Positions 1-64,000 of a DNA stretch of 64,000 bases are shown piece after piece; the stretch's first letter is position 1; each line of letters begins with the position of its first letter. The DNA comes from Aphanomyces cochlioides. Its lineage: Eukaryota; Oomycota; Saprolegniomycetes; Saprolegniales; Verrucalvaceae. Location: positions 1,674,001 through 1,738,000 of the forward strand of contig JAHQRK010000005.1 of NCBI GenBank assembly GCA_019828595.1, read 5' to 3'. The notes beneath the pieces were generated by a model that was given only the letters and a program-made list of their open reading frames with translations, searched no databases and was not told the origin of the DNA. The position numbers and the translations under genes were made by a program.

Positions 1-103
1 TGTAGTCTTTTGTGACGGTGTGGATGAAGTTGAGCTGTGATGGTGTAAAATTGTATGGTCGGTGGTATGTTGATGTATGATGTAAATGACACGAAGCTGG
101 TAC
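1..103 (+). repeat. ~100-bp direct repeat, left copy
   Basis: The first 103 bases recur at 4101-4206 in the same orientation, with a 3-base insertion and a few substitutions. The repeat may extend left beyond the window. The two copies bracket about 4 kb of nested transposons. After the shared block the left copy runs into a sequence with a tRNA-like B-box, while the right copy runs into unrelated sequence. It could be a remnant of a long terminal repeat, a segmental duplication or a dispersed repeat hit twice; no coding capacity is seen. Confidence 0.8.
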
Positions 104-953
104 GGCTCGTCGTGTTGTGCACCGTATTGGTGAGGTCCAGGGTTCAATCCCAGCCAAGTGCTATGATACAGTGTCCCAGCCAAGTGCTATGATAAAGTTA
201 CAGTGTAAACGTATCCATCCCAAAGATACATCCATCCCCCCTGAGGATGAAACCCACTGGAATGAGCGCTTTCTTTTTCCGTCTTCTCCATTTGGCGTAC
301 CGTTCCGAGACAGAAGAGACCTCTTTGCTTTTTGCACACATGAAAGAGTCAACCCTACTTTTGAAGCGTCCTTCTCCAGTTCATCACGCAGATGGAGATT
401 TTTGACCACACAGTCGACAATCTCAATTCCACAGCCAACACAACATTCGTATAGATCTTCGATGTAGCACAATGACTCACGCTTGCTGGGGATAGCATAC
501 ATGCTTGTGTAATTGGACGAGCACGACGAATGCATGACGCATGAGGTACTCTTGATACATGTTGCTGCAAAGAGTCATATCATCGTAAGAGCCACAAATT
601 TCTACAATGCCAGTGTGATCGCACTAGCTATCCAACTCGTCTATCAAGATATGATGTGGGGATTGTGTGCTTGAAAGCATTTTTCTCTTTGAAACGCCGA
701 AGCGGAGACCGACTTGTGATCCTGAAAGACGATAGCTATCTCGTTTGATGGCAGAGCATGCTCACCTTCAAGAACCTTCCTCTCTTGGTATGATATTCGG
801 ATTGGAAATCCTTCAAAGACAATGAATCGAGACTTGAGTGAGTCCATGGAGTAGAAAGTCCACTCCAAGTCCAAGAAATCTTCAGATCCTACGACCGAAA
901 CCGATGCAGGAGTTGCATTTTCTTGATGAGGACAATAAAAGGTTGAGATAGCC
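104..953. other. Unassigned region with B-box-like motif and two short minus-strand ORFs
   Basis: No recognisable gene. A pol III B-box-like string (GGGTTCAATCCC, near 140-151) overlaps a 21-bp direct repeat (148-168 and 174-194, period 26), suggesting a tRNA-derived SINE head. Two minus-strand frames start with ATG: 535-161 (124 codons; Cys-rich middle with ECCVGCG, then a Lys/Arg stretch) and 970-644 (108 codons). Neither matches a family I know. The second starts inside the inverted repeat of the neighbouring transposon, which argues against an intact gene. I would not name either as a gene. Confidence 0.4.
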
Positions 954-1024
954 CAGTGGGAAGAATCCATTACAGGTCAATTTGTGGTCAGGTCATATGT
1001 CTGGTCAAGAGAGTTTTTTTGGCC

Positions 1025-1068
1025 AGGTCACGTGTAGGTCACACTCAGGTCACGTCCGGGTCACACAT
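1025..1068 (+). repeat. Four tandem 11-bp AGGTCA units
   Basis: Four consecutive 11-mers begin at 1025, 1036, 1047 and 1058; three start AGGTCAC and the last GGGTCAC, each with a variable 4-base tail. They lie in the left subterminal region of the surrounding transposon, and matching AGGTCA copies occur in inverted orientation near 3390-3465. A transposase-binding array is the simplest reading. Confidence 0.75.
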
Positions 1069-1799
1069 TTTCCATGTGTTATTCATGAGGTCACATATTA
1101 GGGTGAGAAAATCACAATATAGTGGTGGGCATTTGTATTTTAACTTCCATTTTGGCAGAGATCAAGCTCCCATAGTCTAATTTTGCAGTTGATAATCGTG
1201 CTGAACTCTCAAAGACATCTACGCCGGTGGTCAAACATAAAATTGGCGATGTCCATACTTCGATTATCGCAGCACCATGCTTTAGCATCGCATTTTGATT
1301 TGTATATCGTAGTCATCAAGATGAGCCGCCATTAGGCACGTCTCTTATTGTGCTTCATTCTTACTCTCAAGTAGGCTATCAAGGTTGTCTGGAAGAAAAG
1401 TAAATAAATCTACGTGAGTCCCAGTCTTTCACGTTATGAAGCGTACATTTGTATAGCTCCTCCCCAAGAGCACATTCAGGGTGTCTGTTTACTTGTGAGT
1501 TACTCAAGAAGAGCTGAAATTCTGCTTCGTGAGAAGAGAGATCTTACACAAGAACTTCAGGGTAAGACTTAATCTGCCTTCAAAACTATATATGTCCTCG
1601 ACAAGCTTGGTCCTACTTGACTGCTGCCTCGAGGCTACATTGCAGACTTTATTGTTTGGCTAAACTTGACAAAGTAATCTAAGTAGATGATTGATATGTT
1701 TGTTTGCTTTTAATGGACCTTTAGAGCATCTCCACCAGTAGGGTAAAAGTTAAAAGCCAAATTGTCGGTTTAGCTTGGATTTCCATTTGGATTTTCACA

Positions 1800-2168
1800 C
1801 TAGAGATGGGCATAAATCCACTTGGACGGGTTCCAAATCCCAATTTCCCAATAAAAATATTTAGCCAATAAAATTACATAACCCAGTGTTGCCTCAAAGC
1901 CATGGACAAGGAGGGTTTCACGCGATATAAGCGTGAACCGACTTTGCAAACTGTAGACCGATCGGTCCTCAAATTCCCCTCCTTCAACCCTACGCATAAT
2001 GGTCTCGTCTTTATCAAAAGTCTCTTTCACTCGGCTCCAAAAACGATCCGACGTCTGATTGATTCCGATCGATGCATCATTCGAGACGCGGATCCACACC
2101 TTTGCAATCGCTTGGTCCTCAGCAGGATCATAGTTCGACCCGCTTTTCGTTTTACCCTTGTCGGTCAT
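1800..2168 (-). pseudogene. Myb/SANT-like ORF relic of a Harbinger element
   Basis: About 122 codons from the ATG at 2168. After a short Lys-rich leader, a tryptophan-spaced segment (EDQAIAKVWIRVSND, QTSDRFWSRVKETF, then RSVYSLQSRFTLI) resembles the Myb/SANT-like DNA-binding protein that PIF/Harbinger elements encode beside their transposase, where the conserved order is an acidic start, W, 'vS.D...G.dQ', 'FW.ri' and 'R...SLq.Rw..I'. The C-terminal half of that protein and the DDE transposase are missing. Sitting between GAGCATCTCC inverted ends supports the assignment. Probably a remnant; no start-site or promoter evidence. Confidence 0.55.
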
Positions 2169-2429
2169 ATCACGACCAGGCGAGTAACTGAATGACACTG
2201 CAACTTTCAAGAGTTTGTGAGCGCGAATGTACTAGTATCTGTGTTCGTTGTCGCGCGTGCCAATTTCACATTTCTGGTTTGGGTTCGGATTATTTCCCAA
2301 TTGAACCTCGTTTCACGATGGCTATATCCAAGCCAGATTTGACATAGGTTTACACTTCTGGCCAAATTTGACATGGGTTTAGCCATCCTGGTGCAGAATT
2401 CTGAAGTGGAAATTGAGCATATGCCCTAA

Positions 2430-2734
2430 GAGCATGCCCAACGCTACAACACTATTCCATCACGCTAAATCCAATCTAGCGTGCGTTACTCACTCAAATT
2501 TGGCATGATTGCTTGAGCAAGCCCAACGGTCATATCCTCTACGATTCGGGACTATATGGCATCGACCACGCCAGACGCTATTCACCACGCCAAATCTAGT
2601 GGAAATTCTAGCGTGCACGCTAGAATTTCGTTACACGCTATTTTTAGCGTGACACCGTTGGGCTTGAATTTGCCACGCTAGAACGCTAAATTCTATTTGG
2701 TTAGCGGGTTAGCGTGGCCGCATTGGGCATGCTC
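2430..2734. mobile_element. 305-bp MITE with TAA target duplication
   Basis: The ends GAGCATGCCCAA (2430-2441) and TTGGGCATGCTC (2723-2734) are perfect inverted repeats flanked by TAA at 2427-2429 and 2735-2737, the 3-bp signature of PIF/Harbinger MITEs. The interior is rich in repeats of the string CACGCTA/TAGCGTG and contains a near-perfect hairpin around CTAGCGTGCACGCTAG (near 2609-2624). It is inserted inside the larger Harbinger-type element. Confidence 0.8.
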
Positions 2735-2752
2735 TAAGTGGTGGAGATGCTC

Positions 2753-4100
2753 GTTGACCCGAGAGGAATCGCAAGACATATCAAACAGAGCGAACGACGT
2801 TTATAATTATCGGTTGGAGGATGTATGTAGATGCGTTTAAGTTCACCATCATTGAGTGATTTGAAATGCAACAGCATTCAGAAGCTTTGCATTTTCGGGG
2901 CATGCGTTTTCCAATCCAGCGTGCATGGCTTGACGCGCGTTGTGAGTTTAAGGGTGTGTTTTGTCCGTGTTTTAGAGAGCAATAGCTCAAAGGAAAGCCC
3001 TTCTCTTTCGACGCCTAATCAAAACTGAATTTAGTTTACACCACCATTTCTGTGCTCCTTGCTTGCGTGCTTCTCATTTGCAGCATTGAACTGCTGGTAG
3101 ATGGTACGAGTTGTTGTGACCACCGTCGGTCATTCTCTAAAAGCATTGTTTCACTCAACGATTCCGAGCCATGGATAATGTAATATGCTGTGGCTACACC
3201 AGATTCACTGCTAGAAGTGGTTGGCTTAGTGCCAAACGCGCAGAGCATGCTATCAGCGCATTTCTCACTGTCTCGTTTTCCAGATAATATACTCTGGAAA
3301 GTCCAAGAAAGTCTCCTACATGTCTGCGGGAAGTGTCGATGAGCCGTCAGTCTCTTTGTGCAAGCTCCTTTGGAAGATGTGACCTATATTTGGTGAGAGT
3401 ATTGTGACTGCCCAGATCGCGTGTAGATCAAGGAGAGGTGTGACCTGACCCGGTGATGACCTGTTTTTTACCATACTGCCCAGTGTTTGTATCGACTGAA
3501 TGGAAGAACTGGATTTACATTGTGTTAATAGCGAGATTTCGAAAGTTATTCCATTCCCGCTACAGTATAAATACCTCTTAAAATTGATTTTTCTACGGAA
3601 AGACTCTTAAACATTATAAGTATCCCATAGAATTGGCTGATTATACGGGAGAAATTCCATTCCCATAAAAATTATAGTGAATGGGAACGGGAAAGTGCGA
3701 GTTTCGAAATTGTGAAAGCTTCCATGCAATACAGTGTGTCCCCCCAGTACTTGTCAAACATGGTCCTTCCGGTCCATCGCAACTCCAGCTTCACTGGGAC
3801 TGAAAGTTGAATGGATCCCATGAGGTGGTTGAATCTTCCAGAGCAACATGGGATGAAGTTCGAGCGACACGCATGAGAGTGTTTCTGTTTGGTACAAGAC
3901 ACCAACACAGCACCGCGAATGAGAGATGGCATTCCGAGTGTGAACTGGGTTGCATTTTGCAATCCGAATCGTTTGACTCGACTGCATTCCGACACATCGT
4001 CTGTGTTTCTGTGGCAAGTCGGTTGAGGCCACCAATTTTGTTTGTTTTGACATTGATGCACCTTGTAGAAGTATGTCGCGTCGGCAAAAGTGGTCAAGTG
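2753..4100. other. No recognisable gene; right arm of the AGGTCA element, then unassigned DNA
   Basis: From 2753 to 3485 lies the right part of the AGGTCA-rich transposon, without a supported ORF. From 3486 to 4100 the sequence starts AT-rich and repetitive (ATTCCATTC and GAATGGGAA blocks near 3550-3690) and then becomes balanced. Between 3672 and 4115 four frames on both strands are open together for about 100 codons. That usually reflects composition or a decayed element rather than a gene, and no family motif is visible. Confidence 0.45.
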
Positions 4101-4206
4101 TGTCGTATTTTGTGACGGTGTGGATGAAGTTGAGCTGTGATGGTGTAAAATTGTATGGTGGTCGGTGGTATGTTGATGTATGATGTGAATGACACGAAGC
4201 TGGTAC
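4101..4206 (+). repeat. ~100-bp direct repeat, right copy
   Basis: Second copy of the block at 1-103, same orientation, with a GGT insertion in the GGTGGTCGGTGG stretch. It continues into sequence absent after the left copy. From 4207 to about 4700 I see no gene: the DNA is AT-rich with stops in all frames. Confidence 0.8.
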
Positions 4207-4700
4207 TACGATTGTAGTTCGATCCGAACTAGCGTCCTCGGACTCTCGTCCTTTCCATGTTAGATGTTTAGACTTCTTAGATAGCTGTGTATCTCACTTC
4301 TCAATCTGCACGGTCTACCTCCTAACTCAGTTAATCTAATCAATCAACGTAGCCTTTGCCTCTTCCTATCCTGGTGTAATGTCCTTGACTAAAGTTGGGA
4401 ATAATCTGTTCCTGTGACCTTCAATTCATTTTGTGCATACTCGCTATCACCTCAACGGTCACATGGGTGAATGAGATAACTGCAATGTGGAATGGAGTAG
4501 ATGAAATCGAGTTTAATGTGCCTGTCGCTTGATGCACAAGCACCTCTCTTGCCACGAATGCGTCGATTGAAGGCACATTCGTCCGATGACCGTTTCAATT
4601 GGATCACCAGCATTTAGAAGTACCGTTTAACTTCATTGGGATTACATCACCGTTTCAGTTGACAAGAAGTCAGTCATCTTGTGAAGAAACGTTATGAGCA

Positions 4701-4985
4701 TACCCGGTCTGTGAATCATGATTCAATCTTGATTCTCCCATGCAAAACCTTGTTGGGTCATCCACGGGATTTACAAGCATTCTTGAGAATCCACATTCAC
4801 TCTCGGAATCTACCCCATAGAGGTAGAGTCAAAATATCATGATTATCCCACCAAAGTGGATTGTCCCAATGTTCCTTGAGGAACGGAAGGAAATTTCGCA
4901 AATATACATATGGTTTGTAGTCGTTTTCTATTGGATAAAATCAACTTTGGATCATGATTCCAAGCCAAACCGAACACACCCCTTA
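4701..4985. mobile_element. Probable MITE with GAATCATGATTC ends
   Basis: The left end (CGGTCTGTGAATCATGATTC, 4705-4724) and the right end (GGATCATGATTCCAAGCC, 4949-4966, followed by AAACCGAACACACCCC) are related inverted repeats. A diverged partial copy of the left end occurs at 16605-16690. A CGGTTT-type terminus next to the palindromic ATCATGAT core on both sides suggests a small non-autonomous DNA element. Limits and target duplication are not clear. Confidence 0.45.
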
Positions 4986-4992
4986 GCGAATA

Positions 4993-6832
4993 CTACTCTG
5001 GTCCACAAGAATTGCACCATTTGTGTTTGGATTGGCGGGATTTTTCTAAAAATACAGATATGATAAATGTGATTGGTGCGCTGAAAAGCGCAAGATCTGC
5101 TCTTTAATTGGTTGTATTTTGATAGTGCAAATTCGTTCTCTGGCGCGAAAAATGAGCCGCCAAAGTTGTCGACTCACTTGTGCCATGGTCTCTTTTTTTC
5201 GCCAGAGCTTTAGTGCTAAATTTTACGGCTAACCGACAAGTGCAGTGGTTCCTCTTGCTTCTGGACATGTCGTGCTCACCTTGGAATGAGACACAACCAT
5301 CCACTGAGCGCGTAAGCCTGGCAAGAAACCTCTCGCCAGTGGAGAGACGCCAAGCCTACGAAATGCTCTTGAGAGCAACGGTGAGCAACAAGCTGCCGTA
5401 CGGAACCATAAAGGAAGTTGCCCATCGTATGCAATGCCACCGCACAACAATATATCGCCTGTGGACGCGTGCGCAGCACTCATTCAGTCGGGGTGATCCA
5501 GAGATCGACGTTCTCGCCAAAATGCACGGTATGACCTCTTAAAATCAATATTTATACCAAAATTATTCATTGCCAAAGATATTAATTCTCACAAGTACGA
5601 TATTTTAGGTAATTGAGGCAAGCAAAGACGACGCTCACCAGAAGCCATTGAAGCAGCAATCAAGTCTGTTGATCACGAAGACAGACAAAACCTGCGCTCT
5701 CTGTCCGCCCAAAGCGGCGTTCCGAAAACAACAATCCTGCGACACATGAAGGAATCCAAAAAGCTCAAGGCACGCTCGAGTTATGTCAAGCCCATGCTAA
5801 CCGCGACGAACAAGATTCAACGCCTCCAATTTGCATTGAAGTTTCTTCGACCTTCGCCGAAGGGAACCATTTCTTTGACAACATGTACGATCGCGTACAT
5901 CTCGACGAGAAATGGTTCTTCTTGACAAAGGTCAAGAAAACTTTTTATGTGTATGACGATGAAGAGCTGGCTTTGCGCGCTACAAAGTCCAAAGGGTTCA
6001 TCACGAAAGTGATGTTTCTTGCGGCCGTCGCGCGTCCACGTCACGACCCACACACCAAGCGCTTGTTCGATGGGAAGCTGGGCATTTGGCCCTTCGTACA
6101 ACGTTTGCCAGCGGCCCGGAACAGCAAAAATCGGCCTCGAGGAACAATGATTACGACCACCGTCAATGTGGATTCTGCGGCATATGTTGACTCTGTTGTC
6201 AAGAATGTCCTGCCAGCCATCAAGACCAAGTTCCCACGAGGTTGTCTCCAACGTGGCGTGCTATTACAGCACGACAACGCGAGCCCCCACAAGCGTTTGA
6301 CAACTGCATTTTTGCGTGCTAATGGGTTTGATTTCGCCGAGATTGAAACTCAGCCACCAAACAGCCCAGATTTCAATGTGTTAGATTTAGGCTTTTTAAC
6401 GCTATTCAATGTCTGCAGCATCAAAAGAGAACTCGGTCAATTGACGAGTTAATTGATGCTGTACAAGAAGCTTTCTTTGAGTTGCCAGTGATTACACTGG
6501 CTAAAACCTTTATAACCTTGCAAAAGGTTATGGAGTGTTCAATGGAAGTCGGTGGTGGCAATAACTACAAGCTGCCACACATGAAAAATGATGCTGTGAT
6601 CCATGACCTCTCAACTTATAATGTTGATTGTAGTCCAGCCATCTACAGGAATGCTATCGACCACCTGAATTCCCTAGATCAAGTTGATGTAATATAAATG
6701 TCAATTTAAATTTTATTTTCCCGGGTCGATATTCAGTTTTGAGGTTGCATACAAAACTCCATATAAATATTGACATGTTCATATACATTAATCAAGTATA
6801 AATAATGTTGCAATTCTTGTGGACCAGAGTAG
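4993..6832 (+). mobile_element. Mariner-type DNA transposon with TA duplication
   Basis: The left end CTACTCTGGTCCACAAGAAT (4993-5012) is exactly inverted at 6813-6832. The match continues inward for a few more bases (TTGCA) and then decays. Both ends are flanked by TA (4991-4992 and 6833-6834), the invariant target of Tc1/mariner elements. The 1,840-bp element carries one transposase gene in the plus direction. It is inserted just downstream of the MITE at 4701-4985. Confidence 0.9.
5267..6697 (+). pseudogene. Mariner-type DDD/E transposase, intron-split and decayed
   Basis: The N-terminal part (ATG 5267) has a helix-turn-helix (EVAHRMQCHRTTIYRLWTRA). A GT...AG intron at 5529-5608 (80 bp) restores the reading into QRRRSPEAIEAAIKSV and a second HTH (SAQSGVPKTTILRHMK). 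The catalytic domain follows: VHLDEKWF (first Asp, near 5900), LLQHDNASPHK (second Asp, near 6270), QPPNSPDFNVLDLGF (third acidic position, near 6350-6390) and the tail VGGGNNYKLPHM (near 6550-6590). Damage: an in-frame TGA just after the intron (5614-5616), a frameshift between about 5820 and 5883, and another near 6390-6400. All catalytic motifs survive, so decay is recent. A GTG at 5180 would extend the frame, but ATG 5267 fits the family better. Confidence 0.88.
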
Positions 6833-6834
6833 TA

Positions 6835-7287
6835 TTAGTTGCGACTCTGCTCTGTTTTGACTACTGTTCTGGAACAATAGTCCTGCGTCCCTCTGCGCAG
6901 ATTACTTATGCCCATCCTATCAAACAACTCACGTACATCCTCCCATTGTGCAGATTGGTCGAACCAACGAGTGGTCCCAGTCCAGGATGTGCCTCTACGG
7001 CAGTAGGATAGTCAGTTTGGAATTAGCCATGAAGTAATCAAATCGTGTCAAACTCACCTCCCGCACAGTGCTCCCGGAAGTCGGAACAACTACTTAGAAT
7101 CATCTAGAGCGTGTTCCATTTTTGCATGATTTTTATGATTCTGAACCGAAAAGTGGATAATCGCGTTTTTATGCACAAATATCATGGGGCAATCGACCAT
7201 TCCCTCCATTTTTGCATGATTTTTATGATTCTGAACCGAAAAGTGGATAATCGAACACGAGAGGATTCTGATTGTTGATTCCCAATA
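6835..7287. other. Gene-free spacer with a 49-bp direct repeat
   Basis: No supported gene. Positions 7115-7163 and 7205-7253 are identical 49-bp direct repeats (start TCCATTTTTGCATGATTTTT), 41 bp apart, just outside the left end of the MULE. The repeat contains TTTTTATGATTCTGAACCG and has no coding value. Confidence 0.7.
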
Positions 7288-7606
7288 CGTAATTCTGATT
7301 GGATATAATACTTGACCAATCAAAAGCTAATATAATGTAAATAGTGTAAGTTGATGCCTTGACCTCCTTGTCAATCTCACGGCATCAACGCCGACAAAAG
7401 CGCCGACAACCAGCGGTCATTCCAACGCTCATATTAGCGTTGCTTTAACCGCTATATACAGCGCTATAGGCAGCGCTCAAATGAGCGCTGCTACCAGCGT
7501 CGAAATAAGCGCAAACGTTAGCGCTACAAGTAGCGCTTCACACAACGTAGAAAGTAGCGCTAACATTTGCGCAGAAAGTAGCGCAGAAAGCAGCGGTTCA
7601 TGGTCT
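7288..7606 (+). repeat. Left terminal inverted repeat with 12-bp CpG-phased array
   Basis: The outer ~125 bp are ordinary unique sequence. From 7414 to 7595 a CpG occurs at every twelfth base without exception (7414, 7426, 7438 and so on to 7594; sixteen sites), usually as AGCGCT, AACGCT, AGCGTT or ACCGCT, with six to eight variable bases between cores. Two earlier CpGs (7389, 7401) are one base out of phase. The spacer bases are not repeated, so this is not a simple tandem repeat. Confidence 0.95.
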
Positions 7607-7843
7607 AGTTGGTGAATATTCAGAGTACGATGTGTCAAACGAAAATGACGGATGAAGAGAGGTTTAGATGGCTAGCCATTAAGAGCGCCAGGCGAACACA
7701 AGGTGCCGTCGAGCAAACGACAGATTCCAACATCCGGATATTGTATTCAGATAATGTGCTATTAATAATTCTCCTTTTTATTTACGAAATGTGTGGAACT
7801 TAAAAAGTTTGAATAAAATATAGTTATCGTATCATTCAGCAAA

Positions 7844-8524
7844 ATGACCGGCGAAAGGAACGTCATGAAGAAACCACAAGCCGTGCGATGCAATGTGATG
7901 CAGTGTGAGGCCCTTCTCACTGTGGGGCACTATCCAACCCACTATCGTGCCTTTCACAGTGAGCAGGGACCTTGGAAGAAATCGATGCATGAAGATGGTC
8001 TAGTTTACTCCGTTCTTGACGGTAAAGTTGACAAACATATCGTTGCCTCATTCAGCTGCGTAGAAGACGATCTTGTTCACTTTGAGTCAATTACAGACTC
8101 GGAAAGAAAATTGTACAACTTGGAGAAGCGTTTGTCATTTAAACAACGCTCGAAAAGGTGAACGGATTCTCTTTCCGAGTCTCATCAAGACAGTAGTGAG
8201 ATCCATGAGCTGCGCGAGCTTGTTCATGAGCTTACCTAGCGTATGGACGCTGTCGAAACCAGGTTAACATCAATATTGACCTCGTATTTTAGTCAAGATG
8301 TACTACACGACGTGAGCCTTAGCCCCTTCGAAGAATCCCAACATGCCATGAGCCGAAAAATTGTACTAAGCGAACAAGTGGAAAGCACCATTACCGAAAA
8401 CGATGCAAATGTCGCCCGCACTATAGGCAACCCACGTTCCAAGCACAAAGCCACCCTAGCTTCAATCGTCTCGGCTCCTCCAAAACCACAAAAGAAGCGA
8501 GGTAGAAAAAGGAGTTTATTCTAA
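7844..8524 (+). pseudogene. Zinc-finger/coiled-coil/basic-tail protein, two in-frame stops
   Basis: One reading frame of 227 codons runs from the ATG at 7844 to the stop at 8522-8524, broken only by TGA at 8159-8161 and TAG at 8237-8239. Both stops are explicable as C-to-T changes (from CGA and CAG). Residues ~13-38 form a C2H2-like finger (C-x4-C-x11-H-x4-H, CNVMQCEALLTVGHYPTHYR). A charged heptad-rich stretch (SERKLYNLEKRL, then HELRELVHELT, then RMDAVETRLTSIL) predicts a coiled coil. The C-terminus PKPQKKRGRKRSLF resembles an AT-hook/NLS. It lies inside the MULE and is divergent to the transposase, so an accessory DNA-binding role is plausible. I recognise no named family. A spliced form using GT 8158/AG 8239 would go out of frame. 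Confidence 0.6.
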
Positions 8525-8922
8525 GCCAAAAATATTTTTTTCATTTTTCCAATGAATGCACATTATTTATTTGAGACTTGAAATTAAGAGTAGTATTAAG
8601 CTAAATTTCTGCAGTAGTTGAGACTTTAAATTCAGGGTTGGATTAAGCTAAATTTCTGCCGTCTCATTCGTTCGAAGACTCTTATTGAAGTCTCTATTCA
8701 TTCTTGGCCTTTTTCGTCGTCTGTCGATCTTCTCCGCATTTAACATAAAGTTCTCAACTGGTTGGAGTAGGTGTTTTATCTCCTTGAGGATGTCGCTGTT
8801 AGTGTTTTGTTGTGCACAAAAATGTTTCACTTTTGAGCAGGTATTGAGAATATGAGATGATAAATCTGCAACAGTTCTCAAATGCCTGCAATCTTGATGC
8901 TCGTCATAAGGAAAGGATCCAT

Positions 8923-9116
8923 CGTCAGGACCATCGGTGATCTCAGCGGTGATATCATCGGTGATCTCACCGTTGGATTCAACTGTTTTATGAGTGCTTT
9001 TGCCACCGTTGGTATCAGCGCTGATCTCACCGCCTAAACCACCGTTAGTATCACAGGTGATACCGCCGCCTGAATCACCGGAACGATAAGCGGGGGTACC
9101 AACGCTAGAAATGCCG
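8923..9116. repeat. Internal 12-bp CpG-phased array 1
   Basis: Seventeen positions spaced 12 bp from 8923 to 9115; fourteen carry CpG. One of the exceptions is TG (8995), as expected from CpG decay; the others are 8983 and 9055. The unit resembles GATCTCACCGTT with cores ACCGGT, ACCGTT, AGCGCT. Read on the minus strand in the transposase C-terminal frame it gives an acidic four-residue pattern (EITDDITAEITDG). Confidence 0.9.
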
Positions 9117-10043
9117 CTGTCTTCACTAAAAATGACAAGTTTTGTCGTTTCTTCCCGCAGCATGTCCTTCTTTGTTTTTAGAAAAATCCACAAAGGTTGG
9201 CAGTATCTGCGAACCTTGAACGGAGGAGCGAGGAACTATGTGACGTTAGTTAAATTCTGCTTTTCGTATTACCGGGTTTTGTTCCTTTTCTTGGGTAAGA
9301 TGGAAAATATGTACTAAATGTTTGCACAGGAAAAATTCGCTGTACTCAAACGCAGGCCAAGGGCAGCTCGACGGGATCAATGACGATTTATACAAATTTG
9401 CTCTGATATCTCCAACCAATATTTTGACTGCGCATTCTTTCCATACACGGTTGAAATATTTCTCCCAGTAGGCTGGGAATGACGGCGCGACATACTTCCC
9501 GCAAAGTCAAGTTTGTCGGTAAACCACGATTGAACTTGTCCACTCAACAAATATGCTGCGAAATTTAGACGTGGTCGGTAAACTTCCTGGCTATGGAATG
9601 CCAAATGTCAACCATCAATAAAATTACTGGTAAAATCTACCTTAAAAAATCGGTATTTGAGCAGAGAAAAATGTGACTCCGCGAGCATTGTTGTACGAAA
9701 CTCAGACAAAAATTCGGGACTAGAGATGACCTCGCCCACATTGACCATCTTACTGGATTGTACCAGTGATTGTACAAGTACACCCAAACAAAGTCCAAAC
9801 AGTGAGTTCTGTAATAGTTATACATTTCGCCAAGTGACTGTGCATATATGTGAGAGGATATCTAAAGAATGAGTGTTATTGTATATAACGAACGACTAAA
9901 TACCTCAGAGTGTGTCAAAGGGTGGAGTTTAAAATGAGACTTCATTATTGTAAGGATTTTTTCAACATGCTCCTTCCCACCAAATAACGGGGCGAATCTG
10001 GTTTCAAGGATATTGGTGGTGTTATTCACATTGTCTGAATCAA

Positions 10044-10165
10044 CGTTGGTATCAACGTTGGTATCTGCGCTTATATCAGCGCTTTGATCACCGCTTATCT
10101 CACGGATTATTCCACCGCTGGAATCACCGCTATCATCAACGCCATATCCACCGCTTATAAAAACG
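10044..10165. repeat. Internal 12-bp CpG-phased array 2
   Basis: Eleven positions from 10044 to 10164 at 12-bp spacing; ten carry CpG and one is displaced by a single base (10103). Cores include AACGTT, CACCGCT and TGCGCT. The minus-strand frame across it reads as an acidic Gly/Ser/Asp segment (DQSADISADTNVDTNVD). Whether this is exon or intron cannot be settled here. Confidence 0.9.
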
Positions 10166-10986
10166 CTCAAGCTTCTTTCAAACCCAAGTTTGGCACTCGA
10201 AATGTAAGCGTCGTCATCAACATCCAAAGTTGAATCGTTCGCAATCTCAAGTAGACTCCAACGTGGGAAGTCGTCGGAAGCGATGAATATTGGCTGGTGA
10301 AGTGCCAAGTGTTTTTTGTACCTAATATTGTCAGGTAGAAATATAATCACGAAGCATGTTACGTGTTTATCAAAGGAAACGTTGATTGCTTGACAAAGCG
10401 TAGTCGCACTGCACGATCTAAATGCCAGAGACAAAGTTGAATCTTGGCAGAGCTCCACACATGTCGTATTGCACGAAACTGTGCAGCGTCCTTGTCTACA
10501 TGCACAAACTCAGGCTCAAGTTTGAGCTGACTCTTCAGTTGCTTTAGCCAGTCAATTATATAAGCCACACGTAGGTATTTTAAATCTAGTCAAAGATTAT
10601 ATGAATGCTGAAGAGTCTCGTACTGTCTTTTTTATAAACATATAACTGATAGGATATCCTTCCCCTCGAAATGATATAAGTATTGTATACACCTCAAAAT
10701 TGCCATTTGTCATTCGATGTGTCGAGTCAATTACTGCTTCTGGGACAAAACCCAGACACTCTGTACCTTTCATTTCACACATTTTTGTGATTACTTTCTT
10801 CAAAATAATTGTCATGGCTGGCACTCTCCGAACATTAGGAGGCTGCAGTTCCACTGCAGAAACATGCTCCCTATTTTCAAGAAACAACTTCGCTGATTCA
10901 AATGGGTCTTTATGCATCTGGATTTTTGCATGAAGGCTCTACAACACGCATTAAAAATTGAATACAAGGAAAAGACAAAATATTGA

Positions 10987-11155
10987 CGCGTTTTTCACCG
11001 GTGAATCAACGATGGTACAATCGTTGATAGCACCGTTGATAACACCCGTGAATTCAACGTTGAAAGCACCGTTTCAATCAACGTATAAACGAGCATAGAT
11101 ATCACCGTTCCTCTCACCGTTAACAACAACTGTGAATAAAACGGTGAAAGCAACG
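10987..11155. repeat. Internal 12-bp CpG-phased array 3, inside an intron
   Basis: CpGs fall at 11022, 11034, 11058, 11070, 11082, 11106, 11118, 11142 and 11154 on one 12-bp register, with 10987, 10999 and 11010 just ahead and shifted by one base. The cores are AACGTT, ACCGTT, ACCGGT. The array fills most of the 246-bp intron (11184-10939, GTAAGT...TAG) between two transposase exons, so here the pattern cannot be a by-product of protein coding. Confidence 0.88.
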
Positions 11156-12159
11156 TCGAAATTCATCCATTGTCATAAACTTACCCTTCGCCATATATAT
11201 GACACTTGAGCCACTGATGGTACACAGCGCAAATCAAAATCGTCCTTTCTGTCAAGCAAACAATCTCGCAGCTTAGATGGGGTCATGTAGTTTGCGTTTT
11301 CCTCTATAAACTTCAAAATCTCGCCTTCCAACGGCGTAGAAAGTTCACATTCACCAGGGTGCTCGATCTCGTGGTACGAAGATATATGTATCCCTTTGTC
11401 CATTGATGCAATTGACAAAACTCCTTCGTGCAACGGTCATAAGTCTATGAGACCTAACGATATACCTTTGCAATCGCACGTCAATTTCGTTGCAACGTTT
11501 CTCCTTTTGTTGACAAATATTTGTGACGATGTTTCCTTTTAAAATGAAGTTTTCGTGGTTTTGTAATCTTTACGCTGCTTACAGCGGAATGTACTCTGAA
11601 TAATTGTGTAAGGGTATTTCAAATTTGATGCCTTCTTGATATTCCTAAAGCAAACAAATGATAAGGATTCGTCCTTCTATAATACCAATAGCTGTATCCG
11701 AGATTGTCAAGTAATAAACCTAAAATTTCTTTGACGCAAGCATCATGCATCACAAAGTTGGTCTGACATTTTGTCTGGATAAAAACATGAACACGTTGGT
11801 CACTGTGTAAAAAGATAGAGCAAATGTCGTTCTCAAAATCGTTCATCGAAGTGAAATTGTATACAACGTGCCTGACATTGGCCTCGTCATTGTAAGACAT
11901 TGGTTTGTCTGTCGTGTCTCTGGAGCTGTATTTGCACCTACATACGAGACAAGTCCTGAAAGAAATATTTCTTGAGGCATCTACAAAGCATTCCCAAAGG
12001 TGGTTCTTCTTGCATCTTGCACATTTCAACCTATGCAGACTGCTCTCTTCTCCATCAACAATCATGCCAATTGCAAAATGACGAAAGTTTGAAGTCAGTA
12101 TCCCCGTACTATGATTGGCTACGTTACTTCAAGTTACAGTAGTCAGATTCTTAGAGCTT

Positions 12160-12275
12160 TCAGCGCTGCTTTCTGCGCAAACGTTAGCGCTACTTGAAGC
12201 GCTACTTTCTACGTTGTGTGAAGCGCTAACGTTTGCGCTTATTTCGACGCTGGTAGCAGCGCTGGTTTGAGCGCT
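12160..12275 (-). repeat. Right terminal inverted repeat, inner part, with phased array
   Basis: The inverted counterpart of the left arm. CpGs are at 12164, 12176 and every 12 bp to 12272, ten out of ten, mostly AGCGCT. The arm is interrupted after 12275 by the Copia element and resumes at 14967 with its register intact (14980, 14992 as CA, 15004, 15016, 15028). The order of a few units differs from the left arm, suggesting unit shuffling. Confidence 0.92.
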
Positions 12276-12542
12276 TGTTGAATAGCAGGAATGCAGTAGA
12301 GAACAGAGTTGAAGGGCTCAGTTCAGGGCCAATTCGAGAGTGAGTGCACTAAGCATAACACAGTCAAACCCATCACATCCTAGCCAGGAATATAAAATAT
12401 ACACAACTGTACTGTCAACCAATGTACTGTCCATCGTAGTCAATCACATGACACTGCTCTATAGTTCTCCTAGTTGTAGTGAACTTTCCTCGTGTTCAAC
12501 CACTTTGATAGACTTAGACTCATTTGATTCTTATATCTAACA
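12276..12542 (-). repeat. Copia 3' LTR
   Basis: Left-hand LTR, 267 bp, TG...CA ended. It contains a TATAAA-like ATATAAAATATA stretch near 12390-12401 on the plus strand. Nearly identical to the other LTR, which implies a recent insertion. Confidence 0.95.
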
Positions 12543-12609
12543 CTCCCACTCAGTGTTATGTGATTTTCTTGATGTCTTTATGCGAGGACAAGTTGTGTAC
12601 TCCTATCTT

Positions 12610-14688
12610 TTATCTCAAGAACTCATACTGCTTTACAGGCAGTGGCTTAGTCAGTAAGTCAGCAAGCATGTTATGACTATTACAAAACTCAATGTTATTC
12701 TTTTCTTTTCAACAAGATCTCTCGTAAATAGATATCTTGTTTCGATATGCTTTGTAGCTTTGTGATTTCCAGGATTCTGGACCACACTTATAGCTGATTT
12801 ACTATCGCACCATAACTTAACAGGATTCTTAAGCTTATATCCCATTTCTGAAAGTAAATGCCATAGCCACTCGCTTTCCTTTGCTCCTTCACTTAAAGCA
12901 ATCAACTCTGATTCTGCTGTTGACAATGCAACACAGTTTTGTTTGCAACTACTCCATGAAATGCAAGTTCCTGCTAGTAGTACTAAATATACAGAGATAC
13001 TAGTTCGATCTTTTTCTCGATTCGCGAAGCTCGCGTCAGAATAGACTTCGTACTGTAGATCTCCTTTGTTTCCATCTAAAAGAAGTCCGTATCTAACGTC
13101 CCTTTCAAGTATCTCAGTACTCTGAGGGCCGCTTCCCAATGTGACTTATTATAACAGGAATGAAATCTACTTAATTCTCTCACTGCATTTGCAATATCAG
13201 GTCTAGTCCCTCTTACTAGATACTGTAATGACCCAACAAGTCCTCTGTAATCATATGGTTGTGCTGCAATTTCTTTAGCACTCATTTGAGTTTCAGGTCT
13301 CAATTCAACTCCTACTATTTGTGGAGTCGGGCTACTATACAATGTGCATCTAATAGAGCACATCGAATCTTGCTGAATTTCGTTTGAAAATCTCTTTCTG
13401 CACCACCATTTTCCTCTTTGTAGTAAGGATTAGACTTTTGATAACGAATCCCTTGACTTTTACAATAGGCTTGTAGCGCTTTATTGTTAAACTCTGTTCC
13501 TCCTCTGATCTCATTTCGATCACCTCAGTTTTGCACTCTCTTTCCATTTGAGTGAGAATCTCCTTTATATTCTTTGTCACCTCTGTTTTCTCCTCAAAAA
13601 CGAATGACCATCGATATGGTCAATCAAAATGCATCCATACTTTATATTAGCACGTGTTCCATAAAGTCCATTTTGTTTTACTGGACAACAGGTGTCCATG
13701 TGAACTGTGTGTAAATTTCCTTTAATTCGATTGGTCAGTTTGTTCCGAAAGGACATTCTTCGATCCTTATAGTTGCACATGTGTAACAGAACGAAACGTT
13801 CTTCAAACTTTCCTTACTAATTTTCGGAACCCCAGTGACGACACCACAACATAGCATCGTAATCACCGAATCTTTGTTTACATGTTCAAGTCGGATATGC
13901 CACTCTTTGACGAGACGTTCAGCTTCATGATTAGTTAGTTCTCTCAAAATCGGTGCTGTCTTTACACTATTTCAGTGTACTTGTCTCTCGCTCAAAGTAT
14001 GATGCTTAATATAATATGATCCATTGGCAACCACAGCAACGAACTGTAGCATATCATGCATAAAGACATATTTATATTTACCACACATACTTGGTATGAT
14101 ATGATTTCCTTGTTCCTTTAGCACCTTCTCACTTAGTATATTTGACTTTGCTCCTGGTACAAGTATCACAGATTCAAATCTATATGGCACAATTCCTTCA
14201 ATTGATCTAAACCACAATTGAATTGTTCCCACATGTGAACTCGTCAATTCAGTACCCTCTCCGAATCTAAAGACAAGATTGTTCTCATTAGTTTTTGAAC
14301 TAAAATAATCTGTCGTTCCCGTCAGATGACGACCACATCCACTATCCAGCGCCCAATCACAAGATGTGATTTCACGATCACACAACAAGGACGGGAAGTT
14401 CTTTTGAACTCTAGCGTCCACATCACTTATGACTTCCTTCGCTTTAATAGAAAGCTCCATCAATTTCTGGTTAATCAAACCAGAATCAACCTGATTTACA
14501 GCAACAGAAGTTGCATCACTCATCACAGAACTCTCTGTTAGATTTCTCTCTTTTGGAGTTGACAATAAACTCATTTCCTCCAAGTGACCCATAAACTTTT
14601 GTGACCACACTCTTAAGTTGTCCATCTCATTTGAGATCAATGAGGACAGATTCTTAATTCCTCCAGTGGAAGCTCCTTCAGTAGACAT
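12610..14688 (-). pseudogene. Copia gag-pol remnant lacking most of the reverse transcriptase
   Basis: From ATG 14688: a shortened Gag (NLRVWSQKFMGHLEEMSLL), then the protease WALDSGCGRHLTG (Asp in DSG, near 14346). Next comes the HHCC pre-integrase module (WHIRLEHVNKDSV ... CYTCAT, 13900-13770), the start of the integrase core (HTVHMDTCCPV, near 13700) and, in another frame, a stretch before NPYYKEENGGAE (near 13420). Integrase then joins directly to the connection/RNase H part (YRGLVGSLQYLVRGTRPDIA; YSDASFANREKDRTS; ALSTAESELIALSEGAKE; LWCDSKSAI), so the integrase C-terminus and nearly all RT, including the YVDD region, are deleted near 13355. Frameshifts occur near 13960, 13750, 13500, 13100 and 12700. 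The true C-terminus ADLLTKPLPVKQYEFLR is visible before the TAA at 12610-12612. Non-autonomous. Confidence 0.9.
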
Positions 14689-14699
14689 ACGACTTGAAA

Positions 14700-14966
14700 T
14701 GTTGAATAGCAGGAATGCAGTAGAGAACAGAGTTGAAGGGCTCAGTTCAGGGCCAATTCGAGAGTGAGTGCACTAAGCATAACACAGTCAAACCCATCAC
14801 ATCCTAGCCAGGAATATAAAATATACACAACTGTACTGTCAACCAATGTACTGTCCATCGTAGTCAATCACATGACACTGCTCTATAGTTCTCCTAGTTG
14901 TAGTGAACTTTCCTCGTGTTCAACCACTTTGATAGACTTAAACTCATTTGATTCTTATATCTAACA
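14700..14966 (-). repeat. Copia 5' LTR
   Basis: Right-hand LTR, 267 bp, the promoter-bearing copy for the minus-strand element. It is followed by the GCGCT target duplication at 14967-14971. Confidence 0.95.
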
Positions 14967-15155
14967 GCGCTGCATATAGCGCTGTATATAGCAGTTAAAG
15001 CAACGCTAATATGAGCGTTGGAATGACCGCTGGTTGTCGGCGCTTTTGTCGGCGTTGATGCCGTGAGATTGACAAGGAGGTCAAGGCTTCAACTTACACT
15101 ATTTACATTATATTAGCTTTTGATTGGTCAAGTATTATATCCAATCAGAATTACG
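14967..15155 (-). repeat. Right terminal inverted repeat, outer part
   Basis: Continues the MULE right arm beyond the Copia. The phased CpG array extends to 15028, followed by the unique outer ~100 bp that mirror 7288-7413 (for example TTGACAAGGAGGTCAAGG against CCTTGACCTCCTTGTCAA), ending at 15155. A few differences separate the arms (for example GAAGCC against GATGCC). Confidence 0.92.
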
Positions 15156-16133
15156 AATTGGCTATTCTGAAGGGTTAGGTCGTCGCTGGAGTGGTCAATT
15201 AATGGGCTCTGGAATCCAGGTAGATTGTTGGAGTGTTGATAAATAATGTTGGTAATTAGAGTTTATCAAACATGATAACGGTGACGAAGACGCCTTGCCA
15301 CGACGTCAACGCACCACTCGTCCGAACAGCACACTTTTTGTCCTGATGTCTGGTAACATTACATCGAGCTGATGGAAGCTCAAAGTGGAAACAGAACGGC
15401 TTTCGAACGCCAAACACACTATACAGTCCTCTCAAAGTGAATCTTTTGAACTCATTAATTTTATAAATATATAAAATATAAGGATTCGTGACATGAGTTA
15501 GATTGCGCGTGGCCAAGTTGTGTTCGATTGAACTGATTTTGATGGAGCTTCGCAATCCAGTAAAATCAATTTCAACGAAAGTCAGATCAGGAAATACAAA
15601 CATTCCGAATAAAAAGTCAAGAAATTATCGAACGCGCCCGAAATTATTGATTAATTTATGAGCGCATAAAGTGAGCCAACTGGCTGCTTTGAGAGCTGAA
15701 ATCAGCCCAATAGTCGTCTCGAATTGGATGCCCAAACTTTGGCATGAAGCATAACCTGAGACAAATTATTTCAATGTGGTTTTTTCGTAACATGTTGCGC
15801 CCAAGAAGACCACGAGATTGTGGATAATTCCTCAAGGATCATTGACCATCGTTCTTTCGGTAAAGGACCAGTAATCACCCTCCAAGCAACTCTCCAAGAT
15901 ACGGGGAAAATAGCCTGATATTTTTTCTATGTATTTAGCCATGGATATAACAATGATCGTGCTGTTTGATGACAATTAGACAAAGAGCGTGAGTGAAATG
16001 AATTCATGGTATTGTCTTTTCAGGCAAAATTTTGACTTACGTGGCGATTGGCTAAATTGATCGATCTATTCAATTACCTTGGAAATTGTATGGCATAAAA
16101 TTTTAAATATATGTCACCTTGAGCACTCTCTGC
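15156..16133. other. Region without recognisable gene
   Basis: AT-rich. One minus-strand frame of 115 codons (15603-15256) begins with ATG and ends in an aromatic-rich sequence, but shows no motif I recognise. No repeats or RNA structure are evident. Confidence 0.4.
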
Positions 16134-16391
16134 ATGATCGCAAATGTCGTATCCAGACAGCACGCGCACAAGAACACCGTCATGTATGCGCTCTATGCAC
16201 ATTACTACCTTGGCATGAAACGGATAGACACCGCAAGAGTGTTTCACAAGTCTATCAAAACCGTGTCGACATGGATCAAGACATACGAACATACTGGTGA
16301 AAGTCAAACCCTCGCGTACACAAACGTGTCTTTCACATGCATGTTAGCTCGCATGCAGAAAAGAGAGGAGCGACTGGGCAAATCAGGCTGA
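16134..16391 (+). pseudogene. Tc1/IS630-type transposase N-terminal fragment
   Basis: From ATG 16134 the frame reads YALYAHYYLGMKRIDTAR, then VFHKSIKTVSTWIKTYEHTG, a helix-turn-helix of the sort at the start of Tc1/IS630-like eukaryotic transposases ('yLGmk..dvArif..S..TVs.WIkryeetG'). The frame ends at 16391 and no DDE domain follows, so this is a 5' fragment. From 16392 to 16604 nothing recognisable is seen. Confidence 0.55.
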
Positions 16392-16604
16392 GGGGGCGAT
16401 GATCTCGTTGGATAGCGGTGCTGGTGGTCTGCCGATTTCCATCTGTCGATTCATTCGGCATGCCGTTCCAGTTTCGAATAAACACAACAATATAACCGGT
16501 GCCAAAGAGGCCGACAGGCTCCGCCTTTCGAGGTGATTGAAAGAGCAGCCAACAGTCTGAAACGTACTCCTCCGGTCCGAAATAGACATACCATTTGGGC
16601 CATG

Positions 16605-16690
16605 TTCGGTTTTGAATCATGATTCGGATCTTGATTTCCCATGTAGGGTTTTCCAAGGGATTTACATGTACTCTTGAGAATCAATCATGT
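16605..16690 (+). repeat. Diverged partial copy of the GAATCATGATTC MITE
   Basis: The block TTCGGTTTTGAATCATGATT and the following ~65 bp resemble 4705-4790, including GGGATTTACA and CTTGAGAATC. Only the left end of the MITE is present. Confidence 0.5.
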
Positions 16691-16756
16691 ACCGCTTACG
16701 CTTTGGGCGCAGTCTCCTCGCGTCAACGGAAAATGAATAACTAACTGCAAGTATGA

Positions 16757-17071
16757 TCAACTCCACGAACCATCCCTTGAAATATTGGGATTACTTTTTT
16801 GTCTTTTTACATCACTTGGCTCAAGCTTATTGAGACTTTTAATTCCATTTTTCGTTAGTAACGCTGTCGGCTTGAAAAACTGATGCTTCTTACTCAGTCT
16901 CTCTTTATATTGCTTTGCGTTATCGACTTCTCTTTGTCGGCGACTAAAACCTTCTGAAGTAGTTCCTTCGTATAACTCTGACAGCCTTTCTTTATACCGT
17001 AAGCTTGTGATGCGAATCGTTTTATTCACTGGCGGGCTATCTCCTTGTCTGGCACGTTTGAAAGGTGTCAT
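16757..17071 (-). CDS. Hypothetical basic protein fragment
   Basis: An open frame of about 104 codons from ATG 17071, rich in Lys, Arg, Glu and Ser, with helical character (RYKERLSELYEGTTSE, RRQREVDNAKQYKERLSKKH) and no known motif. A TTG in the same frame at 17089 is a less likely start. Isolated between transposon debris; it may be part of a degraded element or an exon. Low certainty that it is expressed. Confidence 0.25.
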   Translation of the reverse strand: MTPFKRARQGDSPPVNKTIRITSLRYKERLSELYEGTTSEGFSRRQREVDNAKQYKERLSKKHQFFKPTALLTKNGIKSLNKLEPSDVKRQKSNPNISRDGSWS

Positions 17072-17162
17072 GCTAGTGTGGTGAACCAAGCACCAACTTG
17101 GTCACAAACACACTTTGATACAGCACCAATAACAGTATTCTGTCATCCAACAATGGAAGTAT

Positions 17163-17560
17163 CACTGGAGCAGCGTCTGTTGTTGTTGTGGTTTCTTTAG
17201 CAGGTTGGGCTCGGCAAACGACGCGGGCTCAATTGACTCAGTGCCGCGGTGAGCGAGATCCAAGTGGTCTGTCGACGCATCGTACACTTCAGCAACCTTG
17301 GCGGCCGTCAGTTTTTTTTTTGTCTTGGGCTTGTCGACATCAGCGTCGCCTTTGTACGCCGGTCGGATCTTGCCTTTTGCATCGCAACCAATAATTTCAC
17401 CAAGTCTTGCAAGGAATCGAATGTGGTTCCCACTATGTCTGGACAGCGAGCTCGGTCGAGGTCCTCCACAGAGCTAAGTCTCTCGGCCTCAAAGACGTCG
17501 TGTACCTCCTCGGTGTCACCTCCGCTTGAGATTCCCTTCGAGTGAGAGCCATGCCGTGAT
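17163..17560 (-). pseudogene. Coding remnant of unknown family, frameshifted at an A-run
   Basis: The minus strand shows protein-like sequence with no visible start: DTEEVHDVFEAERLSSVEDLDRARC and FDSLQDLVKLLVAMQKARSD, running into SPRQKK. At the A-run (17311-17320 on the plus strand) the frame shifts to one reading LTAAKVAEVYDASTDHLDLA and then EPASFAEPNLLKKPQQQQ before a stop near 17163. The acidic, helical composition could suit a retroelement Gag, but I do not recognise it. The long homopolymer at the shift may be a true mutation or a sequencing error. Confidence 0.35.
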
Positions 17561-17681
17561 CCACCCGCCGAGATTCATCACATGGACCAGATGTGGAGAT
17601 GAGACGAGCACTTTACCATTTACACTTACACTTTACTACTTCCTGGTTTACTGCTTTACCAATTGTCGCTTGAATATCGAA

Positions 17682-17698
17682 AAGGGGGATAGCTCACT
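17682..17698 (+). repeat. 17-bp target-site duplication, left copy
   Basis: The string AAGGGGGATAGCTCACT is identical at 25019-25035 and exactly brackets the family A LINE. In the right copy it continues into a tRNA-like sequence. From 17561 to 17681 there is only CTTTAC-rich DNA without a gene. Confidence 0.93.
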
Positions 17699-17853
17699 GC
17701 AATGGGGAGGTATATTAATAGACTTTCAATATCTACTAATACTAATATTGCCTACTAACGGCTCATCCCATTTCCAAATGCTTCAGCAGATTTTCTACCT
17801 TGGGCTTTGGAGTACAGCGATTTTTGACTTGTTGAATAAATACTTGGGGCTTG

Positions 17854-19500
17854 TTAATTTGGGGCTGAAGGTTGGAGCGCGAGCAAAGTCGGGTACTTGG
17901 CTACCAGTGGGCGATTGACAGGTTGTCTATGCAAAGTATTGATAGCTGAAATTGCTTCCACTCGTTGAGGGCTGTCAACTTCTTGGAGGCGAAGCCATCT
18001 GCGGATCGATGCATGCCATCGGATGAAGCTGACTTCTTGCCAAATTTCTGGCGGAGGCGGCTCCTTCGATTCGAACTTGGCGGCGTTGTGCGTTGTCCAA
18101 ATATAGTGAAGGTTGGAAGCACACAGAAGAGCCCAGAGCACAAACAGTATGTCTTGAAGCTGGCTACCGCGTTCGTTGACTTGAAAGCGGTCGATGTTGG
18201 TGATGGCAGTCCAATCGAAATTGACACCGAAGCATCACCAAGCGGTCGCGTGAAAACGCCAAAGGGGATACACGCGAGAGCAGGTGTGGAAGGCGTGATG
18301 TTGGTTCTCCGGTGCGTCGCAATTGGTATAGACACAGCAAATTACGTCTGGCTGCTGAGGTTGCAAGTAGAACAAGCGCGAGTTGACAGGCAGCATGTTG
18401 AACAACATTCGAAACCAAACGTCGCCATGGAGGGGAGGCGGCCAACGGCATGTTTTGCGGATGAGTCGCACGTAGGTCGCAATATCTTGTTGCTCGACGC
18501 GGGACGATGTCGCCACTGGGTGCGGTTTTCCATCCGAAGGGGCGTGATGCGCCAAACGTGATACGAGTCGCTTGGGTCAACGCTCGAAGGATAGCAATTG
18601 ATCTTTGAAAAGTGCCTTGAAAGGGTGCTTGTTGTATCGATATCGGTCAAAGCAGTTCCAGTTCGAACGCCAGACGTGCGGAGGACTTGGCGAATATCTT
18701 GGTGAGGTGGCTATAAACTTGCCCAGCACGTTCGGGTGCTGCAAATCCCATCGCGCCGTTCGCTTGTAACGTCACTTGTGCCGCACGGTTGTTGGATGAC
18801 AGTCGATCAATAAACGCAGCTCTTGTAGGCCATGTCCCTTGCCGTGTCAAGAAGTCTTTGAGGCAATGGAAACCGTTTTGAGACGCATGTCTACACCATC
18901 GACGACACAGAGCAGTCTTCACGACGTTTGATGTAGCACCCGCAGGACCAACTTGCAGAGCGGGGTAGGATGTCAGCCACACGGGGAGGTTCAAAAGTTC
19001 TTCGAGGCTTGGTGGCGAAGCGGTTCGCTTGGCCATAGGTGTGGCGGCCCATTGATGCCAAATGTCGTGCCAAAGAGGATGCAGCTCCCACAAAAACAAC
19101 CACTTGGAGCTGTGGTTGGGGAAGTACGTGAGAAAGTCGAACGGGTGGGTGTCGCGATACAGCTTGTTCATGACACGGGAAAATTGTCTCTTGACAAGCA
19201 ACTTCCATGGGGCAAATGTGTTGGGTGAATTGGGCTGCATCAAGGGTTGGAGCCGCAGCAGTCGCTGAGTCCGAAGCTTCGAAGCCACATGCGGAATACC
19301 GAGGCCGAGTTTTTGATCGAACTGCCACTTGCGGCAAATAGTTGAGCGATGATGGTCGGTGATTTGCGTCTTCCGACCAAGGATGTACTTGTTGACCATT
19401 CTTTGCCAAACGGCAACCATCGTTGGAGGCACATACACTGCAGCCGTGACATGCCATAACAACGACAACAACATGGTCGATACGATGAGTTTGCGCCTTG
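17854..19500 (-). pseudogene. Family A ORF2 C-terminal region, frameshifted
   Basis: Beyond the frameshift near 19500 the protein continues in a second frame (KLIVSTMLLSLLWHVTAAVY ... FDQKLGLGIPHVASKLRTQR ... LFLWELHPLWHDIWHQWAAT) to a stop at 18647. It then continues in a third frame with LHGDVWFRMLFNMLPVNSRL and a zinc-knuckle-like CCVYTNCDAPENQHHAFHTC (18350-18250), and in a fourth with VLWALLCASNLHYIWTTHNA and EIWQEVSFIRWHASIRRWLR to the stop at 17854. These correspond to the RT-linked C-terminal Zn region of L1-type ORF2 proteins. At least three frameshifts make this copy inactive. Confidence 0.8.
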
Positions 19501-22005
19501 GAGGGTTCGCGCACGACTTCCCCACGTTTGAAACGCAGCCAGAAACTTGTCGTTCAGTTGCTGGACTTGAAAATCGCGCGGCAGTCGGTGGCCAAAGAGA
19601 ATGCCAAGGTATTTCACTGGCTTCTCGCTCGGCAAGACGTTCAAGAGGCCACCATCGTCGATGTCTTCGATATCGAGATTGTTGTTGAGCGCCAAAGTCA
19701 TGCACTTGGCAACGTTGAGACGAGCTCCAGACACAGAGCAAAAGTCTTCGACAATTGCCATTTGCTCGACCGCCGCTTGGAGGGATGACGAGAGTAGAGT
19801 CGTGTCGTCGGCAAAGTAGATGCTCGTCAGTGAGTCTCCATTTGGAAGGGGAATACCAAAATCAGGAGATCCGCGTAGCATTTCGCCGAGTGGCTCGAGG
19901 TAAAGTACGAAGAGCATGCACGATAGGGGGCAACCTTGCTTGACTCCGCGGGTAGGCCGTATGGTAGGGCCAAGACCGTCGTTGAAAATGATCTGGACCA
20001 GAGGCGTATTGTAAAGCAACTGAACCCAAGACACAAATGTGGGACCGATGTTCATCTCCTTGAGTACGTCGAAGAGAAAGCCTTGGTCAACCATATCGTA
20101 TGCCTTGGAAAAGTCGAGAAACGTCGCGTAGTAGTCGTGGTCTTCATTGGTACAGAAAGTCTGCAATGCTTGTACCAGCATCACGTGGTCGTGCAAGCGA
20201 CGGCCAGGGACAAAACCAGCTTGGCTTGGGTGAGCGAGGTATGGGGCAACTTGTGCAAGACGGTAGGCCAGCGCCCGCGATAGAATCTTGACTTCAACCG
20301 ACATGAGAGTAATCGGCCGATAGTTGCCAGGGTCGCCTCTGTCTCCAGCCTTGAACAAGAGCGCCACTGCACTTCGGCGTTGTTGGAGCAGGAGGTGACC
20401 GTGATGGGTGAGTTGGTAGTTGAACACCTTGAGCAGGATTTGGGCGAATACGTCCGGGGAGACTTGAAAGAAAGCTGCAGGCCAGCCGTCTGGACCAGGA
20501 GACTTGTTCGGGTTCATAGACTTGAGCGCGCCGCACAGGTCTTCCGCCGTGAGAGGACTTTCCAGAGCGTCGCGCTGTTCTTGAGTGAGACGTCGAGTAA
20601 TGGCTCGAATGATAGCTCGGCGACGGGCCCGATTCAACGGTGGTTGGTCTCTTGGAGTGACCATGATGTTTTTCCAATGAGACGTAAAACCAGCCTTGAC
20701 TTCAGACGGGTCAGTCGACGTTACACCGTTGATTGTCACGGACGAGAGCGGCACTTTGATCCCCTTGGGTCGACGAAAAAAGTGACTGGTACCTCGCTCG
20801 TTGACGTTGGCGTGAAAGTCGAATTGCTGATCCAGGTTGAACTGTCGGTACTCGCTGCGGGCAGTGTCAAGGGCTTGACGGGCGGTATTAACAATGGATG
20901 TCTCAACGAGTCCCATGTCGAATGCTCGGCGGGAAGTAAGCCACTTCATCTTGAGGCTATTGAGTGTGTACTTCATCGAGTCAATGTACTGGCGATGACT
21001 GACTTGGAGACGCTTCTTCATTCTCTTCAACCAGCCGTACCACTTTGCGCCAAAGTTTTGAGTGTCGTCTGCGCGCATCTCGTCCAAAAGTTGATTGGCT
21101 TCGGCCTTGATCGCTGCGACTACTTGAGGGTTCTTTAAGAGCTCACGGGGGAGGCGCCAGTAACTTCGGTCGGGAGCTCGCTGCTCGCAGGAGAGGACCA
21201 CTTTGTGTTCCATATGGTCGCCTGCAAAGCTGCTTGGGGAATAGCTTGAATGTGCGTACGTTTGAGCGACGATATCTTGGTCCACAAACAGGTAGTCGAG
21301 GCGGTTGCTTCGACCAGGGCCGCTGTAAACGCGCTCGTTGGGGTGGTGCATCCTCCACGCATCGACAACACCAAGTGCTGAAAGCCAGGCAATGCATTCC
21401 GCCTTACCAGCGTTGTGGTCTTGGCGAGGTCGAGTCGCGTCCAGATGCTCCTCCAGGGGTAAGTTGAAATCGCCTCCGACAAAGTGAATGCTGTCGTCTT
21501 CAAAGTCGCGAGGCAGATCGTCGAAAAACGGTGCTCGAGAGTGAGCGATAACCGGGGCATAGACGTTGTGAAAGTACACAGGAACGCTGTCCCACTGAGT
21601 TCGAACAACCATGTATCTTCCAGGTCGGTCATGGGTGGTCAAGTGTTGCAGGTCGAGGAATCCAGGCATGGATCCATGGAAATACGATGCCACACCGCAG
21701 CGCCGATTGGTGAGTGAGTCGACGCGATCAGTGCGGAGATCGTTGGTGAAGAGCTTGTATTTGCCAACGCCTACTTCGTTGTTGAGGTGGAGTTGGAAGG
21801 TTTCGAGATGTTTGATGTTATTGATTTTGGTTTCTTGAAAGAAAACGGCTTGGGTCGGAATTTGGATTCGCCGCGCCACAAGATGTCCGTTGTCTTTCAG
21901 CCCATTGAGGTTGGCAGTGGTCAGTTCGAGTATGGGGAACTTGGTGAAGAGACCGGCCGCGACCACCTTAGCCACGGAACGCGACAGACGTTGCGTTCGC
22001 AACAT
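19240..22005 (-). pseudogene. Family A ORF2: APE endonuclease and reverse transcriptase
   Basis: From ATG 22005, 921 codons. The endonuclease comes first: LELTTANLNGLKDN (catalytic Asn), FFQETKI (Glu), VYAPV (Tyr), FVGGDFNLPL (Asp/Asn), NRLDYLFVDQD (Asp) and AGDHMEHK (catalytic Asp-His). Then the RT: NKSPGPDGWPAAFF, YRPITLMSVEVKILSRALAY, QAGFVPGRRL, FLDFSKAYDMVD, GVKQGCPLSCMLFVLYLEPL and YFADDTTLL (F-A-D-D active site). The frame is lost near 19500 in the thumb region, so the last ~90 codons of this frame are not native. The start overlaps the upstream ORF stop by 38 bp. It nicks the target and copies the element RNA by target-primed reverse transcription in the nucleus. Confidence 0.9.
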
Positions 22006-23509
22006 CTCCCAGCATGAGTGTCTGAGTGTCGGGTTGGAACATCACTTGGTTGTCGAAGGTGGGGTCCAGGGAGCCAGCCTCATGGAATTCCAGGATCGTG
22101 GTCAAGACGTATCGCGACTTCTCGTCTTCGCCGGCATACAACGTTTCCATGATATTCCAAATCAAGAGGCCGAAGCTCGTGTCAAGCAATATGGCAGATA
22201 GCGATACGCCCGACAAACAGCGGGAGCCCAAATGAGAAGCCAGTGCAGTGACCGGGTACTTGGTAGAGGCCACGATCGCAGCATCACTGTTGTAGTACGT
22301 TGGAGCATGAATGGCCAAGAGAACTTCTGCCACAGCCAACACTTCTTCCAGGTCGCCGCGGTGGAGGGAAATCTCGTCGCCGTCAATGGTAGTATCGATG
22401 AAGTCGATGTCCTTGAATAGCTCGATGTTGCTGAAGATGGCTTGAACGTGCTCGCGGGTCATACGCACACCCCACGTCAATGAGTACAGCTGGGAGAACG
22501 GTTTGTCTCCACCCCAAGTCGCTCGAAGCCACCGATGGAGGAGGCGTTGTCTCACAAAGTACTCAAAGCACGCACGGTCTTCATCAAAAAGTCGGTGCAG
22601 TTGCAAGCCAAATTCAATCGGGGAACGCTCGAGATGGCTACACAGCATGTCGACGCGGCCATCGTTGATGAGTTGGGCAAGGTTGAACGAGCTGTTGGTC
22701 ACTGCATCTTCGACTTGGGTTGAGAGATGCAATGGAACTTTGGCTGTCTTGGTGTCGAGGTCTTGTAGTTCGGCGAGAATTTCGTCAAGAGACATTTCTA
22801 CGCGCTTGGGAACGCCATCTTGGATCTTGGTGCCGCCGACAAATTGACCGGACGTAGGGAGGTGGGGAGGGTCATCCGAGACGTCCAGCTTGGGTACAAT
22901 CGTTGAGATCTTGTAATCGCCAAACTGAGCAACGTGTTCCTCGGGGTTGACACACACACGTTCGTCGAGGGCTTCAAACATGTTGGGCGAAATCCAAGAG
23001 CGGCCATGCTCGGGGGAATCCACTTGCTGTTGCGTCTTCTTGCGCTTGCCTCTCGACGCCTTGACGCCAGTCCACTGCGGAGGGTTGGCTTGCGCAGTTT
23101 TCCGACGTTTTGGCGCCTTGGGAGTCGAAGAAGGCGGGTTGGTTGGGCTGGGAGCTGGCTTGTTCAATCCATATTGGCGGGACGTTGCATCAAGGTCCAA
23201 ACGAACCAAGTTCTTGTCACGAAAATACCACCCTTGACCGTACACGCGGAGACAACGGCCCTTGAAAAGAATTTCTTCGACGAGACGGCCGTCGCGCTGC
23301 ATGGTCGTTGGTACGGAGGTTCCTTCAAAGTAAAGGCGGTACCGAGAGCTCGCCATACCGCTTGAAGAGGAAACGTTGGGGTAGGAGCCCCGCAGGAAGC
23401 GTGGCTCCAACTTGGTCATGACGTCGAAGATCAGGCGCTCTTCGTCTTGATCTTGAAGGCCTTGAGGGATGTCCATGAAAAATCCGCCGAGGACGTGCGG
23501 AACGTTCAT
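21968..23509 (-). CDS. Family A ORF1, second part
   Basis: 513 codons from ATG 23509. The N-terminal half (MNVPHVLGGFFMDIP ... YRLYFEGTSVPTTMQRDGRL ... YGQGWYFRDKNLVRLD) aligns by eye with a segment of family B ORF1 (LRVIFKSSAPPAVLVPKSGD ... FVVVFQHKIAALNK). A Lys/Pro-rich linker and an acidic helical C-terminus ending DVANATSVAFRG follow. ORF1 proteins of LINEs are RNA-binding chaperones that form the RNP. Its ATG overlaps the stop of the upstream frame as ATGA (23509-23506), so it is either a separate coupled cistron or the 3' half of one ORF1 broken by a frameshift. The summed length (~1000 codons) equals family B ORF1. Confidence 0.7.
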   Translation of the reverse strand: MNVPHVLGGFFMDIPQGLQDQDEERLIFDVMTKLEPRFLRGSYPNVSSSSGMASSRYRLYFEGTSVPTTMQRDGRLVEEILFKGRCLRVYGQGWYFRDKNLVRLDLDATSRQYGLNKPAPSPTNPPSSTPKAPKRRKTAQANPPQWTGVKASRGKRKKTQQQVDSPEHGRSWISPNMFEALDERVCVNPEEHVAQFGDYKISTIVPKLDVSDDPPHLPTSGQFVGGTKIQDGVPKRVEMSLDEILAELQDLDTKTAKVPLHLSTQVEDAVTNSSFNLAQLINDGRVDMLCSHLERSPIEFGLQLHRLFDEDRACFEYFVRQRLLHRWLRATWGGDKPFSQLYSLTWGVRMTREHVQAIFSNIELFKDIDFIDTTIDGDEISLHRGDLEEVLAVAEVLLAIHAPTYYNSDAAIVASTKYPVTALASHLGSRCLSGVSLSAILLDTSFGLLIWNIMETLYAGEDEKSRYVLTTILEFHEAGSLDPTFDNQVMFQPDTQTLMLGDVANATSVAFRG

Positions 23510-24966
23510 CGTGAAGTGTTGGACGAGCCATCTCGAGCGACTTGAATCTTAAACGCGATGCCTCGCAGCTTCGTCATCGCTTCGTGAGAGGCAACACCCC
23601 ACTTGAGCATGCGGTTCGGGATGTCCTTCTCGCATCTCACAATGTCAGCAATCGCAGTGTCGAGGCCGGGGGCTTGGTTGTCGAAAAGGATCGATGCCAT
23701 GGCAGCTGAAACATCGATGGTCTTCGTGTGTGCACCCGTAGGCATCTGCAACCAGCCGACGATGCCGCGCGCCGAGTGCTTCTGGATCGGGAGGGTGTCT
23801 TCAAACGTGAGGGTTCCAGCAGCACGCTTGCGAAGGAGGGGTTCGAGTTCCTCCATCGTGGGCTGGTAAGGAGCAACGTCCTTGGTCTTGATGGCCTTGG
23901 CAGACTGAGACCGCTGTTGCGCTTGGAAGGCCCATACGTCGTTGGGGGCCTGGCGGTTGTTGGGTTGGCCGCGGCCAGGTGTCTGGGCTCCGCCAGATTG
24001 AGAAATGTTTTCCAAATGCGATCCGGGTGAAGCCTGAGACGATGGCTGGCGGACTGAGTGAGAGTCCGAGTCGTACGTCAGACCAACACTCAAGCGTGCG
24101 TCAGAAGCTTGGTCTTGTCCGGACCCTGTCCCATGGTGGACAGAGTCACACGTTTGACCTTCACTCGCGTTGGACTTCGAGAAGCTTCCATGGGTGACTC
24201 GGTCTTGAGTATTCTCATGACCATCACTGGCCACAGGGTTGTTCGCGATTGTTCCAGATCTTGCCCGATGATTCTTCGAGAAGAGGCCATCACTCATGGA
24301 GCGACTAGTCTCAATGGGATCTTGACTTGTCGCCAGAGTGGACTTGTCGCTCGGGGGATTCTTCGAGAAGGGACCTTCACTCAGGGATGGACTGTTCTCG
24401 AATCTTCCTTGACCTGTCGTCATGTTGACGTCGGTGCTTGAGCGAGTCTTCGAGAAGCCACTATCACTCGTCGAGAGAACATTCTCGAAAGGAACAGAAC
24501 CCAACGGAGTCTTGCCAGGCAAGCCACCATCACTCACGATGGACGTGGTTGATGGAGATTCTTCGGGCAAGGTCGTTGACGTCATGAGCACATCTTCCGA
24601 GGTTGGAACGCCGTCTTGCCAGGCTTCGTCGCAAGTGTCAGAGGTCGTTGGATCATTCGCGGGATCGCAAGCCTTCGTCGAGCGAGTCACAGGCAAGGGT
24701 TCAAAACGGCGCGGTTTCGAAGGGGTTGCACGTTGGCGTGGAAACGGAACGCGCGTTGGAGTAGGGAGCGGATTCGTAGACGCGTCATGATGCGAAGCGT
24801 TGGAAGCATCGTCGACGTCCTCTTCCAACGACGATGCCATGTCGGCATCGCTTGGGAATGGGTCAGCAACGACGATGACGTCCATATCGCTGGGGCTGGA
24901 CGCCGAGGGAGAGAACGCGGAGGAGCAAGATGGGGCACGAGGGTTGGTCGAGCGGGTAGCAACCAT
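23506..24966 (-). CDS. Family A ORF1, first part
   Basis: 486 codons from ATG 24966; an upstream TTG at 25008 is not a credible start. The sequence is Ser/Thr/Asp-rich and low in complexity for ~350 residues, with degenerate repeats of the type FSKNxxSD (for example PFSKNPPSDKSTL, LFSKNHRARSG). A structured C-terminal part follows (AYQ-type helices; KDVAPYQPTMEELEPLLRKR, GIVGWLQMPTGAHTKTIDVS, KWGVASHEAMTKLRGIAFKI). It ends in the TGA that overlaps the next ATG. A disordered N-terminus followed by an RNA-binding core is usual for LINE ORF1 proteins; no classical RRM or CCHC finger is evident. Confidence 0.7.
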   Translation of the reverse strand: MVATRSTNPRAPSCSSAFSPSASSPSDMDVIVVADPFPSDADMASSLEEDVDDASNASHHDASTNPLPTPTRVPFPRQRATPSKPRRFEPLPVTRSTKACDPANDPTTSDTCDEAWQDGVPTSEDVLMTSTTLPEESPSTTSIVSDGGLPGKTPLGSVPFENVLSTSDSGFSKTRSSTDVNMTTGQGRFENSPSLSEGPFSKNPPSDKSTLATSQDPIETSRSMSDGLFSKNHRARSGTIANNPVASDGHENTQDRVTHGSFSKSNASEGQTCDSVHHGTGSGQDQASDARLSVGLTYDSDSHSVRQPSSQASPGSHLENISQSGGAQTPGRGQPNNRQAPNDVWAFQAQQRSQSAKAIKTKDVAPYQPTMEELEPLLRKRAAGTLTFEDTLPIQKHSARGIVGWLQMPTGAHTKTIDVSAAMASILFDNQAPGLDTAIADIVRCEKDIPNRMLKWGVASHEAMTKLRGIAFKIQVARDGSSNTSR

Positions 24967-25018
24967 ATTGTCAGATAGCGTAGAGTGGTACTGCGGGGTA
25001 GCTGGCAAATTGGAAACT

Positions 25019-25093
25019 AAGGGGGATAGCTCACTCGGTGAGTCGTCTGATTATCACTACGGTGGTACAGGGTTCGATACCTGCACGCTCTAA
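25019..25093 (+). other. tRNA-like sequence split by the LINE (includes right target duplication)
   Basis: 25019-25035 is the second copy of the 17-bp target duplication. Together with the following bases it gives an A-box-like TAGCTCACTCGGTGAGT, whose D-stem (GCTC/GAGT) can pair, and a B-box GGTTCGATACC at 25071-25081. The anticodon, T and acceptor stems pair poorly and the 3' side (ACGCTCTAAG) does not match the 5' GGGGGA, so this is a tRNA-derived SINE head or pseudo-tRNA, not a working tRNA gene. The LINE insertion lies within the D-loop portion. From 25094 to 25498 no gene is supported. Confidence 0.6.
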
Positions 25094-25498
25094 GCCGGAT
25101 AAAGCCGTTGCTTCCGGATACGCGCTGTGCATTGTCGAAGACCGTGTGCAATTAGTGTGAGTCCAAGAGAAAGTGCCGACGACATTTTTTTGCCGCAGTC
25201 AGTTGCTCGAAACGAAGTGCTTTTTGTGTGTGATTGTAGCTTTGACAGAGAGATAAAGACGATAATAGACTTCCGTTTTCACTGTGAATGGCCCAAACCT
25301 CTCCGTGAGGGCATATCTTTGAGCGAGCGAGTCAACTTAAGCCAAGAGAGTGTGCGAGTTTCTGGTCTGCGAAAACCAGAGCCCGCTGAGTCGTTTCAAT
25401 CAACTCAGCACCCTTCCTGAATCGCCCTCACCAGACCAAGCGACGCTGTGGTCAGACCGCGGGCAACCGGTCCACGTATCCCCTTTTCACTTTCTACA

Positions 25499-26272
25499 AT
25501 GCCTGGCTCATCTGGTGTTTTCGGTACTAGCGGCCAAGACGGCTCGCCAAAACAACCCCCTCACGATAACAACGATTCCCCGTCTCCTTCCCTCTTGTCG
25601 CAGAAGGAGGCACAACTCCCCCCACTAGCTCCCCGTACAACCGCTAAAACTCAGACGACAAGTGGTGCGCCTGCCGGGAGCCGTCCGTTACTACGTGCTG
25701 TGAATGCTCCTGTGAGCCTTGAAATGCCCATTGAAGTCAACGAAGACTTTGATGACAGCGAGACAGTCGACGCCGTCGATACGTCTCAAACCTCTGACCG
25801 CCGGCAATGGCGTCAACAAACACGTTCCCTTGGATCAAGCGCGTCAACGAAGACCTCAAGAATCGCAGAGACACGCTTGCGTTTCTTGCTCCAAGAAGAG
25901 TCAAATTGGATCTCCATGTATCTGGAACCAATGAAGACTGAACCAACGCCAGGCGTTCATGGATTACCTGCAATTCCCAAAGTCAACCTTTTTGAGCCTC
26001 TGAAGATGCAAGAGTGGGAAGCGGTACTTCAGTGGGTCGAAAGCACTCTGACGGCCCTTGGTTTTAAATACAACGATGTCGACCAAGAGCTAATGGAGGC
26101 GCTCACCGAAGAGTACCAGGCCTACAGCTATGAATTCAACCGAACTACCTTGGAGTTCATCGTGCTCGCAGAAGAAATGATTAAAGTGAAGCAACCAATA
26201 CGTGAGCATGCGACCCCAAGAGGAAGAAGACCAAGTGTCAAGAAAATTACTATTTTGCCTCGTACTGTATAG
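25499..26272 (+). CDS. Unknown protein, 3' end replaced by LINE sequence
   Basis: 257 codons from ATG 25499 (context ACAATGCC); a GTG at 25448 in the same frame is unlikely. The first ~110 residues are Pro/Ser/Gln-rich and disordered. The rest is helical (RIAETRLRFLLQEESNWISM, QEWEAVLQWVESTLTALGFK, ELMEALTEEYQAYSYEFNRT) and ends in a basic patch (PRGRRPSVKK). The composition suits a retroelement Gag or ORF1-like capsid, but no zinc knuckle is seen and I cannot name it. Its final codons (from about 26250) overlap the terminus of the adjacent family B LINE, so the original 3' part is missing. Confidence 0.45.
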   Translation: MPGSSGVFGTSGQDGSPKQPPHDNNDSPSPSLLSQKEAQLPPLAPRTTAKTQTTSGAPAGSRPLLRAVNAPVSLEMPIEVNEDFDDSETVDAVDTSQTSDRRQWRQQTRSLGSSASTKTSRIAETRLRFLLQEESNWISMYLEPMKTEPTPGVHGLPAIPKVNLFEPLKMQEWEAVLQWVESTLTALGFKYNDVDQELMEALTEEYQAYSYEFNRTTLEFIVLAEEMIKVKQPIREHATPRGRRPSVKKITILPRTV

Positions 26273-26325
26273 ATAGAATTTGGAAAACAGAATATGGCAA
26301 AGTGGTCATTGAACAGGAGATGAAG

Positions 26326-26348
26326 TGAGTGAGCCGTCAGCTCACTCA
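26326..26348 (-). other. Stem-loop overlapping the ORF2 stop codon
   Basis: On the minus strand TGAGTGAGC, a 5-base loop and GCTCACTCA form a perfect 9-bp stem whose first three bases are the ORF2 stop codon. The same 23 bases follow ORF2 in every family B copy (for example 37733-37755, 49134-49156, 51311-51333). A 3' stem-loop near the end of LINE RNA is a known RT-recognition feature in some LINEs; that role is inferred here. Confidence 0.75.
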
Positions 26349-29300
26349 TGAAACGACGCTGTTAGGAATGATGTGTTGACGTAACCAGGGGTCCGAAGAT
26401 AGATGCTTGAGCACATTGAATACCTTGGTGTATCCCTTCTTGAGAGGGAGATCAACCAGGAGCTGTTGTAGATGTAGCTTGATCAAAGAGGCAGCATGAA
26501 TGGCAACTTCCATCGGACTCTTCGCTGTGAGGTCGGGTCGAAAGGTGCGATCGGCACGTTGGAGCCATATTTGATAATACACGCAGGCTCGGACGATCGG
26601 CCAGATCTTCAGATAGCCACGGATGTAGTATCCATCGGACGGCTTGGGCGTCTCGTAGAACATTTCCAGACACGTTGGCGGAAAGGAACACTCGAGCAGT
26701 CGCTGAATTGTCTTGAAGAAATACCAAACAGATTGACCATATCCACAAGAGAACAGGAAATGCTCGTACGTCTCATTGACACGACAGAAGACACACGTCG
26801 GCTTGGGGTCTTGGTACTGAAACAGATATTGCATGGCGTTGGCGCGGAGAAGGGTCTTGAAAATGAACTCTCCATATCGAGGAAGAATGTGGTCGGGTTG
26901 GAGGAAGGCGGCAAGTTGGGTAAGGCGCTTGGGGTCTTCGTAAAAGTTGGATGGCAGGTTGAGATGCTTGGTAGGAAGAATGGACGAGCTGACAGCTGGA
27001 GAAGCTCTGATCTTAGCCGATTTCGAAGTCGCAAACGCCAACAAGATCGGACTCGAGTCAGGGTGAATCATCCAGTGCCATTCCATCCATTCAGAGCTAG
27101 GCGTCGGCAAGTGGAACACGGGAGCATCCTCTTCAGAAACAATCTCAAACAATCGTGATAACTTGGTCACCAAGATTGAGATCCATTGTTTCGTTGGAGG
27201 GACAAAATTGGCTTGGCGGCAGGCACGGTTGATTTTGTCGAACAAGATCGAAGCTGGCCAAACTCGCTGACACGGAGTCAACAAATGCGACAACTTCGTG
27301 ATGTGAAGCGAAGCCAATATATTGGCTTGGTCTTGCGTCGATGTAGAGCACTGATCGTATAGGTCTTCGAGTCCAGGCAGATACGAGTTGTGCCAAAGGG
27401 GAATATCCAAAGATGAGATGTGATTTGGACAGCCGTACGGAGTCCAGCGGGATTCAAACCAGCTACTCAATAAGGCTTTCCACATTGGAGTGATATTGGG
27501 ATTCTTGTACAGTTGTCTGATGAATGCAGAAGAGCCATTTGCCAAGAGGAGATCTCGGGGGGAACCCCATGGATGAAAAGCCTTCTCGAGGAGAGTATAG
27601 CCCGGCGTAATCCAGGCGGACATGGCAGACTTGCGGGGTGGGGTGGTGATGGCTTGAATGCATCTGATCATGACAGAGCGGTTGTGTTGTTGCCATAAAG
27701 CAAGTGCATGGTGCAGGCCTAAGCCACCGGACTTCTTCGGCATGAATAGGATCTCCTTTTTGATCAAACGGAGGCCATGGACAGAGGAGGATGGGTTGAT
27801 TTCTTCACCATGCATAAATTGAAGCATGGCCTTGTCGATCTTTTTGGCCAGGTCTTTGTCGGCAGGGACAAAAGCCAGTTGGTACCATAACACAGGCAGA
27901 CATATGCTGTGCAGGATAGTGACTTTTCCGGCCATGGTTCGAGCCTTGTAGAGCCACAAAGACAAGCGAGCCACAAACTTCTCAAACACGTAATTGAAAC
28001 GTGCCAATGGAGAAAGATTGGGCGCAACCAAGATACCAAGAGCCTTCACGGGACTGTCGGAAGTAACTTGTAGTGAGGCAAGGTTCCCATTCAACTGGCT
28101 GTAGGTCAGAATTTGGGTCTTGTCTACGTTGAGTCGGAAACCAGACTTGTCGCAAAAGGTTTGAACCAATGCAAGCTGCCGGTGGAGGCACGTCTCATTT
28201 GCCGCATAGAGTTGCGAGTCGTCGGCAAAGTAACTCCCAGTGTGGTAGCGATCCCCACACTTGATGCCATAGTTGGAGTGTTGCCGTAGGAGTTGGCACA
28301 TCGGTTCCAAAGCGATCACAAACAGAAGTGGCGACAGTGGATCACCTTGCAACACACCGCGTGAGATGTGAACTGGCTTGGACAAGAAGCCGTTCACCAA
28401 GATGCGAGACTTGCGGCCCGAGTACAGTACGCGAACCATGTCAACAAAGGTTTCGGGAAAGCCATAGTGACGGAGGACGCGGAGCAAGTACGCGTGGTCC
28501 ACGCGATCAAAAGCTTTCTCACAGTCAAGCAGTGCCACCATCGAGGACGGACTGTGTAGTTTGATGTGGTGCAGCATGTCATCCAGTCGTGCAATATTGG
28601 TTTGGATATTGCTTCGACGGATAAAGCCTTGCTGGTCCGGGTGGATGATGTGTCGAATGTGGCGCTGGAGTCGATAAGCCAGAATACTCGTCAGGATTTT
28701 CACATCCGTGTTGAGTAGGCTAATGGCCCGATAGTTCTTGGCTTGTGACTTGGGGCCTTTCTTGTGCAGCAACACCAGCGTACTGACAAGTTGCATGGGA
28801 GTCAAGCGAGGGTGAGAATGGAGCTGGTGTGTGAATAGCAGCTCCAATACCAACGACCACTTGTGAGGTGCAAGTTTGAGGACTTCGAATGGCAGAGCGT
28901 TGGGACCTGGCGCTGAGTTCGAACTGCTGTGTCGAATAGCATGATAGAACTCGTTGGCGCGCAAGGGAGCCGACAGCTCTTTCTGGGCTTGCTCTGGCAG
29001 TTGCTTGTGTCGAGTCAATGGGGTCAGAAATGACGACACTTCGTCTCCAGATCGCTGCACCTCGGGAGCTGCAAACAAGTCCTTGTAGTAGTCGACCAGG
29101 ACGTCAGACATGCCTTGTTGATTGGAGACAACATTTCCATTGACATCCACCAACTCTTTGAAGACTGTCTTCTTCAAGGGGGTAGGGACAGGGGACGTGA
29201 AGTGGAACTTGGACGAGCGCTCTGCTTTGTACAAGTGAAGTTGGAACGCCTGGTCTTGACGAAACTGCTTGTCTCGATCTTGCAGCTCGTGAATTTGCTT

Positions 29301-30401
29301 TTGAAGGTCTCGCACTCGATCCACCAGCACTGAATCTTGACGCATGTTGGGGACTTGCAAAAGCGAAGCGATCTCGACAGCTAACTTCTTCAACGGCAGA
29401 TGTTGTTTCTCGAATCGCCGAGAATGGAGTTCTTTGAGTTGGGAGCGGATATCATTGACCAGCATGTCGTAGGCCTTGGAGATATTGTGGAATGTTGGAG
29501 ACTTGTCCAAAAATCGATCCAGACATCCATGAACAATCTCGGCCGCTCGTGGCAGACGAAGTAGCCAAGTTGGAGCTTTCCATGATCCAGAGCCATGGCG
29601 CAATGTTTGACGCTTTGAGATGATACGACAAGCCACGTGGTCAGCCTGTGGAACGTGTGGCATGTGCGTCGCCTTCCAATGACGAAGACCCGCCAAGGTG
29701 GACGAACAAAAGATGTAGTCGAGTCGGTTGGTGAGTGTGGGACTTGTGAAGGTTCTTGCCACGGGGTTTTGACGGCGAAACAGATCCACCAGAGACAAAC
29801 TGTGCATCCATTGTTCCAGTTGAAGGGTGCCGGCCATGGTGGAGGTACTGGGTCTCAACGAATCCAAATCTTTGTTGAGAGTGCAGTTGAAATCTCCTCC
29901 AACAATGTGGAGCGCATGTGGAGGAAAGTCGCGTGGCAATTCTTCGAAGTAACTTGCTCGTTGTTGGAAGGCTGCCGGCGCATAGATATTGTGGAGAACG
30001 ACTGTCAGTGGACCCAGAGTACATCGCACTTGTAGATAACGACCACGAAGCACTGAGTTGTCATGAGGGACTTGAGTGGCGTTCTTCAAAGGAGAGTGAG
30101 GATGTATCAACGTAGCCAGACCTCCAGTGGCTGGCGACGTGGATACTTCAGGGTAAATAGGCTCTTCAAAGAACAAAGAGCCTTCGTGGTTTGTGATGCG
30201 TTGCCAATGGAACGCAACACGGTCGTGGAGACTTGGCGTGCGGAAACGGGTTTCTTGGATAAAGGAAACGTCGTGAACACTTGATAGTTTGTCGAGGATG
30301 TACCGATGACTGTTGGAGAAGCCATTGGTGTTGAGGGAGATGATTTGTGGGTCCCAGTCCACGAGTTCAGTTGGGACATCGGAGAAGTTGTTGTCACTCA
30401 T
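26346..30401 (-). CDS. Family B ORF2, uninterrupted endonuclease-reverse transcriptase
   Basis: 1351 codons from ATG 30401 (an in-frame GTG precedes it). Residues ~15-260 form an APE-type endonuclease: ISLNTNG (Asn24), IQET (Glu50), NIYAP (Tyr140), GGDFN (Asp170, Asn172), NRLDYIF (Asp228), QADH (Asp254, His255). RT begins near residue 492 (NSAPGPNALPFEVLKL) with KNYRAISLLNTDVKILTSIL, QQGFIRR, LLDCEKAFDRVDH, VLQGDPLSPLLFVIALEPM and SYFADDSQL (FADD at 725-728). A C-terminal Zn motif, C-x2-C-x7-H-x4-C (CVFCRVNETYEHFLFSC), lies at 1203-1219. There is no RNase H domain. All catalytic residues are present, so this copy could be functional if transcribed, although its own ORF1 is truncated. It differs from other copies at a few sites (for example Ala for Pro in KNYRAIS). 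Confidence 0.95.
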   Translation of the reverse strand: MSDNNFSDVPTELVDWDPQIISLNTNGFSNSHRYILDKLSSVHDVSFIQETRFRTPSLHDRVAFHWQRITNHEGSLFFEEPIYPEVSTSPATGGLATLIHPHSPLKNATQVPHDNSVLRGRYLQVRCTLGPLTVVLHNIYAPAAFQQRASYFEELPRDFPPHALHIVGGDFNCTLNKDLDSLRPSTSTMAGTLQLEQWMHSLSLVDLFRRQNPVARTFTSPTLTNRLDYIFCSSTLAGLRHWKATHMPHVPQADHVACRIISKRQTLRHGSGSWKAPTWLLRLPRAAEIVHGCLDRFLDKSPTFHNISKAYDMLVNDIRSQLKELHSRRFEKQHLPLKKLAVEIASLLQVPNMRQDSVLVDRVRDLQKQIHELQDRDKQFRQDQAFQLHLYKAERSSKFHFTSPVPTPLKKTVFKELVDVNGNVVSNQQGMSDVLVDYYKDLFAAPEVQRSGDEVSSFLTPLTRHKQLPEQAQKELSAPLRANEFYHAIRHSSSNSAPGPNALPFEVLKLAPHKWSLVLELLFTHQLHSHPRLTPMQLVSTLVLLHKKGPKSQAKNYRAISLLNTDVKILTSILAYRLQRHIRHIIHPDQQGFIRRSNIQTNIARLDDMLHHIKLHSPSSMVALLDCEKAFDRVDHAYLLRVLRHYGFPETFVDMVRVLYSGRKSRILVNGFLSKPVHISRGVLQGDPLSPLLFVIALEPMCQLLRQHSNYGIKCGDRYHTGSYFADDSQLYAANETCLHRQLALVQTFCDKSGFRLNVDKTQILTYSQLNGNLASLQVTSDSPVKALGILVAPNLSPLARFNYVFEKFVARLSLWLYKARTMAGKVTILHSICLPVLWYQLAFVPADKDLAKKIDKAMLQFMHGEEINPSSSVHGLRLIKKEILFMPKKSGGLGLHHALALWQQHNRSVMIRCIQAITTPPRKSAMSAWITPGYTLLEKAFHPWGSPRDLLLANGSSAFIRQLYKNPNITPMWKALLSSWFESRWTPYGCPNHISSLDIPLWHNSYLPGLEDLYDQCSTSTQDQANILASLHITKLSHLLTPCQRVWPASILFDKINRACRQANFVPPTKQWISILVTKLSRLFEIVSEEDAPVFHLPTPSSEWMEWHWMIHPDSSPILLAFATSKSAKIRASPAVSSSILPTKHLNLPSNFYEDPKRLTQLAAFLQPDHILPRYGEFIFKTLLRANAMQYLFQYQDPKPTCVFCRVNETYEHFLFSCGYGQSVWYFFKTIQRLLECSFPPTCLEMFYETPKPSDGYYIRGYLKIWPIVRACVYYQIWLQRADRTFRPDLTAKSPMEVAIHAASLIKLHLQQLLVDLPLKKGYTKVFNVLKHLSSDPWLRQHIIPNSVVS

Positions 30402-30479
30402 CACGAGTACAGATGAAAATGAGTAGAATGGAGGGGTCAGAGGGGAGGTTGAAATGGATTGAAGCAGGGGATAGAAGCC

Positions 30480-30842
30480 TTAGAGTTGATCGTCCTCCAA
30501 ATCGAGGGGATCAATTTCGTCGGCGTTCATGGAGTGGTGAGCTTTGCTGCAGAGCTCGTCGATGTGGTAATTGTTGGTGATGCTTTTGAGCATCGAGATG
30601 GCCGACAAGACGGGAGCCGGCAAAGTGAACTTCTCGAGATTGTCGCTGAAGTTTTCGATCAAAGCAAACAGCGACCAGTCCGTCAAGCAGTTGGTGTCAG
30701 GCAATCTTGTTGCTTCTTGGTTCAATAGAACAGTCAGTGCCTCCGAGTTTGTGTAGAGGTCTGGGGCCCGATTTGAGAGGAATAAGTCAATCGTAGCAAG
30801 TGCAAAGAGGATGCGCTTGATCTCTGGTATGTCCGTGGTCAA
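30480..30842 (-). pseudogene. Family B ORF1 C-terminal fragment
   Basis: The last ~120 codons of ORF1 (TTDIPEIKRILFALATIDLF ... ending DPLDLEDDQL), cut at its 5' side at 30845, where an inverted family B 5' end begins. It lies 78 bp upstream of the ATG of the ORF2 above, the same spacing as in complete copies. No start codon, so not a gene by itself. Confidence 0.9.
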
Positions 30843-30852
30843 TTCACTTCCG

Positions 30853-30866
30853 AATTTGCCTCGTAC
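30853..30866 (+). repeat. 5'-terminal 14-bp repeat of family B (plus copy)
   Basis: AATTTGCCTCGTAC marks the 5' end region of the plus-strand copy, 40 bp before the ORF1 ATG. The same 14 bases occur at the 5' ends at 42257-42270 and (inverted) 59151-59164, and, in inverted relation to the element, at the 3' ends (37659-37672, 51237-51250). Confidence 0.85.
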
Positions 30867-30906
30867 CCCTCAAGTCAAGAAGTTATTAAGTGTCGCCGCG
30901 CTCAAA

Positions 30907-33900
30907 ATGTCCAACGCCAACAGCTGTTCCGAGCTCCGTGAGACCAACACTCACGGAGTCACCATCATTCCAGGTATTGTATCACCTCACCCACTTTCGT
31001 CGTCCAATCAGGATGGCGGAAGTGGTGTGAGTAATGTCGCTACACCTAACCCTAGGGCCGAAGTGGAGGTCGAGTTCGACCCTAACAGCGTCTCTGGAGA
31101 CCAATCTGCGTCTCGCTCCACCAGCGCTTCACCTGGTGCTCCACTCGCCGGAGTTCCAGGGGGGGTCAACCTCAGTGGGTCAGTGGTTGACCCCCAGACC
31201 ACTGTCGTTAACTTGTCTAGCGAAGCCCTCACTCAGGAGGGCGAACCACTGGGGCCTTGTGCCTGTGGTGGCTGCTTCCCTGGACTCCAATTGGAGTCGA
31301 TCCCCAGTGAAGGCGGCGAGAAAACGGGGTCCATGCCAGCCCTAGAGGCTACGAGGGCCCCCCCTATGGGCACACCTTGCGGTTCTGTCTACTTCCCCCC
31401 AGGGGCCTCTTCGGAGGGGCGGGGGCGGTATCCCGATTTGGGTTCTCGCCGGAGCAATGGTGTACCCCAGTCACCGTGCTGCGGGGATGGCATGGACCCC
31501 GTTTTCTCGCCGCCTTCACTGGGGGTCTGGCCCCGGCCTTTCTCGTGACCAATGGGACTGAGCCAGCAGCCACCAACCGCGTCGCCCCCTGTGCTGAGCC
31601 TCCTAGAACGGGAGAGGAAGAAGAAAAATCTCAAGAGGACGTGGATATGGTCTCTGGAGACGCCGAGGGGAAGGATTCTACTGAAACCGAGGCCTTAACC
31701 GACGAGGGAAATACTCAAATTCACTCGGAGGTGGATGGGTCAGGCGACATTAACGGCCAAGCGAAGCCGTGTGATACTCCTGGAGAAGTTATTCAAGAGG
31801 AACAATCGACAAACAATGACAATGACCAGTCAAATCAAGACATTGTCGACAAATCCGTTGCTCAAGGAAATGGCGCTGTTGATCCTCCTACCGCGGCAGA
31901 CAAAATACAAGGCGATCAAGAGCAACAAAACGCTGAAAAGGCCAATCCATGGACGCAAAAGACTCCCGGCAAGGATTCAGCTTCGTCCAAGAAAGATGCC
32001 AAGCAAGGCAATGCTCCCAAAGGCGCGAAACACCGCAACACTGGTGCTCATGCTGTTGCCGATGACGACATTGCGCGATGCGAAGCCATGGCGGACGCAT
32101 TCTACAAAGACTCTGGTGACATGGACGCCTTCATTGAAAACATTTTGCTCACCCCCCAGTCCCAAGTGTACGAGCTCACAGTCAAGTTGGGCGAAGCCTA
32201 CAAGGACTGGTCCGAAAAAGTCATCTGCGATCAATTTGTCAAGGAAAATCCTGGTTCGTTATGGGGCTCCAAATTTCCGAACATTTTGATCCACAAGAAG
32301 AACCCACAGACCATTGTGATCTCAAGTTACAACTTGTCTACGTGCGTGGAAATGGGAGGCACAACGTTTCGACTTGGTGGCAAAGACTTCCTGGTTCCCA
32401 AGTACTCGCGTTATGGCAACAACTACTACGTTACGTTCAACAAGGTCAGTCACCCTTCGATGGCCAAGGCGATTGTCAAGAAAATGGCTGCATTGACCAA
32501 GTCAGTGATAGCAGCATTCAACCCTACTGCTGGTCAGAACATCAAGTCGCCGCATTTGAGAGTCATTTTCAAGTCGTCTGCGCCTCCTGCAGTGCTGGTG
32601 CCAAAATCCGGCGACGCACTACGCGAAATCACCATTACGGATCCGTCGGGTCAGCCTTTTGTCGTCGTGTTTCAGCACAAGATCGCTGCTCTGAACAAGA
32701 CATTGCCTCCGTCGATTGTTTCACGACGTGCAGATGCCAAGGCTGAAAAAGCGAAGGCAAAAGCGGCCAAGGCAGCGGCAAAATCTCCTCCGTCAGGAGA
32801 AAAAGAACCTGAACATGATGGAGACGATCATGATCAAGACCCTGGAACAAATGCGGAAGGCGAGGCCGACTCAACTGAGGCATCTGGAGGTGGTCAAGAT
32901 GAACAACCACAGTCAACAGCTCCTTCTCATGGCTCTGATGTCGATATGTCTGGTGACAGCGATCCCCCTAACAACAATGGACAAGACAAACAACAAGAAG
33001 ATGTGGAAATGTCTACCAACGAATCGCCCGCTCTTGCTCCACCAAGTGAGCAGCCCAAGAACTCGCTGGACCTTCAATTGGTAACGGGCTACCGGTCTGG
33101 ACCAGCTCCAAAACGTACTTTGCCTTCGTCCCCACGTTTGGATCCCCTGCCGACATCCAACCGTTTTCATATCCTCGAAGAAGACGACGTGGAACTCTCG
33201 TTTGAAGACTTTGCAGTGCCTCGAATTGGAAGATTCAAGTGCGCCACGCCCGAAAAAGACCAAAGGCAAAGCGAAGAAACAACGACTTAACAAGTCTGCT
33301 GCAGCCCACCTCGAATTGGCGAAGAAGATCATTCGAGACAAGAAAGTCGAAGGCAGTATCACCGAATGTCAACGCATTTTGCGAGACGATCCTCAGCTCG
33401 TTGCACATGCTATGTACACACAAGATGAAGACCTCAGTTTGTTTCAGTCGCTTGTTGCAACCAAGACTATTGAGCGCAAGATGGCTTTGTTAAAAGCTCA
33501 AGGCAAGCCTCACAACTACAAACATCACGTCAACTTCATGGCTCAATACAAGATTCACCCGTCAGAAATCTTGGAAGAATTGACCACGGACATACCAGAG
33601 ATCAAGCGCATCCTCTTTGCACTTGCTACGATTGACTTATTCCTCTCAAATCGGGCCCCAGACCTCTACACAAACTCGGAGGCACTGACTGTTCTATTGA
33701 ACCAAGAAGCAACAAGATTGCCTGACACCAACTGCTTGACGGACTGGTCGCTGTTTGCTTTGATCGAAAACTTCAGCGACAATCTCGAGAAGTTCACTTT
33801 GCCGGCTCCCGTCTTGTCGGCCATCTCGATGCTCAAAAGCATCACCAACAATTACCACATCGACGAGCTCTGCAGCAAAGCTCACCACTCCATGAACGCC

Positions 33901-33942
33901 GACGAAATTGATCCCCTCGATTTGGAGGACGATCAACTCTAA
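30907..33942 (+). pseudogene. Family B ORF1, plus copy 1, two frameshifts
   Basis: Compared with the intact ORF1 at 55463-59110, this copy shifts frame twice. Near 31498-31521 a short stretch is replaced so that 31489-31524 becomes the perfect inverted complement of 31302-31337, adding 2 bp. Near 33226-33231 five bases are lost between ATTG repeats, so PRIVLEDSSAP becomes PRIGRFKCATP. The product layout is a Ser/Pro/Gly-rich N-terminus, an acidic middle (EEEEKSQEDVDMVSGDAEGK), a helical/beta core (NPQTIVISSYNLSTCVEMGG ... YYVTFNKVSHPSMAKAIVKK ... LRVIFKSSAPPAVLVPKSGD), an Ala/Lys helix (AKAEKAKAKAAKAAAKS), an acidic linker and a basic-then-helical C-terminus. Upstream sequence 30846-30906 is the element 5' UTR. 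Confidence 0.88.
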
Positions 33943-34020
33943 GGCTTCTATCCCCTGCTTCAATCCATTTCAACCTCCCCTCTGACCCCTCCATTCTACT
34001 CATTTTCATCTGTACTCGTG

Positions 34021-35502
34021 ATGAGTGACAACAACTTCTCCGATGTCCCAACTGAACTCGTGGACTGGGACCCACAAATCATCTCCCTCAACACCAATGG
34101 CTTCTCCAACAGTCATCGGTACATCCTCGACAAACTATCAAGTGTTCACGACGTTTCCTTTATCCAAGAAACCCGTTTCCGCACGCCAAGTCTCCACGAC
34201 CGTGTTGCGTTCCATTGGCAACGCATCACAAACCACGAAGGCTCTTTGTTCTTTGAAGAGCCTATTTACCCTGAAGTATCCACGTCGCCAGCCACTGGAG
34301 GTCTGGCTACGTTGATACATCCTCACTCTCCTTTGAAGAACGCCACTCAAGTCCCTCATGACAACTCAGTGCTTCGTGGTCGTTATCTACAAGTGCGATG
34401 TACTCTGGGTCCACTGACAGTCGTTCTCCACAATATCTATGCGCCGGCAGCCTTCCAAGAACGAGCAAGTTACTTCGAAGAATTGCCACGCGACTTTCCT
34501 CCACATGCGCTCCACATTGTTGGAGGAGATTTCAACTGCACTCTCAACAAAGATTTGGATTCGTTGAGACCCAGTACCTCCACCATGGCCGGCACCCTTC
34601 AACTGGAACAATGGATGCACAGTTTGTCTCTGGTGGATCTGTTTCGCCGTCAAAACCCCGTGGCAAGAACCTTCACAAGTCCCACACTCACCAACCGACT
34701 CGACTACATCTTTTGTTCGTCCACCTTGGCGGGTCTTCGTCATTGGAAGGCGACGCACATGCCACACGTTCCACAGGCTGACCACGTGGCTTGTCGTATC
34801 ATCACAAAGCGTCAAACATTGCGCCATGGCTCTGGATCATGGAAAGCTCCAACTTGGCTACTTCGTCTACCACGAGCGGCCGAGATTGTTCATGGATGTC
34901 TGGATCGATTTTTGGACAAGTCTCCAACATTCCACAATATCTCCAAGGCCTATGACATGCTGGTCAATGATATCCGCTCCCAACTCAAAGAATTCCATTC
35001 TCAACGATTGGAGAAACAACGTCTGCCGTTGAAGAAGTTAGCTGTCGAGATCGCTTCGCTTTTGCAAGTCCCCAACATGCGTCAAGATTCAGTGCTGGTG
35101 GATCGAGTGCGAGACCTTCAAAAGCAAATTCACGAGCTGCAAGATCGAGACAAGCAGTTTCGTCAAGACCAGGCGTTCCAACTTCACTTGTACAAAGCAG
35201 AGCGCTCGTCCAAGTTCCACTTCATGTCCCCTGTCCCTACCCCCTTGAAGAAGACAGTCTTCAAAGAGTTGGTGGATGTCAATGGAAATGTTGTCTCCAA
35301 TCAACAAGGCATGTCTGACGTCCTGGTCGACTACTACAAGGACTTGTTTGCAGCTCCCGAGGTGCAGCGATCTGGAGACGAAGTGTCGTCATTTCTGACC
35401 CCATTGACTCGACACAAGCAACTGCCAGAGCAAGCCCAGAAAGAGCTGTCGGCTCCCTTGCGCGCCAACGAGTTCTATCATGCTATTCGACATACTGTAT
35501 AA
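34021..35502 (+). pseudogene. Family B ORF2 N-terminal half (endonuclease), plus copy 1
   Basis: Intact from ATG 34021 through the endonuclease domain and a coiled-coil linker (LVDRVRDLQKQIHELQDRDK) to residue 491 (AIRH). There the copy stops and three codons from the abutting minus fragment (TV, stop) close the frame. The RT is absent, so at most a free endonuclease could be made. The junction at 35491/35492 joins a plus 5' half to the 3' terminus of a minus copy. Confidence 0.9.
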
Positions 35503-35575
35503 ATAGAACTTGGAAAACAGAATATGGCAAAGTGGTCATTGAACAGGAGATGAAGTGAGTGAGCCGTCAGCTCAC

Positions 35576-37606
35576 TCATGAAACGACGCTGTTAGGAATG
35601 ATGTGTTGACGTAACCAGGGGTCCGAAGATAGATGCTTGAGCACATTGAATACCTTGGTGTATCCCTTCTTGAGAGGGAGATCAACCAGGAGCTGTTGTA
35701 GATGTAGCTTGATCAAAGAGGCAGCATGAATGGCAACTTCCATCGGACTCTTCGCTGTGAGGTCGGGTCGAAAGGTGCGATCGGCACGTTGGAGCCATAT
35801 TTGATAATACACGCAGGCTCGGACAATCGGCCAGATCTTCAGATAGCCACGGATGTAGTATCCATCGGACGGCTTGGGCGTCTCGTAGAACATTTCCAGA
35901 CACGTGGACGGAAAGGAACACTCGAGCAGTCGCTGGATCGCCTTGAAGAAATACCAAACAGATTGACCATATCCACAAGAGAACAGGAAATGCTCGTACG
36001 TCTCATTGACACGACAGAAGACACACGTCGGCTTGGGGTCTTGGTACTGAAACAGATATTGCATGGCGTTGGCGCGGAGAAGGGTCTTGAAAATGAACTC
36101 TCCATATCGAGGGAGAATGTGGTCGGGTTGGAGGAAGGCGGCAAGTTGGGTAAGGCGCTTGGGGTCTTCGTAAAAGTTGGATGGCAGGTTGAGATGCTTG
36201 GTAGGAAGAATGGACGAGCTGGCAGCTGGAGAAGCTCTGATCTTAGCCGATTTCGAAGTCGCAAACGCCAACAAGATCGGACTCGAGTCAGGGTGTATCA
36301 TCCAGTGCCATTCCATCCATTCAGAGCTTGGCGTCGGCAAGTGGAACACGGGAGCATCCTCTTCAGAAACAATCTCAAACAATCGTGATAACTTGGTCAC
36401 CAAGATTGAGATCCATTGTTTCGTTGGAGGGACAAAATTGGCTTGGCGGCAGGCACGGTTGATTTTGTCGAACAAGATCGAAGCTGGCCAAACTCGCTGA
36501 CACGGAGTCAACAAATGCGACAACTTCGTGATGTGAAGCGAAGCCAATACATTGACTTGGTCTTGCGTCGATGTAGAGCACTGATCGTATAGGTCTTCGA
36601 GTCCAGGCAGATACGAGTTGTGCCAAAGGGAAACATCCAAAGATGAGATGTGATTTGGACAGCCGTACGGAGTCCAGCGGGATTCAAACCAGCTACTCAA
36701 TAAGGCTTTCCACATTGGAGTGATATTGGGATTCTTGTACAGTTGTCTGATGAATGCAGAAGAGCCATTTGCCAAGAGGAGATCTCGGGGGGAACCCCAT
36801 GGATGAAAAGCCTTCTCGAGGAGAGTATAGCCCGGCGTAATCCAGGCGGACATGGCAGACTTGCGGGGTGGGGTGGTGATGGCTTGAATGCATCTGATCA
36901 TGACAGAGCGGTTGTGTTGTTGCCATAAAGCAAGTGCATGGTGCAGGCCTAAGCCACCGGACTTCTTCGGCATGAATAGGATCTCCTTTTTGATCAAACG
37001 GAGGCCATGGACAGAGGAGGATGGGTTGATTTCTTCACCATGCATAAATTGAAGCATGGCCTTGTCGATCTTTTTGGCCAGGTCTTTGTCGGCAGGGACA
37101 AAAGCCAGTTGGTACCATAACACAGGCAGACATATGCTGTGCAGGATAGTGACTTTTCCGGCCATGGTTCGAGCCTTGTAGAGCCACAAAGACAAGCGAG
37201 CCACAAACTTCTCAAACACGTAATTGAAACGTGCCAATGGAGAAAGATTGGGCGCAACCAAGATACCAAGAGCCTTCACGGGACTGTCGGAAGTAACTTG
37301 TAGTGAGGCAAGGTTCCCATTCAACTGGCTGTAGGTCAGAATTTGGGTCTTGTCTACGTTGAGTCGGAAACCAGACTTGTCGCAAAAGGTTTGAACCAAT
37401 GCAAGCTGCCGGTGGAGGCACGTCTCATTTGCAGCATAGAGTTGCGAGTCGTCGGCAAAGTAACTCCCAGTGTGGTAGCGATCCCCACACTTGATGCCAT
37501 AGTTGGAGTGTTGCCGTAGGAGTTGGCACATCGGTTCCAAAGCGATCACAAACAGAAGTGGCGACAGTGGATCACCTTGCAACACACCGCGTGAGATGTG
37601 AACTGG
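35576..37606 (-). pseudogene. Family B ORF2 C-terminal fragment 1
   Basis: About 676 codons from just before VLQGDPLSPLL to the normal stop, including the FADD motif and the Zn knuckle; the endonuclease and RT fingers are missing. The 5' break is after AACTGG (37601-37606), and the same break is found at 49007 and 51183. The 3' terminus is at 35492, lacking the 14-bp repeat. Confidence 0.9.
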
Positions 37607-37658
37607 TTAAATGAGTTGTATTAACCTTATTTTTGAGCAAAGGCCCTAATGACTTACT
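37607..37658. other. 52-bp spacer between LINE fragments
   Basis: AT-rich sequence (TTAAATGAGTTGTATTAACC at its start) identical at 49008-49059 and 51184-51236. It separates a 5'-truncated copy from the 3' terminus of the next. It may be original flanking DNA, untemplated filler, or distal 3' UTR of the right-hand copy. Confidence 0.8.
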
Positions 37659-37752
37659 AATTTGCCTCGTACTGTATAAATAGAACTTGGAAAACAGAAT
37701 ATGGCAAAGTGGTCATTGAACAGGAGATGAAGTGAGTGAGCCGTCAGCTCAC

Positions 37753-40700
37753 TCATGAAACGGCGCTGTCAGGAATGGCGTGTTGACGTAACCAGCGGTC
37801 CGAAGATAGATGCTTGAGCACATTGAATACCTTGGTGTATCCCTTCTTGAGAGGGAGATCAACCAGGAGCTGTTGTAGATGTAGCTTGATCAAAGAGGCA
37901 GCATGAATGGCAACTTCCATCGGACTCTTCGCTGTGAGGTCGGGTCGAAAGGTGCGATCGGCACGTTGGAGCCATATTTGATAATACACGCAGGCTCGGA
38001 CAATCGGCCAGATCTTCAGATAGCCACGGATGTAGTATCCATCGGACGGCTTGGGCGTCTCGTAGAACATTTCCAGACACGTGGACGGAAAGGAACACTC
38101 GAGCAGTCGCTGGATCGCCTTGAAGAAATACCAAACAGATTGACCATATCCACAAGAGAACAGGAAATGCTCGTACGTCTCATTGACACGACAGAAGACA
38201 CACGTCGGCTTGGGGTCTTGGTACTGAAACAGATATTGCATGGCGTTGGCGCGGAGAAGGGTCTTGAAAATGAACTCTCCATATCGAGGGAGAATGTGGT
38301 CGGGTTGGAGGAAGGCGGCAAGTTGGGTAAGGCGCTTGGGGTCTTCGTAAAAGTTGGATGGCAGGTTGAGATGCTTGGTAGGAAGAATGGACGAGCTGGC
38401 AGCTGGAGAAGCTCTGATCTTAGCCGATTTCGAAGTCGCAAACGCCAACAAGATCGGACTCGAGTCAGGGTGTATCATCCAGTGCCATTCCATCCATTCA
38501 GAGCTTGGCGTCGGCAAGTGGAACACGGGAGCATCCTCTTCAGAAACAATCTCAAACAATCGTGATAACTTGGTCACCAAGATTGAGATCCATTGTTTCG
38601 TTGGAGGGACAAAATTGGCTTGGCGGCAGGCACGGTTGATTTTGTCGAACAAGATCGAAGCTGGCCAAACTCGCTGACACGGAGTCAACAAATGCGACAA
38701 CTTCGTGATGTGAAGCGAAGCCAATATATTGGCTTGGTCTTGCGTCGATGTAGAGCACTGATCGTATAGGTCTTCGAGTCCAGGCAGATACGAGTTGTGC
38801 CAAAGGGGAATATCCAAAGATGAGATGTGATTTGGACAGCCGTACGGAGTCCAGCGGGATTCAAACCAGCTACTCAATAAGGCTTTCCACATTGGAGTGA
38901 TATTGGGATTCTTGTACAGTTGTCTGATGAATGCAGAAGAGCCATTTGCCAAGAGGAGATCTCGGGGGGAACCCCATGGATGAAAAGCCTTCTCGAGGAG
39001 AGTATAGCCCGGCGTAATCCAGGCGGACATGGCAGACTTGCGGGGTGGGGTGGTGATGGCTTGAATGCATCTGATCATGACAGAGCGGTTGTGTTGTTGC
39101 CATAAAGCAAGTGCATGGTGCAGGCCTAAGCCACCGGACTTCTTCGGCATGAATATGATCTCCTTTTTGATCAAACGGAGGCCATGGACAGAGGAGGATG
39201 GGTTGATTTCTTCACCATGCATAAATTGAAGCATGGCCTTGTCGATCTTTTTGGCCAGGTCTTTGTCGGCAGGGACAAAAGCCAGTTGGTACCATAACAC
39301 AGGCAGACATATGCTGTGCAGGATAGTGACTTTTCCGGCCATGGTTCGAGCCTTGTAGAGCCACAAAGACAAGCGAGCCACAAACTTCTCAAACACGTAA
39401 TTGAAACGTGCCAATGGAGAAAGATTGGGCGCAACCAAGATACCAAGAGCCTTCACGGGACTGTCGGAAGTAACTTGTAGTGAGGCAAGGTTCCCATTCA
39501 ACTGGCTGTAGGTCAGAATTTGGGTCTTGTCTACGTTGAGTCGGAAACCAGACTTGTCGCAAAAGGTTTGAACCAATGCAAGCTGCCGGTGGAGGCACGT
39601 CTCATTTGCAGCATAGAGTTGCGAGTCGTCGGCAAAGTAACTCCCAGTGTGGTAGCGATCCCCACACTTGATGCCATAGTTGGAGTGTTGCCGTAGGAGT
39701 TGGCACATCGGTTCCAAAGCGATCACAAACAGAAGTGGCGACAGTGGATCACCTTGCAACACACCGCGTGAGATGTGAACTGGCTTGGACAAGAAGCCGT
39801 TCACCAAGATGCGAGACTTGCGGCCCGAGTACAGTACGCGAACCATGTCAACAAAGGTTTCGGGAAAGCCATAGTGACGGAGGACGCGGAGCAAGTACGC
39901 GTGGTCCACGCGATCAAAAGCTTTCTCACAGTCAAGCAGTGCCACCATCGAGGACGGACTGTGTAGTTTGATGTGGTGCAGCATGTCATCCAGTCGTGCA
40001 ATATTGGTTTGGATGTTGCTTCGACGGATAAAGCCTTGCTGGTCCGGGTGGATGATGTGTCGAATGTGGCGCTGGACTCGATAAGCCAGAATACTCGTCA
40101 GGATTTTCACATCCGTGTTGAGTAGGCTAATGGGCCGATAGTTCTTGGCTTGTGACTTGGGGCCTTTCTTGTGCAGCAACACCAGCGTACTGACAAGTTG
40201 CATGGGAGTCAAGCGAGGGTGAGAATGGAGCTGGGTGAATAGCAGCTCCAATACCAACGACCACTTGTGAGGTGCAAGTTTGAGGACTTCGAATGGCAGA
40301 GCGTTGGGACCTGGCGCTGAGTTCGAACTGCTGTGTCGAATAGCATGATAGAACTCGTTGGCGCGCAAGGGAGCCGACAGCTCTTTCTGGGCTTGCTCTG
40401 GCAGTTGCTTGTGTCGAGTCAATGGGGTCAGAAATGACGACACTTCGTCTCCAGATCGCTGCACCTCGGGAGCTGCAAACAAGTCCTTGTAGTAGTCGAC
40501 CAGGACGTCAGACATGCCTTGTTGATTGGAGACAACATTTCCATTGACATCCACCAACTCTTTGAAGACTGTCTTCTTCAAGGGGGTAGGGACAGGGGAC
40601 ATGAAGTGGAACTTGGACGAGCGCTCTGCTTTGTACAAGTGAAGTTGGAACGCCTGGTCTTGACGAAACTGCTTGTCTCGATCTTGCAGCTCGTGAATTT

Positions 40701-41805
40701 GCTTTTGAAGGTCTCGCACTCGATCCACCAGCACTGAATCTTGACGCATGTTGGGGACTTGCAAAAGCGAAGCGATCTCGACAGCTAACTTCTTCAACGG
40801 CAGACGTTGTTTCTCCAATCGTTGAGAATGGAATTCTTTGAGTTGGGAGCGGATATCATTGACCAGCATGTCGTAGGCCTTGGAGATATTGTGGAATGTT
40901 GGAGACTTGTCCAAAAATCGATCCAGACATCCATGAACAATCTCGGCCGCTCGTGGCAGACGAAGTAGCCAAGTTGGAGCTTTCCATGATCCAGAGCCAT
41001 GGCGCAATGTTTGACGCTTTGTGATGATACGACAAGCCACGTGGTCAGCCTGTGGAACGTGTGGCATGTGCGTCGCCTTCCAATGACGAAGACCCGCCAA
41101 GGTGGACGAACAAAAGATGTAGTCGAGTCGGTTGGTGAGTGTGGGACTTGTGAAGGTTCTTGCCACGGGGTTTTGACGGCGAAACAGATCCACCAGAGAC
41201 AAACTGTGCATCCATTGTTCCAGTTGAAGGGTGCCGGCCATGGTGGAGGTACTGGGTCTCAACGAATCCAAATCTTTGTTGAGAGTGCAGTTGAAATCTC
41301 CTCCAACAATGTGGAGCGCATGTGGAGGAAAGTCGCGTGGCAATTCTTCGAAGTAACTTGCTCGTTGTTGGAAGGCTGCCGGCGCATAGATATTGTGGAG
41401 AACGACTGTCAGTGGACCCAGAGTACATCGCACTTGTAGATAACGACCACGAAGCACTGAGTTGTCATGAGGGACTTGAGTGGCGTTCTTCAAAGGAGAG
41501 TGAGGATGTATCAACGTAGCCAGACCTCCAGTGGCTGGCGACGTGGATACTTCAGGGTAAATAGGCTCTTCAAAGAACAAAGAGCCTTCGTGGTTTGTGA
41601 TGCGTTGCCAATGGAACGCAACACGGTCGTGGAGACTTGGCGTGCGGAAACGGGTTTCTTGGATAAAGGAAACGTCGTGAACACTTGATAGTTTGTCGAG
41701 GATGTACCGATGACTGTTGGAGAAGCCATTGGTGTTGAGGGAGATGATTTGTGGGTCCCAGTCCACGAGTTCAGTTGGGACATCGGAGAAGTTGTTGTCA
41801 CTCAT
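37753..41805 (-). CDS. Family B ORF2, second uninterrupted copy
   Basis: 1350 codons from ATG 41805, one His codon shorter than the copy at 26346-30401 (TQLHSHP instead of THQLHSHP), with the canonical KNYRPIS. All endonuclease (Asn24, Glu50, Asp170, His255), RT (FADD) and Zn-knuckle residues are present. Its C-terminus reads SDRWLRQHAIPDSAVS, a variant shared with the copies ending at 49154 and 51331, whereas those ending at 26346, 35576 and 46977 read SDPWLRQHIIPNSVVS. Two 3' subtypes therefore alternate in the array. Confidence 0.95.
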   Translation of the reverse strand: MSDNNFSDVPTELVDWDPQIISLNTNGFSNSHRYILDKLSSVHDVSFIQETRFRTPSLHDRVAFHWQRITNHEGSLFFEEPIYPEVSTSPATGGLATLIHPHSPLKNATQVPHDNSVLRGRYLQVRCTLGPLTVVLHNIYAPAAFQQRASYFEELPRDFPPHALHIVGGDFNCTLNKDLDSLRPSTSTMAGTLQLEQWMHSLSLVDLFRRQNPVARTFTSPTLTNRLDYIFCSSTLAGLRHWKATHMPHVPQADHVACRIITKRQTLRHGSGSWKAPTWLLRLPRAAEIVHGCLDRFLDKSPTFHNISKAYDMLVNDIRSQLKEFHSQRLEKQRLPLKKLAVEIASLLQVPNMRQDSVLVDRVRDLQKQIHELQDRDKQFRQDQAFQLHLYKAERSSKFHFMSPVPTPLKKTVFKELVDVNGNVVSNQQGMSDVLVDYYKDLFAAPEVQRSGDEVSSFLTPLTRHKQLPEQAQKELSAPLRANEFYHAIRHSSSNSAPGPNALPFEVLKLAPHKWSLVLELLFTQLHSHPRLTPMQLVSTLVLLHKKGPKSQAKNYRPISLLNTDVKILTSILAYRVQRHIRHIIHPDQQGFIRRSNIQTNIARLDDMLHHIKLHSPSSMVALLDCEKAFDRVDHAYLLRVLRHYGFPETFVDMVRVLYSGRKSRILVNGFLSKPVHISRGVLQGDPLSPLLFVIALEPMCQLLRQHSNYGIKCGDRYHTGSYFADDSQLYAANETCLHRQLALVQTFCDKSGFRLNVDKTQILTYSQLNGNLASLQVTSDSPVKALGILVAPNLSPLARFNYVFEKFVARLSLWLYKARTMAGKVTILHSICLPVLWYQLAFVPADKDLAKKIDKAMLQFMHGEEINPSSSVHGLRLIKKEIIFMPKKSGGLGLHHALALWQQHNRSVMIRCIQAITTPPRKSAMSAWITPGYTLLEKAFHPWGSPRDLLLANGSSAFIRQLYKNPNITPMWKALLSSWFESRWTPYGCPNHISSLDIPLWHNSYLPGLEDLYDQCSTSTQDQANILASLHITKLSHLLTPCQRVWPASILFDKINRACRQANFVPPTKQWISILVTKLSRLFEIVSEEDAPVFHLPTPSSEWMEWHWMIHPDSSPILLAFATSKSAKIRASPAASSSILPTKHLNLPSNFYEDPKRLTQLAAFLQPDHILPRYGEFIFKTLLRANAMQYLFQYQDPKPTCVFCRVNETYEHFLFSCGYGQSVWYFFKAIQRLLECSFPSTCLEMFYETPKPSDGYYIRGYLKIWPIVRACVYYQIWLQRADRTFRPDLTAKSPMEVAIHAASLIKLHLQQLLVDLPLKKGYTKVFNVLKHLSSDRWLRQHAIPDSAVS

Positions 41806-41883
41806 CACGAGTACAGATGAAAATGAGTAGAATGGAGGGGTCAGAGGGGAGGTTGAAATGGATTGAAGCAGGGGATAGAAGCC

Positions 41884-42246
41884 TTAGAGTTGATCGTCCT
41901 CCAAATCGAGGGGATCAATTTCGTCGGCGTTCATGGAGTGGTGAGCTTTGCTGCAGAGCTCGTCGATGTGGTAATTGTTGGTGATGCTTTTGAGCATCGA
42001 GATGGCCGACAAGACGGGAGCCGGCAAAGTGAACTTCTCGAGATTGTCGCTGAAGTTTTCGATCAAAGCAAACAGCGACCAGTCCGTCAAGCAGTTGGTG
42101 TCAGGCAATCTTGTTGCTTCTTGGTTCAATAGAACAGTCAGTGCCTCCGAGTTTGTGTAGAGGTCTGGGGCCCGATTTGAGAGGAATAAGTCAATCGTAG
42201 CAAGTGCAAAGAGGATGCGCTTGATCTCTGGTATGTCCGTGGTCAA
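41884..42246 (-). pseudogene. Family B ORF1 C-terminal fragment, second unit
   Basis: Same 120-codon ORF1 tail as at 30480-30842, with the same 5' break against an inverted family B 5' end (42249/42250). It confirms that the whole head-to-head junction was duplicated. Confidence 0.9.
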
Positions 42247-42310
42247 TTCACTTCCGAATTTGCCTCGTACCCCTCAAGTCAAGAAGTTATCAAGTGTCGC
42301 CGCGCTCAAA

Positions 42311-45300
42311 ATGTCCAACGCCAACAGCTGTTCCGAGCTCCGTGAGACCAACACTCACGGAGTCACCATCATTCCAGGTATTGTATCACCTCACCCACTT
42401 TCGTCGTCCAATCAGGATGGCGGAAGTGGTGTGAGTAATGTCGCTACACCTAACCCTAGGGCCGAAGTGGAGGTCGAGTTCGACCCTAACAGCGTCTCTG
42501 GAGACCAATCTGCGTCTCGCTCCACCAGCGCTTCACCTGGTGCTCCACTCGCCGGAGTTCCAGGGGGGGTCAACCTCAGTGGGTCAGTGGTTGACCCCCA
42601 GACCACTGTCGTTAACTTGTCTAGCGAAGCCCTCACTCAGGAGGGCGAACCACTGGGGCCTTGTGCCTGTGGTGGCTGCTTCCCTGGACTCCAATTGGAG
42701 TCGATCCCCAGTGAAGGCGGCGAGAAAACGGGGTCCATGCCAGCCCTAGAGGCTACGAGGGCCCCCCCTATGGGCACACCTTGCGGTTCTGTCTACTTCC
42801 CCCCAGGGGCCTCTTCGGAGGGGCGGGGGCGGTATCCCGATTTGGGTTCTCGCCGGAGCAATGGTGTACCCCAGTCACCGTGCTGCGGGGATGGCATGGA
42901 CCCCGTTTTCTCGCCGCCTTCACTGGGGGTCTGGCCCCGGCCTTTCTCGTGACCAATGGGACTGAGCCAGCAGCCACCAACCGCGTCGCCCCCTGTGCTG
43001 AGCCTCCTAGAACGGGAGAGGAAGAAGAAAAATCTCAAGAGGACGTGGATATGGTCTCTGGAGACGCCGAGGGGAAGGATTCTACTGAAACCGAGGCCTT
43101 AACCGACGAGGGAAATACTCAAATTCACTCGGAGGTGGATGGGTCAGGCGACATTAACGGCCAAGCGAAGCCGTGTGATACTCCTGGAGAAGTTATTCAA
43201 GAGGAACAATCGACAAACAATGACAATGACCAGTCAAATCAAGACATTGTCGACAAATCCGTTGCTCAAGGAAATGGCGCTGTTGATCCTCCTACCGCGG
43301 CAGACAAAATACAAGGCGATCAAGAGCAACAAAACGCTGAAAAGGCCAATCCATGGACGCAAAAGACTCCCGGCAAGGATTCAGCTTCGTCCAAGAAAGA
43401 TGCCAAGCAAGGCAATGCTCCCAAAGGCGCGAAACACCGCAACACTGGTGCTCATGCTGTTGCCGATGACGACATTGCGCGATGCGAAGCCATGGCGGAC
43501 GCATTCTACAAAGACTCTGGTGACATGGACGCCTTCATTGAAAACATTTTGCTCACCCCCCAGTCCCAAGTGTACGAGCTCACAGTCAAGTTGGGCGAAG
43601 CCTACAAGGACTGGTCCGAAAAAGTCATCTGCGATCAATTTGTCAAGGAAAATCCTGGTTCGTTATGGGGCTCCAAATTTCCGAACATTTTGATCCACAA
43701 GAAGAACCCACAGACCATTGTGATCTCAAGTTACAACTTGTCTACGTGCGTGGAAATGGGAGGCACAACGTTTCGACTTGGTGGCAAAGACTTCCTGGTT
43801 CCCAAGTACTCGCGTTATGGCAACAACTACTACGTTACGTTCAACAAGGTCAGTCACCCTTCGATGGCCAAGGCGATTGTCAAGAAAATGGCTGCATTGA
43901 CCAAGTCAGTGATAGCAGCATTCAACCCTACTGCTGGTCAGAACATCAAGTCGCCGCATTTGAGAGTCATTTTCAAGTCGTCTGCGCCTCCTGCAGTGCT
44001 GGTGCCAAAATCCGGCGACGCACTACGCGAAATCACCATTACGGATCCGTCGGGTCAGCCTTTTGTCGTCGTGTTTCAGCACAAGATCGCTGCTCTGAAC
44101 AAGACATTGCCTCCGTCGATTGTTTCACGACGTGCAGATGCCAAGGCTGAAAAAGCGAAGGCAAAAGCGGCCAAGGCAGCGGCAAAATCTCCTCCGTCAG
44201 GAGAAAAAGAACCTGAACATGATGGAGACGATCATGATCAAGACCCTGGAACAAATGCGGAAGGCGAGGCCGACTCAACTGAGGCATCTGAAGATGGTCA
44301 AGATGAACAACCACAGCCAACAGCTCCTTCTCATGGCTCTGATGTCGATATGTCTGGTGACAGCGATCCCCCTAACAACAATGGACAAGACAAACAACAA
44401 GAAGATGTGGAAATGTCTACCAACGAATCGCCCGCTCTTGCTCCACCAAGTGAGCAGCCCAAGAACTCGCTGGACCTTCAATTGGTAACGGGCTACCGGT
44501 CTGGACCAGCTCCAAAACGTACTTTGCCTTCGTCCCCACGTTTGGATCCCCTGCCGACATCCAACCGTTTTCATATCCTCGAAGAAGACGACGTGGAACT
44601 CTCGTTTGAAGACTTTGCAGTGCCTCGAATTGGAAGATTCAAGTGCGCCACGCCCGAAAAAGACCAAAGGCAAAGCGAAGAAACAACGACTTAACAAGTC
44701 TGCTGCAGCCCACCTCGAATTGGCGAAGAAGATCATTCGAGACAAGAAAGTCGAAGGCAGTATCACCGAATGTCAACGCATTTTGCGAGACGATCCTCAG
44801 CTCGTTGCACATGCTATGTACACACAAGATGAAGACCTCAGTTTGTTTCAGTCGCTTGTTGCAACCAAGACTATTGAGCGCAAGATGGCTTTGTTAAAAG
44901 CTCAAGGCAAGCCTCACAACTACAAACATCACGTCAACTTCATGGCTCAATACAAGATTCACCCGTCAGAAATCTTGGAAGAATTGACCACGGACATACC
45001 AGAGATCAAGCGCATCCTCTTTGCACTTGCTACGATTGACTTATTCCTCTCAAATCGGGCCCCAGACCTCTACACAAACTCGGAGGCACTGACTGTTCTA
45101 TTGAACCAAGAAGCAACAAGATTGCCTGACACCAACTGCTTGACGGACTGGTCGCTGTTTGCTTTGATCGAAAACTTCAGCGACAATCTCGAGAAGTTCA
45201 CTTTGCCGGCTCCCGTCTTGTCGGCCATCTCGATGCTCAAAAGCATCACCAACAATTACCACATCGACGAGCTCTGCAGCAAAGCTCACCACTCCATGAA

Positions 45301-45346
45301 CGCCGACGAAATTGATCCCCTCGATTTGGAGGACGATCAACTCTAA
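42311..45346 (+). pseudogene. Family B ORF1, plus copy 2, same two frameshifts
   Basis: Near-identical to 30907-33942, carrying both the palindrome-associated 2-bp gain (near 42902-42925) and the 5-bp loss (near 44630-44635), so the frameshifts predate the 11.4-kb duplication. Among the small differences, GGGQDEQPQS of copy 1 reads EDGQDEQPQP here. Confidence 0.88.
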
Positions 45347-45424
45347 GGCTTCTATCCCCTGCTTCAATCCATTTCAACCTCCCCTCTGACCCCTCCATTC
45401 TACTCATTTTCATCTGTACTCGTG

Positions 45425-46903
45425 ATGAGTGACAACAACTTCTCCGATGTCCCAACTGAACTCGTGGACTGGGACCCACAAATCATCTCCCTCAACACCA
45501 ATGGCTTCTCCAACAGTCATCGGTACATCCTCGACAAACTATCAAGTGTTCACGACGTTTCCTTTATCCAAGAAACCCGTTTCCGCACGCCAAGTCTCCA
45601 CGACCGTGTTGCGTTCCATTGGCAACGCATCACAAACCACGAAGGCTCTTTGTTCTTTGAAGAGCCTATTTACCCTGAAGTATCCACGTCGCCAGCCACT
45701 GGAGGTCTGGCTACGTTGATACATCCTCACTCTCCTTTGAAGAACGCCACTCAAGTCCCTCATGACAACTCAGTGCTTCGTGGTCGTTATCTACAAGTGC
45801 GATGTACTCTGGGTCCACTGACAGTCGTTCTCCACAATATCTATGCGCCGGCAGCCTTCCAAGAACGAGCAAGTTACTTCGAAGAATTGCCACGCGACTT
45901 TCCTCCACATGCGCTCCACATTGTTGGAGGAGATTTCAACTGCACTCTCAACAAAGATTTGGATTCGTTGAGACCCAGTACCTCCACCATGGCCGGCACC
46001 CTTCAACTGGAACAATGGATGCACAGTTTGTCTCTGGTGGATCTGTTTCGCCGTCAAAACCCCGTGGCACGAGCCTTCACAAGTCCCACACTCACCAACC
46101 GACTTGACTACATCTTTTGTTCGTCCACCTTGGCGGGTCTTCGTCATTGGAAGGCGACGCACATGCCACACGTTCCACAGGCTGACCACGTGGCTTGTCG
46201 TATCATCACAAAGCGTCAAACATTGCGCCATGGCTCTGGATCATGGAAAGCTCCAACTTGGCTACTTCGTCTACCACGAGCGGCCGAGATTGTTCATGGA
46301 TGTCTGGATCGATTTTTGGACAAGTCTCCAACATTCCACAATATCTCCAAGGCCTATGACATGCTGGTCAATGATATCCGCTCCCAACTCAAAGAATTCC
46401 ATTCTCAACGATTGGAGAAACAACGTCTGCCGTTGAAGAAGTTAGCTGTCGAGATCGCTTCGCTTTTGCAAGTCCCCAACATGCGTCAAGATTCAGTGCT
46501 GGTGGATCGAGTGCGAGACCTTCAAAAGCAAATTCACGAGCTGCAAGATCGAGACAAGCAGTTTCGTCAAGACCAGGCGTTCCAACTTCACTTGTACAAA
46601 GCAGAGCGCTCGTCCAAGTTCCACTTCATGTCCCCTGTCCCTACCCCCTTGAAGAAGACAGTCTTCAAAGAGTTGGTGGATGTCAATGGAAATGTTGTCT
46701 CCAATCAACAAGGCATGTCTGACGTCCTGGTCGACTACAAGGACTTGTTTGCAGCTCCCGAGGTGCAGCGATCTGGAGACGAAGTGTCGTCATTTCTGAC
46801 CCCATTGACTCGACACAAGCAACTGCCAGAGCAAGCCCAGAAAGAGCTGTCGGCTCCCTTGCGCGCCAACGAGTTCTATCATGCTATTCGACATACTGTA
46901 TAA
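45425..46903 (+). pseudogene. Family B ORF2 N-terminal half, plus copy 2
   Basis: As the first plus copy, endonuclease plus linker ending at AIRH and closed by TV-stop from the neighbouring fragment; one Tyr codon is deleted (DYKDL for DYYKDL), and RTFTSP reads RAFTSP. The break point is identical to that at 35491. Confidence 0.9.
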
Positions 46904-46976
46904 ATAGAACTTGGAAAACAGAATATGGCAAAGTGGTCATTGAACAGGAGATGAAGTGAGTGAGCCGTCAGCTCAC

Positions 46977-49007
46977 TCATGAAACGACGCTGTTAGGAAT
47001 GATGTGTTGACGTAACCAGGGGTCCGAAGATAGATGCTTGAGCACATTGAATACCTTGGTTTATCCCTTCTTGAGAGGGAGATCAACCAGGAGCTGTTGT
47101 AGATGTAGCTTGATCAAAGAGGCAGCATGAATGGCAACTTCCATCGGACTCTTCGCTGTGAGGTCGGGTCGAAAGGTGCGATCGGCACGTTGGAGCCATA
47201 TTTGATAATACACGCAGGCTCGGACAATCGGCCAGATCTTCAGATAGCCACGGATGTAGTATCCATCGGACGGCTTGGGCGTCTCGTAGAACATTTCCAG
47301 ACACGTGGACGGAAAGGAACACTCGAGCAGTCGCTGGATCGCCTTGAAGAAATACCAAACAGATTGACCATATCCACAAGAGAACAGGAAATGCTCGTAC
47401 GTCTCATTGACACGACAGAAGACACACGTCGGCTTGGGGTCTTGGTACTGAAACAGATATTGCATGGCGTTGGCGCGGAGAAGGGTCTTGAAAATGAACT
47501 CTCCATATCGAGGGAGAATGTGGTCGGGTTGGAGGAAGGCGGCAAGTTGGGTAAGGCGCTTGGGGTCTTCGTAAAAGTTGGATGGCAGGTTGAGATGCTT
47601 GGTAGGAAGAATGGACGAGCTGGCAGCTGGAGAAGCTCTGATCTTAGCCGATTTCGAAGTCGCAAACGCCAACAAGATCGGACTCGAGTCAGGGTGTATC
47701 ATCCAGTGCCATTCCATCCATTCAGAGCTTGGCGTCGGCAAGTGGAACACGGGAGCATCCTCTTCAGAAACAATCTCAAACAATCGTGATAACTTGGTCA
47801 CCAAGATTGAGATCCATTGTTTCGTTGGAGGGACAAAATTGGCTTGGCGGCAGGCACGGTTGATTTTGTCGAACAAGATCGAAGCTGGCCAAACTCGCTG
47901 ACACGGAGTCAACAAATGCGACAACTTCGTGATGTGAAGCGAAGCCAATACATTGACTTGGTCTTGCGTCGATGTAGAGCACTGATCGTATAGGTCTTCG
48001 AGTCCAGGCAGATACGAGTTGTGCCAAAGGGAAACATCCAAAGATGAGATGTGATTTGGACAGCCGTACGGAGTCCAGCGGGATTCAAACCAGCTACTCA
48101 ATAAGGCTTTCCACATTGGAGTGATATTGGGATTCTTGTACAGTTGTCTGATGAATGCAGAAGAGCCATTTGCCAAGAGGAGATCTCGGGGGGAACCCCA
48201 TGGATGAAAAGCCTTCTCGAGGAGAGTATAGCCCGGCGTAATCCAGGCGGACATGGCAGACTTGCGGGGTGGGGTGGTGATGGCTTGAATGCATCTGATC
48301 ATGACAGAGCGGTTGTGTTGTTGCCATAAAGCAAGTGCATGGTGCAGGCCTAAGCCACCGGACTTCTTCGGCATGAATATGATCTCCTTTTTGATCAAAC
48401 GGAGGCCATGGACAGAGGAGGATGGGTTGATTTCTTCACCATGCATAAATTGAAGCATGGCCTTGTCGATCTTTTTGGCCAGGTCTTTGTCGGCAGGGAC
48501 AAAAGCCAGTTGGTACCATAACACAGGCAGACATATGCTGTGCAGGATAGTGACTTTTCCGGCCATGGTTCGAGCCTTGTAGAGCCACAAAGACAAGCGA
48601 GCCACAAACTTCTCAAACACGTAATTGAAACGTGCCAATGGAGAAAGATTGGGCGCAACCAAGATACCAAGAGCCTTCACGGGACTGTCGGAAGTAACTT
48701 GTAGTGAGGCAAGGTTCCCATTCAACTGGCTGTAGGTCAGAATTTGGGTCTTGTCTACGTTGAGTCGGAAACCAGACTTGTCGCAAAAGGTTTGAACCAA
48801 TGCAAGCTGCCGGTGGAGGCACGTCTCATTTGCAGCATAGAGTTGCGAGTCGTCGGCAAAGTAACTCCCAGTGTGGTAGCGATCCCCACACTTGATGCCA
48901 TAGTTGGAGTGTTGCCGTAGGAGTTGGCACATCGGTTCCAAAGCGATCACAAACAGAAGTGGCGACAGTGGATCACCTTGCAACACACCGCGTGAGATGT
49001 GAACTGG
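46977..49007 (-). pseudogene. Family B ORF2 C-terminal fragment 2, with nonsense codon
   Basis: Same span as the fragment at 35576-37606. A single base change (GGTGTATCC to GGTTTATCC on the plus strand, near 47060) creates a TAA 28 codons before the usual end, after LPLKKG. The FADD motif is retained; no start codon. Confidence 0.9.
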
Positions 49008-49153
49008 TTAAATGAGTTGTATTAACCTTATTTTTGAGCAAAGGCCCTAATGACTTACTAATTTGCCTCGTACTGTATAAATAGAACTTGGAAAACAGAA
49101 TATGGCAAAGTGGTCATTGAACAGGAGATGAAGTGAGTGAGCCGTCAGCTCAC

Positions 49154-51183
49154 TCATGAAACGGCGCTGTCAGGAATGGCGTGTTGACGTAACCAGCGGT
49201 CCGAAGATAGATGCTTGAGCACATTGAATACCTTGGTGTATCCCTTCTTGAGAGGGAGATCAACCAGGAGCTGTTGTAGATGTAGCTTGATCAAAGAGGC
49301 AGCATGAATGGCAACTTCCATCGGACTCTTCGCTGTGAGGTCGGGTCGAAAGGTGCGATCGGCACGTTGGAGCCATATTTGATAATACACGCAGGCTCGG
49401 ACAATCGGCCAGATCTTCAGATAGCCACGGATGTAGTATCCATCGGACGGCTTGGGCGTCTCGTAGAACATTTCCAGACACGTGGACGGAAAGGAACACT
49501 CGAGCAGTCGCTGGATCGCCTTGAAGAAATACCAAACAGATTGACCATATCCACAAGAGAACAGGAAATGCTCGTACGTCTCATTGACACGACAGAAGAC
49601 ACACGTCGGCTTGGGGTCTTGGTACTGAAACAGATATTGCATGGCGTTGGCGCGGAGAAGGGTCTTGAAAATGAACTCTCCATATCGAGGGAGAATGTGG
49701 TCGGGTTGGAGGAAGGCGGCAAGTTGGGTAAGGCGCTTGGGGTCTTCGTAAAAGTTGGATGGCAGGTTGAGATGCTTGGTAGGAAGAATGGACGAGCTGG
49801 CAGCTGGAGAAGCTCTGATCTTAGCCGATTTCGAAGTCGCAAACGCCAACAAGATCGGACTCGAGTCAGGGTGTATCATCCAGTGCCATTCCATCCATTC
49901 AGAGCTTGGCGTCGGCAAGTGGAACACGGGAGCATCCTCTTCAGAAACAATCTCAAACAATCGTGATAACTTGGTCACCAAGATTGAGATCCATTGTTTC
50001 GTTGGAGGGACAAAATTGGCTTGGCGGCAGGCACGGTTGATTTTGTCGAACAAGATCGAAGCTGGCCAAACTCGCTGACACGGAGTCAACAAATGCGACA
50101 ACTTCGTGATGTGAAGCGAAGCCAATATATTGGCTTGGTCTTGCGTCGATGTAGAGCACTGATCGTATAGGTCTTCGAGTCCAGGCAGATACGAGTTGTG
50201 CCAAAGGGGAATATCCAAAGATGAGATGTGATTTGGACAGCCGTACGGAGTCCAGCGGGATTCAAACCAGCTACTCAATAAGGCTTTCCACATTGGAGTG
50301 ATATTGGGATTCTTGTACAGTTGTCTGATGAATGCAGAAGAGCCATTTGCCAAGAGGAGATCTCGGGGGGAACCCCATGGATGAAAAGCCTTCTCGAGGA
50401 GAGTATAGCCCGGCGTAATCCAGGCGGACATGGCAGACTTGCGGGGTGGGGTGGTGATGGCTTGAATGCATCTGATCATGACAGAGCGGTTGTGTTGTTG
50501 CCATAAAGCAAGTGCATGGTGCAGGCCTAAGCCACCGGACTTCTTCGGCATGAATATGATCTCCTTTTTGATCAAACGGAGGCCATGGACAGAGGAGGAT
50601 GGGTTGATTTCTTCACCATGCATAAATTGAAGCATGGCCTTGTCGATCTTTTTGGCCAGGTCTTTGTCGGCAGGGACAAAAGCCAGTTGGTACCATAACA
50701 CAGGCAGACATATGCTGTGCAGGATAGTGACTTTTCCGGCCATGGTTCGAGCCTTGTAGAGCCACAAAGACAAGCGAGCCACAAACTTCTCAAACACGTA
50801 ATTGAAACGTGCCAATGGAGAAAGATTGGGCGCAACCAAGATACCAAGAGCCTTCACGGGACTGTCGGAAGTAACTTGTAGTGAGGCAAGGTTCCCATTC
50901 AACTGGCTGTAGGTCAGAATTTGGGTCTTGTCTACGTTGAGTCGGAAACCAGACTTGTCGCAAAAGGTTTGAACCAATGCAAGCTGCCGGTGGAGGCACG
51001 TCTCATTTGCCGCATAGAGTTGCGAGTCGTCGGCAAAGTAACTCCCAGTGTGGTAGCGATCCCCACACTTGATGCCATAGTTGGAGTGTTGCCGTAGGAG
51101 TTGGCACATCGGTTCCAAAGCGATCACAAACAGAAGTGGCGACAGTGGATCACCTTGCAACACACCGCGTGAGATGTGAACTG
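49154..51183 (-). pseudogene. Family B ORF2 C-terminal fragment 3
   Basis: A third 5'-truncated copy with the same break and 52-bp spacer, but with the DSAVS-type 3' end. It forms, with its spacer, a 2,177-bp unit in tandem with its neighbours (stop codons at 46977, 49154 and 51331 all spaced 2,177 bp). FADD and Zn knuckle intact. Confidence 0.9.
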
Positions 51184-51330
51184 GTTAAATGAGTTGTATT
51201 AACCTTATTTTTGAGCAAAGGCCCTAATGACTTACTAATTTGCCTCGTACTGTATAAATAGAACTTGGAAAACAGAATATGGCAAAGTGGTCATTGAACA
51301 GGAGATGAAGTGAGTGAGCCGTCAGCTCAC

Positions 51331-54300
51331 TCATGAAACGGCGCTGTCAGGAATGGCGTGTTGACGTAACCAGCGGTCCGAAGATAGATGCTTGAGCACA
51401 TTGAATACCTTGGTGTATCCCTTCTTGAGAGGGAGATCAACCAGGAGCTGTTGTAGATGTAGCTTGATCAAAGAGGCAGCATGAATGGCAACTTCCATCG
51501 GACTCTTCGCTGTGAGGTCGGGTCGAAAGGTGCGATCGGCACGTTGGAGCCATATTTGATAATACACGCAGGCTCGGACAATCGGCCAGATCTTCAGATA
51601 GCCACGGATGTAGTATCCATCGGACGGCTTGGGCGTCTCGTAGAACATTTCCAGACACGTGGACGGAAAGGAACACTCGAGCAGTCGCTGGATCGCCTTG
51701 AAGAAATACCAAACAGATTGACCATATCCACAAGAGAACAGGAAATGCTCGTACGTCTCATTGACACGACAGAAGACACACGTCGGCTTGGGGTCTTGGT
51801 ACTGAAACAGATATTGCATGGCGTTGGCGCGGAGAAGGGTCTTGAAAATGAACTCTCCATATCGAGGGAGAATGTGGTCGGGTTGGAGGAAGGCGGCAAG
51901 TTGGGTAAGGCGCTTGGGGTCTTCGTAAAAGTTGGATGGCAGGTTGAGATGCTTGGTAGGAAGAATGGACGAGCTGGCAGCTGGAGAAGCTCTGATCTTA
52001 GCCGATTTCGAAGTCGCAAACGCCAACAAGATCGGACTCGAGTCAGGGTGTATCATCCAGTGCCATTCCATCCATTCAGAGCTTGGCGTCGGCAAGTGGA
52101 ACACGGGAGCATCCTCTTCAGAAACAATCTCAAACAATCGTGATAACTTGGTCACCAAGATTGAGATCCATTGTTTCGTTGGAGGGACAAAATTGGCTTG
52201 GCGGCAGGCACGGTTGATTTTGTCGAACAAGATCGAAGCTGGCCAAACTCGCTGACACGGAGTCAACAAATGCGACAACTTCGTGATGTGAAGCGAAGCC
52301 AATATATTGGCTTGGTCTTGCGTCGATGTAGAGCACTGATCGTATAGGTCTTCGAGTCCAGGCAGATACGAGTTGTGCCAAAGGGGAATATCCAAAGATG
52401 AGATGTGATTTGGACAGCCGTACGGAGTCCAGCGGGATTCAAACCAGCTACTCAATAAGGCTTTCCACATTGGAGTGATATTGGGATTCTTGTACAGTTG
52501 TCTGATGAATGCAGAAGAGCCATTTGCCAAGAGGAGATCGGGGGGAACCCCATGGATGAAAAGCCTTCTCGAGGAGAGTATAGCCCGGCGTAATCCAGGC
52601 GGACATGGCAGACTTGCGGGGTGGGGTGGTGATGGCTTGAATGCATCTGATCATGACAGAGCGGTTGTGTTGTTGCCATAAAGCAAGTGCATGGTGCAGG
52701 CCTAAGCCACCGGACTTCTTCGGCATGAATATGATCTCCTTTTTGATCAAACGGAGGCCATGGACAGAGGAGGATGGGTTGATTTCTTCACCATGCATAA
52801 ATTGAAGCATGGCCTTGTCGATCTTTTTGGCCAGGTCTTTGTCGGCAGGGACAAAAGCCAGTTGGTACCATAACACAGGCAGACATATGCTGTGCAGGAT
52901 AGTGACTTTTCCGGCCATGGTTCGAGCCTTGTAGAGCCACAAAGACAAGCGAGCCACAAACTTCTCAAACACGTAATTGAAACGTGCCAATGGAGAAAGA
53001 TTGGGCGCAACCAAGATACCAAGAGCCTTCACGGGACTGTCGGAAGTAACTTGTAGTGAGGCAAGGTTCCCATTCAACTGGCTGTAGGTCAGAATTTGGG
53101 TCTTGTCTACGTTGAGTCGGAAACCAGACTTGTCGCAAAAGGTTTGAACCAATGCAAGCTGCCGGTGGAGGCACGTCTCATTTGCAGCATAGAGTTGCGA
53201 GTCGTCGGCAAAGTAACTCCCAGTGTGGTAGCGATCCCCACACTTGATGCCATAGTTGGAGTGTTGCCGTAGGAGTTGGCACATCGGTTCCAAAGCGATC
53301 ACAAACAGAAGTGGCGACAGTGGATCACCTTGCAACACACCGCGTGAGATGTGAACTGGCTTGGACAAGAAGCCGTTCACCAAGATGCGAGACTTGCGGC
53401 CCGAGTACAGTACGCGAACCATGTCAACAAAGGTTTCGGGAAAGCCATAGTGACGGAGGACGCGGAGCAAGTACGCGTGGTCCACGCGATCAAAAGCTTT
53501 CTCACAGTCAAGCAGTGCCACCATCGAGGACGGACTGTGTAGTTTGATGTGGTGCAGCATGTCATCCAGTCGTGCAATATTGGTTTGGATGTTGCTTCGA
53601 CGGATAAAGCCTTGCTGGTCCGGGTGGATGATGTGTCGAATGTGGCGCTGGACTCGATAAGCCAGAATACTCGTCAGGATTTTCACATCCGTGTTGAGTA
53701 GGCTAATGGGCCGATAGTTCTTGGCTTGTGACTTGGGGCCTTTCTTGTGCAGCAACACCAGCGTACTGACAAGTTGCATGGGAGTCAAGCGAGGGTGAGA
53801 ATGGAGCTGGTGTGTGAATAGCAGCTCCAATACCAACGACCACTTGTGAGGTGCAAGTTTGAGGACTTCGAATGGCAGAGCGTTGGGACCTGGCGCTGAG
53901 TTCGAACTGCTGTGTCGAATAGCATGATAGAACTCGTTGGCGCGCAAGGGAGCCGACAGCTCTTTCTGGGCTTGCTCTGGCAGTTGCTTGTGTCGAGTCA
54001 ATGGGGTCAGAAATGACGACACTTCGTCTCCAGATCGCTGCACCTCGGGAGCTGCAAACAAGTCCTTGTAGTAGTCGACCAGGACGTCAGACATGCCTTG
54101 TTGATTGGAGACAACATTTCCATTGACATCCACCAACTCTTTGAAGACTGTCTTCTTCAAGGGGGTAGGGACAGGGGACATGAAGTGGAACTTGGACGAG
54201 CGCTCTGCTTTGTACAAGTGAAGTTGGAACGCCTGGTCTTGACGAAACTGCTTGTCTCGATCTTGCAGCTCGTGAATTTGCTTTTGAAGGTCTCGCACTC

Positions 54301-55384
54301 GATCCACCAGCACTGAATCTTGACGCATGTTGGGGACTTGCAAAAGCGAAGCGATCTCGACAGCTAACTTCTTCAACGGCAGACGTTGTTTCTCCAATCG
54401 TTGAGAATGGAATTCTTTGAGTTGGGAGCGGATATCATTGACCAGCATGTCGTAGGCCTTGGAGATATTGTGGAATGTTGGAGACTTGTCCAAAAATCGA
54501 TCCAGACATCCATGAACAATCTCGGCCGCTCGTGGCAGACGAAGTAGCCAAGTTGGAGCTTTCCATGATCCAGAGCCATGGCGCAATGTTTGACGCTTTG
54601 TGATGATACGACAAGCCACGTGGTCAGCCTGTGGAACGTGTGGCATGTGCGTCGCCTTCCAATGACGAAGACCCGCCAAGGTGGACGAACAAAAGATGTA
54701 GTCAAGTCGGTTGGTGAGTGTGGGACTTGTGAAGGCTCGTGCCACGGGGTTTTGACGGCGAAACAGATCCACCAGAGACAAACTGTGCATCCATTGTTCC
54801 AGTTGAAGGGTGCCGGCCATGGTGGAGGTACTGGGTCTCAACGAATCCAAATCTTTGTTGAGAGTGCAGTTGAAATCTCCTCCAACAATGTGGAGCGCAT
54901 GTGGAGGAAAGTCGCGTGGCAATTCTTCGAAGTAACTTGCTCGTTCTTGGAAGGCTGCCGGCGCATAGATATTGTGGAGAACGACTGTCAGTGGACCCAG
55001 AGTACATCGCACTTGTAGATAACGACCACGAAGCACTGAGTTGTCATGAGGGACTTGAGTGGCGTTCTTCAAAGGAGAGTGAGGATGTATCAACGTAGCC
55101 AGACCTCCAGTGGCTGGCGACGTGGATACTTCAGGGTAAATAGGCTCTTCAAAGAACAAAGAGCCTTCGTGGTTTGTGATGCGTTGCCAATGGAACGCAA
55201 CACGGTCGTGGAGACTTGGCGTGCGGAAACGGGTTTCTTGGATAAAGGAAACGTCGTGAACACTTGATAGTTTGTCGAGGATGTACCGATGACTGTTGGA
55301 GAAGCCATTGGTGTTGAGGGAGATGATTTGTGGGTCCCAGTCCACGAGTTCAGTTGGGACATCGGAGAAGTTGTTGTCACTCAT
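51331..55384 (-). pseudogene. Family B ORF2 of the complete copy, 2-bp deletion
   Basis: Full length from ATG 55384. A loss of two bases (GATCTCGGGG to GATCGGGG on the plus strand, near 52538) shifts the frame after HPWGSPR at about residue 949, downstream of the RT domain. The remaining ~399 codons with the Zn knuckle continue in another frame to 51331. The endonuclease and RT catalytic core are therefore still translatable as a 978-residue product, but the C-terminal region needed for RNA or target handling is lost. Confidence 0.92.
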
Positions 55385-55462
55385 CACGAGTACAGATGAA
55401 AATGAGTAGAATGGAGGGGTCAGAGGGGAGGTTGAAATGGATTGAAGCAGGGGATAGAAGCC

Positions 55463-58400
55463 TTAGAGTTGATCGTCCTCCAAATCGAGGGGATCAATTT
55501 CGTCGGCGTTCATGGAGTGGTGAGCTTTGCTGCAGAGCTCGTCGATGTGGTAATTGTTGGTGATGCTTTTGAGCATCGAGATGGCCGACAAGACGGGAGC
55601 CGGCAAAGTGAACTTCTCGAGATTGTCGCTGAAGTTTTCGATCAAAGCAAACAGCGACCAGTCCGTCAAGCAGTTGGTGTCAGGCAATCTTGTTGCTTCT
55701 TGGTTCAATAGAACAGTCAGTGCCTCCGAGTTTGTGTAGAGGTCTGGGGCCCGATTTGAGAGGAATAAGTCAATCGTAGCAAGTGCAAAGAGGATGCGCT
55801 TGATCTCTGGTATGTCCGTGGTCAATTCTTCCAAGATTTCTGACGGGTGAATCTTGTATTGAGCCATGAAGTTGACGTGATGTTTGTAGTTGTGAGGCTT
55901 GCCTTGAGCTTTTAACAAAGCCATCTTGCGCTCAATAGTCTTGGTTGCAACAAGCGACTGAAACAAACTGAGGTCTTCATCTTGTGTGTACATAGCATGT
56001 GCAACGAGCTGAGGATCGTCTCGCAAAATGCGTTGACATTCGGTGATACTGCCTTCGACTTTCTTATCTCGAATGATCTTCTTCGCCAATTCGAGGTGGG
56101 CTGCAGCAGACTTGTTAAGTCGTTGTTTCTTCGCTTTGCCTTTGGTCTTTTTCGGGCGTGGCGCACTTGAATCTTCCAATACAATTCGAGGCACTGCAAA
56201 GTCTTCAAACGAGAGTTCCACGTCGTCTTCTTCGAGGATATGAAAACGGTTGGATGTCGGCAGGGGATCCAAACGTGGGGACGAAGGCAAAGTACGTTTT
56301 GGAGCTGGTCCAGACCGGTAGCCCGTTACCAATTGAAGGTCCAGCGAGTTCTTGGGCTGCTCACTTGGTGGAGCAAGAGCGGGCGATTCGTTGGTAGACA
56401 TTTCCACATCTTCTTGTTGTTTGTCTTGTCCATTGTTGTTAGGGGGATCGCTGTCACCAGACATATCGACATCAGAGCCATGAGAAGGAGCTGTTGGCTG
56501 TGGTTGTTCATCTTGACGATCTCCAGAGGCCTCAGTTGAGTCGGCCTTGCCTTCCGCATTTGTTCCAGGGTCTTGATCATGATCGTCTCCATCATGTTCA
56601 GGTTCTTTTTCTCCTGACGGAGGAGATTTTGCCGCTGCCTTGGCCGCTTTTGCCTTCGCTTTTTCAGCCTTGGCCTCTGCACGTCGTGAAACAATCGACG
56701 GAGGCAATGTCTTGTTCAGAGCAGCGATCTTGTGCTGAAACACGACGACAAAAGGCTGACCCGACGGATCCGTAATGGTGATTTCGCGTAGTGCGTCGCC
56801 GGATTTTGGCACCAGCACTGCAGGAGGCGCAGACGACTTGAAAATGACTCTCAAATGCGGGGATGTCGGCAGGGGATCCAAACGTAGGGACGAAGGCAAA
56901 GTACGTTTTGGAGCTGGTCCAGACCGGTAGCCCGTTACCAATTGAAGGTCCAGCAAGTTCTTGGGCTGCTCACTTGGTGGAGCAAGAGCGGGCGATTCGT
57001 TGGTAGACATTTCCACATCTTCTTGTTGTTTGTCTTGTCCATTGTTGTTAGGGGGATCGCTGTCACCAGACATATCGACATCAGAGTCATGAGAAGGAGC
57101 TGTTGGCTGTGGTTGTTCATCTTGACGATCTCCAGATGCCTCAGTTGAGTCGGCCTCGCCTTCCGCATTTGTTCCAGGGTCTTGGTCATGATCGTCTCCA
57201 TCATGTTCAGGTTCTTTTTCTCCTGACGGAGGAGATTTTGCCGCTGCCTTGGCCGCTTTTGCCTTCGCTTTTTCAGCCTTGGCATCTGCACGTCGTGAAA
57301 CAATCGACGGAGGCAATGTCTTGTTCAGAGCAGCGATCTTGTGCTGAAACACGACGACAAAAGGCTGACCCGACGGATCCGTAATGGTGATTTCGCGTAG
57401 TGCGTCGCCGGATTTTGGCACCAACACTGCTGGAGGCGCAGACGACTTGAAAATGACTCTCAAATGCGGCGACTTGATGTTCTGACCAGCAGTAGGGTTG
57501 AATGCTGCTATCACTGACTTGGTCAATGCAGCCATTTTCTTGACAATTGCCTTGGCCATCGAAGGGTGACTGACCTTGTTGAACGTAACATAGTAGTTGT
57601 TGCCATAACGCGAGTACTTGGGAACCAGGAAATCTTTGCCACCAAGTCGAAACGTTGTGCCTCCCATTTCCACGCACGTAGACAAGTTGTAACTTGAGAT
57701 CACAATGGTCTGTGGGTTCTTCTTGTGGATCAAAATGTTCGGAAATTTGGAGCCCCATAACGAACCAGGATTTTCCTTGACAAATTGATCGCAGATGACT
57801 TTTTCGGACCAGTCCTTGTAGGCTTCGCCCAACTTGACTGTGAGCTCGTACACTTGGGACTGGGGGGTGAGCAAAATGTTTTCAATGAAGGCGTCCATGT
57901 CACCAGAGTCTTTGTAGAATGCGTCCGCCATGGCCTCGCATCGCGCAATATCATCATCGGCAATAGCATGAGCACCAGTGTTGCGATGTTTCGCGCCTTT
58001 GGGGGCATTGCCTTGCTTGGAATCTTTCTTGGACGAAGCTGAATCCTTGCCGGGAGTCTTTTGCGTCCATGGATTGGCCTTTTCAGCGTTTTGTTGCTCT
58101 TGATCGCCTTGTATTTTGTCTGCCGCGGTAGGAGGATCAACAGCGCCATTTCCTTGAGCAACGGATTTGTCGACAATGTCTTGATTTGACTGGTCATTGT
58201 CATTGTTTGTCGATTGTTCCTCTTGAATAACTTCTCCAGGAGTATCACACGGCTTCGCTTGGCCGTTAATGTCGCCTGACCCATCCACCTCCGAGTGAAT
58301 TTGAGTATTTCCCTCGTCGGTTAAGGCCTCGGTTTCAGTAGAATCCTTCCCCTCGGCGTCTCCAGAGACCATATCCACGTCCTCTTGAGATTTTTCTTCT

Positions 58401-59110
58401 TCCTCTCCCGTTCTAGGAGGCTCAGCACAGGGGGCGACGCGGTTGGTGGCTGCTGGCTCAGTCCCATTGGTCACGAGAAAGGCCGGGGCCAGACCCCCAG
58501 TGACAGGGGTAGAAGGGGAATCCATGCCATCCCCGCAGCACGGTGACTGGGGTACACCATTGCTCCGGCGAGAACCCAAATCGGGATACCGCCCCCGCCC
58601 CTCCGAAGAGGCCCCTGGGGGGAAGTAGACAGAACCGCAGGGTGTGCCCATAGGGGGGGCCCTCGTAGCCTCTAGGGCTGGCATGGACCCCGTTTTCTCG
58701 CCGCCTTCACTGGGGATCGACTCCAATTGGAGTCCAGGGAAGCAGCCACCACAGGCACAAGGCCCCAGTGGTTCGCCCTCCTGAGTGAGGGCTTCGCTAG
58801 ACAAGTTAACGACAGTGGTCTGGGGGTCAACCACTGACCCACTGAGGTTGACCCCCCCTGGAACTCCGGCGAGTGGAGCACCAGGTGAAGCGCTGGTGGA
58901 GCGAGACGCAGATTGGTCTCCAGAGACGCTGTTGGGGTCGAACTCGACCTCCACTTCGGCCCTAGGGTTAGGTGTAGAGACATTACTCACACCACTTCCG
59001 CCATCCTGATTGGACGACGAAAGTGGGTGAGGTGATACAATACCTGGAATGATGGTGACTCCGTGAGTGTTGGTCTCACGGAGCTCGGAACAGCTGTTGG
59101 CGTTGGACAT
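55463..59110 (-). CDS. Family B ORF1 with 203-residue internal duplication
   Basis: 1215 codons from ATG 59110, without stop or frameshift. The normal length, seen in the copy at 60869-63906, is about 1012. The excess is a 609-bp in-frame tandem duplication (unit boundaries at 56252 and 56861, GGATGTCGG) that repeats the segment from LRVIFKSSAPPAVLVPKSGD through the Ala/Lys helix to DPLPTS. The N-terminal ~200 residues are Ser/Pro/Gly-rich with an odd Cys-containing patch (GPCACGGCFPG, QSPCCGDG). The acidic middle, a KxAKAxKA helix and a basic C-terminal third (RPKKTKGKAKKQRLNKS) suggest an RNA-binding RNP protein. No RRM or CCHC finger is obvious. Confidence 0.88.
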   Translation of the reverse strand: MSNANSCSELRETNTHGVTIIPGIVSPHPLSSSNQDGGSGVSNVSTPNPRAEVEVEFDPNSVSGDQSASRSTSASPGAPLAGVPGGVNLSGSVVDPQTTVVNLSSEALTQEGEPLGPCACGGCFPGLQLESIPSEGGEKTGSMPALEATRAPPMGTPCGSVYFPPGASSEGRGRYPDLGSRRSNGVPQSPCCGDGMDSPSTPVTGGLAPAFLVTNGTEPAATNRVAPCAEPPRTGEEEEKSQEDVDMVSGDAEGKDSTETEALTDEGNTQIHSEVDGSGDINGQAKPCDTPGEVIQEEQSTNNDNDQSNQDIVDKSVAQGNGAVDPPTAADKIQGDQEQQNAEKANPWTQKTPGKDSASSKKDSKQGNAPKGAKHRNTGAHAIADDDIARCEAMADAFYKDSGDMDAFIENILLTPQSQVYELTVKLGEAYKDWSEKVICDQFVKENPGSLWGSKFPNILIHKKNPQTIVISSYNLSTCVEMGGTTFRLGGKDFLVPKYSRYGNNYYVTFNKVSHPSMAKAIVKKMAALTKSVIAAFNPTAGQNIKSPHLRVIFKSSAPPAVLVPKSGDALREITITDPSGQPFVVVFQHKIAALNKTLPPSIVSRRADAKAEKAKAKAAKAAAKSPPSGEKEPEHDGDDHDQDPGTNAEGEADSTEASGDRQDEQPQPTAPSHDSDVDMSGDSDPPNNNGQDKQQEDVEMSTNESPALAPPSEQPKNLLDLQLVTGYRSGPAPKRTLPSSLRLDPLPTSPHLRVIFKSSAPPAVLVPKSGDALREITITDPSGQPFVVVFQHKIAALNKTLPPSIVSRRAEAKAEKAKAKAAKAAAKSPPSGEKEPEHDGDDHDQDPGTNAEGKADSTEASGDRQDEQPQPTAPSHGSDVDMSGDSDPPNNNGQDKQQEDVEMSTNESPALAPPSEQPKNSLDLQLVTGYRSGPAPKRTLPSSPRLDPLPTSNRFHILEEDDVELSFEDFAVPRIVLEDSSAPRPKKTKGKAKKQRLNKSAAAHLELAKKIIRDKKVEGSITECQRILRDDPQLVAHAMYTQDEDLSLFQSLVATKTIERKMALLKAQGKPHNYKHHVNFMAQYKIHPSEILEELTTDIPEIKRILFALATIDLFLSNRAPDLYTNSEALTVLLNQEATRLPDTNCLTDWSLFALIENFSDNLEKFTLPAPVLSAISMLKSITNNYHIDELCSKAHHSMNADEIDPLDLEDDQL

Positions 59111-59171
59111 TTTGAGCGCGGCGGCACTTGATAACTTCTTGACTTGAGGGGTACGAGGCAAATTCGGAAGT

Positions 59172-60790
59172 CTGACAAGTTGCATGGGAGTCAAGCGAGG
59201 GTGAGAATGGAGCTGGTGTGTGAATAGCAGCTCCAATACCAACGACCACTTGTGAGGTGCAAGTTTGAGGACTTCGAATGGCAGAGCGTTGGGACCTGGC
59301 GCTGAGTTCGAACTGCTGTGTCGAATAGCATGATAGAACTCGTTGGCGCGCAAGGGAGCCGACAGCTCTTTCTGGGCTTGCTCTGGCAGTTGCTTGTGTC
59401 GAGTCAATGGGGTCAGAAATGACGACACTTCGTCTCCAGATCGCTGCACCTCGGGAGCTGCAAACAAGTCCTTGTAGTAGTCGACCAGGACGTCAGACAT
59501 GCCTTGTTGATTGGAGACAACATTTCCATTGACATCCACCAACTCTTTGAAGACTGTCTTCTTCAAGGGGGTAGGGACAGGGGACATGAAGTGGAACTTG
59601 GACGAGCGCTCTGCTTTGTACAAGTGAAGTTGGAACGCCTGGTCTTGACGAAACTGCTTGTCTCGATCTTGCAGCTCGTGAATTTGCTTTTGAAGGTCTC
59701 GCACTCGATCCACCAGCACTGAATCTTGACGCATGTTGGGGACTTGCAAAAGCGAAGCGATCTCGACAGCTAACTTCTTCAACGGCAGACGTTGTTTCTC
59801 CAATCGTTGAGAATGGAATTCTTTGAGTTGGGAGCGGATATCATTGACCAGCATGTCGTAGGCCTTGGAGATATTGTGGAATGTTGGAGACTTGTCCAAA
59901 AATCGATCCAGACATCCATGAACAATCTCGGCCGCTCGTGGCAGACGAAGTAGCCAAGTTGGAGCTTTCCATGATCCAGAGCCATGGCGCAATGTTTGAC
60001 GCTTTGTGATGATACGACAAGCCACGTGGTCAGCCTGTGGAACGTGTGGCATGTGCGTCGCCTTCCAATGACGAAGACCCGCCAAGGTGGACGAACAAAA
60101 GATGTAGTCGAGTCGGTTGGTGAGTGTGGGACTTGTGAAGGTTCTTGCCACGGGGTTTTGACGGCGAAACAGATCCACCAGAGACAAACTGTGCATCCAT
60201 TGTTCCAGTTGAAGGGTGCCGGCCATGGTGGAGGTACTGGGTCTCAACGAATCCAAATCTTTGTTGAGAGTGCAGTTGAAATCTCCTCCAACAATGTGGA
60301 GCGCATGTGGAGGAAAGTCGCGTGGCAATTCTTCGAAGTAACTTGCTCGTTCTTGGAAGGCTGCCGGCGCATAGATATTGTGGAGAACGACTGTCAGTGG
60401 ACCCAGAGTACATCGCACTTGTAGATAACGACCACGAAGCACTGGGTTGTCATGAGGGACTTGAGTGGCGTTCTTCAAAGGAGAGTGAGGATGTATCAAC
60501 GTAGCCAGACCTCCAGTGGCTGGCGACGTGGATACTTCAGGGTAAATAGGCTCTTCAAAGAACAAAGAGCCTTCGTGGTTTGTGATGCGTTGCCAATGGA
60601 ACGCAACACGGTCGTGGAGACTTGGCGTGCGGAAACGGGTTTCTTGGATAAAGGAAACGTCGTGAACACTTGATAGTTTGTCGAGGATGTACCGATGACT
60701 GTTGGAGAAGCCATTGGTGTTGAGGGAGATGATTTGTGGGTCCCAGTCCACGAGTTCAGTTGGGACATCGGAGAAGTTGTTGTCACTCAT
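59172..60790 (-). pseudogene. Family B ORF2 N-terminal part, 3'-truncated
   Basis: From ATG 60790, about 540 codons: endonuclease, linker and RT fingers up to TPMQLV, then a direct junction to the 5' UTR of the complete copy (59171/59172). The frame happens to stay open through that UTR into ORF1 (RLPNLPRTPQVKKLSS... then MSNANS), making one 1775-codon open frame from 60790 to 55463. Confidence 0.9.
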
Positions 60791-60868
60791 CACGAGTACA
60801 GATGAAAATGAGTAGAATGGAGGGGTCAGAGGGGAGGTTGAAATGGATTGAAGCAGGGGATAGAAGCC

Positions 60869-63800
60869 TTAGAGTTGATCGTCCTCCAAATCGAGGGGAT
60901 CAATTTCGTCGGCGTTCATGGAGTGGTGAGCTTTGCTGCAGAGCTCGTCGATGTGGTAATTGTTGGTGATGCTTTTGAGCATCGAGATGGCCGACAAGAC
61001 GGGAGCCGGCAAAGTGAACTTCTCGAGATTGTCGCTGAAGTTTTCGATCAAAGCAAACAGCGACCAGTCCGTCAAGCAGTTGGTGTCAGGCAATCTTGTT
61101 GCTTCTTGGTTCAATAGAACAGTCAGTGCCTCCGAGTTTGTGTAGAGGTCTGGGCCCGATTTGAGAGGAATAAGTCAATCGTAGCAAGTGCAAAGAGGAT
61201 GCGCTTGATCTCTGGTATGTCCGTGGTCAATTCTTCCAAGATTTCTGACGGGTGAATCTTGTATTGAGCCATGAAGTTGACGTGATGTTTGTAGTTGTGA
61301 GGCTTGCCTTGAGCTTTTAACAAAGCCATCTTGCGCTCAATAGTCTTGGTTGCAACAAGTGACTGAAACAAACTGAGGTCTTCATCTTGTGCGTACATAG
61401 CATGTGCAACGAGCTGAGGATCATCTCGCAAAATGCGTTGACATTCGGTGATACTGCCTTCGACTTTCTTGTCTCGAATGATCTTCTTCGCCAATTCGAG
61501 GTGGGCTGCAGCAGACTTGTTAAGTCGTTGTTTCTTCGCTTTGCCTTTGGTCTTTTTCGGGCGTGGCGCACTTGAATCTTCCAATACAATTCGAGGCACT
61601 GCAAAGTCTTCAAACGAGAGTTCCACGTCGTCTTCTTCGAGGATATGAAAACGGTTGGATGTCGGCAGGGGATCCAAACGTGGGGACGAAGGCAAAGTAC
61701 GTTTTGGAGCTGGTCCAGACCGGTAGCCCGTTACCAATTGAAGGTCCAGCGAGTTCTTGGGCTGCTCACTTGGTGGAGCAAGAGCGGGCGATTCGTTGGT
61801 AGACATTTCCACATCTTCTTGTTGTTTGTCTTGTCCATTGTTGTTAGGGGGATCGCTGTCACCAGACATATCGACATCAGAGCCATGAGAAGGAGCTGTT
61901 GGCTGTGGTTGTTCATCTTGACGATCTCCAGAGGCCTCAGTTGAGTCGGCCTTGCCTTCCGCATTTGTTCCAGGGTCTTGATCATGATCGTCTCCATCAT
62001 GTTCAGGTTCTTTTTCTCCTGACGGAGGAGATTTTGCCGCTGCCTTGGCCGCTTTTGCCTTCGCTTTTTCAGCCTTGGCCTCTGCACGTCGTGAAACAAT
62101 CGACGGAGGCAATGTCTTGTTCAGAGCAGCGATCTTGTGCTGAAACACGACGACAAAAGGCTGACCCGACGGATCCGTAATGGTGATTTCGCGTAGTGCG
62201 TCGCCGGATTTTGGCACCAACACTGCAGGAGGCGCAGGCGACTTGAAAATGACTCTCAAATGCGGCGACTTGATGTTCTGACCAGCAGTAGGGTTGAATG
62301 CTGCTATCACTGACTTGGTCAATGCAGCCATTTTCTTGACAATTGCCTTGGCCATCGAAGGGTGACTGACCTTGTTGAACGTAACATAGTAGTTGTTGCC
62401 ATAACGCGAGTACTTGGGAACCAGGAAATCTTTGCCACCAAGTCGAAACGTTGTGCCTCCCATTTCCACGCACGTAGACAAGTTGTAACTTGAGATCACA
62501 ATGGTCTGTGGGTTCTTCTTGTGGATCAAAATGTTCGGAAATTTGGAGCCCCATAACGAACTAGGATTTTCCTTGACAAATTGATCGCAGATGACTTTTT
62601 CGGACCAGTCCTTGTAGGCTTCGCCCAACTTGACTGTGAGCTCGTACACTTGGGACTGGGGAGTGAGCAAAATGTTTTCAATGAAGGCGTCCATGTCACC
62701 AGAGTCTTTGTAGAATGCGTCCGCCATGGCCTCGCATCGCGCAATATCGTCATCGGCAATAGCATGAGCACCAGTGTTGCGATGTTTCGCGCCTTTGGGG
62801 GCATTGCCTTGCTTGGAATCTTTCTTGGACGAAGCTGAATCCTTGCCGGGAGTCTTTTGCGTCCATGGATTGGCCTTTTCAGCGTTTTGTTGCTCTTGAT
62901 CGCCTTGTATTTTGTCTGCCGCGGTAGGAGGATCAACAGCGCCATTTCCTTGAGCAACGGATTTGTCGACAATGTCTTGATTTGACTGGTCATTGTCATT
63001 GTTTGTCGATTGTTCCTCTTGAATAACTTCTCCAGGAGTATCACACGGCTTCGCTTGGCCGTTAATGTCGCCTGACCCATCCACCTCCGAGTGAATTTGA
63101 GTATTTCCCTCGTCGGTTAAGGCCTCGGTTTCAGTAGAATCCTTCCCCTCGGCGTCTCCAGAGACCATATCCACGTCCTCTTGAGATTTTTCTTCTTCCT
63201 CTCCCGTTCTAGGAGGCTCAGCACAGGGGGCGACGCGGTTGGTGGCTGCTGGCTCAGTCCCATTGGTCACGAGAAAGGCCGGGGCCAGACCCCCAGTGAC
63301 AGGGGTAGAAGGGGAATCCATGCCATCCCCGCAGCACGGTGACTGGGGTACACCATTGCTCCGGCGAGAACCCAAATCGGGATACCGCCCCCGCCCCTCC
63401 GAAGAGGCCCCTGGGGGGAAGTAGACAGAACCGCAGGGTGTGCCCATAGGGGGGGCCCTCGTAGCCTCTAGGGCTGGCATGGACCCCGTTTTCTCGCCGC
63501 CTTCACTGGGGATCGACTCCAATTGGAGTCCAGGGAAGCAGCCACCACAGGCACAAGGCCCCAGTGGTTCGCCCTCCTGAGTGAGGGCTTCGCTAGACAA
63601 GTTAACGACAGTGGTCTGGGGGTCAACCACTGACCCACTGAGGTTGACCCCCCCTGGAACTCCGGCGAGTGGAGCACCAGGTGAAGCGCTGGTGGAGCGA
63701 GACGCAGATTGGTCTCCAGAGACGCTGTTGGGGTCGAACTCGACCTCCACTTCGGCCCTAGGGTTAGGTGTAGAGACATTACTCACACCACTTCCGCCAT

Positions 63801-63906
63801 CCTGATTGGACGACGAAAGTGGGTGAGGTGATACAATACCTGGAATGATGGTGACTCCGTGAGTGTTGGTCTCACGGAGCTCGGAACAGCTGTTGGCGTT
63901 GGACAT
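60869..63906 (-). pseudogene. Family B ORF1, canonical length, 1-bp deletion
   Basis: From ATG 63906 the frame is open for 918 native codons, then one G is missing (CTGGGCCCG for CTGGGGCCCG, near 61154) and the frame shifts. The last ~80 codons continue in another frame to the TAA at 60869. Apart from that, it represents the undisrupted ~1012-residue ORF1 without the 609-bp duplication. It reads SPSTPVTGGLAP where the plus copies are frameshifted. The 5' UTR is cut at 63949 and lacks the 14-bp repeat. Confidence 0.9.
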
Positions 63907-63949
63907 TTTGAGCGCGGCGGCACTTGATAACTTCTTGACTTGAGGGGTA

Positions 63950-64000
63950 CAATACTCAAATTCACTCGGAGGTTGATGGGTCAGGCGACATTAACGGCCA
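63950..64000 (+). mobile_element. Start of another inverted family B copy, cut by the window
   Basis: The final 51 bases match plus-strand ORF1 sequence at 31708-31756 (AATACTCAAATTCACTCGGA), with one substitution (GGTTGATGGG for GGTGGATGGG). The preceding minus copy therefore meets a 5'-truncated plus copy head to head, so the array continues beyond the window. Confidence 0.85.

Follow-up and report, generated by a model that had tools for sequence, protein, structure and literature searches.

Evidence for DNA-level selection on 12-bp-phased dyad arrays in a MULE-like transposon lineage of Aphanomyces cochlioides

A decayed transposon in the oomycete Aphanomyces cochlioides raises the question of why a CpG dinucleotide should recur at every twelfth base of its terminal inverted repeats (TIRs), and whether such a spacing is a maintained signal or the residue of a tandem repeat. 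The element lies near the start of the window, that is, the whole stretch of 64,000 nucleotides that was analysed (assembly GCA_019828595.1, contig JAHQRK010000005.1, positions 1,674,001 to 1,738,000 of the forward strand), and coordinates given without a locus name are those of the window.

The outer part of the left TIR, delimited by the inverted repeat and by alignment, occupies positions 7282-7411 (+ strand) and lacks about 50 of the outermost bases when compared with the copy L009. It is followed by the left array of 16 units of 12 bp (7412-7603, +), a second gene that is considered below, and a transposase gene that has decayed into several reading-frame pieces (8648-12128, - strand). 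The inner ten units of the right array lie at 12162-12275 (-), and a core of this array has been split by a Copia retrotransposon (12276-14966, -; LTRs at 12276-12542 and 14700-14966) flanked by a 5-bp target duplication, GCGCT (12271-12275 and 14967-14971). The 267-bp LTRs of the Copia are identical, and its internal sequence is just about 2.2 kb long. The outer array units and outer end of the right TIR, which ends in ATTAATGGGCTCT, complete the element (14967-15210, -); the inverted repeat pair 7282-7477 and 14966-15161 is 98% alike. An exact 49-bp direct repeat (7115-7163 and 7205-7253) lies just outside the truncated left TIR, and a large part of the remaining window (18647-63906) is GC-richer and holds repeated copies of non-LTR retrotransposons, several in tandem and with truncated and inverted pieces, whose ORFs of up to about 1350 amino acids appear by eye to be endonuclease/reverse-transcriptase-like.

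The TIRs of the element begin with AGAGCCCATTAATT, and in related copies they measure 263-373 bp with 97-100% identity (L015, L016 and L018) and 318 bp with 98% identity (L022). Target site duplications (TSDs), which span 8-11 bp in MULEs, match at nine of nine bases in L016 (CAATGGCAT) and L022 (GCCGGAGAC), and at eight of nine in L018 and, by eye, L015; none can be read for the window copy because its left end is truncated. Pfam searches of the transposase pieces in the window gave nothing above noise, and those of homologues gave weak matches below the cut-off, to the ZSWIM RNaseH-like domain (E 0.0025, L024) and to SWIM (E 0.0069, L015); the N-terminal piece of L015 also matched PHD_ash2p_like at E 0.034 and 14.5 bits, where the cut-off is 28. 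On account of the long TIRs, the 9-bp TSDs and the sub-cut-off SWIM and ZSWIM RNaseH-like matches, we call the element MULE-like.

Direct counting bears out the periodicity reported in a preliminary description of this DNA. The C of a CpG falls at 7414 + 12n at all 16 positions of the left arm, at 12164 + 12n at ten of ten positions of the right arm and, beyond the Copia, at 14980, 15004, 15016 and 15028, with CA at 14992. Position 14968 is also a CpG, and is not counted as a separate unit because it lies within the Copia target duplication, in its second copy. Simulation of the element under a first-order Markov model gave 12-bp CpG runs of four at most in 500 sequences, against the 16 observed, and among periods 3-39 runs longer than four occur in the window solely at 12, 24 and 36. 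The preliminary description omitted three further arrays of the same type inside the element, all on the - strand and with approximate limits: array 1 (11010-11157), array 2 in a coding part (10044-10167) and array 3 in the C-terminal coding part (8923-9118). Array 1 is assigned to an intron by comparison with L015, where the corresponding array sits, by eye, between GTAAGT and TTTTTTAAATGTGTCTTGTAG and is therefore intronic.

The pattern had been characterized as a phase-locked dinucleotide code with freely varying spacers, distinct from an ordinary tandem repeat, and this view needs to be revised. The repeat unit is more than a bare CpG, being a degenerate 12-mer with the pooled consensus ANCGNT-GATATC, in which both hexamers are self-complementary and the GATATC half is the weaker. 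The spacers do vary, but A1 and T6 of ANCGNT are conserved as well and the other half retains its weak consensus; likewise, the array is a tandem repeat, with unit-specific spacers that copies of one family share by descent, although the constraint upon it is indeed position-specific. The CG is retained in 191 of 238 distinct units. Twelve of the 26 tabulated arrays, one to three of each kind, were compared, and in all of them positions 1 and 6 show greater likeness than either positions 2 and 5 or positions 7-12 (column-shuffle p 5e-5, CpG columns excluded). Pairs of ANCGNT at a lag of 12 number 218 in 15 sources, as against 0-11 at other lags between 3 and 60, multiples of 12 excepted, and in 140 kb outside the elements there are six such pairs against a mean of 1.5 at other lags, a small excess. 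A profile of the unit (R1) matched 182 times across 16 sources totalling 200 kb, all by eye at arrays of these elements, of which the 12 training stretches match by construction, and none in the array-less loci L023 and L024. In L023 a DDE_3 ORF adjoins the MULE kin.

Arrays are present at all 12 loci of the T15 family (L009-L020), which is partly a matter of choice, since the query that found these loci itself contained an array. A query with the outer TIR and no array gave 24 matches, 22 of them at loci seen to carry arrays; the other two (C13:546190 and C23:475855) are nearer to MITE ends and lie outside the loci fetched. Three of the T15 copies (L016, L017 and L018, contig C9) are near-identical, and the shared flanks of L016 and L018, in opposite orientation, suggest a segmental duplication or inversion. 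The arrays recur in a sister family, T22 (L021, L022, L025, L026 and part of L010; all with arrays), whose transposase core is 67% identical and whose TIR aligns over the outer 89 bp only. Here they occupy the TIR, a site beside the C-terminal piece, and a site between the two transposase pieces that flank array 1. A PIF/Harbinger-type transposase ORF (Pfam Plant_tran) lies within the T22 element region of L021 (4038-5480).

The scenario that competes best with selection is that the arrays are neutral, decaying 12-bp minisatellites, which slippage and conversion have multiplied inside the element, and that the phase is a relic of this history. Units have been gained or lost in multiples of 12 in the arms of L011 and L014, between L021 and L022, and in the length of array 2 between L015 and L020, as this scenario would have it, and among five T22 copies core and spacer change alike (17 of 52 and 26 of 78 columns, with the CpG columns changing more, 14 of 26), some rows of that alignment being hard to place past unit 7. 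Uniform decay, however, should leave all 12 positions equally diverged, whereas between lineages the core is about eight-fold less diverged than the spacer: the window arm differs from L012 at 2 of 52 core sites and 26 of 78 spacer sites (Fisher p 2.6e-5), at 4 of 26 sites of positions 2 and 5, at 20 of 107 outer sites and at none of 26 CpG bases. This is the comparison that the preliminary description had proposed, and it upholds the claim that a phase-locked core is kept more than its spacers. Core divergence is below spacer divergence at p <0.02 in nine of 11 arm pairs, which share lineages and hence are not independent; the two recent pairs, L012-L015 and L013-L015, show no difference between core and spacer. 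Fitch reconstruction on ten T15-type arms (first 13 of 16 units, columns with at least seven sequences, the badly aligned last three units excluded) gave 21 changes in 52 core columns against 73 in 78 spacer columns; the 26 columns at positions 2 and 5 took 13 changes, and the 130 columns of the outer TIR took 67. Relative to the spacer, the p value is 5e-5 for the core, 0.0007 for the CpG alone and 0.002 for positions 1 and 6. No significantly lower rate of change in the core emerges against the outer TIR (p 0.18) or against positions 2 and 5 (p 0.33). The minisatellite scenario is further at odds with the conservation of the same positions in all 12 arrays compared, and with other array indels that are not multiples of 12 (8 bases in L019, 21 in L016 and 1 in L010). 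We consider it possible but unlikely, and for the T15 lineage there is good support for arrays of dyad sites, in a MULE-like clade, that are under selection at the level of DNA.

If the sites are selected, the transposase itself might bind them as subterminal sites, in the manner of CACTA or hAT elements. In each arm the outer TIR does lead into an array, and array-bearing loci account for 22 of the 24 outer-TIR matches, but arrays also occur 1-4 kb inside the element, within an intron and within coding sequence. Moreover, MITEs with related outer ends are common, and none of the eight examined carries an array, which would make the arrays unnecessary for end recognition unless the MITEs use another transposase; their ends differ from T15 ends, and they may indeed belong to another transposase. 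These MITEs (L027-L034 and further places) are about 0.5 kb long, with one arm 96-100% alike at 17 places. Taken as sites for the transposase, the arrays would be rather doubtful candidates.

The preliminary description also raised a chromatin or methylation mark, and a host CpG-methylation or chromatin mark would fit the CpG that each left-arm unit contains. A six-frame search for the C5-DNA-methylase domain (PF00145), which could miss a gene that is very divergent or finely split, found no match in the Aphanomyces cochlioides genome, and the control search matched ten of 14 genomes; such a mark is therefore unlikely, and the CpG makes most sense as one part of a sequence that is recognised. 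CpG is not depleted in the window or in L009-L024 (observed/expected 0.89-1.11), A1 and T6 are kept too, and in the part of the literature cited here 5mC was not detected in two Phytophthora species (PMC6211444). The methylation explanation thus appears very improbable.

Arrays 2 and 3 lie within open coding frames, where they encode [NST][GVAD][DE]x repeats and the core is read as the codons ANC GNT. Within these two codons the third positions are the most alike (0.93-1.0 and 0.75-0.77 identical), the first positions less so (0.70-0.88) and the second positions least (0.27-0.44), and the remaining two codons of the unit are looser throughout, save for the first G. A constraint on the protein would give the reverse, and the constraint therefore acts on DNA. 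That a selected tetrapeptide repeat imposed the DNA pattern, as the open frames might suggest, is scarcely credible given this codon pattern and the presence of arrays in the TIRs and an intron.

Recognition by a protein of the element is the reading that we prefer, tentatively, for the dyad arrays: they would be cis-acting sites, bound cooperatively by a putative zinc-finger/coiled-coil dimer of the element's own making, and their role would be to maintain its expression or shield it from silencing, not to mark the ends for excision. The proposed site is the ANCGNT dyad, which recurs at 12-bp spacing in both TIRs, the transposase intron and two coding stretches, with about 1.0-1.5 kb between arrays. 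The candidate protein is the product of the second gene (7844-8524, +), which is convergent with the transposase gene and, according to spliced NCBI models of its relatives P0001 and P0002, has a short intron and would encode a zinc finger (C-x4-C-x11-H-x4-H), a coiled coil and a basic tail; in the window copy the intron is at 8022-8063 by eye, and the frame stops inside exon 2, while the P0001 model retains the zinc ligands. Pfam matches of P0001 and P0002 are at noise level only, and an AlphaFold model of moderate-to-weak quality (pLDDT 72, pTM 0.49) predicts a beta-beta-alpha start and long helices. The gene has at least 22 matches in the genome, 21 of them in examined array-bearing loci and the last (C21:845543) about 1 kb past the examined end of L021, next to the arrays of that locus, and it is retained in L014 and L016-L018, where the C-terminal piece T7 is the sole transposase match. 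Over 52 codons, of which five run into the intron, comparison of the window copy with seven T15 copies gives a dN of 0.18-0.22 and a dS of 0.79-0.92, a ratio of 0.20-0.25; for L009 the ratio is about 0.3-0.36 (dN 0.19-0.23, dS 0.59-0.66), and dS to T22 is saturated. Recent T15 copies of the gene show no sign of purifying selection. The array-less MULE relative L024 has a convergent ORF with C-x4-C and H-x4-H spacing (5171-5704), possibly a distant counterpart of the accessory gene, so that the arrays may be younger than the finger gene, and the gene may not be exclusive to array-bearing elements.

A bolder form of the same proposal, which we hold to be doubtful, is that the putative zinc-finger protein polymerises on 12-bp-phased ANCGNT dyads across the whole element, as a VANC-like self-protection in a non-plant genome where no C5 DNA methylase is detectable, and that a DNA code dictates the tetrapeptide repeats of the transposase. 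If this is true, a regulatory DNA motif would override protein-level constraint within a transposase gene. The arrays, with their phase, core and spacer, also offer a clean substrate for measuring how cis-sites are retained while the rest of a transposon drifts.

Among known systems, CACTA (En/Spm) and hAT (Ac) elements have short repeated sites near their ends that are bound by element proteins, and the TnpA motif of Spm is 12 bp long. Unlike these, the Aphanomyces arrays are phased, have a symmetric core, are spread across the element and are absent from the related-end MITEs examined. Certain Merlin families are DNA transposons with internal tandem repeats, one of them of 12 bp, but with four units in one copy and, in the portion of that report drawn on here, no conserved core described (PMC8101967). 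Rehavkus is a MULE relative with a 9-bp TSD, long TIRs of up to 400 bp and a minisatellite, placed before the 3' TIR, but it has a PHD finger, of which L015 shows a match below the cut-off, arthropod and annelid hosts, and a single minisatellite whose phase and motif are not described in the sections of the source cited (PMC6446971). The nearest parallel to the regulatory or anti-silencing role and binding partner that we infer is found in the VANDAL MULEs of Arabidopsis and their VANC proteins, which also have an extra gene and short motifs in tandem arrays, introns included, with units gained and lost (PMC5735166, PMC10398659, as far as the parts cited go). A VANC protein binds the tandem motif of its element and removes silencing. 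The VANC21 motif, YAGTATTAY, is mainly non-coding, and the relevant passages describe no fixed 12-bp phase (PMC5735166), whereas the Aphanomyces arrays extend into coding DNA in a host without a C5-DNA-methylase match. The likeness, which is one of arrangement, would if true offer a counterpart to plant anti-silencing that can be put to the test, in a lineage which seemingly lacks a C5 DNA methylase domain.
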